Origin: a bacterium
Lineage (GTDB): Bacteria; Electryoneota; RPQS01
Direction of reading: 5' to 3'
Length of the DNA stretch: 36,300 bases
Assembly (NCBI GenBank): GCA_013360195.1
Contig: JABWCQ010000022.1
Location: forward strand, 1-36,300
Position numbers and translations under genes: made by a program. Positions 1-36,300 of the stretch are shown piece after piece (position 1 is the stretch's first letter; every line of letters begins with the position of its first letter). The notes beneath the pieces were generated by a model. That model was given only the letters and a program-made list of their open reading frames with translations. It was not told the DNA's origin and made no database searches.

Positions 1-103
1 GTCATTTAAGAGAGATGCTTCGGTTTCCACTGTTAGGAATTGAACGGGAAAGAAGCCGACTACTGCAATAAGTCGAGGAGGAGGAGCTGGGCAAGGGGGT
101 CCA

Positions 104-1717
104 CTACTCCAACTCCAATTCCGAATTCCCCTTGTGCTTCGACTTGGCTTTCGGAGCTTTCTTGAATGTAGCATCGCTCCATCCGGCAGTCGCGAGCGGC
201 GGCAAATCAGGCTTGTGACCTTCCAGCAATCGCTCAATCGTCAGAATTTGCAGCTTTGCATGTTTGGTGCCGCTGTATTCGCTCGTGTAAAATCCCGCGC
301 TTGCGGCTTCTTTAATCATGTCGCGCGTCGGTTCATTCAGCGTAATCAACAGCCCTAATGCCGCCTTCTCGCGCTTCATTGTGCCGACCAAATCGCGCAC
401 ATGCGGAGAGCTGGTCTTGCCGCCTTTGACTGAAATCAATATCTGCTCAGGATGGCGGTCTTTGCCTTCAAAGAACGTGCGCCGTCCGTCAATCCCTCTG
501 TCCGCTCCCTTCTTCTGTTCTTCAGGCCGCGCACCGACCAGACCCAACGCCCACCATTGAAATTGATATTTATCCTGTTCTGCTAACTCAATCGCGCCTT
601 TCAAATCCACGGGCTCGCCGATGACTTTGTATTGCTTTTCAATCTCATCGCCGAATGAATCACGGAGTCTTTTCTTAATCAGTGTGATGGCCAGATGGGT
701 GATGTCAATACCAACCCACTTACGATTGAGTTTTTGCGCGACAGCCACCGCCGTTCCGCATCCGCAAAACGGATCGAGCACAACGTCACCCTCGTTAGAA
801 CTCGCTTTGATGATGCGCTCCAAGAGTGCTTCGGGTTTTTGGGTGGGATAGCCGAGACGCTCGGCGGCTTGAGAATTGATTGGAGGAATATCATCCCAAA
901 TACTTTGTAACACTGCCCCCTTATTCTCGTCAAGGTATCGCTTCAGTCTGATCCCACCTCGATTAGTGAAATGCAATCGGTTTTCTTTGTCCAACTTCTT
1001 CATTGTCACCAAAGGGCATCGCCAAAGAGAGGTTACTCCTTTGTACTCATATTCGTATCCTCCGCCTGACAGTCCTTTCGCGCTTAGATTGTCGTCCATC
1101 CAGCGTCTTCCATCAGGATCAACGTTTCTAAATCGTGCTTCGTATTCCTTACTGTGCGGGACATAGATAGGATTCCATGTGAATTTATCCGACTTCGCAT
1201 AGTAAAGAACTATGTCAGCGTTATTTCCAAATCGTTTCGGGTCATTGTGTGCGCTCGTTCTCTTCCACGTAATCTCATTCCTAAAATTCACCGCCCCGAA
1301 TACCGCATCCATCAACAATTTCAAATAATGACTCGCGGTCGGGTCGCAATGCAGATAGATTGAGCCTGTGGGTTTCAGCACGCGGCGCAACTCTACAAGG
1401 CAGGGAGCCATGTTGGCCAGATAGGCCATCATATCGTTGTCACCCAAGAAACGGCGAAAGGCAATTAAGAGATCGGAGACCTTGTCGTTGCGTTCGACGA
1501 TTTTTTCGAACCACGCCTGCGCGCGCATATCCCAATGCCACGTATCCTCAAAGGCCATAATCTGCGCCGCGCTCTTCTCGCCCGACTGCTCGGCGAAGAG
1601 CACGTTGTAATCCTGATTGCTCTTGAAGGGCGGATCAAGATAGATCAAGTCCACCGATTCGTCTTTGATGTAGCGCGGAAGAATATCGCGGTTATCGCCG
1701 TAGTAGAGTGTGTTCAT
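104..1717 (-). CDS. DNA methyltransferase fused to a restriction-endonuclease-like domain
   Basis: The protein (537 aa) probably methylates adenine N6 or cytosine N4 in DNA. DPPF is at residues 28-31, TQKP at 292-295 and the SAM-binding DPFCGCG at 315-321. This order (catalytic motif, target recognition, SAM motif) is that of beta-class enzymes. Residues about 385-500 form a second domain with GADRGIDG (404-411) and ISVKGGK (428-434), resembling Mrr-type PD-(D/E)XK nucleases with the usual Glu before the Lys replaced by Ser. A restriction enzyme and its methylase may therefore be one polypeptide, although the second domain could act only in DNA binding. No separate specificity or restriction gene is visible nearby. 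The ATG start has no clear ribosome binding site. The methylase call is firm; the nuclease activity is inferred. Confidence 0.9.
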   Translation of the reverse strand: MNTLYYGDNRDILPRYIKDESVDLIYLDPPFKSNQDYNVLFAEQSGEKSAAQIMAFEDTWHWDMRAQAWFEKIVERNDKVSDLLIAFRRFLGDNDMMAYLANMAPCLVELRRVLKPTGSIYLHCDPTASHYLKLLMDAVFGAVNFRNEITWKRTSAHNDPKRFGNNADIVLYYAKSDKFTWNPIYVPHSKEYEARFRNVDPDGRRWMDDNLSAKGLSGGGYEYEYKGVTSLWRCPLVTMKKLDKENRLHFTNRGGIRLKRYLDENKGAVLQSIWDDIPPINSQAAERLGYPTQKPEALLERIIKASSNEGDVVLDPFCGCGTAVAVAQKLNRKWVGIDITHLAITLIKKRLRDSFGDEIEKQYKVIGEPVDLKGAIELAEQDKYQFQWWALGLVGARPEEQKKGADRGIDGRRTFFEGKDRHPEQILISVKGGKTSSPHVRDLVGTMKREKAALGLLITLNEPTRDMIKEAASAGFYTSEYSGTKHAKLQILTIERLLEGHKPDLPPLATAGWSDATFKKAPKAKSKHKGNSELELE

Positions 1718-1768
1718 ATAAGGAAGCTGCGTGGAGAAGTGAATACAGTCTCAGGCCGAAAGAGTTAG

Positions 1769-1797
1769 TCCCCAATATTCCCCCGGGGGAGCGGGGA
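1769..1797. repeat. GC-rich palindromic repeat between genes
   Basis: Nested palindrome: the self-complementary CCCCCGGGGG (1780-1789) sits inside an outer TCCCC/GGGGA pair. Read on the minus strand it begins CCCCGCT and ends CGGGGG-AATAT. The hairpin at 6885-6902 shares this layout, so both may belong to one dispersed family. It lies downstream of the oxidoreductase gene and might also end its transcript. Confidence 0.45.
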
Positions 1798-1817
1798 AAC
1801 GGTATTGGAAAGGCGGT

Positions 1818-2819
1818 CTATTCCCTTCCGGTGGCGGTTTCGGTGGTTCCCATTTTTTCGAGGATTTGGACGGCGACTTTGAGCGCGTTCAAACCATCCT
1901 GCCCCGTGACCGGCGGTTGGGAATGCGCACAAATGGCCTCGAAGAAGGACTTTTGTTCCATATCAATCGCATTGCCTTCGGGTGCAGTGGGGGCGGCGAC
2001 GAGTATTTTGCGTTTCACAGCGCCCTTTTCGATTTCCCCGAGGAGCATCGTGCCGGGCTGACTGGCCTCATCGGCATGCGCAAGCCGGAACTGCTGTACC
2101 TCTCCCTTGGCAAAGTCGAGCGAGATGTAACTGTCTTCGGAGAACATGCGGAGTTTGCGCATGGGGTTGGCACTGATGCGCGAGGCGGTGACGTTGGCCA
2201 CTCCTCCGGAGGGGAAGGTGAGCCGCGCATTGGCGATATCGGCCGCTTCGCTGATGACGGCCACACCGGAGGCCTCAATCTGTGAGGGGAATTCACCCAT
2301 CAGCTTCAGAATCAAGTCGAGGTCGTGAATCATCAAATCGAGAACGACGGCGACATCGGTGCCGCGCGGTTTGAACTGGGCGAGACGATGAGCTTCGATG
2401 AATTTCGGATGGGGATACTCGGTGCCGAGGGCTCTGAAGGCGCGGCTGAAGCGCTCGACGTGCCCGACTTGCATGACGAGATTTTTTTGTTTGGCGAGGG
2501 CGACCAGTTCCTCGCCTTCGGCCACGGTGGTGGTGATGGGTTTTTCGAGGAAGACGTGCCTGTTCGCATGCAGCGCCTGCCTGGCCACGGTGTAATGCGA
2601 GGAGGTCGCGGAGACGACGAGCAGGGCATCGCTGTGCTCAATCAGATGTGTGAGCGAAGACGCGGCGAGTCCGCCGAACTGCTCGGCCACGGATTGAGCT
2701 TTGGCGGAATCGGTATCAAACACTCCTGTCCAGAGAACGTCATGGTTCTGTGCAAGGAGTCTGCAATGAATGGTGCCTAAGTATCCCGCCCCGACAACAC
2801 CGACGCGCAAATTAGTCAC
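1818..2819 (-). CDS. Gfo/Idh/MocA family NAD(P)-dependent oxidoreductase
   Basis: The protein (333 aa) is a typical sugar or inositol dehydrogenase-like oxidoreductase. The N-terminal Rossmann fold shows GAGYLG at residues 10-15. The EKPI motif of the family is at about 93-96, where the Lys normally helps catalysis. The C-terminal half is the alpha/beta substrate domain. The substrate cannot be read from sequence. UDP-sugar dehydrogenases of this family are common in surface polysaccharide clusters, which fits the flippase gene two genes upstream. The start is a GTG that overlaps the end of the upstream small membrane-protein gene by 8 bases, suggesting translational coupling. Confidence 0.9.
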   Translation of the reverse strand: MTNLRVGVVGAGYLGTIHCRLLAQNHDVLWTGVFDTDSAKAQSVAEQFGGLAASSLTHLIEHSDALLVVSATSSHYTVARQALHANRHVFLEKPITTTVAEGEELVALAKQKNLVMQVGHVERFSRAFRALGTEYPHPKFIEAHRLAQFKPRGTDVAVVLDLMIHDLDLILKLMGEFPSQIEASGVAVISEAADIANARLTFPSGGVANVTASRISANPMRKLRMFSEDSYISLDFAKGEVQQFRLAHADEASQPGTMLLGEIEKGAVKRKILVAAPTAPEGNAIDMEQKSFFEAICAHSQPPVTGQDGLNALKVAVQILEKMGTTETATGRE

Positions 2820-3045
2820 GGGAAATGAACCTCATGTGGAAGTAAACGGTAAGCCCCGCGGACAGGAAGCACGCGAAGCTGAAAATGAGCAAAGGGACGG
2901 CATTGAGGGGCTCGTTTGAGACCATGGGGTCAAGGACGAGCACGGCAGCCACAATACCGGAGAGCCCGGCGGCAACGGCGAAATAGTTGCGCATTTTGCG
3001 ATTGCGGCGGGTGGAATGCAGTCGGTCGAAGGAAGTAGTCTCCAC
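2812..3045 (-). CDS. Small membrane protein, two transmembrane segments
   Basis: No family recognised. The 77-residue product has two hydrophobic helices (about residues 22-40 and 50-70) and a short charged C-terminus ending FISRD. The longest frame starts at a GTG (3045). An in-frame ATG at 2994 would give 60 residues, starting just before the first helix; neither has a strong ribosome binding site. It overlaps the start of the downstream oxidoreductase and follows the flippase closely, so the three probably share a transcript for surface-polysaccharide assembly. The function is unknown. Confidence 0.6.
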   Translation of the reverse strand: METTSFDRLHSTRRNRKMRNYFAVAAGLSGIVAAVLVLDPMVSNEPLNAVPLLIFSFACFLSAGLTVYFHMRFISRD

Positions 3046-3092
3046 GGGACATCTCAGTTGAGGAAGAAAGGATTAACGACGCACGGGGGCAC

Positions 3093-4559
3093 CTACCGCC
3101 GCAGTTTGGCGCGCAGCAGGGCAAGGTCATCCGAGTCCACCATTCGCAGCATAAGCACAGCGGCGCAGAACAGAGTCATCATTGTCAGTCCATAGCAGAC
3201 AAGCTGCCAGAAGAGCGAGAGATTGCCGAGAACATGCAGGACAGGCAGCGCGGCGGCGCCGCTGCCCACGGCGATGAGCAGAAGTTTGAACAGATAGAGC
3301 CACGGATACACGCCGCTCAGCGGAGTCTCCGTCCGTTTTGCCACGCGCAGCAGCACGGCGCAGTTGACGGAGTATTCCGCGACGGCGAGACCGAGTGCGG
3401 CTCCCCAGGGTCCGAACATTTGCAGGAATGTGTATCCGAGTCCTGCGACGAGTGCGAGATTGGCAAAGGAAGCGAGCATCACGTCACGCGAACCGCCGAG
3501 GGAGATGAGCAACTGGTAGTTGGACGCGACGCGAATGGGAATCAGACAGCCGATGACGAGCAGCGGGAGCGCGCCGTCAATGTAGTCGGCGGTATAGAGA
3601 ATCGTGACGATTTCCCGATGCTGAAAGAGCACAAGGGCGAAGACGGGATACATCAGCAGGGCGACACGCTTAATCCAGCGATGGAGCAGCTGATAGAAAC
3701 CCGGGAAAGCCTTCTCCTGCGCGAACCGGCTCAGATTGGGCACGATGGAGTCGGTGATGCTGTATGGAATGAGCAGAACGAGCGGCAGTTCGCGCGCGCC
3801 GACGGAGTAGGATGCAAATTCCGCGGGTGTGCGACTGGCGGAGACGAGCAGCTTGTCGGTTTCGAGTGATAGTTGACCGGCGGCACCCTGGAGCATCATA
3901 TGGCCGGAGAATTTGAGCTGTTCATCGAGACGGTGGCGCCACGGGAGCAGCGCGGGCCCGGCGGCGCGCAGATAGAAGTAGAGATGCGCGGCGAACTGAA
4001 TCAGCGCGACGACATTCAGGGCAATCAGCATCGTGCGCAAATCGGAATTCAGCCAGACGAGCGCGGCGAGCGCGGCCAGTTTGAGCGAATTCATACTGAT
4101 GCGCAGCATCGCCAGAACGGCGCGTTGGTCGGCTGCGACCAGCATCGGCGTGATGATAAAGAGCGGAAAGCCGAGCAGGAAGTAGGAACTGAAGAGCAGC
4201 GCCTCGTCCCACAGCTGCGGGTTATCGAATTTGCCGGCAGCGAAGTCGAGTCCGAAGAAGAACAGCACGCTGCCCAATGCACCGAGGATGAGCGCCATCC
4301 AGAGGGTTCGTCTGGCGATGGTGCCGGCCTCGTTAGGCTTGGCGGTGCTGTAGAAGAAATATAGACTTGAGGGGAGGCCGAAGATGGCGATATTCCAGCC
4401 GATGGCGGCCAGCGACAAGAATTGTCGCCACGTACCGAAATCGGATTGGGAGATCAGCCGGACGAGAATGATCGAGAAGAGGAGATTGAGTATCCCTTCG
4501 GTCAGGCTGCCGAGGAGATGAATGAGCGTTCCGCCGCCGCGCTGCGGTCGGTCAGCCAT
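3093..4559 (-). CDS. Polysaccharide flippase / oligosaccharide translocase (Wzx-like)
   Basis: This integral membrane protein (488 aa from the chosen start) has about 12-14 predicted transmembrane helices and the pattern of the MOP/MATE exporter superfamily. It begins with a helix and short loop ending QSDFGTWRQF, a very typical Wzx signature. Such proteins flip lipid-linked oligosaccharides across the inner membrane. The frame is open to a TTG at 4571, but the ATG at 4559 is preceded by GCGAGG at near-normal spacing, so I prefer it. The oxidoreductase downstream supports a role in surface glycan export. The substrate is unknown and no glycosyltransferases are adjacent. Confidence 0.85.
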   Translation of the reverse strand: MADRPQRGGGTLIHLLGSLTEGILNLLFSIILVRLISQSDFGTWRQFLSLAAIGWNIAIFGLPSSLYFFYSTAKPNEAGTIARRTLWMALILGALGSVLFFFGLDFAAGKFDNPQLWDEALLFSSYFLLGFPLFIITPMLVAADQRAVLAMLRISMNSLKLAALAALVWLNSDLRTMLIALNVVALIQFAAHLYFYLRAAGPALLPWRHRLDEQLKFSGHMMLQGAAGQLSLETDKLLVSASRTPAEFASYSVGARELPLVLLIPYSITDSIVPNLSRFAQEKAFPGFYQLLHRWIKRVALLMYPVFALVLFQHREIVTILYTADYIDGALPLLVIGCLIPIRVASNYQLLISLGGSRDVMLASFANLALVAGLGYTFLQMFGPWGAALGLAVAEYSVNCAVLLRVAKRTETPLSGVYPWLYLFKLLLIAVGSGAAALPVLHVLGNLSLFWQLVCYGLTMMTLFCAAVLMLRMVDSDDLALLRAKLRR

Positions 4560-4627
4560 GGCACCTCGCAAAGCTCGAAAGATTCATCCTCAAAGGTAGC
4601 AAAATCATGGAGAAACTGCAAGCACGA

Positions 4628-4656
4628 AAACGGCCGGGTGGTAAGGCCGGCCGTTT
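4628..4656 (-). terminator. Intrinsic terminator after the CheX-domain gene
   Basis: Perfect 10-bp inverted repeat AAACGGCCGG / CCGGCCGTTT with a 9-nt loop. On the minus strand it ends in TTTT. It lies just downstream of the CheX-domain gene. Confidence 0.75.
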
Positions 4657-4679
4657 GCGAAACATCCAGTGAGAAGCGG

Positions 4680-5525
4680 TTACGCGGACTTATCGCGAAG
4701 ACAGACGAGCATGGTGAAGGGTTCACCGTCGGCGGCGAATTCAATGACGAACAAGGGAGTCCCGTTGGAGAGGACGGTTGTGTTGACACATCCGCAGGTG
4801 ACTTGCGGCGTAGACATTGAGAAGGATTGCCGGGAGTCATTGAGCTCGGCTTTGGCCGCACCAGCGACGAGATTCATGAACTCACTCAGCCCCGAGCAGA
4901 TCTGATCTTCTGACAAGCTTGCGCTGTCGGATTTGTGGACTTTTCCGGACACGGTGTAGGCAAGGTCCTTTGAGAAAACGACGGAAACGAAGCCGTCGGT
5001 GTTTCCGGAGAGTTCGATAGTGCCGGAGTATCCGCCGTCGATTTGCTCGTTGTCGGCGAGCCTCAGACCAGTTCGTTGGCAATGCATTCCGGCGAGATTT
5101 AACATCGTGTCCACGGTGCCTGAGACAAAGGGATTAATGAATCCGGCATCGAGAGACACTGCATCTTTGGGGGTGACGCTGCCGGCGAATCTGGCGAGTT
5201 TTCTGGCGACATCTTCAGCCTGCAGCGGCATGGTGAGGATGTCCTCCACATCCTCACCCATAGACTTTTGCGCAGCATACTGTCCGGCGCGAGTTGCGAC
5301 AATCAGCACGGGAGTATTTGTTTGTGCGCGCAGAGAGCGAATTCGTTGAACTGCCGTTTCGACGCCGTCAGGCCAGAAATAGAGAGCGAGTCTGAAGTTT
5401 TCGAGTTTCGCGGCCGCCTGGTCATAGGTTACCTTTTCGACGCGCAAGTCAATTAAGCCGAGCACGCGAGCGGCGATCTGCTCTTGCAGCCGCGGGAATC
5501 CTATCAATGCAACTTCGGCGTTCAT
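4680..5525 (-). CDS. Degenerate receiver domain fused to a CheX-type phosphatase domain
   Basis: From the ATG at 5525 the product is 281 residues; the frame stays open to a TTG at 5555. Residues 1-115 have the alternating beta/alpha pattern of a response-regulator receiver. The expected phosphoacceptor Asp at the end of strand 3 is absent (LALYFWPD), and the conserved Lys near TMPL (98-101) is replaced, so it is probably a pseudo-receiver. Residues about 128-281 resemble CheX, with the phosphatase helix E215, N218, G222, K225. CheX removes phosphate from CheY in chemotaxis. No chemotaxis or flagellar gene is in the window, so the partner is unknown. It is monocistronic, with terminators on both sides. 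Confidence 0.7.
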   Translation of the reverse strand: MNAEVALIGFPRLQEQIAARVLGLIDLRVEKVTYDQAAAKLENFRLALYFWPDGVETAVQRIRSLRAQTNTPVLIVATRAGQYAAQKSMGEDVEDILTMPLQAEDVARKLARFAGSVTPKDAVSLDAGFINPFVSGTVDTMLNLAGMHCQRTGLRLADNEQIDGGYSGTIELSGNTDGFVSVVFSKDLAYTVSGKVHKSDSASLSEDQICSGLSEFMNLVAGAAKAELNDSRQSFSMSTPQVTCGCVNTTVLSNGTPLFVIEFAADGEPFTMLVCLRDKSA

Positions 5526-5670
5526 GAATTTCTGACCCGGTGCTCCTGCTTTCAACGAATGTGTGAATCGCGTCGGTGCATTTGTACACCATTGTGATTA
5601 ATAGTCAGCCAGAAACGATTCGACACTGATTTCTGCGACTGAACTCAGAGCAAAGCCCAGACCAGACGAG

Positions 5671-5704
5671 AAAAAAACGCGCGGAATGTCCTACAAACCG
5701 CGCG
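5671..5704 (-). terminator. Intrinsic terminator after the cystathionine synthase/lyase gene
   Basis: CGCGCGG and CCGCGCG pair perfectly around a 13-nt loop. On the minus strand the hairpin is followed by seven T residues (the A-run 5671-5677 on the plus strand). Its position just after the stop codon at 5728 marks the 3' end of the methionine cluster. Confidence 0.85.
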
Positions 5705-5727
5705 CTCTAAGAATTCTTGAAGCGGAG

Positions 5728-6870
5728 TTACAGCTTTGCGAAGCCGTTCTGCAAGTCCTGTCGCAGGTCATCGACATCTTCGAGCCCAACGGACAACCGG
5801 ATGAGCCCATCGGTGACGCCCAACTTTTCCCGCAGGTCTCTCGGAATGGTGGCATGGGTCATGATAGCGGGATGGTCACAGAGGGACTCGACACCTCCGA
5901 GGGATTCGGCAAGAGCGAAGAGATGCAGACCGCTGACGAATTTGCGCGCGGCTTCCAAGCCGCCCTTGAGCTCAAGACTAATCATGCCCGCGAATCCGCT
6001 CATTTGGCGCATGGCGAGTTCCTGCTGCGGATGTGATTTCAAACCCGGGAAACGCACCCAGTTGACATGAGGATTTGTTTCGAGGTCTTTGGCGAGAATT
6101 GCAGCATTGGCTTGATGACGCTCCATGCGCACGGCGAGAGTTTTGATACCGCGCAGAGTGAGGAAGCAATCCATCGGGCCGGGCACCGCACCGCAGGCGT
6201 TTTGGATATATTTGAGTTTGGTGTAGAGCTCTTCATCGCTGGTGACAATGGAGCCCATCACGACATCGCTGTGGCCGTTGAGATATTTGGTGACGCTGTG
6301 CATGACGAGGTCGGCACCGAGCGCAAGCGGCCGCTGGAAGTATGGCGTTGCAAAGGTATTGTCCACGGCGACTTTGACGCCCTTGGCGTGCGCGATTTTG
6401 ACAATGGCCGCGATGTCCACAAGCTTCAAGAGAGGATTGGTGGGAGTCTCAAGCCAAATCCACCTGGTCTTGGGCGTGATGCTCTTTTCGACCAACTCGA
6501 GATTGGTCATGTCAATGAAATCGGAAGCGATGCCCTGTCTTTCGCGCACATACTTGAAGATACGAAAGGTGCCGCCGTACACATCGTCACCGGAGAGCAC
6601 ATGGTCACCGGAGGAAAGCGTGGCAATCACGCAATCAATGGCGCCCATGCCGCTGGAAAAGCACAGACCGTATTTTCCTCCTTCGAGGGCGGCGATGGAT
6701 TCCTGCAGCGCGGCGCGGGTGGGATTATCGGTGCGCGAATACTCGTAGCCGAGATGCTTGCCGAGTTCCGGCTGCACATAGGTTGACGTCTGATAAATGG
6801 GCGTCATGATGGCGCCGTTCGTGGGGTCGGGAGTCACTCCCGCATGCAGGCACAGTGTGGAGAATTTCAT
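5728..6870 (-). CDS. Cystathionine gamma-synthase/gamma-lyase family PLP enzyme
   Basis: The protein (380 aa) is a full-length Cys/Met-metabolism PLP enzyme. The Schiff-base lysine is K195 in SVTKYLNGHSD (192-202). Also visible are the PLP-phosphate region SSGMGA (72-77), the stacking Tyr in DVYGG (96-100) and DNTFATP (170-176). Family members make cystathionine from an activated homoserine and cysteine, split it, or use sulfide directly; sequence alone does not separate these. It is the last gene of the cluster with the MetE-like gene upstream, so supply of homocysteine for methionine synthesis is the likely role. The ATG start lacks a ribosome binding site. A GC hairpin separates it from the upstream gene. 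Confidence 0.92.
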   Translation of the reverse strand: MKFSTLCLHAGVTPDPTNGAIMTPIYQTSTYVQPELGKHLGYEYSRTDNPTRAALQESIAALEGGKYGLCFSSGMGAIDCVIATLSSGDHVLSGDDVYGGTFRIFKYVRERQGIASDFIDMTNLELVEKSITPKTRWIWLETPTNPLLKLVDIAAIVKIAHAKGVKVAVDNTFATPYFQRPLALGADLVMHSVTKYLNGHSDVVMGSIVTSDEELYTKLKYIQNACGAVPGPMDCFLTLRGIKTLAVRMERHQANAAILAKDLETNPHVNWVRFPGLKSHPQQELAMRQMSGFAGMISLELKGGLEAARKFVSGLHLFALAESLGGVESLCDHPAIMTHATIPRDLREKLGVTDGLIRLSVGLEDVDDLRQDLQNGFAKL

Positions 6871-6884
6871 GATGATAGATATTG

Positions 6885-6902
6885 CCCCCGGTTCAGCGGG
6901 GG
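6885..6902. repeat. Short GC hairpin in the intergenic gap
   Basis: CCCCCG (6885-6890) and CGGGGG (6897-6902) pair perfectly around the loop GTTCAG. No T-tract follows, so it is not a clear terminator. The minus-strand form shares CCCCGCT, CGGGGG and AATAT with the element at 1769-1797, suggesting a repeat family. Confidence 0.5.
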
Positions 6903-6925
6903 ATTAACGGAGGTAAAGTGCTGAA

Positions 6926-8086
6926 CTATCGCAAACTTTTCGCCGCCTGACTCAGCGCGGCGAGTTTCTTCTCTGCGGTTTCCCAATCGTTGACGGGACG
7001 GTCTGAGAAGGTGCCGAACCCGCAATCGGGATTCAAAAAGATGGAATTGGGTGCGCGCTTCGAAAGCAATGGAGACACTTTCGCTTTTACGAACGCCGGA
7101 CTCTCAAGTTCACTCGTGCGCGGATTCATGACCCCAAGGCCAATCTCTTTTTCGTCCGGAAGTTTCAAGAGACTCTCGACGGGACCGGCGCGGTCGGTAG
7201 CGAATTCGAGAACGAGCTGATTCACTTTCATTTTCGCAAAATAGGGAATCAGCGGGTCATAGGCGCCGGCGAGGAGCACATCGTCATTGCGGCTCCAATT
7301 TCCGCGGCAGACATGCAGGCCGGTTTTGATGCCGTTCACGCCCTGCACAACCTGATTGATGAGTTGGACGGCGAACTCCAGCTCCTGCTCCGGCGATGCT
7401 TTTTCAGAGAGCGCCGCGCACATAAACGTATGCGTCGCGTGTGGACCGGCAAAGGCGACTTCCGACAACACCGGTTCATCAAACTGCACGAAGAAACAGC
7501 CCGCATCGCGCAAGGAAATCAGCTCGTCGCGCAGCATGGTGACAACATCGGCACCCAAACTCTCTTTGGTCGGATAGGTGTCGTGCGACAAGCTCTTCAC
7601 CCACATCGAGCGGGTCAACAGGTACGGTCCCGGCAGCGCAACTTTAACAGGTTTATCGGTCAACCCGCGCACATAATTGAATTCCTCCAGCGCGAGCGGT
7701 TTCTTTACGTTTATCTTGCCTTCGACAACCGGATTGTGAATGGCAAACGCGGGCACGTCAAGCGATTGCAGGAGTCTTTCGAAGGCGGCCTTGTCTTCCA
7801 CGTAGTCGAGCAAATCCGCGAGCGAGAGCAGCTTGATGCCGTCCACGCATTCGGCGATAAAGGAATAGAAATTCTCGCGCCGCATCTCGCCGTCGGAAAT
7901 CACGTCAATACCGGCGCGCTCCTGCAGAGCCACGGCGGCCTTTACGGAGTCATCGGCGACTTTCAGAAACACCGAATCGGAAATTCTGCCTTTGCGCCGA
8001 TTCTTGAGCGCTTCGCGCATCGCCTCCGGTCGCGGCAGACTTCCGACAACGGTGGTCGGCAAACTCGGCAAGGAATAATCAGTCAA
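6926..8086 (-). CDS. Core MetE-type cobalamin-independent methionine synthase family protein
   Basis: At 386 residues this matches only the C-terminal catalytic barrel of classical MetE (about 750 residues). The family zinc ligands are present: H258 and C260 (LHVCRGN), E294 (LVLEFATD) and C355 (NPDCGF). Also present are the catalytic-type FDEP (202-205) and the family signature near LGVMNPRT (317-324). Stand-alone core MetE proteins of archaea and some anaerobes can take the methyl group from methylcobalamin bound to a corrinoid protein rather than from folate polyglutamate; whether that holds here is inferred. The start is a TTG overlapping the upstream stop by 8 bases, so translation is probably coupled. 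The downstream gene makes or processes cystathionine. Confidence 0.88.
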   Translation of the reverse strand: MTDYSLPSLPTTVVGSLPRPEAMREALKNRRKGRISDSVFLKVADDSVKAAVALQERAGIDVISDGEMRRENFYSFIAECVDGIKLLSLADLLDYVEDKAAFERLLQSLDVPAFAIHNPVVEGKINVKKPLALEEFNYVRGLTDKPVKVALPGPYLLTRSMWVKSLSHDTYPTKESLGADVVTMLRDELISLRDAGCFFVQFDEPVLSEVAFAGPHATHTFMCAALSEKASPEQELEFAVQLINQVVQGVNGIKTGLHVCRGNWSRNDDVLLAGAYDPLIPYFAKMKVNQLVLEFATDRAGPVESLLKLPDEKEIGLGVMNPRTSELESPAFVKAKVSPLLSKRAPNSIFLNPDCGFGTFSDRPVNDWETAEKKLAALSQAAKSLR

Positions 8087-8825
8087 GCGAGTGCACCTGT
8101 AAATTGAGTTTTGCGCCGCGCAGCAGGGTGTTGGTCACAGGCGAGACGCGCAGCGTGTGTTCCCACAGCTCGCGAATGCGCGACAGAGGCGCGTCGCTTT
8201 CCACATAGGCTGTACCGGAGATTTCGGCGAGTCCCGCATGACCGTCTTCTTCGAGTCCCAAGAACACGAGCAGGTTATCGGGCTTGGCGTTGAGCGCGAG
8301 TTCGATTTGTTCAATCTTCACGCCTTTGCGTGAGGCGTGAATTTGCAGTCCCATGACGAGACATCCGCCGAGTGAACCGAGCAGATATTCCAGCGCGCTT
8401 GGTGCAACGTCCTGCACATCAAAGCTTGCCGGCTGTCCGAGAGAAAAACTGTGGTTGCGCGCGTAAACCGTGGCGGTGGAATCGCCTTTCCAGCGGATGC
8501 GCGTTTGAAATCTGTAGTTGCGAGCCTTTTCAAGCTCAGCCTGCACGTCTTCAATCTTGCCGCCGCGCCGCACAAAAAAACTGTTGGTGGTTTCGCCTTC
8601 CTTCCAGCCCAAGTAGGGATTTTCCGTCATGCGGCACCATGCGGGCAAATCATTGCAGACCGAAAACTCAGTGGAACGAATTTCCAGCACATCCCCCTGC
8701 GGAACAACGTCCATCGCCTTGCGAATCACCAGCAGCAAACCGGAGCCGCAATCGAGATTTCCCCCGTCGCAGACGTGCGGCGTGGCAATGGGCTGTTCGA
8801 GTTGTGTCAGGTCTTCGGTGCTCAT
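8079..8825 (-). CDS. TusA-like sulfur carrier fused to an OsmC domain
   Basis: The protein (248 aa) has two domains. Residues about 15-70 resemble TusA/SirA sulfur carriers, but the usual CPxP motif reads CGSG (C26-G29). A second conserved stretch, NDLPAWCRMT, contains C64. Residues about 110-248 form an OsmC/Ohr-like domain with one conserved cysteine in GGCLVMG (C155); the second redox cysteine position is Ser (S228 in SPVTNTL). OsmC proteins reduce organic peroxides through two cysteines, so loss of one suggests a different thiol or persulfide role. The MetE-like gene overlaps its end. There is no ribosome binding site, but a TATAAT hexamer occurs on the minus strand at 8855-8860. Confidence 0.82.
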   Translation of the reverse strand: MSTEDLTQLEQPIATPHVCDGGNLDCGSGLLLVIRKAMDVVPQGDVLEIRSTEFSVCNDLPAWCRMTENPYLGWKEGETTNSFFVRRGGKIEDVQAELEKARNYRFQTRIRWKGDSTATVYARNHSFSLGQPASFDVQDVAPSALEYLLGSLGGCLVMGLQIHASRKGVKIEQIELALNAKPDNLLVFLGLEEDGHAGLAEISGTAYVESDAPLSRIRELWEHTLRVSPVTNTLLRGAKLNLQVHSLD

Positions 8826-8859
8826 ACAAAAAATAAACTTGAAAAATAGAATCTATTAT

Positions 8860-8915
8860 AAAGCCGCACTTCAAGAAGATTCCGTTCATGCGGCTTTGGT
8901 GAAGCCCTCCGGGCT
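8860..8915 (-). terminator. Two hairpins between dsrE-like and tusA-osmC genes, possible terminator
   Basis: AAAGCCGCA (8860-8868) pairs with TGCGGCTTT (8889-8897) over a 20-nt loop. A second hairpin, AGCCC/GGGCT (8903-8907, 8911-8915), lies beside it, nearer the dsrE-like gene. On the minus strand the first ends in TTTAT. It may end the tusA-dsrE transcript or partly attenuate it. The adjoining TATAAT could restart transcription for the fusion gene. Confidence 0.45.
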
Positions 8916-8927
8916 AACGGGGGTTTC

Positions 8928-9287
8928 TCAGTAGCTAATACTTGTGCCGCCGGTCGTAAGGAACTCGACGACTTTGGCTCCGCCGACAATGGTCGTATTG
9001 CCGGTGAGAGTGTTTTCGTTGAGAGCGCGCTTTTTGAAGCACGGGCTGCAGACCCAGATTTGTCCGCCCGCAGCGATGTAGTTGGTCATCAATTCCTTCA
9101 GCGGCGCAAATCCCTCTTCGTGAATATCGTCCGCGTACCCGGGCTGGGACAGTCTGACTCCTTCAATCGAGAGGAACACGACGGTGTCCTGCCCCGAGGC
9201 CACGGATGCATTTGCGACAACGAACGCGACGGTGGCCTTGTCGGTGTTGTCCTTGGCGTGAGTGCAGCTCACCATGAATTTTGCCAT
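8928..9287 (-). CDS. DsrE-family sulfur relay protein
   Basis: The protein (119 aa) has the DsrE/DsrF/TusD-like fold pattern: a hydrophobic strand with a cysteine near the N-terminus (C8), a middle region after FLSIEGV (38-44), and the conserved WVCSPCFKKR with C80 and C83. In this superfamily a cysteine at this place carries persulfide sulfur between partners such as TusA. The ATG start follows a strong AAGGAG at good spacing and overlaps the stop of the upstream tusA-like gene by one base (TAATG), so the pair is co-translated and probably interacts. The exact sulfur donor and acceptor are unknown. Confidence 0.85.
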   Translation of the reverse strand: MAKFMVSCTHAKDNTDKATVAFVVANASVASGQDTVVFLSIEGVRLSQPGYADDIHEEGFAPLKELMTNYIAAGGQIWVCSPCFKKRALNENTLTGNTTIVGGAKVVEFLTTGGTSISY

Positions 9288-9517
9288 TAGCTCTCCTTTT
9301 TTTGGATGATGTAGTGATGTCCGTCTTCGCCGGTTTGTGCGGCGAGAAGTTTATGTCCGGTCATGTTGCACCAACTGGGAATATCTTCGCGTGCGCCGGA
9401 GTCCTCGGCGCGCAAATCGAGAATTTCTCCGGCGGGAACCTGCTGCATAGCCTTCATCAAAGCCATAATCAAATCTCCGCAGCCGAGGTCCTTGGTGTCA
9501 ATGGAATGGGTTGTCAT
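9287..9517 (-). CDS. TusA-family sulfur carrier protein
   Basis: The product (76 aa; stop codon TAA at 9287-9289) is a single small TusA-like domain. The expected CPxP is replaced by CGDL (C13-L16) and a second cysteine, C50, lies in EDIPSWCNMTG. The N-terminal domain of the tusA-osmC fusion two genes downstream has the same two features, so both belong to one variant subfamily. TusA proteins accept sulfur as a persulfide and pass it on to enzymes making thio-cofactors or in sulfur oxidation. Upstream on the minus strand a TTGACA hexamer occurs (plus-strand 9567-9572), but no good -10 box is paired with it. Confidence 0.82.
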   Translation of the reverse strand: MTTHSIDTKDLGCGDLIMALMKAMQQVPAGEILDLRAEDSGAREDIPSWCNMTGHKLLAAQTGEDGHHYIIQKKES

Positions 9518-9615
9518 TTCGGAGTGCAGGGGCGGAATGCGTTCTGCCGCATGAAGGTGGACTAACTGTCAAGTTGATTTCGCGTCAGCGCCAAGTTGCC
9601 CACGTTTCGCGCGGA

Positions 9616-11028
9616 TTATCTCCAGCACCTGGCTCTCAGCACCTTCAACTCGCCTGCGCCAACGGCGACATCAAAGTCTTGAGTCATTGTTCCGTCTTGA
9701 TACTTGAATTCAAGGCTTAGCTTATGCTCGCCGGGCGGCAATTGAAAATCGGCGACATAGATTTTGTCGGGGAGAGTTTCCCATGAGCGGGTGTCTGCGG
9801 CTTCGGTGGCGGCGCCCAGCAGATTGACTCCCATGCCGAGAATCCTACCGAGAGTCTTGTCTTCCTTATTTCCGGCTTCTTCAGCAGCCTTGGAGGCGGC
9901 GTATTTGATGATGGCACGGGTGATTGCGCGGGCGGCAATTGCGGGCTGACGGTCGGACAGGTCTTGCTTGAGAATACTCCCGACCGGCACGGCAAGTTCC
10001 GCGAGTTTGTCAATTCCCTGACCGCGCACGGCGACTTCATACACGGACGTCCCGGAGTAGTCATCGGGATAGTAGGGCAGTGCCACGCGGACGAAGTAAT
10101 CGAGTTCGCTCTCTTCGTAATAGAAATCATGCCGCCGGCCATAGACGTCGTAGGCGTAGCGCTCACGCTCGTCGTCATTGTCCCACGTGCGCCGGTCATA
10201 TTTCATGATGGGAAACATGACATTGTCTTCACGAATTTGCGGTGCAATTCCCGCTTCGCAGAGGATAACCACCCGTCCCCAATCGGGATTGTGCTCTTTG
10301 TCCACACCGGGACACTCTTCGAGCAGCGCGGCCTCGAATTCGCTTGCTCCGACTCGCTTCAACGCGGCATATTCGGCGCGGCAGAGATAGCCGGGCTCGT
10401 CCATGCCGTAGAACGGATAAAGCCTGGCGGCATTCTTGTAGGCAATCCAGGCGTCATTGTGCTGGCCGTAGGCTTCATACATGACACCCGCAAACCATTG
10501 GAGAAAGGGGTCGTCCTTGTAGGTGTGTTTCGACTCGCGGGCGTTGACTTCGAGATAGCTTGCGATTCTGCGTCCTTCCACGGTGGCGGCTTCGGGTTGG
10601 CCTTTCATCAGATAGGCCAGCGCTTGATAGTAGTGGAGCATGGCGCGGTCATAGACGGTGCCCTGATAGGCGCGCACGCGGTCGGAGGTGGTGAGGGAGG
10701 AGAGTTCGCGAGAAATGCTGCGGGTCAACCGCTCTTCGGCCAATCGGTCGGCGTCTTTGAAAGCTTTCAAGGCTTTGTCGTGCTGTCCGGCTTCAAGGGC
10801 AAGCAAACCGAGATTGAGCAGCTCGTCAACCCGCTGGGTATTTTTTTTGACGGCTTTTTCGTAGGCAGCCAGCGCACGCTCGGTGGAGAGCTGCCGCAGA
10901 TCGGTGCGCACCTGTTCCATCAGCAGGGTGCGCTTGCCCGCGCAGCCGAAGAGCAGCAGCGCGAGCAGGACGACCATAAAAACACGGTGGCACCCGACAA
11001 GGGTGCCCCGCATGATGTGCTTTGACAT
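9616..11028 (-). CDS. COG3014-type TPR lipoprotein, partner of LpoB
   Basis: This 470-residue lipoprotein has a hydrophobic signal segment ending FGCAG (C29 the likely lipidated residue) and a helical repeat region (about 40-220) with TPR-like spacing. Its C-terminal part contains DRQPAIAARAITRA (about 362-375), typical of the COG3014 family. That family is known to sit beside LpoB-type activators, as here, where the LpoB-like gene is 5 nt upstream. A role in controlling peptidoglycan synthesis at the outer membrane is inferred from this pairing. Its N-terminal coding region contains a perfect hairpin related to an intergenic repeat, so the true start could be internal (Met6 or Met18). Confidence 0.75.
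   Translation of the reverse strand: MSKHIMRGTLVGCHRVFMVVLLALLLFGCAGKRTLLMEQVRTDLRQLSTERALAAYEKAVKKNTQRVDELLNLGLLALEAGQHDKALKAFKDADRLAEERLTRSISRELSSLTTSDRVRAYQGTVYDRAMLHYYQALAYLMKGQPEAATVEGRRIASYLEVNARESKHTYKDDPFLQWFAGVMYEAYGQHNDAWIAYKNAARLYPFYGMDEPGYLCRAEYAALKRVGASEFEAALLEECPGVDKEHNPDWGRVVILCEAGIAPQIREDNVMFPIMKYDRRTWDNDDERERYAYDVYGRRHDFYYEESELDYFVRVALPYYPDDYSGTSVYEVAVRGQGIDKLAELAVPVGSILKQDLSDRQPAIAARAITRAIIKYAASKAAEEAGNKEDKTLGRILGMGVNLLGAATEAADTRSWETLPDKIYVADFQLPPGEHKLSLEFKYQDGTMTQDFDVAVGAGELKVLRARCWR
10985..11011. repeat. Palindromic repeat embedded in the 5' coding end of the lipoprotein gene
   Basis: GGCACCC (10989-10995) and GGGTGCC (11001-11007) pair perfectly around a 5-nt loop. On the minus strand it reads GCGGGGCACCC, loop, GGGTGCCACCG. 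This matches the intergenic element at 21697-21724 outside the loop and at nearly all flanking bases. It encodes residues 6-16 of the lipoprotein precursor. Confidence 0.6.
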
Positions 11029-11033
11029 GGAGC

Positions 11034-11636
11034 TTACGGCTTGTAGTTCTTGCGCGCGATATACTTTTTAATCTTCTTCTGACCGAGCCACACCTTCTCG
11101 TTCGACTGAATGTCGGTCAGCGACAGATCAACCTGATAGAACGCGACCTTTTCCTTGCCTTCCTGATCGACGATCTTGTTGATCTCGCCCATGAGCATGA
11201 AGTCGGCGCCAAGTTCGAGACCGAATTCCTTCATCGTTTCAATGGATGCATTGGCCTGCTGGTCTTCGCGCTCTTCGCGCACGCCGCCGCGCTCATCGGA
11301 GCTTGCCACGACGCGGACATTGCCGGAATTGACAAAGGCGCGCTCGATATCGCCGACGAAGGTACCGGTGGCGATATGCTCATCGGAAAGGTTGCGAATG
11401 GCACCGACAATAACGGCGGGGTTGTTGCCCTTGTCGCGCAGGAAATTGGCCAGCCAGCGCTGTTCGAGGGCATCGTTAATCATTTCATCGGCCACAAGGC
11501 GGCTGTCGGTATCGTTCCATTCGCCGGACAAATCCAAAGTTTCCTCGACATCGATCCTCGAGACCTTCTTCTTGCCCGAGCAGGCCACAAAGGTTACACT
11601 CAGCATTGCCAGCGCAAGAATCCACAGAGTTCTCAT
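11034..11636 (-). CDS. lpoB: LpoB-like penicillin-binding protein activator lipoprotein
   Basis: The precursor (200 aa) has a signal peptide ending VACSG with lipobox cysteine C19, followed by a short linker. DLSGEWNDTDSRLVADEM (about residues 35-52) is a hallmark of LpoB/YcfM proteins. LpoB in enteric bacteria is an outer-membrane lipoprotein that reaches through the wall to activate the bifunctional synthase PBP1b. The typical C-terminal region, with a strand near GADFMLMGEI, is present. The ATG has a clear TGGAG ribosome binding site. The gene leads a two-gene unit with the COG3014-type gene 5 nt downstream. The matching PBP is not in this window. Confidence 0.85.
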   Translation of the reverse strand: MRTLWILALAMLSVTFVACSGKKKVSRIDVEETLDLSGEWNDTDSRLVADEMINDALEQRWLANFLRDKGNNPAVIVGAIRNLSDEHIATGTFVGDIERAFVNSGNVRVVASSDERGGVREEREDQQANASIETMKEFGLELGADFMLMGEINKIVDQEGKEKVAFYQVDLSLTDIQSNEKVWLGQKKIKKYIARKNYKP

Positions 11637-11664
11637 TTTAACTCCAGAAAAGTTAGTTGTTTAG

Positions 11665-11683
11665 CTTTGGAGAGCTTCCAAAG
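11665..11683. promoter_or_regulatory. Palindrome in the divergent intergenic region
   Basis: CTTTGGA and TCCAAAG form a perfect 7-bp inverted repeat with a 5-nt spacer, 28 nt upstream of the lpoB-like start and in the region shared with the divergent radical SAM gene. It could be an operator or a leader hairpin. No regulator can be named. Confidence 0.3.
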
Positions 11684-11804
11684 GGATAATTGGTTAATAT
11701 ACACTCTCTTGGACACCGATTCAACCGGAAAGTTGAGTGGGAGGTCTTGCATTTGGGGTGATTTATCCATATCTTTTGCACATTAGTTCAACAGGTAACA
11801 GCTA

Positions 11805-12833
11805 ATGAATCCGGTCGAAGCTCAGAATATCCGGCGCATCAACAATCCGCCGAATCCCTATCACTCGCAGTGGCTGGAATGGATAGACGCACCTCCTCCG
11901 GCCAAGCTCGAAATATACATTGAGCAGGTGAAGAGTATTGTCACGCGGATCACCAGTCCTGATTTGGGCGTGGAATGGAGCGTGAATCCGTATCGCGGCT
12001 GCATGCACTCGTGCGCCTATTGTTATGCCCGTCCGTTTCATCAATATCTCGATTGGGGAGCGGGCACGGATTTTGAGCGCAAGATAGTGGTGAAGATTAA
12101 CGCGGCGAAGGTGCTGCGGGCAACGTTGTGCAAGCGCACATGGAAGCAGGAGCTGATAACATTCTCGGGCATTACGGATTGTTATCAGCCGCTTGAATCG
12201 CAGTATGAGATAACGAAACAATGTCTCGAAGCCTGTGTTGATTTCAGGAATCCGGTCGGAATCATCACGAAGGGCGCGTTAATCGTGCGGGATGTGGAGC
12301 TAATCGCGAGACTTCACAGCGTCGCGCCGCGCACGGGCGCGGGCATTTCAATTGCGTTTGCCGATGACAGTATGTCCGCGAAGCTTGAACCCGCGACGGC
12401 GCGGCCGTCCACGCGGTTCCGCGCGCTGAAAATACTCTCGGAGGCGGGCATTCCGACGACAGTCGGAGTGGCACCGATTATTCCGGGCTTGAACGATGAT
12501 CAGATCGTCGAGATACTTGAGCGTGCCTACGAAGCGGGGGCGCGGCGTGCGTTCAAAATCATGTTAAGGCTTCCGGCGGAAGTGAAGGACGTGTTCATTC
12601 CGAAACTGCAGGAGAAGTTTCCGCTTCGGTACGAGCGTGTGGTGAACAACATCAAGTCCATGCGGGGCGGCAAACTTTACAACTCAAATTTCGGAGACCG
12701 CATGGTCGGTGAAGGCGAGAAGTGGAACATGATTGAATCCTTATTCGAGCTTACGTGCCGGAAACTCGGCATGAACATACGCGCGATGAAGAAAGAAGAG
12801 GCGGCTGAGCCCGGGCAATTGGGATTGTTTTGA
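11805..12833 (+). CDS. Radical SAM protein of the PA0069/Rv2578c (SplB-like) family
   Basis: The protein (342 aa) binds a 4Fe-4S cluster through C66, C70 and C73 in GCMHSCAYCYARPFHQ, the signature of this spore-photoproduct-lyase-like family. Other family traits are the N-terminal NPYRGC, GITDCYQP (about 124-131) and the C-terminal GQLGLF. The reaction is not known; DNA repair has been proposed only by similarity to SplB. It stands alone, divergent from the lipoprotein pair, and a bidirectional terminator follows it. The ATG has a modest AGGTAA upstream. Confidence 0.88.
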   Translation: MNPVEAQNIRRINNPPNPYHSQWLEWIDAPPPAKLEIYIEQVKSIVTRITSPDLGVEWSVNPYRGCMHSCAYCYARPFHQYLDWGAGTDFERKIVVKINAAKVLRATLCKRTWKQELITFSGITDCYQPLESQYEITKQCLEACVDFRNPVGIITKGALIVRDVELIARLHSVAPRTGAGISIAFADDSMSAKLEPATARPSTRFRALKILSEAGIPTTVGVAPIIPGLNDDQIVEILERAYEAGARRAFKIMLRLPAEVKDVFIPKLQEKFPLRYERVVNNIKSMRGGKLYNSNFGDRMVGEGEKWNMIESLFELTCRKLGMNIRAMKKEEAAEPGQLGLF

Positions 12834-12891
12834 ACTTATTGTGAAGCGCCGGTTCATTGGCAACGGCCTCTACAACCCGCCGAAACAAAGA

Positions 12892-12919
12892 AAGTCGTCC
12901 TGTTGAAATAGGACGACTT
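12892..12919. terminator. Bidirectional terminator between convergent genes
   Basis: Perfect 10-bp stem AAGTCGTCCT / AGGACGACTT with an 8-nt loop, between the radical SAM gene (plus) and the hibernation-factor gene (minus). T-rich sequence follows on both sides, weakly. Confidence 0.75.
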
Positions 12920-12973
12920 CCCGCTTTACTTTTCACTGTTTCTGTTGCCGCCCGAGGGGCGGATACCTCGCGC

Positions 12974-13303
12974 TTACTTGGCCGGCACCTTTTTGTCCCG
13001 AATCTTTCCCAGCGTACTGTCAATCACTCTGACCAGCTTTTCACCCGCGCCGTCAATGGCAAGGTGCAGGGATTCGGCGTTATGCGACACGGCCACCGGT
13101 TTGAGCCCTTCCAGCCGCGCTTCCATCACGCAGCGTTTGTCGCTGTTTCCGTTTTTGCGGCTGTTCTCTTCCCCGAGATGCACCTCCACCCTCGTAATCT
13201 GCTGCGTAAAGTGGCGTAAGTCGCCCTCCACCTTGCTTTGCACATATCTGATCAGGCCTTCGCGACCCTCAATATTACGGTCAGTATTGACATGAACTTG
13301 CAT
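12974..13303 (-). CDS. HPF/RaiA-family ribosome-associated protein
   Basis: The 109-residue product is a single S30AE-type domain. It starts with an MQVHVNTD strand, followed by a helix over the next 30 residues and the RVEVHLGEEN strand (about 38-47). The VMEARLEG strand and the final amphipathic helix with basic residues are also present. Short HPF proteins bind the 30S subunit where mRNA and tRNA sit, and silence or dimerise ribosomes in stationary phase. This form lacks the long-HPF C-terminal extension. An AAGGGA ribosome binding site lies 7 nt before the ATG. Confidence 0.8.
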   Translation of the reverse strand: MQVHVNTDRNIEGREGLIRYVQSKVEGDLRHFTQQITRVEVHLGEENSRKNGNSDKRCVMEARLEGLKPVAVSHNAESLHLAIDGAGEKLVRVIDSTLGKIRDKKVPAK

Positions 13304-13413
13304 AACAAATTCCCTTTAGTTAAACCAGGCGTTCCTAACTCTATTACGCATCAGGAGCAAAAATTTCTCCAATAGCCTGAAGTCCTGAAATCAGAACAGA
13401 CAGATTCCACACC

Positions 13414-14559
13414 TCATACCTTCTCGTATAGATTTACCAGCACCTCGTTTTCCACAAACCAGCCTTCCGGCGAAAGCCGGAACACGCTTTCGGTCACCTC
13501 ACGCAAATGGACCGGCAAGGCGGTCGCAGCCGCCCATAAGCCACGTGCGCGCATTCCTCCCCAGGTGTCGTGGCAGTCAGCCCAGTCAATTCCTTCCTTC
13601 CGTCTGAGCCGCACTGAAATCCACTCCTCCCACTGCTCGCGTTCGCTGTTCAGCCACTCCCTCTCGACAGGCGATTCGCCTGCGGTCACGCGCCGCTCGT
13701 AGTCGTGCAAATCCGCCACGTTGGCAAATCGCCGCGCCACACCGTCGAAGGAATGGGCTGACGGTCCGATGCCCAGATAGGGTTTGCCCTCCCAATAGAC
13801 CTGATTGTGAACAGAACGAAAACCGTCGCGCGCGAAGTTGGACACTTCATAGTGTTCATAGCCCTCGCGCTCGAGCGTGTCGTGCGTAAGCAAATAGAGT
13901 TCGGCTTCAAAATCCTCGGCCAGCGGTTCCAGAACACCTTGCGTCAGCCAGCGGCCATAGGGGGTTTTCTCATGATATTCGAGATTGTAGAGCGAGACAT
14001 GGTCGGGCTTGCAAGCGAGCAGCATATCGATATCGTTTCGCCATTCATCCTCCGACTCGCCGGGCAATCCGAAGATAAGGTCCATGGAAATATTCGTGAA
14101 TCCTGCCATGCGGGCATTTTTGACCGTCTCACGGGTCTCATTCGCCGTGTGGTCACGATAGAGCAAATGGAGTTTTCGGTCCGAAAACGACTGACAGCCC
14201 AAAGACAGCCGGTTAATTCCTGCCTGCCGCAGTTGCGAAAGCGCATCGAAGGAGAGAGTACCGGGATTGGCTTCGAGGGTGACTTCCACCGAATGAACAT
14301 CTCCCACTTGCGAAACAGCGTTCAGCAGCCTCTCAATTTGTTCGGGCGGATGCAGCGACGGCGTTCCGCCTCCAAAATAAACAGAGATTAAGGGTCCAGA
14401 GGCGAAACTTCTTTCGCGCACTAAAGTAGCCGATAATTCTGATAGCAGGAGTTTTGAGATTTTGGCCAAATCTCCCTGCCGTGGGACTTTCTTGAAGAAG
14501 TCACAAAAGGGACAAAGTCTGCGGCAGAATGGTAGATGTAGATAAACAGCAACTGGCAC
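13414..14559 (-). CDS. hemW: Radical SAM heme chaperone HemW
   Basis: The 381-residue protein has the radical SAM motif HLPFCRRLCPFCDFF (C12, C16, C19), with the Phe after the third Cys spacing that is typical of HemW and HemN. YFGGGTPSLHP (about 61-71) and the C-terminal HemN-like domain are also present. HemW binds heme and hands it to respiratory proteins; it is often misannotated as oxygen-independent coproporphyrinogen oxidase. The length fits HemW rather than HemN (about 450). The start is GTG, at the expected place for the family. The gene is divergent from the histidine kinase gene. Confidence 0.88.
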   Translation of the reverse strand: MPVAVYLHLPFCRRLCPFCDFFKKVPRQGDLAKISKLLLSELSATLVRERSFASGPLISVYFGGGTPSLHPPEQIERLLNAVSQVGDVHSVEVTLEANPGTLSFDALSQLRQAGINRLSLGCQSFSDRKLHLLYRDHTANETRETVKNARMAGFTNISMDLIFGLPGESEDEWRNDIDMLLACKPDHVSLYNLEYHEKTPYGRWLTQGVLEPLAEDFEAELYLLTHDTLEREGYEHYEVSNFARDGFRSVHNQVYWEGKPYLGIGPSAHSFDGVARRFANVADLHDYERRVTAGESPVEREWLNSEREQWEEWISVRLRRKEGIDWADCHDTWGGMRARGLWAAATALPVHLREVTESVFRLSPEGWFVENEVLVNLYEKV

Positions 14560-14643
14560 TACTCTTGCCCTTATAGCAATTGCGATGTAGGGTCTCGCAC
14601 ACCGGACACGTAACTTATTGTTTTCACGACTTCAGATTTGCTG

Positions 14644-14691
14644 GCCGAAAAGGGTGGGGCAAAAGCCCCGTTTCTGTCGGCAAAGTCTGCC
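14644..14691 (+). promoter_or_regulatory. Leader hairpins upstream of the histidine kinase gene
   Basis: An inner GGGGC-AAAA-GCCCC hairpin (14656-14669) is enclosed by GCCGA/TCGGC (14644-14648, 14677-14681). A second hairpin, GGCA/TGCC (14679-14682, 14688-14691), shares bases 14679-14681 with the outer arm, so the two outer structures exclude each other. ATTTT follows. It may be an attenuator-like leader; it matches no riboswitch class I recognise. Confidence 0.3.
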
Positions 14692-14706
14692 ATTTTGGAC
14701 CATTGA

Positions 14707-16365
14707 ATGACCCCTGACCCCAAGACGATCGGCGTCAAGCCGTCCGAGACATATATGGAGCCTGCAGAGGAGAACTCCGTACCAGCGGCTGCGGCTGCCT
14801 CGGACAGTGCGAAGCGAGCACGGGGACTGGCCGGTCTAATTTACGGATTTTTGGGGAAGAACGGGAAGGCCAAAGAGGAAATCTCAGTTGCCGACCAGCC
14901 GCCGGAACTGCTGGACCTTTTGCTGGAAGGGCCGGACGCTCTGATAGTGGTTCACACGGAGCGGGGCGAGATTGTCGAGGTGAGCAAGAAGTTTTGCGAG
15001 TGGTCGGGACGCAGCCGCGAGGAGCTGCTCGACGTGCCGATACTGCAGCTGTTTCCCGAGAGCGAGAGAAAGATTGTGCGCACGCTTTACGAGGATGCGG
15101 GCGCAGGCGGAGTGCATGTGGTGGAGGTAACTCCGGCCACTCCCGGACAGACTCCGCGCCTGATAGAATTCACGGCTCGCCGCTCCGACTCCGGAGGCGG
15201 CGAGTTTGCTCTTTTGGTGGGTCGTGATGTCGGTGAGCGCGCGCTTTCAGAGCGCTATTTGCGGGTGGAGCGAGACCGCCTGCACATGTTTATTCGAGCG
15301 ATGCGGGACGGATTGGTGCTGCTGAATGTCGGCGGGGATATCGTGTATGTCAATCCGACGATGGAGACATATTTCGAGAGCTATGAGCTGCCCGTCATCT
15401 GTCATCGCTGGCTGAAGGAGTTTTCCAAGGAGGATCACACCGACTTGCAGGGGTTGACTTCGGCCTACGGCGGCAAGACTCTGAAGCTTGATTCGAATGA
15501 CGGCCGGATGTTCCTTGTGACCAGAAGTTTTTTGTTTGAGACGGGCAAGCCAAGTCAGGTGATGCTGATGTGCAAGGATATCACCGAGCAGGCGATGATG
15601 GAGAAGCAGAATCACTATCTGGAACTGGAGCTGATTCGCGAATCGAAGCTGGCCGAATTCGGAATGCTGGTGGCCGGCATCGCGCACAATCTCAACGGTC
15701 CGTTGACAGGAATATTGGGACTTTGTGACGTCATGAAAATCCGCGGTACTGCGACGGCGGAAATCGAGCAGATGCGCAAGCAGGCGACGGTGATGCGCGA
15801 TTTGATAGCCAACCTGCTGCACAAGTCGCGCAACGAGCAGGAAGTGGAGCCGCGGGAGCTTGACATCCGGGAAGTGATAGACACGGAGCTGCGTTTTCTT
15901 GAGGGCAATCTGTTTTTCAAACATCAGATTACGCGGAATCTGCTGATCGCCGACGATTTGCCGACGATTTACGGACTTTATCTCGACTTGTCGCAGGTGG
16001 TGGGCAATCTTGTTCGCAATGCCATTGACGCGATGTATAACGCGCCGAAGAGACAGTTGACCGTCAAGGCTTACGTGCAGGAGCGCTACCTGGTGCTGCA
16101 GGTGGCGGATACGGGCTGCGGAATCAGCCCAGAGATTAAGTCGCGCATCTTCGAGCCGTTTTTCACGACCAAACCCAAGCAGCACGAGGCGGAAGAGGGA
16201 GCACCGACGGGGACGGGATTGGGATTGAGTTCATCACGCTCGATACTGGCTCGCTATGGAGCTTCGATTGACGTGGAGTCTGAAGAGGGGCATGGGACGA
16301 CCTTTACGGTGAAATTCCCGATTGGCCGCAAACCTGACTTGCCTCCGCGGCAAGGTCCGATTTAA
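14707..16365 (+). CDS. PAS-domain sensor histidine kinase (soluble)
   Basis: The product (552 aa) shows no transmembrane segment. An Ala-rich linker is followed by two PAS-like regions (about 65-175 and 190-295). The dimerisation domain has phosphoacceptor H327 in VAGIAHNLNGPLTGILG, the HisKA form common in NtrB-like kinases. The ATPase domain shows the N box NLVRNAIDAM (434-443), DTGCGI (468-473) and GTGLGL (502-507). It should phosphorylate a response regulator, but none is encoded beside it, so it is an orphan kinase. The signal is likely cytoplasmic. A strong terminator follows the stop codon. Confidence 0.9.
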   Translation: MTPDPKTIGVKPSETYMEPAEENSVPAAAAASDSAKRARGLAGLIYGFLGKNGKAKEEISVADQPPELLDLLLEGPDALIVVHTERGEIVEVSKKFCEWSGRSREELLDVPILQLFPESERKIVRTLYEDAGAGGVHVVEVTPATPGQTPRLIEFTARRSDSGGGEFALLVGRDVGERALSERYLRVERDRLHMFIRAMRDGLVLLNVGGDIVYVNPTMETYFESYELPVICHRWLKEFSKEDHTDLQGLTSAYGGKTLKLDSNDGRMFLVTRSFLFETGKPSQVMLMCKDITEQAMMEKQNHYLELELIRESKLAEFGMLVAGIAHNLNGPLTGILGLCDVMKIRGTATAEIEQMRKQATVMRDLIANLLHKSRNEQEVEPRELDIREVIDTELRFLEGNLFFKHQITRNLLIADDLPTIYGLYLDLSQVVGNLVRNAIDAMYNAPKRQLTVKAYVQERYLVLQVADTGCGISPEIKSRIFEPFFTTKPKQHEAEEGAPTGTGLGLSSSRSILARYGASIDVESEEGHGTTFTVKFPIGRKPDLPPRQGPI

Positions 16366-16390
16366 GGAAACAAATATAATTATTGATTGG

Positions 16391-16415
16391 CGACGACCCG
16401 GGAGGTCGTCGTTTT
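16391..16415 (+). terminator. Intrinsic terminator after the histidine kinase gene
   Basis: Perfect 8-bp stem CGACGACC / GGTCGTCG with a 5-nt loop, followed by TTTT. It lies 25 nt after the stop codon and insulates pfkA. Confidence 0.85.
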
Positions 16416-16443
16416 CCGTTCTGCCGGGGGAAAAACTGTCGCC

Positions 16444-16472
16444 TTGACTATCCCCCGAAAGAGCCGTAAATT
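16444..16472 (+). promoter_or_regulatory. Candidate sigma-70-type promoter of pfkA
   Basis: TTGACT (16444-16449) and TAAATT (16467-16472) are 17 nt apart, matching the -35 and -10 consensus at 5/6 and 4/6 positions. Transcription would start about 28 nt before the pfkA ATG. The CGGGGGA/TCCCCCG inverted repeat (16425-16431, 16451-16457) overlaps the spacer and could be an operator. Confidence 0.45.
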
Positions 16473-16506
16473 CTACATTCAATGCTATCCTGAACTGTTA
16501 TTATAT

Positions 16507-17529
16507 ATGAAATTAGGCTTACTTACCAGCGGCGGAGACTGTCCCGGTCTCAATGCTGCCATCCGGGCGGTCGTCCGCACCGCCAATAATCGCTTCGGTT
16601 ATGAAACCGTCGGTATCCGAAATGGCTGGAAAGGCCTCCACGACGGCGACATCATCCCCCTGCCTCCGAAATCCGTTGCGGGTATCCTCGCCCGGGGCGG
16701 AACCATCCTTGGCACTTCGCGTTTCAATCCTGTCCACGACCCCGACACTTTGGCGCATTGCTTGGAGAATATCTCGCTGCATCGCCTTGACGGTATCATT
16801 GTCATCGGCGGCGACGGCAGCCTTTCGGCAGGCTACGAGCTCTCGAAGCACGGCGCGAAAATCATCGGCATTCCCAAGACGATTGACAATGATATTGCGG
16901 GAACCGATGCAACTTTCGGGTTCTATACCGCAGTTCAAACGGTAACGAACGCGATAGACAGTTTGCACGCCACGGCGGAGTCCCACCACCGCATCATGAT
17001 TATCGAAACGATGGGTCGTAATTCGGGCTGGATTGCGGTGACGGCGGGTATTGCGGGCGGCGCGGACTTGATTCTGATACCCGAGCGCCCCTTCAATTGG
17101 GACAAGGTCTGCCGTCAACTGGTCACGCGTCACGAAGTCAAGCGCTTCTCCATTGTGGTGGTGGCGGAAGGCGCCGTTGCCGAAGGGGAAGGGATAATTA
17201 CGGCGGGGCAGACGGATGACTTTGGCCGTCCGGTTTATGGAGGAGTGGGTTATGTGTTTGCGCGCGAAATCGAGAAACGCACCGGCATTTCCACACGCGT
17301 GACGGCGCTTGGTCATGTGCAGCGCAGCGGTACTCCGGTGGCGGAGGACAGATTGCTGGCCACGCAAATGGGAGTGCATGCCGTCGAGGCCGCCTCGACC
17401 GGTTTGTGGGGGCACTTCATGGCGCTGCGAGACGGGCACATCAACCCTGTTCCGCTCTCCGAGATGAAGGGCAAAACGCGTTTCGTGGACGACCGCATGT
17501 ACGAGATTGCGGAGATATTCTTTGGGTAG
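16507..17529 (+). CDS. pfkA: 6-phosphofructokinase
   Basis: It phosphorylates fructose 6-phosphate to the 1,6-bisphosphate in glycolysis. The start is the ATG at 16507 (341 residues); an open frame upstream begins at a TTG inside the preceding terminator and is not real. Visible motifs are GGDCPG (9-14), GGDGS (101-105), PKTIDND (123-129, catalytic D127) and METMGRNSGW-type sequence near residue 162. Gly at 104 points to ATP use, while Lys at 124 is usual in PPi-dependent or mixed-substrate enzymes (TIGR02483-like group). The phosphate donor is therefore uncertain. There is no ribosome binding site. gapA follows about 100 nt downstream. Confidence 0.92.
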   Translation: MKLGLLTSGGDCPGLNAAIRAVVRTANNRFGYETVGIRNGWKGLHDGDIIPLPPKSVAGILARGGTILGTSRFNPVHDPDTLAHCLENISLHRLDGIIVIGGDGSLSAGYELSKHGAKIIGIPKTIDNDIAGTDATFGFYTAVQTVTNAIDSLHATAESHHRIMIIETMGRNSGWIAVTAGIAGGADLILIPERPFNWDKVCRQLVTRHEVKRFSIVVVAEGAVAEGEGIITAGQTDDFGRPVYGGVGYVFAREIEKRTGISTRVTALGHVQRSGTPVAEDRLLATQMGVHAVEAASTGLWGHFMALRDGHINPVPLSEMKGKTRFVDDRMYEIAEIFFG

Positions 17530-17530
17530 C

Positions 17531-17575
17531 CACTTCAAGAAGTGACCCACGTTGCGCTATCGCCTGCGCAAACAA
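17531..17575. repeat. Two adjacent palindromes between pfkA and gapA
   Basis: CACTTC-AA-GAAGTG (17531-17544) is followed by TTGCGC/GCGCAA with an 8-nt loop (about 17552-17571). No T-run follows. CACTTCAAGAAG also appears at 8867-8878. These may be repeat elements or 3' RNA-stabilising hairpins. Confidence 0.4.
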
Positions 17576-17626
17576 TTCCGACATTTCTATTTACTTATTT
17601 CCTATTTCCTATTTTGGAACCCTATC

Positions 17627-18631
17627 ATGCCTATTCGCATAGCAATTAACGGATTCGGCCGTATCGGCCGTTTAGTGTTTCGCGGGATTTACAACGACCC
17701 GCGCTTTGAAGTGGTCGCCATCAACGACTTGACGGATGCCAAGACGCTGGCGCATCTGTTGAAATATGATTCGACGCAGGGCAAGTTCGGCGAGAAGGTC
17801 GAGGTAACGGCAACGGGTCTGCAAGTCGGCAAGAATCACATCGAAGTGACTGCGGAGAAGGACCCGAAGAAATTGAACTGGGCGGACAACAAGACCGACA
17901 TCGTGGTGGAATCCACCGGAGCCAAGTCATTCCGTGACCGCGCAGGCATTCAGCAGCATATTGACGCGGGAGCGAAGAAGGTTCTGCTGACCGTTCCGTC
18001 GAAGGACGAAATAGACGCGACGATTGTCCTGGGCATCAACGAGCACACGCTGAAACCGGAGCACAAACTCGTGTCCAACGCGAGCTGCACGACAAACTGC
18101 GTCGCGCCGATGGCGAAAGTGCTGCTCGACAGCTTTGGTATCGAGAATGCCTTTATGACGACGATACACAGTTACACGAACGATCAGAACATTCTCGACG
18201 CACCTCACAGCGATTTACGCCGCGCGCGCTCTGCGGCAGTCAGCATCATTCCGACGACGACCGGCGCCGCCAAGACGGTGGGCAAAATTATCAAGGAGCT
18301 GAAGGGCAAAATTGACGGCACTTCGCTGCGCGTTCCGACTCCGACCGGTTCGATTACCGACTTGGTCGCGGTGACGTCGAAGCCCGTCACGATTGAAAGC
18401 GTGAACGCGGCATTCAAAGCCGCTGCGGAAGGCCCGATGAAGGGCGTGCTTCAATACACTGAAGAGGAACTCGTATCGGTGGACATCATCGGCAATCCGC
18501 ATTCGTGTATCTTCGACGCCAAGTCCACGATGGTTATGGGCGACAGGATGGTGAAAATTTTCGGCTGGTACGACAACGAGTGGGGCTACTCGATGAGATG
18601 CGTTGATCTGCTCGCGTTGATGGGCAAGTAA
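17627..18631 (+). CDS. gapA: Glyceraldehyde-3-phosphate dehydrogenase, NAD-type
   Basis: The enzyme (334 aa) oxidises glyceraldehyde 3-phosphate to 1,3-bisphosphoglycerate. The ATG at 17627 gives the classic start MPIRIAINGFGRIGR; an upstream TTG in frame is rejected. D34 in INDLTD favours NAD over NADP. The catalytic C154 lies in NASCTTNC (151-158) and H181 in TTIHSYTNDQ. The C-terminal WYDNEWGYS is complete. There is no Shine-Dalgarno sequence. An intrinsic terminator lies immediately downstream, so the gene is probably expressed alone or with pfkA. Confidence 0.96.
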   Translation: MPIRIAINGFGRIGRLVFRGIYNDPRFEVVAINDLTDAKTLAHLLKYDSTQGKFGEKVEVTATGLQVGKNHIEVTAEKDPKKLNWADNKTDIVVESTGAKSFRDRAGIQQHIDAGAKKVLLTVPSKDEIDATIVLGINEHTLKPEHKLVSNASCTTNCVAPMAKVLLDSFGIENAFMTTIHSYTNDQNILDAPHSDLRRARSAAVSIIPTTTGAAKTVGKIIKELKGKIDGTSLRVPTPTGSITDLVAVTSKPVTIESVNAAFKAAAEGPMKGVLQYTEEELVSVDIIGNPHSCIFDAKSTMVMGDRMVKIFGWYDNEWGYSMRCVDLLALMGK

Positions 18632-18652
18632 GTGCGTGTTGCGCACGTTTTT
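18632..18652 (+). terminator. Intrinsic terminator after gapA
   Basis: GTGCG/CGCAC 5-bp stem with a 5-nt loop, followed by GTTTTT, directly after the stop codon. Confidence 0.65.
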
Positions 18653-18712
18653 GCGCTGACGCGGGCGCTTTGTGTGTTCGGGAATGACAATCAACGGTAA
18701 AGGATGAACAAC

Positions 18713-19267
18713 ATGAGCGACACTGAAAAGAAATCCGATCTCAAAGAAAATTTCGAAGAAGCGAAGTCTTCCGTCACGAAGCTTTGGGGCAGCGTGACCA
18801 ACGAAACACACGCGGCCTTCGAGAAAGTCGCCGACAAGACCGGCAAGTGGTTTGAAGAGAAGAAGAACACGGTCACCAAGGAAGACGTTGAAAAGGCCGT
18901 GGACAAAGCCGAGTCGGGAATTCAAAAGCTTTTGAATTCCGGCAAGGGTTACGTTGTCAAACTCGGCAAGCAGGCGAAGCTTTTGTGGGAGATGCTGCGC
19001 GACAGCGTGAAGAAGGAGTTTGATATTCCGTGGGCGACCGTGGCCTCGATTACGGCGACGCTGTTGTATTTGATTTCGCCGATAGACGTGGTGCCTGATT
19101 TCATACCCGCGCTTGGATTTGCCGATGACGCGCTGGTCATCGCCTTGTGCATATCGCTGATACGCATTGACCTCAAGCGCTACGCGGCGCATCGCAACCT
19201 GAATCTCGCCGACTACGGCTTGAGTTCGGAAGGCAAACCTCTGGACGACGACAAGCCGCAGGCGTAG
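18713..19267 (+). CDS. DUF1232 (YkvA-like) protein with helical N-terminus
   Basis: The product is 184 residues from the ATG at 18713, chosen because AAAGGA ends 8 nt before it; another ATG lies at 18704. Residues about 1-100 are highly charged and helical, probably coiled coil or apolipoprotein-like. Residues about 100-155 form the DUF1232 domain: a hydrophobic stretch followed by LLYLISPIDVVPDFIP and GFADDALVI. The family is thought to be membrane-associated and its function is unknown. A second DUF1232 gene overlaps the stop codon by one base (TAGTG), so the two are co-translated paralogs. Confidence 0.8.
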   Translation: MSDTEKKSDLKENFEEAKSSVTKLWGSVTNETHAAFEKVADKTGKWFEEKKNTVTKEDVEKAVDKAESGIQKLLNSGKGYVVKLGKQAKLLWEMLRDSVKKEFDIPWATVASITATLLYLISPIDVVPDFIPALGFADDALVIALCISLIRIDLKRYAAHRNLNLADYGLSSEGKPLDDDKPQA

Positions 19268-19626
19268 TGGCACGACCGAAAAGCCGTTCATGGGCGGGGG
19301 CGCTCTTCGCGTGGTTTGCGATATTGCCGAAGACGAAACTCGGCTGGCAGTATTTGATTCGCCGTTTTTCGCTGTGGCGGAGCATGATAGGCGAGTTTCT
19401 GCGCGGCAAGGCGAAAACGCCGTGGGGAACCATTATCGCCATCGTCGCCATACTGCTCTATGTGCTGCTGCCGTTTGATTTGATTCCCGACTTTTTTCTG
19501 TTTTTCGGCTGGCTGGATGACGCGTTCATCGTGGCCAAGCTGTTTTCGCTGATCAAAATTGACTTGCGCCGGTTTCTCAAGCAGCGCAAGATAGATCCTG
19601 AACCGTTTGACTTGCAAGATAATTGA
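19267..19626 (+). CDS. DUF1232 (YkvA-like) small membrane protein
   Basis: The 119-residue protein starts at a GTG sharing a base with the upstream stop. The core LLYVLLPFDLIPDFFLFFGW followed by LDDAFIV is the DUF1232 signature, here with two hydrophobic segments. The short basic N-terminus lacks the charged helical extension of its upstream neighbour. The tandem arrangement suggests duplication and a hetero-oligomer. The function is unknown. Confidence 0.78.
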   Translation: MARPKSRSWAGALFAWFAILPKTKLGWQYLIRRFSLWRSMIGEFLRGKAKTPWGTIIAIVAILLYVLLPFDLIPDFFLFFGWLDDAFIVAKLFSLIKIDLRRFLKQRKIDPEPFDLQDN

Positions 19627-19654
19627 TACCCCAAAAAAACAAAATTAATCCAAG

Positions 19655-20101
19655 ATGAAAACGAAGACTTTATTGACTCTCATGATTGCGGCAATGTTCG
19701 CGATCTCCTGTTCCTCCGCGAAGAAAATGCAGACGTTCGGTGAAGAGCCGACTTTGAAAAGACCCGCGAAGATTGCCGAACTCAATGCGGATCCGGCCGC
19801 ATATGTGGATAAGGAAGTATTGATCAGCGGCACAGTCACGGATATGTGCAAGCACGCGGGCTGCTGGGTGGAAATCGAGCAGAAGGATCATTCGAAAATT
19901 TTGTGCAAGAGCTTTGGTGACGTGGTGACCTTTCCTCAGGAGACTCTCGGCAAGCAGATTGAGTTGCAGGGTGTGCTGACCTTTGACCCGAACGCTCCGG
20001 GCTATGTTGAAGAGAAGCACGAAGGCGAAGAGGAAGGTCACGCCTGTCCGCAGCTTCCGATTATGGTGAGCATCAAGGGCGCGCGCGTCAAAGGACTTTA
20101 A
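19655..20101 (+). CDS. DUF4920 lipoprotein
   Basis: The precursor (148 aa) has a signal peptide with lipobox cysteine C19 (AISCSS). The mature part matches DUF4920: an OB-like strand region (VLISGTVTDMC), then the diagnostic MCKHAGCWVEI with paired cysteines, and a closing GVLTFDP region. A His/Glu-rich stretch near the C-terminus (HEGEEEGHACP) could bind metal. It is probably an outer- or inner-membrane lipoprotein facing the periplasm. The role is unknown. The ATG lacks a ribosome binding site. Confidence 0.75.
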   Translation: MKTKTLLTLMIAAMFAISCSSAKKMQTFGEEPTLKRPAKIAELNADPAAYVDKEVLISGTVTDMCKHAGCWVEIEQKDHSKILCKSFGDVVTFPQETLGKQIELQGVLTFDPNAPGYVEEKHEGEEEGHACPQLPIMVSIKGARVKGL

Positions 20102-20114
20102 GGATAGACCTGGC

Positions 20115-20160
20115 TGACGATGCCTTTTATCGTCACGCAGTGCTTCAGGCTCGTGAAGCA
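20115..20160. repeat. Two tandem hairpins between genes
   Basis: TGACGAT/ATCGTCA (20115-20135) and TGCTTCA/TGAAGCA (20141-20160) each have a perfect 7-bp stem and a 6-7 nt loop. Neither has a clear T-tail. They may mark the 3' end of the lipoprotein transcript or the leader of the next gene. Confidence 0.4.
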
Positions 20161-20213
20161 GGGGCTGCGCTTACATTTCGAGCCGCTCAACATTTCCCGA
20201 ATTGGAGCACAAG

Positions 20214-20702
20214 GTGTCTGCTGAAAAGCCCGCCCGCTATCGTTTGAAAGACAAAGAGAAGAAGCACGTGAAACCGAAGCCGCCGCGCGCGGCAGGCAAG
20301 CCGAAGTGGGACGATGACAGACCGCCGCGTTCGCGCACACGCGGGGACGGAGAAGACCGTCCACCGCGCAAGCGCTACGACAGCGATGATCGTCCGCCGC
20401 CGCGCAAGCGATTTGATGACGACCGTCCGGCTCGCGGACCGAAGAGAGAGTGGAGTGACCGTCCGCCGCGCCGTGAGTTTGGGGACGGTCCGCGTGGCCG
20501 CAGTGCAGGTCCGAAGCGCGAGTGGAGCGATCGTCCGCCGCGCCGTGATTTCGGGGATCGTCCTCCGCGCGCCGCAGCAGGCGGCAACGCTGAAGTGATG
20601 GAAGCTTTGGCGCGCATCGAAAATGCCGTCAAGGACATCGTCAAGCGCATCACGCTGATTGAGAATCAGCTTGATGAGATTTTTGATGGGGATGAGGAAT
20701 AG
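20214..20702 (+). CDS. Arg/Pro/Asp-rich repeat protein with C-terminal coiled coil
   Basis: No family recognised. The product is 162 residues from a GTG at 20214 with GGAG 6 nt before it; a TTG 12 nt upstream is less likely. Residues about 20-125 are disordered and dominated by DRPPR and RKR units. A 24-residue unit starting GPKREWSDRPPRR occurs twice. The last 40 residues form an amphipathic helix (EVMEALARIENAVKDIV) with heptad-like spacing, likely an oligomerisation coiled coil. The charge pattern resembles RNA-binding disordered proteins, but that is only an inference. Confidence 0.65.
   Translation: MSAEKPARYRLKDKEKKHVKPKPPRAAGKPKWDDDRPPRSRTRGDGEDRPPRKRYDSDDRPPPRKRFDDDRPARGPKREWSDRPPRREFGDGPRGRSAGPKREWSDRPPRRDFGDRPPRAAAGGNAEVMEALARIENAVKDIVKRITLIENQLDEIFDGDEE
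20437..20571 (+). repeat. In-gene tandem repeat, two units of about 72 nt
   Basis: Two copies (20437-20508 and 20509-20571, the second shortened) encode GPKREWSDRPPRR(E/D)FGD. Differences are mostly at third codon positions, so the protein repeat is under selection or duplicated long ago. Confidence 0.7.
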
Positions 20703-20728
20703 CGGGACTCAACAATCTGATTCACGAC

Positions 20729-20811
20729 GGCAGGTGTCTTCAATTCCCAAGCCAACCGAGAACCCCAAGCTCGCGGCGGCAGGTGTCTTCACCTGCCCCG
20801 CTAACCGAGAT
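20729..20811 (+). repeat. REP-like repeats left of the transposase
   Basis: The complete copy (20761-20811) centres on GGCAGGTG-TCTT-CACCTGCC (20778-20797), a perfect 8-bp hairpin. A partial copy starting at 20729 keeps the left arm and TCTT loop but has lost the right arm. The complete copy is repeated inverted at 21320-21370. Confidence 0.8.
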
Positions 20812-20840
20812 GTAAAGGGGGAGTTCTGCTCCGACGCCAC

Positions 20841-21296
20841 GCAAAGTATGACTTACCCGGTAGCCGCCATTTCGTAACAACCGTTACACAAATTCGTGGT
20901 TCATGGTTTGTCGAAGAGAGCTTGTGCCAGAGTATATTGGAGACTTTCGAAGAGTGCAGAGCTAAAGCTAATCTGGTGTGTGCTGGTTTTGTATTGATGC
21001 CGGATCATATCCACGCCGTTCTTATCCGACACGACGACGCGGATTCAGTTTCAGATTTCATGCGCGATTTCAAAATGAAATCAGCGTTCCGTTGTCTTCC
21101 AAACGGTTATCCGCAAGGTAATCTCTGGCGACGCAGATTTGACGATGTTCCTTTGCCCGGTCCGAAAGCGGTACAAATACGCTTGCGCTATATGCATGAA
21201 AACCCGGTAAAGGCCGGGCTCGTGGCAACACAGACGGACTATGAGTGGTCAAGCGCGCATTCTATTTTCAGGATAAAGCGAGCATCATCTCATTGA
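20841..21296 (+). CDS. REP-associated tyrosine transposase (RAYT, IS200-like), start missing
   Basis: The HUH single-strand transposase motif is MPDHIHAVL, and the tyrosine helix region is RYMHENPVKAGLV with WSSAHS following. The first canonical start in frame is a TTG at 20922, but typical RAYT sequence lies upstream of it in the same frame (KYDLPGSRHFVTTVTQIRG, from about 20844). The frame is open back to 20805 without ATG, GTG or TTG. The gene is therefore either 5'-decayed or uses an unusual start such as CTG (20826). RAYTs act on REP hairpins, and copies of one REP-like repeat flank this gene in inverted orientation. Confidence 0.8.
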   Translation, partial: AKYDLPGSRHFVTTVTQIRGSWFVEESLCQSILETFEECRAKANLVCAGFVLMPDHIHAVLIRHDDADSVSDFMRDFKMKSAFRCLPNGYPQGNLWRRRFDDVPLPGPKAVQIRLRYMHENPVKAGLVATQTDYEWSSAHSIFRIKRASSH

Positions 21297-21319
21297 TTGT
21301 TCCTTCTGCTCCCTAGAAA

Positions 21320-21370
21320 TCTCGGTAGCCGGGCAGGTGAAGACACCTGCCGCGGCGAAGCTTGGGGTTT
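21320..21370 (-). repeat. REP-like repeat right of the transposase (inverted copy)
   Basis: The reverse complement matches 20761-20811 over about 50 nt with few differences, including the perfect GGCAGGTG/CACCTGCC hairpin (21333-21352) and the flanking ACCCCAAGC and ACCGAGAT. The loop AAGA shows the opposite orientation. Confidence 0.8.
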
Positions 21371-21388
21371 ACGTGTGTCACAATTTTG

Positions 21389-21428
21389 AACGCGGCGGCA
21401 CATGTCTTCATGTACCCCGCTGACGAAA
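21389..21428 (+). repeat. Diverged REP-like copy with compensatory stem changes
   Basis: GGCACATG-TCTT-CATGTACC (21398-21417) keeps the TCTT loop and the CCCCGCT flank. Two stem pairs changed on both sides relative to the main copy, with one mismatch remaining. Pairing, not sequence, is conserved. Confidence 0.65.
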
Positions 21429-21797
21429 GTTCTTTACGTCTTGTCATCCTGAACGAAGTGAAGGATCTTGTCGCTAACTGCACAATGTCAAAGCGCAAAG
21501 AATCAGAGTGTAGCGCCCACGATCGTGCTTGTCAAGCACTTCGTGGGCAAAATCCCCCGAGCAAAGTCGTGATGCAAAGCGCGTCGTAAATCAATTGTAG
21601 GGGCGGATGGCGATCCGCCCGCGTTATGCTCCACGGAATCTTAAACGCACAACATTGTAACCTCCTTTGAATAGATCCTAACAGAGGATGACAGAAGCGG
21701 GGCACCCGCAGCGGGTGCCGCCGCGAGAATAGGAAAAGACTCGCTGTAATTTTCTTGTCGAAATTTGCGGGGCATGTGTAGCGCATGTCACCGCGAA
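21429..21797. repeat. Cluster of palindromic intergenic repeats in a gene-free stretch
   Basis: There is no gene between the transposase and the zinc-ribbon gene. The stretch holds an imperfect palindrome containing CCTGAACGAAGTGAAGG (about 21444-21470) and a perfect hairpin GGGCGGAT/ATCCGCCC (21601-21620). GGCACCC/GGGTGCC follows (21697-21724, also seen at 10985-11011). A related element at 21767-21797, starting GCGGGGCATGTG, has a seven-pair stem with two wobble pairs. Three or more repeat families are therefore packed here. Confidence 0.65.
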
Positions 21798-21813
21798 GAA
21801 GGAGTACTTGGCC

Positions 21814-22152
21814 ATGGCATTAGTTATTTGCCCGGAATGCAAAGGAGAGGTAAGCGATCAAGCGAAGGCATGCCCAAAGTGTGGTTATCCAATATCTAGG
21901 GGCAAGACTTCACTTGAGGGATCAAACTCTGACGTTGTAACAGTCGAACAAACGAGCAAGCGACTCAAACTGCATGAACTGTGGTCTGTGATTGCCATTC
22001 TCTTAGGAGGCATCATTGTCGTTGCGAGTTCTTTTGTAGCGCGTCGGGAAGACTCTGGCTGGGCTGGAGTCTTAATTGGTATAGTTGTATTTCTAGCAGG
22101 ATTCGTTTGGTATATAGTAACGAGAATTAGGCGTTGGTGGAAACACGGTTAG
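21814..22152 (+). CDS. Zinc-ribbon protein with two transmembrane helices
   Basis: The product (112 aa) starts at the ATG at 21814, with AAGGAG 9 nt upstream. The N-terminal zinc ribbon has CPECKGE and CPKCGYP, two CxxC pairs 12 residues apart. A polar linker leads to two membrane helices (about 58-76 and 83-102) and a basic tail. Such small proteins are common and mostly uncharacterised. The base composition is AT-richer than the glycolytic neighbours, suggesting an accessory gene next to the repeat cluster. Confidence 0.7.
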   Translation: MALVICPECKGEVSDQAKACPKCGYPISRGKTSLEGSNSDVVTVEQTSKRLKLHELWSVIAILLGGIIVVASSFVARREDSGWAGVLIGIVVFLAGFVWYIVTRIRRWWKHG

Positions 22153-22221
22153 CCTTACTCGTGCAAAGATAACTGAGATAGATCTGATTTCACATTTCCT
22201 ACTTCCAATTTTCATCCTTAG

Positions 22222-23415
22222 ATGAACAAAAAAACGATTGACCAGGTTGACTTAAGCGGCAAGCGCGTGTTGGTGCGCGTGGATTTCAATGTGCCGCTTG
22301 ACGAGGGCAAAGTGACCGACGACACGCGGATTCGCGAGTCGCTGCCCACGATTAAGAAGATTATCTCGTCCGGCGGCAAAGCGATTTTGATGAGCCACCT
22401 GGGACGTCCGAAAGGCAAAAAGAATCCCGATATGTCGCTCGTTCCCGCCGCAGTGCGGCTGGCGGAGCTGCTCGGCAAACCCGTGACCATGGCCACCGAT
22501 TGCATCGGCGAAGAAGTTGAGAAAGTGGTCAATGCCATGGTGCCGGGTCAGGTTGTTCTGCTGGAGAACCTGCGCTTCTATAATGAAGAAGAAAAGAACG
22601 ATCCCGAATTCGCCAAACAGCTTGCCAAGCTCGGGGACTTGTATGTCAACGACGCGTTCGGCTCGGCACATCGCGCGCACGCTTCGACGGAAGGAGTGAC
22701 GCAGTTTATCAAGCCGTGTGTGGCGGGTTACCTGATGCAAAAGGAACTCGACTATCTGGGCAAGGCACTGGCCGAACCGAAACATCCGTTTGTGGCGGTG
22801 CTCGGCGGCTCGAAAATTTCCGGCAAGATTGACGTCATCGAAAACCTCATCGGCAAGGTGGACACGATTCTGGTCGGCGGCGGTATGGCCTATACCTTCT
22901 ATAAGGCACAGGGCGGCGAAATCGGTGAATCCATCCTCGAAGCCGACAAGATGGACCTCGCGCTTGAACTGGTCAAGAAGGCTGCCGGCTCCAAGACCAA
23001 ATTGGTCCTGCCTCCCGATTCCCGGGTCGCCTCCGAGCTGAAGTCAGGCGAGTCCACCACGATTGCCCCGTCCAACAAGATACCGGGGGACAAACTTGCG
23101 GCGGACATCGGAACGGCGACCGAAAAACTGTACAGCGAACATATTCTGAACGCCAAGACAGTTGTTTGGAACGGCCCGATGGGAGTCTTTGAAATTGATG
23201 AATTTGCATCCGGCACGAGAGCTGTTGCCGAGGCTCTTGTCCAGGCTACACAAGGTGGGGCCATTACGGTTGTCGGCGGCGGAGACAGTGCTGCGGCCAT
23301 GGAGAAGTTTGGCTTGGCGGAAAAGGTATCGCATGTTTCCACCGGCGGCGGTGCAAGTCTCGAGTTCCTCGAAGGCAAGATTCTTCCCGGCGTAGCGGCA
23401 TTGACAAATGCATAA
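22222..23415 (+). CDS. pgk: Phosphoglycerate kinase
   Basis: The enzyme (397 aa) transfers phosphate from 1,3-bisphosphoglycerate to ADP in glycolysis. The substrate-binding DFNVP (21-25) and SHLGRPKG (58-65) are intact, as are the hinge region [10 protein letters not shown] and the C-terminal nucleotide-binding GGGDSAAA and [13 protein letters not shown]. The length is normal. The ATG start has no ribosome binding site, as for pfkA and gapA. tpiA follows after 58 nt, so the two are probably cotranscribed. Confidence 0.97.
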
Positions 23416-23473
23416 AAAACATATTCCGGCGGGGAACTGCTGCGCCTAATCGCCGCTCGGCGAAAAACGGAAG

Positions 23474-24256
23474 ATGAATAGAACGAAACTTCTTGCTGCT
23501 AACTGGAAGATGAACAAGCTCACGGGTGAAGCCGCCGAGTTTGTCCGGGAGTATGCGGCCAAGCTCCCCTCCAGTCCGGTCCCAACGGTCTTGCTCCCGA
23601 CAAATACCGCATTACATGCGGTTGCAAGTGCTTGTAAAGAGAGTGGTAAGAGCCCTTCCCAGCTTGCATTTGGAGCCCAAAATTGTTACTTTCAAAGTTC
23701 CGGTGCCTTCACGGGCGAGGTATCGCCGGAAATGCTGGTGGACCTGGGGTGCAACTTTGTTGTGCTTGGTCACAGCGAACGGCGGCAGATATTCGGTGAG
23801 ACAGACGAACTGATTGGCAGGAAAGTCGCGGCGGCTTTGAAAGCCGGGTTGACTCCCATCTTTTGCATCGGGGAGACATTAGATGAGCGCAAGGCCGGCC
23901 GACTGGAGGAAGTCTTGAGCCGTCAAGTCGTGATGGGCTTGAAGGATGTTGAAGTGGCCGATCTTGAAAAAGTGGTGGTCGCCTATGAGCCGGTGTGGGC
24001 AATCGGTACGGGAGTCGTTGCAACACCGCAGCAGGCCCAGGATGCTCACAAGTTCGTGCGCTTGCTGCTGTCCAAGAAGAACGCTGACGCCGCGATGCGG
24101 ACGAGGATTCTTTACGGCGGCAGTGTAAAGCCGGACAACTGCTACGAGCTGATGACGCAGCCCGATATTGACGGCGCGTTAGTCGGCGGAGCAAGTTTGC
24201 AGGTGGACAGTCTTTTAGAATTACACAGGGAATGTACGCGAGTAGTACACTCGTAG
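23474..24256 (+). CDS. tpiA: Triosephosphate isomerase
   Basis: It interconverts dihydroxyacetone phosphate and glyceraldehyde 3-phosphate. The 260-residue TIM barrel has catalytic K12 (NWKMNK), H100 (LGHSERR) and E172 (AYEPVWAIGTG), plus the phosphate-gripping YGGSVKP and GALVGGASL. The length is normal. In many genomes tpiA is followed directly by secG; here dinD and two small genes intervene. Confidence 0.97.
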   Translation: MNRTKLLAANWKMNKLTGEAAEFVREYAAKLPSSPVPTVLLPTNTALHAVASACKESGKSPSQLAFGAQNCYFQSSGAFTGEVSPEMLVDLGCNFVVLGHSERRQIFGETDELIGRKVAAALKAGLTPIFCIGETLDERKAGRLEEVLSRQVVMGLKDVEVADLEKVVVAYEPVWAIGTGVVATPQQAQDAHKFVRLLLSKKNADAAMRTRILYGGSVKPDNCYELMTQPDIDGALVGGASLQVDSLLELHRECTRVVHS

Positions 24257-24278
24257 CAATACCAAGCAGGCACAATCA

Positions 24279-25115
24279 ATGGATAAGAAAAACAAGCAAG
24301 AAGATGTGCAGGAAGCGCTTGACCTTTATGCACATGAGTTTGAAGAGGCGGGCTTAGAAAACGGAATTAAGTTCTGGTACGCCCGTGATCTGCAACGTTT
24401 TCTTGGCTACGCTTCATACGATAGTTTCTATAATGTTGTACAAGAGGCTATTGCAATTTGTGCTGCTCTGAAGATCGCAATTCACGAGAACTTCATTTCG
24501 TTAGATCGTGAAATTGCAGGGAAGCCCGCTCCAGATTTCAAATTAAGTCGATTTGCATGTTACTTGACTGCTATGAAGGCAGATTCAAGTAAATACGAAG
24601 TGGCACTCGCTCAAGCGCATTTTGCTGCTTTGGCCGCGAGTATCAAGGAGCACTTTCAAGACGCCGAGCGAATTAAGCGCGCTCAAGTACGCGCTGATCT
24701 TAAGGTTGGCGAAATGGAAATGACTTCAGCGGCAAAGATGTCAGGGGTAGAGGATTTTGGTTCGTTCAAAGACGCTGGCTACCGCGGGATGTATAATAAG
24801 AGTACAAACGCGCTTAAGAAAATGAAAGGATTGTCGTCAAGCGATAATCTATATGACTTCCTCGGACTTGAGGAATTGGCTGGAAACCTGTTTCGCGTTA
24901 CTCAGACGAAAGCTCGATTGAGAAATGAAAGGGCAACAGGACAACAACAAGCCGAAGAAGTCGCCTTCGGGGTTGGAAGGCAGGTTCGAAAACTTATGCA
25001 CGATAACTCTGGTCAAAATCCTGAGAATCTGCCTATCGAAGGCCACGTCAATGAAATTCAGAAGGGCGTGAAAGTCACACTCAAAGAGTATCAGCGAATA
25101 GACAAGAAGAAATAG
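24279..25115 (+). CDS. dinD: DinD-like DNA damage-inducible protein
   Basis: The 278-residue protein matches the DinD family in length and motifs. The N-terminal Bro-N-like part contains FWYARDLQRFLGYASYDSF (about 32-50), and FACYLTAMKADSSKYEVALAQ (about 89-109) is typical. The helical C-terminal half contains LFRVTQTKARLR. In E. coli DinD is an SOS-regulated inhibitor of RecA strand exchange. No LexA-type box is evident upstream. The AT-richer composition and the position between tpiA and secG suggest a transferred gene. Confidence 0.82.
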   Translation: MDKKNKQEDVQEALDLYAHEFEEAGLENGIKFWYARDLQRFLGYASYDSFYNVVQEAIAICAALKIAIHENFISLDREIAGKPAPDFKLSRFACYLTAMKADSSKYEVALAQAHFAALAASIKEHFQDAERIKRAQVRADLKVGEMEMTSAAKMSGVEDFGSFKDAGYRGMYNKSTNALKKMKGLSSSDNLYDFLGLEELAGNLFRVTQTKARLRNERATGQQQAEEVAFGVGRQVRKLMHDNSGQNPENLPIEGHVNEIQKGVKVTLKEYQRIDKKK

Positions 25116-25221
25116 CACTTTGCGTGCCTTTAGGCCTACTGTTGTCACGAATTGTCCAGATAACTACTCGACAACTTATGGCCAAAATAGAAAGACCAAC
25201 CCAAAAGCATAGAGACGCTAT

Positions 25222-25419
25222 ATGAGCAGCAATATCATTGACTGCAAACATTGTCATGGTACTGGAAGTTGTAATTGTGACGCGTGTTGGACAGCAAATG
25301 GTTTGAATCCAAACTATAACCCCAATGATGCGCATATAATCTTCAAGATTCACGAGCGTGATGATGTTCCTTGCAAAGTCTGCGGAGGAACTGGTAAGGT
25401 AGTACCAAGAAGTGTCTAA
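25222..25419 (+). CDS. Cys-rich mini-protein with DnaJ-type zinc motifs
   Basis: The 65-residue product has CKHCHGTGSCNCDAC near the N-terminus and CKVCGGTGKV near the C-terminus, resembling the CxxCxGxG zinc modules of DnaJ without any J domain. Between them is a polar linker (about residues 24-47). It probably binds one zinc ion with both halves. No known family is recognised. It overlaps the start of a related gene by 8 nt. Confidence 0.6.
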   Translation: MSSNIIDCKHCHGTGSCNCDACWTANGLNPNYNPNDAHIIFKIHERDDVPCKVCGGTGKVVPRSV

Positions 25420-25636
25420 TTCCGATAAACACAATTGGGGTGTGAGAAACAACGTGGTCGACCGAATTGGGGGAGAAAACGAGTCCTCCCGCGCTTCTAA
25501 GGTAAAGAGTATTTCGTGTGCGCATTGCGGTGGTAGTGGCTCTTGTGACTGTCCAGTATGTAACAGAGCCAAAGGTACGTGTACAGTATGTGATGGACGT
25601 GGACGAATTCCAATCGACTCCGTTCAGTCACCCTAG
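25412..25636 (+). CDS. Second Cys-rich DnaJ-like mini-protein, tandem paralog
   Basis: The product (74 aa from a GTG at 25412) contains CAHCGGSGSCDCPVC and then CTVCDGRGRIP, the same paired CxxCxGxG layout as the preceding gene, with a shorter gap and a longer N-terminus. The 8-nt overlap suggests coupled translation. In-frame GTG codons further in could be the real start. The function is unknown; zinc binding is inferred. Confidence 0.58.
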   Translation: MSNSDKHNWGVRNNVVDRIGGENESSRASKVKSISCAHCGGSGSCDCPVCNRAKGTCTVCDGRGRIPIDSVQSP

Positions 25637-25699
25637 GTTTGCGTAAGTCATCTGGGTCGTCTAGTAAGTTTTACTAATCACTATTTCCAAAGTTTTGTC

Positions 25700-26140
25700 A
25701 TGATCTACGGACTCTTAATCGCACTTCAAATCATCGTTTCGCTGCTGTTGGTGGTTTCGATACTGCTGCAGAGCGCGAAGGGCGGCGGACTCGCGGGTGT
25801 CGCGGGCGGCATGGCTTCGTCCACGGTATTCGGCGGGCGTCAGGCGGCGAACTTTCTGCAGAAAGCCACGACGATATTAGCGACAATATTCCTGCTCAAC
25901 TGTTTGGTAATGGCGTTGATTTCCGGGCCTTCGAGCACGCAGGTGTCGGTGACTCAGCAGGCGGTGCAGAGTTCGCCGATACAGAGTCCGGTACCGTCCA
26001 TTCCCGGCGGAGGACAGGTGAGTCCGACGACAGCCACGGAGACTGCTCCGGTGCAAACGGGGACAACGACTCCGGCCACGACTCCTGCTCAGCCGAATTC
26101 AACTCCGGCCAATCAGCAGCCCACAACCGGCGGCAATTAA
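25700..26140 (+). CDS. secG: Preprotein translocase subunit SecG
   Basis: SecG is a small subunit of the SecYEG export channel in the inner membrane. The first 75 residues are standard: a helix, the cytoplasmic loop LLQSAKGGGLAG, SSTVFGGRQAANFLQKATT, and a second helix. The last 65 residues form a Thr/Pro/Gln/Ser-rich tail that is longer than in most SecG proteins and probably disordered. tRNA-Leu follows 57 nt downstream. Confidence 0.92.
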   Translation: MIYGLLIALQIIVSLLLVVSILLQSAKGGGLAGVAGGMASSTVFGGRQAANFLQKATTILATIFLLNCLVMALISGPSSTQVSVTQQAVQSSPIQSPVPSIPGGGQVSPTTATETAPVQTGTTTPATTPAQPNSTPANQQPTTGGN

Positions 26141-26197
26141 GAGTTACCGAAGCCGTGAGCGCAATCGCGCTAGCGGCAATATCGGCATAACATGCCG

Positions 26198-26282
26198 GCC
26201 CGAGTGGTGAAATTGGTAGACACACTATCTTGAGGGGGTAGCGCCGCAAGGCATCTCGGTTCGAATCCGAGCTCGGGCACCA
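26198..26282 (+). tRNA. tRNA-Leu, anticodon GAG
   Basis: The acceptor arm GCCCGAG/CTCGGGC pairs fully, with discriminator A and an encoded CCA (26280-26282). The anticodon stem is CTATC/GGTAG with loop TTGAGGG, giving GAG, which reads CUC and CUU. The T arm is CTCGG-TTCGAAT-CCGAG. The variable arm (CGCC-GCAA-GGC) is long, as expected for a class II tRNA. Confidence 0.97.
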
Positions 26283-26299
26283 CAATCCGTTTTCCGCAG

Positions 26300-26335
26300 T
26301 TCGAGCCAAAGACTTCTTTGGCTCGAAGCTTTTTG
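26300..26335 (+). terminator. Intrinsic terminator after tRNA-Leu
   Basis: Perfect 12-bp stem (TTCGAGCCAAAG / CTTTGGCTCGAA) with a 4-nt loop, followed by GCTTTTTG. It ends the secG/tRNA transcript. Confidence 0.9.
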
Positions 26336-26361
26336 TCAACTTGTCACTTTTCATTCCAACT

Positions 26362-26934
26362 ATGCCTAAAGCAGCGACGAAGAAAACTCTTTCCCGCGAC
26401 CGCCGTGAGGAACTTCTCGGTGTGTTGAAAGCGCGATTCGAGAGACACATGAGCCGGCACAAAGGTCTCGAATGGTCGAAGATACAGGCGAAGCTCGACG
26501 CACAGCCTGACAAACTGCGCTCGCTCGATGAGATGGAGCAAACAGGCGGCGAACCCGATGTCATCGGGCTGGACAAGAAGACGGGCGAGATTGTTTTTTG
26601 CGACTGTTCCGCCGAGAGTCCCGCCGGCCGCAGAAGCTTGTGTTATGACGGTGAGGCGCTCGAGGCCAGAAAAGAGGCGAAGCCGGACGGCAGCGCGCTT
26701 GAGAGTGCGGAGGCGATGGGCATCGAGCTCTTGAACGAAGGTCAGTACCGGGAGCTGCAGAAGCTCGGAAAGTTTGACACAAAGACTTCAAGCTGGCTGC
26801 TGACACCGCCCGCCATCAGAAAGCTTGGCGGCGCAATTTTCGGCGACCGCCGTTACGACACGGTTTTTGTGTATCACAACGGCGCGCAATCCTACTATGC
26901 GGCGCGGGGTTTTCGCGGACTGTTGAGAGTCTGA
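26362..26934 (+). CDS. DUF4256 domain protein
   Basis: The product is 190 residues from the ATG at 26362; a TTG seven codons earlier overlaps the terminator region and is rejected. DUF4256 features include the N-terminal helix LKARFERHMSRHKGLEW, GGEPDVIGLD with FCDCSAESPAGRRSLCYD (about 82-99), and the C-terminal YDTVFVYHNGAQSYYAARGF. The family is widespread, soluble and of unknown function. The gene is monocistronic, with terminators on both sides. Confidence 0.82.
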   Translation: MPKAATKKTLSRDRREELLGVLKARFERHMSRHKGLEWSKIQAKLDAQPDKLRSLDEMEQTGGEPDVIGLDKKTGEIVFCDCSAESPAGRRSLCYDGEALEARKEAKPDGSALESAEAMGIELLNEGQYRELQKLGKFDTKTSSWLLTPPAIRKLGGAIFGDRRYDTVFVYHNGAQSYYAARGFRGLLRV

Positions 26935-26991
26935 CGGACGTTCGACTCCACATGCGCGCACAGCACTCACATCCATTCATATTATCGTTAG

Positions 26992-27019
26992 CCCTGCGCG
27001 AACTCGCGCGGGGTTTTTT
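26992..27019 (+). terminator. Intrinsic terminator after the DUF4256 gene
   Basis: A 9-bp stem, CCCTGCGCG / CGCGCGGGG (one T-G wobble), with loop AACT, followed by six T residues. Confidence 0.85.
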
Positions 27020-27047
27020 GCAAATGCCATTTCACCAATGTAAAAAT

Positions 27048-28292
27048 ATGCACGTATCAACCGGTATTCTGTTCGCCGTGGTGCTTGCGTCCACTCCCGC
27101 GTGGGCGGCGGGTTCCGCGATACGCTCGCTCGTTCGTTCGACGTATGAGCACATCCATGCGCATCCGGAGATTGGGCACAAGGAATTTGAAACGTCCAAG
27201 CTGATTCGCACAGAACTTGAGAAAGCCGGCTATACGGAGTTCGTGGATTCGCCGTCGCTGAAGACGGAAGTAATTTCCGTTTTGCGCACGGGCAGGCCCG
27301 GACCGACCATTTGTCTGCGAGCGGAGCTTGACGCGCTTGCGATTGCCGAGGAAACGGAATGCGATTTCATCTCCACCGTTCCCGGTATGATGCACGCGTG
27401 CGGGCACGATGCGCACGCGGCGATGCTGCTCGGCGCAGCGGTTGAATTGAAGAACAGTCGGGACGTGAGCGGCACCGTCGTCTTTCTTTTTCAGCCGGCA
27501 GAAGAGGTCAAAGGCGGCGCGGACGATATTATTAAAGACAGCACGCTGCACAAACTCGGTGTAGAGAAGGTGTTCGGGCAGCACGTTTTCCCGGGGCTTC
27601 CGGCGGGAGTGATTCGCATCGCGCCGGGGGCGGTGTTGGCAGGCAGCAATTACTACAGCGTCAAAGTGAGCGGACGCGGCTCTCATGCGGCCTACCCGCA
27701 TCAAGGCGATGACGTCCCGACGTGCACGGCCAATATCATTTCAGGTTTGACCAGTTTGCCGGCACGGAAGATGAATGTGCTTGAAGAGCCTTGCATCATG
27801 AGCGTCGCGTGGATTGAATGTGACACGTCAAAAACCTACAACGTGCTGTCCGAAGAGTGTTCGTTCGGAGGGACGGTGCGCGCCTATTTTGACATTGCCG
27901 ATTCGATTCAGAACGGCGGCACGATTGAGTCGCTGATGAATGAATACATCACGCACACGGCCGCAGCGTGCGGCTGCACGGCAGAGTTGCGACTGCGCAG
28001 AGGCGCACCGCCGACGACAAACAATCCGGAGTTGTGTGAAGCTGTATTGTCGGCGGCGGACAAATTCCCCGCGCTGCGAGCGGACGGAGAGAGTATTCGC
28101 CGCATGACCGCCGAGGATTTTGCCTATTACACACAGGAGTTTCCCTGCCTCTATTTCAGTCTGGGAATCGCGAAGGACGGACTGGGAGAAGCCGGATTGC
28201 ACCAGAGTCAATTCACGATTCATCCGGATGCGCTTGAGGTCGGCACGGACTTTCTGATTTGGCTGGCGGAATGGAGCACGAGGACGGAGTGA
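27048..28292 (+). CDS. Secreted M20-family amidohydrolase (IAA-amino-acid hydrolase-like)
   Basis: The precursor is 414 residues from the ATG at 27048, chosen because a signal peptide follows at once (cleavage after TPAWA, about residue 20). An open frame further upstream crosses a terminator. Metal ligands of the aminoacylase/carboxypeptidase group are visible: HACGHDAH (116-123), QPAEE (149-153), and a late His in the TIHPDAL region. Such enzymes hydrolyse N-acyl amino acids or short peptides; the substrate is unknown. Most relatives are cytoplasmic, so the signal peptide is notable. The sigma factor ATG begins one base after the stop. Confidence 0.85.
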   Translation: MHVSTGILFAVVLASTPAWAAGSAIRSLVRSTYEHIHAHPEIGHKEFETSKLIRTELEKAGYTEFVDSPSLKTEVISVLRTGRPGPTICLRAELDALAIAEETECDFISTVPGMMHACGHDAHAAMLLGAAVELKNSRDVSGTVVFLFQPAEEVKGGADDIIKDSTLHKLGVEKVFGQHVFPGLPAGVIRIAPGAVLAGSNYYSVKVSGRGSHAAYPHQGDDVPTCTANIISGLTSLPARKMNVLEEPCIMSVAWIECDTSKTYNVLSEECSFGGTVRAYFDIADSIQNGGTIESLMNEYITHTAAACGCTAELRLRRGAPPTTNNPELCEAVLSAADKFPALRADGESIRRMTAEDFAYYTQEFPCLYFSLGIAKDGLGEAGLHQSQFTIHPDALEVGTDFLIWLAEWSTRTE

Positions 28293-28293
28293 G

Positions 28294-29025
28294 ATGAGCG
28301 GCTATACTCCCTTCCCTGACACGCGCTGGACGGCGATTCGCGCGCTGGCGAGTGGCGATGAATCGGCTCGTCAAGTGGGTTGGGAAGTCGTATCAAGGCT
28401 CTATTGGCATCCGGTGCAGAGCTATATCCGCGCGAAATGGAGCGCAAGCGAGAGCGATGCCAGCGACGCGGCGCAGAATTTTTTCACTTACGTTTTTGAG
28501 CGGGACACATTTTCCAAGTTTGATTCGAGCAAGGCACGATTCCGCCATTTCTTGCGCTTCTGTCTGGACAGATTTTTGATTAACGAGCACAACGCACAGC
28601 TCGCGCAAAAACGCGGCGGGGGAAACGTGGGTTCTCTGGAAACGTCGGGAGCGGACGGCGAACCGCTCGACCCGGCAGACCCGGATTCGTTGGATGAGCT
28701 CTTCGAGCAGGAGTGGCGCAGAAGTTTGTTTGAGGCTGCGGTTGCCGATGTGGAGTCGCTTGCGACAAGCGACACGGCGAAGCTGCAGTTTCAGATTTTC
28801 AAACGCTATGACATCGAGCGCGGCTCGGCGGAGAAAGTCACGTATGAGGATTTGGCGCGCACCTTCGGAGTCAGCGCGGCGACGGTGACGAATCACTTGC
28901 ACGCGATGCGGACGAAAGTGCGGCTGGCCTTGCTCGACCGCCTGCGCACGATAACGGCTTCCGAAGAGGAGTTTCTTGAAGAGACGCAGGCTCTGCTCGG
29001 AGTCAAAGGCGCAAAGAACCGATGA
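28294..29025 (+). CDS. ECF-type RNA polymerase sigma factor linked to a protein kinase
   Basis: The 243-residue sigma factor starts with FPDTRWTAIRAL, typical of ECF groups in Planctomycetes and relatives. Region 2 is the stretch DAAQNFFTYVFERDTFSKF (about 53-72), followed by ARFRHFLRFCLDRFLINEH. Region 4 contains a helix-turn-helix (YEDLARTFGVSAATVTNHLH, about 187-206). Regions 2 and 4 are separated by a longer linker than in small ECFs. The stop overlaps the kinase start (ATGA), and in such pairs phosphorylation of the sigma factor is the usual proposed control in place of an anti-sigma factor. Confidence 0.88.
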   Translation: MSGYTPFPDTRWTAIRALASGDESARQVGWEVVSRLYWHPVQSYIRAKWSASESDASDAAQNFFTYVFERDTFSKFDSSKARFRHFLRFCLDRFLINEHNAQLAQKRGGGNVGSLETSGADGEPLDPADPDSLDELFEQEWRRSLFEAAVADVESLATSDTAKLQFQIFKRYDIERGSAEKVTYEDLARTFGVSAATVTNHLHAMRTKVRLALLDRLRTITASEEEFLEETQALLGVKGAKNR

Positions 29026-29957
29026 AGCTGCCTGACGAGACGCTGAATCATCTGCGCGAGGCGATTGACGAACCGGACTTGTCGCAGACGAAATACAAAC
29101 TGGTCGCACCTCTCGGACAAGGAGGGATGGGCAGCGTGTATGTCGCGGAAGACACGGTGCTGAATCGTCAGGTGGCTCTGAAAGTCTTGCGTGTGCAGGA
29201 CCGGCAGGGCGAACTTGTGAAGCGCATGCAGCGCGAAGCACAGACAGCGGCGCAGCTTGAACATCCCGGAATCATTCCTGTACACGACCTCGGCAATTTG
29301 CCTGACGGTCGTGTCTTTTATGTCACGAAGCTTGTGCAGGGTTTGCAGCTTGATGAGTATGCGGCGCGCGCGGAGACTCAGAGTGAGCGGCTGCGGGTGT
29401 TCTTGAAAATCTGCGATGCGGTAAGCTACGCGCACAGCAAAGGCGTGCTGCACCGGGATGTAAAACCCGCCAATATCATGGTGGGAGAATTCGGTGAAGT
29501 ACTGGTTCTCGATTGGGGTACGGCACGGGGTGCCGAGGATTTAACGGCGCATACGGCGGGTCACGGCACGAAGGGCTACATGTCACCTGAGCAGGCGAAG
29601 GGAGAGCCGCTGGATGCGCGGGCGGATATTTTTGCGCTTGGAGCTACTTTGTATGCGCTGCTGACGCGAACGGATGCTGCCGACGGATTTATGCGCGAGC
29701 AATTGCGTTCGCTGCCGAAAGCCTTGGCGGCGATTATTCGCAAGGCGGCGCACGAGACTCGGGAAGAGCGGTATCGCACGGTTGCTGAGTTGGGCGGTGA
29801 TATTTTGCGGTTTTTGGATGGCGAACCGGTCACAGCTTACCATGAAACGCCTCTCGAAAAGCTGGCGAGAATGGTCAACCGGCACCGGTTTATTGTGATT
29901 ATCCTCTTGACTTACATGGTGATACGGTTAATTTTTTATTTGGCCTTGAAACGCTAA
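29022..29957 (+). CDS. Membrane-anchored Ser/Thr protein kinase (PknB-like)
   Basis: The product (311 aa) is a kinase domain with one C-terminal transmembrane helix (FIVIILLTYMVIRLIFYLAL, about 288-307) and no extracellular sensor domain. The glycine loop is LGQGGMGSVY (31-40), the ATP-anchoring lysine K54 and Glu E72. The catalytic loop is HRDVKPAN (144-151). The magnesium motif is DWG instead of DFG (164-166), as is common in this bacterial subgroup. The activation segment ends GTKGYMSPEQA. The ATGA overlap with the sigma gene points to a functional pair. Confidence 0.9.
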   Translation: MKLPDETLNHLREAIDEPDLSQTKYKLVAPLGQGGMGSVYVAEDTVLNRQVALKVLRVQDRQGELVKRMQREAQTAAQLEHPGIIPVHDLGNLPDGRVFYVTKLVQGLQLDEYAARAETQSERLRVFLKICDAVSYAHSKGVLHRDVKPANIMVGEFGEVLVLDWGTARGAEDLTAHTAGHGTKGYMSPEQAKGEPLDARADIFALGATLYALLTRTDAADGFMREQLRSLPKALAAIIRKAAHETREERYRTVAELGGDILRFLDGEPVTAYHETPLEKLARMVNRHRFIVIILLTYMVIRLIFYLALKR

Positions 29958-30026
29958 AGAATTTGAGAATCCTTCTGTATACTTGGATGAAAGGCAGAAC
30001 AGTCGCGCAACTCAACGGAGGCAGCA

Positions 30027-30380
30027 ATGTCCAAACCAGTTTTAGGAATCATTCTTGGAGTAGTTCTCGGAATATTTGACGGCTTAACGGCATGGTTTAC
30101 GCCTGAAGTGCGCGATGCGCTGGCAGGTATTGTCATGGGTTCGTCGTTCAAGGGATTGCTCGCGGGGCTCATCATCGGATTTTTCTCGCGCAAAGTCAGC
30201 GACATGACCAAGGGATTAATTTTCGGCGGCATTGTGGGTCTGGCTTTGGCGACATTAGTTGCCGCGATGCCCGGTGAGAACGGTGAGCACTACTGGCTGG
30301 AAATCATGATTCCGGGCACGATTGTGGGCATCATTCTCGGCTGGGCAACACAAAGATACGGCAAACCCGCCGTGGCGTGA
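30027..30380 (+). CDS. Small membrane protein, about four transmembrane segments
   Basis: The 117-residue protein begins MSKPVLGIILGVVLGIFDG. Hydrophobic segments lie at about 4-22, 31-52, 62-80 and 92-107, rich in Gly with GxxxG-like spacing. GGAGG lies 5 nt before the ATG. No family recognised; the Gly-zipper pattern would suit helix packing. It is downstream of the kinase by 69 nt with no obvious terminator between, so it may be in the same transcript. Confidence 0.65.
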   Translation: MSKPVLGIILGVVLGIFDGLTAWFTPEVRDALAGIVMGSSFKGLLAGLIIGFFSRKVSDMTKGLIFGGIVGLALATLVAAMPGENGEHYWLEIMIPGTIVGIILGWATQRYGKPAVA

Positions 30381-30461
30381 ACGCCGGACCCGATGCGCTG
30401 ACGCGATAGCATTTAGATTTTTCGAAAAACGGTTTACATATTCACTTTGGAGGGATTCAAG

Positions 30462-30824
30462 ATGGGAATGCCTGTTGTACACTTTGAAATCACCGGACAC
30501 GATGGTGCAAAGCTGCAGTCATTTTACAGCACGCTTTTCGGCTGGAAGATTGACGCGAGTAATCCGATGCAATACGGATTGGTGGCCGCCGAAGAGAAAA
30601 GCATCGGCGGCGGAATCAGCGGCACGGAGCCGGGCGGTTCGCCGCGTGTGACGGTCTATATCGGCGTGGATAAAATTGACCCGGTACTTGGGCATGCCGA
30701 GAAGCTGGGCGGCAAGACGGTGATGCCGCGCACAGTGATTCCGGGGATGGTGGTCATGGCTCTGTTTGCTGACCCGAGCGGCAACGTGATCGGATTGGTG
30801 GAAAATGAAATGCCGCCGGCCTAA
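30462..30824 (+). CDS. VOC-family (glyoxalase/bleomycin-resistance fold) protein
   Basis: The product is 120 residues from the ATG at 30462, which has GGAGG 7 nt upstream; a TTG overlapping that site is rejected. It has the paired beta-alpha-beta-beta-beta pattern: VVHFEITGHDGAKLQSFYS then FGWKID, and a second half with KTVMPRTVIPGMVVMALFADPSGNVIGLVE. The DPSGN-IGL ending is typical. Metal ligands include His near the N-terminus (VVHFEI) and Glu in GLVE. Members act as dioxygenases, lyases or resistance proteins; the substrate is not known. Confidence 0.85.
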   Translation: MGMPVVHFEITGHDGAKLQSFYSTLFGWKIDASNPMQYGLVAAEEKSIGGGISGTEPGGSPRVTVYIGVDKIDPVLGHAEKLGGKTVMPRTVIPGMVVMALFADPSGNVIGLVENEMPPA

Positions 30825-30850
30825 TTTTCAGGGTTGGTTGAATGTGAAGT

Positions 30851-30875
30851 CCCCGCTGGAAATTGCGGGGCTTTT
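30851..30875 (+). terminator. Intrinsic terminator after the VOC gene
   Basis: CCCCGC / GCGGGG stem with an 8-nt loop, followed by CTTTT. Confidence 0.75.
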
Positions 30876-30981
30876 CATTTTGGCCGGTCTGGAATATCAG
30901 GAGGCATTTGTGCACGGTATTCCCAACATTTAACGATTTTGCCCCATTGAGCGTATCGTGGGATAAACTCTGTCCGGGGAG

Positions 30982-31010
30982 TTGCAAAGGGGGCGGAACG
31001 GTGTTATCTT
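30982..31010 (+). promoter_or_regulatory. Candidate promoter of the EamA transporter gene
   Basis: TTGCAA (30982-30987) and TATCTT (31005-31010) are 17 nt apart, each matching the sigma-70 consensus at 4/6 positions. The transporter start is 60 nt downstream of the -10 box. The rest of the 245-nt gap shows nothing else. Confidence 0.3.
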
Positions 31011-31069
31011 ATAGTCTGTTTTCGCAGGTATACTCAAGCAACTCAGGTAGGGCGGACGGGGAGATATAA

Positions 31070-31987
31070 TTGAAACAGTGGCTGGTGTTCCTTTACCTTG
31101 GCTGTTTAGCCTGGGGCACATCATTTTTGTGGATTAAGCTGGCCTTGCGCGAGCTGGGGCCGATGACGATGGTGAGCTGGCGGCTGATTTTCGGCGCCGC
31201 GATAACATGGGTGATCATCCGTTGGCAGAAGTTTGACCTGAAGTGGTCGGGCAAAGAGTTCTGGCTGCCGTTCTTTCTGGGGATTACAAGTGTTGCCATG
31301 CCGATAAGCTTAATCGGTTTTGCGGAGACGCGCATTGACTCAGGTCTGGCGGGTGTGCTGAACGCGACGATGCCGCTGTGGACGATGCTGATGGCTCACT
31401 ACTTTTTGCATGACGAGCGTTTCACGCTGCCGAAGTTTTTGGGTCTTCTGTCAGGGATTGCGGGGATTTATATTCTCATGAATCCCGATTTCGGAAAAGA
31501 GCGCGATGTGCTCGGACAAGCCGCGATGCTCGGTGCAACCTTTTTGTACGCGGGGAGCACGATTTCGCAGCGCAAGTTTATGCGCGGCGTTCATCCCTAT
31601 CAGATGGGACTTCCGCTGATATTGGGCGGCATGGTGTTCATCGTCGTGATGGCGGCGATATTCGAAGCGCCGTTCAAAGTTCCGCAGATTCCGCTGACCT
31701 GGCTGGCGTGCGCGTGGATGGGCATTCTGGGTATGGGACTTTCGACGGTGGCCTGGTTTTATCTTTTGAATCACTGGGGCGCAACGCGCACGTCGCTGGT
31801 GACATTTGTGTTTCCGCCGACGGCGGTACTTCTGGGGGTGTTCTTTCTGGACGAGCCGCTGCACTGGGACATCGTGCTGGGCGGCGGATTGATTATCGCG
31901 GGAATCGCGCTGGTGAACTATTATACCTACTGTCAATGCGACGAGAGAGTTCCTCGAAATCGCCAACGACTTTGCGAATCCACTTGA
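31070..31987 (+). CDS. EamA-family (DMT) transporter, with an unusual C-terminal tail
   Basis: The product (305 aa) has ten predicted helices in two EamA repeats; the first starts LYLGCLAWGTSFLWIKLAL and the second ends GGGLIIAGIALVN. Family members export amino acids or metabolites. The TTG start is supported by GGGGAG 6 nt upstream and an N-terminal membrane segment. After GIALVNYY the sequence changes to a polar Arg/Cys-rich tail that does not resemble the family. That tail overlaps, in another frame, the upstream-extended coding sequence of the next gene, which suggests the native 3' end was replaced by the incoming island. Confidence 0.87.
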   Translation: MKQWLVFLYLGCLAWGTSFLWIKLALRELGPMTMVSWRLIFGAAITWVIIRWQKFDLKWSGKEFWLPFFLGITSVAMPISLIGFAETRIDSGLAGVLNATMPLWTMLMAHYFLHDERFTLPKFLGLLSGIAGIYILMNPDFGKERDVLGQAAMLGATFLYAGSTISQRKFMRGVHPYQMGLPLILGGMVFIVVMAAIFEAPFKVPQIPLTWLACAWMGILGMGLSTVAWFYLLNHWGATRTSLVTFVFPPTAVLLGVFFLDEPLHWDIVLGGGLIIAGIALVNYYTYCQCDERVPRNRQRLCEST

Positions 31988-31988
31988 A

Positions 31989-33599
31989 TTGGTTAGAGAA
32001 GCAATCAGTAATTCCTATGATGCAAACGCTTCGCTAATAACTGTGTTGTTCGATGTTATTCAAGATTGTGGCGAATCAGTTCTTAGAATTAGATTGCAAG
32101 ATAATGGTGAGGGTATGGACCGGCTTGGCCTCCAAGCATTTTTTGACTTGGGAAATTCAATGTCAAGAGAAGATCCTACAAAAATCGGAGAAAAGGGGCA
32201 TGGAACAAAAGTTTACTTTAATAGCTCGCGAATCCGAGTCGTGACCTATAGGAACGGTGAGCGCTTAGAGGCTTCGGTCGATACCCCATTTCGCTCCCTT
32301 CACAATGGTACAATTCCACAGGTTAAAGTTTCGGCAGGACCTTCCAGCGATAGTCGAACAGGTACCGAAATAGAGATAATTGGTTACAACAATAACCGCC
32401 GCGACAGGTTCACCCATGCAATACTGAAGGACTACATTCTGTGGTTCACCAAACATGGCTCCATTGAGCATGTTTTTAATACTTCAAAATCAAATGTGAG
32501 ATTAAGACTTCAAGGACTTGATAGTCAAACAATAGAAGAGATTGAAGTTGGTCATCCTTTTCCTGGTGAAAGCCCAAGTATAACTTCCCTTTTTGATACA
32601 CATTTGGCATACGCCCCTGACCATTACTGTAAGAGAATTGTTCGGACAGGAACACTTTCTGATCATCCGGAAGTAACCTTTGAAGCCGTTTTTAGTATTG
32701 AAGGTTCAAGAGTCAAGTATGACAATAACCTAATGCTTCGACGCTCTGGTTATCAATCTCCGAAAGGGGCATATACTGTTCAAGAGAGATACGGCCTTTG
32801 GCTATGCAAAGATTATATTCCGATCCAAAGAAAAAACGATTGGATAGGTGTTAAAGGCACTGAATATACTCGTTTTCATGCGTTCGTGAATTGCCAAGAC
32901 TTGAGACTCACTGCCAACCGTGGTTCAATTGAAAATACTCCTTCTGAGAAACTATCTGATCTAAAAAATACCGTTCGTCAGATTTATGAAGACATAGTCG
33001 AAAGCAACGACTGGAGAGACTTGGATTGGCTAGAAAGTCAGGCGGGAGCTTTTCGAACTGTTGAAAAGGAGCGCAGAGATTATGGCTGGAGAGTTTCCCG
33101 AATCAATAAGACAAATATTGCTGTGTTTGAGGGGACGCAATTAGTCGAGCCAACGCGAGAGAGTGGCGTCTTTGCTCTCTATATTTTGGTTGCTCAGAAA
33201 AAACCAGAACTTTTCCCATTTTACGTATTAGACTATGATACCCATGAAGGCATAGATGTAATCGTAAAATCAGATGCCACAACACCAATTTCACAATCTA
33301 AACTGTTCTATGTTGAATTCAAGCATATTTTGACCAAGGACTTTAATCATTCGTTTGAAAATGTCCACTCTATCGTTTGTTGGGATACACAGATTAAGCA
33401 CAGCGAAACTGTTGAAGACATTACTGGCGAGACCAGAAAACTCATGATTGTTCAACCTGAGAAGGAAGGCGATTACACCAAGTACTTTCTTGACAACGAG
33501 CAGAAAGCGCGAAAAGTAGAGGTATTCGTACTCAAGAGTTATTTGAAGGAAAAGCTCGGTATTGATTTCAAGCCCCGAACAACGGCATCAGTTTTGTAA
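31989..33599 (+). CDS. GHKL (HSP90/MORC-like) ATPase fused to a PD-(D/E)XK-like nuclease domain
   Basis: From the first canonical start (TTG) the product is 536 residues. Sequence typical of the family lies upstream in the same frame (REFLEIANDFANPLEL, from about 31944), but the frame has no ATG, GTG or TTG back to a stop at 31914. ATPase motifs are EAISNSYDAN (4-13), DNGEGMD (38-44), GEKGHGTK (67-74) and GTEIEI (125-130). The C-terminal part has GID (421-423) and YVEFK (441-445), the D...ExK pattern of nucleases, then FNHSF and IVCWD. MORC-like ATPases joined to such nucleases are known in restriction-type systems. The region is clearly AT-richer than its neighbours. Confidence 0.78.
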   Translation: MVREAISNSYDANASLITVLFDVIQDCGESVLRIRLQDNGEGMDRLGLQAFFDLGNSMSREDPTKIGEKGHGTKVYFNSSRIRVVTYRNGERLEASVDTPFRSLHNGTIPQVKVSAGPSSDSRTGTEIEIIGYNNNRRDRFTHAILKDYILWFTKHGSIEHVFNTSKSNVRLRLQGLDSQTIEEIEVGHPFPGESPSITSLFDTHLAYAPDHYCKRIVRTGTLSDHPEVTFEAVFSIEGSRVKYDNNLMLRRSGYQSPKGAYTVQERYGLWLCKDYIPIQRKNDWIGVKGTEYTRFHAFVNCQDLRLTANRGSIENTPSEKLSDLKNTVRQIYEDIVESNDWRDLDWLESQAGAFRTVEKERRDYGWRVSRINKTNIAVFEGTQLVEPTRESGVFALYILVAQKKPELFPFYVLDYDTHEGIDVIVKSDATTPISQSKLFYVEFKHILTKDFNHSFENVHSIVCWDTQIKHSETVEDITGETRKLMIVQPEKEGDYTKYFLDNEQKARKVEVFVLKSYLKEKLGIDFKPRTTASVL

Positions 33600-33667
33600 C
33601 GCGTAAAAAATTGATTGGATTGCAAGTCGTTTCAGTTTGAAGAAGGGTTAGAGAGGAGAATATTAAC

Positions 33668-34075
33668 ATGCGTGATCAATTGCTAAAAGTTATTGTGAGA
33701 TACCCCAATCTTGCATATGGCGGATTGAATTGTCAAGAATACGAGAGGTATAATGGTTCAAGTTTTGAACATGATAGAAAATTACTTTACGACGCAATTG
33801 AGGAGTTCGCGCTAGCCGTGGAGTGGCTAAGCACGAAAAGACGCCAGAGATCTTGTAATCTCAATTACGTTTGTGGCCATATTAAGGACGACATAAGAAA
33901 GTGGGCTAATCACAATGGCAATCCAATTCAATACGTAAGTCAAGGAGCCACAATCGCCGCGGCGATTGCCCTTGGGTTTAGATACAGATCGTTGCCTTTT
34001 TGTAGGTTCAAGGCTGCGATCAATATTGCTAACCCTAGACCTTTTGCTTCGGGGAAATCTGTTGAGAGCTTTTAG
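33668..34075 (+). CDS. Small protein of unknown function beside the GHKL-nuclease gene
   Basis: No family named with confidence. The 135-residue protein has a helical middle (AIEEFALAVEWLS) and the segment QYVSQGATIAAAIALGF (about 88-104). This resembles, in my recollection, small proteins of mobile elements in which a similar ISNGAxIAAA stretch occurs. GGAG lies 9 nt before the ATG. Its base composition matches the preceding GHKL gene, and the 68-nt gap suggests one accessory unit. It might be a partner, regulator or unrelated cargo. Confidence 0.6.
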   Translation: MRDQLLKVIVRYPNLAYGGLNCQEYERYNGSSFEHDRKLLYDAIEEFALAVEWLSTKRRQRSCNLNYVCGHIKDDIRKWANHNGNPIQYVSQGATIAAAIALGFRYRSLPFCRFKAAINIANPRPFASGKSVESF

Positions 34076-34185
34076 ATTCTAGTCGAACAACGCGCTGAAG
34101 TGTGTAGATTTGCCATTAGCTTTAAGTTCATCTCGAAACACGAATTCAACCATTAATGATCCAATTTGCAATCGGAGACAATACG

Positions 34186-36300
34186 ATGAAGCGGTCCCAT
34201 ATGATTTTTGTCATGCTTGCCGTTTGGTGTTTGGCAAGCGTTAGTGTGGCTCAGGTGTCTCAGGGCGGTTCGCCGGCGAGCCTGAGTCTGACGGGCATGT
34301 CCGCGCCGGAGACGCGCAGTCTGCCTGCGGTGAATGCGGATGTTCTGCTGGCGGAAGATGAGCAGGAGAGCAAGGATGTTCCGTTGCGGTTCGGCTATCC
34401 GCACGATGTGAGCTTCAATTTGAGCAACAGCGGCACGTGGAGAGACGAAGGAAGGGCGGGTTTGGCGACTGAGACTTGAGTCGCGCGGCGCCTATTCGGT
34501 CAATCTGGTGTTCGACCGGTTTGACCTGCCGACGGGTGGACAGTTTTTTGTTTACAGCGATAATTACGACTACGTCATCGGCGCGTTCACAGAGGCAAAT
34601 GAATTTCCGGGCGGCGAGTTTTCGACGCAGCCGGTTCCGGGAGACGCGGTGACACTTGAGTATTACGAGCCAGCGGAAGCGCGGGGACAGAGCGAGATTT
34701 CGCTGATGCGCGTCGTTCATGCCTATCGTAATCTGTTCGGCCGTGAAAATAATCCGTTGGACGATTTCGGTGACAGCGGGACCTGCAACAACAACGTGAA
34801 TTGTCCGGAGGGCGCGGCGTGGCAGGAGCAGAAGCGCGGCGTGGTGATGCTGTTGACGAGCGGCGGTTTCCGGTATTGCTCCGGCTCGCTGATAAACAAT
34901 ACGAACAACGACGGCACGCCGTTTGTATTGACGGCGGATCACTGTGATCCGACGACGACGTCGGTATTCATGTTCAACTATGAAAGTCCGGGCTGTCCGA
35001 ACGTGAACGGTCCGACGAATCAAACGGTCGCGGGCTGTCAGCTACTCTTCAACAGCAGCGCATCGGATGTTCAGCTTGTCCGGTTGAACAGCAACGTTCC
35101 GCTCAACTATAATCCGTATTTCAGCGGGTGGAACGCGAACGACGCGGCGGCGACAAACTCCGTTTGTATTCACCACCCGAGCGGCGACATCAAGAAGATA
35201 ACGTTTGACAATCAGGCTCCGGTGTCGAGCACATGGTCGGGCACACCGGCCAATTCACATTGGCGGATATTGAACTGGGAAGACGGCACGACGGAGCCGG
35301 GCTCCTCGGGTTCGCCGCTTTTTGATCAGAATCACCGGATCACCGGGCAATTGCACGGCGGGACGGCGAGCTGCACGAACAACATAGACGATTATTACGG
35401 CAAGTTTTCGCTGTCGATGACGAACGGTTTGCGGGCTCATTTGGATCCGGGCAACAGCGGTGTGATGACGCTGGACGGATTTGATCCGCAGGCCGGCGGA
35501 TTTGTGACGGGCACGGTGCGCAACGCAACGACGCTGCTGCCGATCTCGGGAGCGACGGTTCAGGTGGTTGGCGGAGTCAACTCTGCGACGACGAACGCGA
35601 GTGGCGTTTATTTCATGCCGCTGCCGGACGGAGCGACGTATGATTTGGCATTCAGCGCTTATGCTTATGTATCCGACACGGTGACGGGAATAACGATCGT
35701 TGAAGGTGACACGGTGATTGCGGACATGAACTTGACCGCATTGCCGATTATCACAGTACTTGAAGAAGACTTTGAAACGGGAGCGCCGGGCTGGACGCAC
35801 AATACGCCGGGCGGAACATGGGTGGACGATTGGCATATTTCGACGGAGCGTTCGCGCTCGACATCACACAGTTACAAGTGCGGCTCGACGACGACGGGAA
35901 CGTATCGCGCATTTAACGACGCACGTTTGCTGTCGCCGGTGATGAACAATCTGCCTGCGGACGCGGTGTTGAGTTTCTGGATGCAGTTGGAAGGCGAAGT
36001 GTCGGGTGTGTATCCGGATTCGGCTTATGACGGCGGAATCCTGGAGATTTCTGTAAATGGCGGAGCGTTCACACAGATAACACCCCAGGGCGGTTATCCG
36101 AATACATTCCGCTACACGGTGGGCGGCGGGGCACCTGCACAGGGGCCGATGTTAGGCTTGCCGTGCTGGGCGACGACGCTGACCACATGGACTCAGATGA
36201 CGGCTGATTTGTCGGCATATGCCGGTTCGAACGTGCAATTGAGGTTCCGCTTTGGTTCGGACAACAGTGTTCAGCGCGAAGGCTGGTATGTGGATGATGT
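34186..36300 (+). pseudogene. Secreted lysyl-endopeptidase-like serine protease, frameshifted and cut by the window end
   Basis: The start is the ATG at 34186 with GGAG 8 nt upstream, followed by a signal peptide (cleavage near SVSVAQ). The first frame stops at 34479. Near 34444-34452 one extra base shifts the frame, after which the sequence continues as GRVWRLRLESRGAYSVNL and stays open to 36300. The second part has the trypsin-like triad LTADHC, SDVQLVRL and GSSGSPLFD. Then comes a carboxypeptidase-regulatory-like beta domain (GTVRNATTLLPISGATV) and a jelly-roll-like region ending WYVDDV. It resembles secreted proteases with C-terminal adhesion domains. The frameshift may be real or a sequencing error. 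Confidence 0.8.

Follow-up and report, generated by a model that had tools for sequence, protein, structure and literature searches.

The locus and its insert

The window, by which we mean the whole 36,300-nucleotide stretch analysed, carries an AT-rich segment between an EamA transporter gene and a protease gene; the features of this region are collected in Table 1. An AT-rich island had been recognized here in the initial annotation, and comparison with a sister genome of the same genus (G001) bore this out once its left end was corrected to about 31920. In the sister, the unoccupied site is preserved as GGTGAACT, then 49 bp, then ATTCAACG (locus L033); between GGTGAACT and ATTCAAC there are thus 49 bp in G001 versus 2,224 bp in the window. 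The 49 bp that were replaced comprise the ancestral end of the EamA gene and the intergenic region between it and the protease gene. The insert has a GC content of 41.5% versus 53-57% in the flanks, and the lowest value for any insert-sized stretch upstream in the contig is 48.2%. Third-position GC is 0.37-0.41 in the insert versus 0.63-0.69 in the neighboring genes. The insert is laterally acquired DNA between two ordinary genes. Both of its flanks are syntenic with the sister, which speaks against a chimeric contig, and G001 itself has no counterpart of the GHKL gene that the insert carries.

Table 1. Coordinates of features in the window, with the evidence for each
Feature	Position	Strand	Evidence or remark
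EamA transporter gene	31070..31987	+	about 22 codons of insert sequence stand in place of the last codons (WRK and stop in the sister); sister comparison
Foreign AT-rich insert, 2,224 bp	about 31920..34143	.	empty site in same-genus genome G001; GC content
GHKL ATPase / probable PD-(D/E)XK-type nuclease gene	31917..33599	+	translation; homolog N-termini; Pfam HATPase_c_3
TTG start of the initial annotation	31989..31991	+	would remove the invariant E11/F12/E14/I15/A16/D18/F19 segment
GHKL N box (E28, N32, D35)	31998..32021	+	invariant in 12/12 aligned relatives, haloarchaeal included
GHKL motif QDNGEGMD (D62, G64, G66, M67)	32097..32120	+	positions invariant in alignment
GHKL motif GEKGHGTK (G91-K98)	32187..32210	+	positions invariant in alignment
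C-terminal domain	33063..33596	+	E415, D447, E467 and K469 invariant; FNHSF and IVCWD follow
135-codon ORF	33668..34075	+	good ribosome site; remote family of plasmid hypothetical proteins

In G001 the EamA protein ends in GIALVNWRK, followed by a stop codon and then the protease gene. In the window the EamA stop codon is at 31985-31987, adjoining the TTG at 31989, and the left end of the insert falls within the apparent EamA tail. No integrase was found within the insert. Several kinds of element were considered and rejected: flanking repeats or insertion-sequence ends (short chance repeats only, no terminal repeat), an integron gene cassette (no attC, and folding between and after both ORFs no better than that of shuffled sequences) and an RNA element (no match in an Rfam search). 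Entry of the GHKL gene was probably an illegitimate replacement event at the EamA 3' end, and the clean empty site would then record the landing of a single cargo gene, without integrase or repeats, that was clipped on arrival. The protease gene 3' to the island (34184-36298) encodes a trypsin-like protein with CarboxypepD_reg and choice-of-anchor J domains; compared with the sister, 2 bp are missing near 34440, so that the signal-peptide start and the main ORF (at 34508) are no longer in one frame.

The GHKL gene and its start

The GHKL open frame runs for 560 undamaged codons from 31917, with an in-frame stop directly upstream at 31914-31916; residues of the protein are numbered here from window position 31917. 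The protein is a member of the GHKL ATPase superfamily, with an N box, a DxGxG motif, a glycine-rich lid and a Bergerat fold. The motifs read in the initial annotation are indeed intact, and Pfam HATPase_c_3 matches at about 3e-11. The N-terminal half models as a GHKL domain followed by an S5 domain, for which Foldseek returned Hsp90, MutL, GyrB and MORC4.

The protein had been called as 536 residues from the TTG at 31989, because only ATG, GTG and TTG were considered as starts. This call does not hold, as homologs extend the conserved sequence to about 31920. Read from 31917, the frame gives TIIPTVNATREFLEIANDFANPLEL, then VREAISNSYDAN; the TIIPTVNATREFLEIANDFANPLEL segment is present in alignments of every full-length homolog, and E11, F12, E14, I15, A16, D18 and F19 do not vary even among haloarchaeal relatives that are about 28% identical overall. 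No in-frame ATG, GTG or TTG lies ahead of this invariant N-terminal helix, the sole upstream candidates being ATT at 31920, the first possible (and rare) start of the frame, and ATA at 31923. In homologs the start codon, normally ATG, lies four to eleven residues ahead of the conserved P4. Since the left breakpoint falls among the opening codons of the GHKL gene, either the gene arrived without its start codon or it relies on the ATT. Judged by these sequence comparisons, the window copy lacks a standard start codon and is probably clipped, and it is probably expressed weakly or not at all. On this reading the gene would have lost its start codon at the breakpoint, together with roughly five initial codons. 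A dead gene would hardly be expected to keep 560 undamaged codons unless the insertion were recent, and we take the intact frame as a sign of a recent insertion.

The C-terminal domain

In its middle part the AlphaFold model of the whole protein is poor (mean pLDDT 68), and statements on fold are drawn from a separate AlphaFold2 model of the C-terminal 178 residues (pLDDT 90.5, pTM 0.86). In domain numbering, this model has a helix at 33-46 and strands at 54-59, 65-69 and 81-90, with E33 at the opening of the helix, D65 at the opening of the second strand and E85-x-K87 in the third. These residues correspond to E415, D447, E467 and K469 of the full frame and are invariant in 12 close relatives with 43-61% identity over the domain. 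The GID...YVEFK pattern that had been noted as D423/E443/K445 is thus present as D447/E467/K469. The order E-D-ExK on a predicted helix and three strands is that of the PD-(D/E)XK nucleases, an assignment made by motif and topology.

Searches of Pfam, PHROG, PADLOC and PDB sequences gave no match to the domain, and Foldseek comparison of the model with PDB and BFVD gave nothing at E below 0.001. The DUF4263 profile was absent from all family members at E values up to 10, and in hhalign comparison with DUF4263 only the D...ExK strands aligned (IDVIVK...YVEFK), with a probability of 0.4%. The PD-(D/E)XK superfamily is known to escape profile and fold searches, so that a missing match does not disprove a nuclease. 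The proposal of a PD-(D/E)XK domain therefore stands as to the invariant E-D-ExK order, if not as to recognition by profile or fold, and from its residues and modeled topology the domain is a probable restriction-fold nuclease.

Among distant relatives that bear the CW signature, the EFK of the window protein is replaced by ELV (G018), EVE (G805) or AVH/SVH (haloarchaea). The lysine of ExK is therefore lost in G018 and G805, and both E and K in the haloarchaea, with the CW signature kept throughout; across the wider family the only invariant residues of the domain are R10, P30, L90 and W107. This stepwise loss offers a natural series for study of the role of the domain.

The 135-codon ORF

The 135-codon ORF gave no plasmid or phage match at 0.01 and none in viral contigs. 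Its remote family was reached only via a relative in genome G004 (28% identity) and includes a protein on a Shewanella plasmid (26%) and others on rhizobial plasmids. The two genes of the insert had been described as a stand-alone pair; the survey found adjacency in the window only, with the ORF beside 0 GHKL homologs, and we rejected it as a partner of the GHKL gene. It is probably a passenger of the insert. On two plasmids, members of the remote family have Abi, Schlafen/AlbA_2 and Shedu genes nearby, which is no more than suggestive. At one such locus (L055:4509-6516) the family is found inside a 305-residue plasmid protein beside a Schlafen/AlbA_2 protein, and a Shedu gene is located a few kb away.

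Distribution and genomic neighborhoods

Eleven full-length homologs, 48-60% identical to the window protein, were identified: eight in 84,980 species genomes, in a pattern-based scan able to detect close relatives only, one among plasmids and two in viral contigs. The hosts are Gammaproteobacteria, Chlorobi, an archaeon, Acidobacteria, Ruminococcus and Paenibacillus, in addition to a Caballeronia plasmid and the two viral contigs. A further intact homolog, in the same phylum as the window, is split across two contigs. Several weak loci from the species-genome scan were rejected as MutL, histidine kinases or other GHKL proteins. The family proved very rare on wider sampling: neither 397 further genomes from the Marinobacterium phylum nor 296 from the Acidobacteriaceae phylum added a member, and a single divergent one was present among 249 relatives of the archaeal genome. 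Neither E. coli genomes, searched at the DNA level, nor phage records gave a match. Bacterial homologs from different classes or phyla are 74-77% identical; the value for Marinobacterium and Chlorobaculum is 74%, which points to frequent transfer. The gene is AT-richer than both flanks at 9 of the 11 loci.

Neighbors at some loci include PDDEXK_4 genes, a D12 methylase with AlwI, integrases and PIN/MazE genes. Several close homologs have housekeeping surroundings, with gyrA, SUF or ABC-transporter genes next to them, and are not in defence islands. As no neighbor is constant, the GHKL gene is considered solitary. The family is rare, solitary, highly mobile and sporadic in distribution. The defence-like character first suggested for the island agrees with this mobile and sporadic distribution, and the survey places integrases and genes of restriction-modification, toxin-antitoxin and PDDEXK type at some loci only; support from genomic context is thus moderate.

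Individual loci showed further arrangements. Two PDDEXK_4 genes lie downstream of the archaeal homolog (L012:2505-5312), possibly in a defence island. The contig of a divergent archaeal relative of 542 residues (L071:4262-11227) also holds a BglII-type restriction enzyme, an N4/N6 methylase and an integrase-like gene. In the phylum of the window, a frameshifted divergent relative directly follows HicB- and HicA-like genes (L047:3347-5374).

On two haloarchaeal plasmids (L030:6748-9545 and L031:6737-9536) a divergent GHKL gene, whose product is one of those without the C-terminal E and K, lies directly after a tRNA-guanine transglycosylase (TGT) gene. The pair is conserved at 59-60% identity for each gene, in surroundings that differ between the plasmids. 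One of these loci also holds DUF6884 (weakly YaaA-like), phospholipase-D-like and DEAD helicase genes. We take these TGT-GHKL loci to resemble those for 7-deazaguanine in DNA (Dpd), the TGT being perhaps DpdA-like; the resemblance concerns two records. A bolder reading is that GHKL effectors whose C-terminal domain has the CW signature form a family not yet described, in which the E-D-ExK branch acts as a lone nuclease and the haloarchaeal branch is paired with a DpdA-like TGT. We regard this as speculative and the least probable of the readings considered here; if true, the haloarchaeal pair would link GHKL clamps to 7-deazaguanine marking of DNA.

Proposed function and alternatives

The reading that we favor, by a modest measure, is that the GHKL gene of the insert is a copy, clipped in the window, of a solitary mobile family of GHKL/nuclease-like proteins that provide one-protein, DNA-restricting defence like VcSduA and paraMORC3. 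By analogy with those proteins, the family likely acts in restriction of invading DNA. ATP binding would close a GHKL-S5 dimer on foreign DNA, and the closed dimer would license the C-terminal E-D-ExK domain to cut it; dimer clamping, cutting and target are all part of the proposal. Should the close family restrict phage, it would represent a compact one-gene GHKL-nuclease lineage that is absent from PADLOC 2023, Pfam, NCBIfam and PHROGs and that spans bacteria, archaea, a plasmid and viral contigs.

Three other explanations were weighed. The window copy may be functional, starting at the ATT or being coupled to the end of EamA, which would make the island an active module. Its complete frame with every invariant residue, the variability among homologs of the residues ahead of P4, and the position of the EamA stop beside the TTG would all fit this view. 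However, a standard start is missing before E11-F19 and use of the TTG deletes that segment, the GGTGA upstream of the ATT is EamA sequence also found in the sister, and the 135-codon ORF is not a constant partner; we consider an active module rather unlikely. The C-terminal domain could also be a binding or regulatory one and no nuclease, the protein being an Hsp90/MORC-like GHKL remodeller of a mobile element's protein or DNA complexes. The few domain residues kept in the wider family, the loss of lysine and then of both E and K with distance, and the failure of searches to recognize a nuclease family are consistent with such a role. It is nevertheless unlikely in view of the close family, where E415, D447, E467 and K469 are invariant in spite of the divergence of the domain, and have the order and strand positions to be expected of an active site.

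Nor does it seem probable that the protein is a true Shedu protein (type I-D, GHKL-DUF4263) or a paraMORC3 protein whose DUF4263 has diverged beyond recognition. The order of GHKL, S5 and C-terminal E-D-ExK is the same, as is the solitary and sporadic occurrence; the GHKL parts align with those of a GHKL-DUF4263 protein (L065) at an hhalign probability of 88%, and hhalign places the D...ExK strands on those of DUF4263. Against this are the lack of a DUF4263 profile match and of a Foldseek match above noise, the very low hhalign probability over the domain, and the lack of a counterpart to the conserved glutamine region of DUF4263, in place of which NH.F and CW are invariant. Membership in Shedu (SduA) is thus unsupported, DUF4263/PF14082 having been found in no member.

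Comparison with known systems

Several known proteins share the GHKL part. The restriction enzymes BbrUII and HgiDII (NF050001) have a GHKL N-terminus, but similarity to them is confined to about 100 GHKL residues and reaches 18.5 bits versus a cut-off of 550. Tiamat (TmtA) and MzaB of PADLOC are defence proteins with a GHKL ATPase domain, but the match covers no more than 60-100 GHKL residues and is confined to relatives; membership in Tiamat was rejected, as the TmtA models span 1,300-1,650 positions.

The proteins of paraMORC3 combine GHKL-S5 with a C-terminal E-D-ExK domain, include a standalone subset and have a patchy, wide distribution (Iyer, Abhiman and Aravind 2008, PMC2292703). The present family agrees in architecture and in its standalone state, a comparison made by published architecture only, and may be a member of paraMORC3. 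In paraMORC3 the domain recovered RecB-type nucleases by profile search (PMC2292703), whereas that of the window family recovers nothing in this way.

VcSduA, the type I-D Shedu protein of Vibrio cholerae, is a solitary GHKL-PD-(D/E)xK protein whose action against phage depends on its ATPase residues as well as its nuclease residues (PMC12137116). Like it, the present family is solitary, carried on mobile DNA, and built of N-terminal GHKL motifs I-IV and a C-terminal domain that is probably of PD-(D/E)xK type. In VcSduA, however, the C-terminal domain is DUF4263, which is undetectable here, where NH.F and CW are conserved instead. The initial annotation was apt in likening the protein to MORC/MutL-like GHKL proteins in restriction (PMC2292703; PMC12137116). 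Its remark that this was not a system it could name was half right, since a class of solitary GHKL-nuclease proteins has been described.
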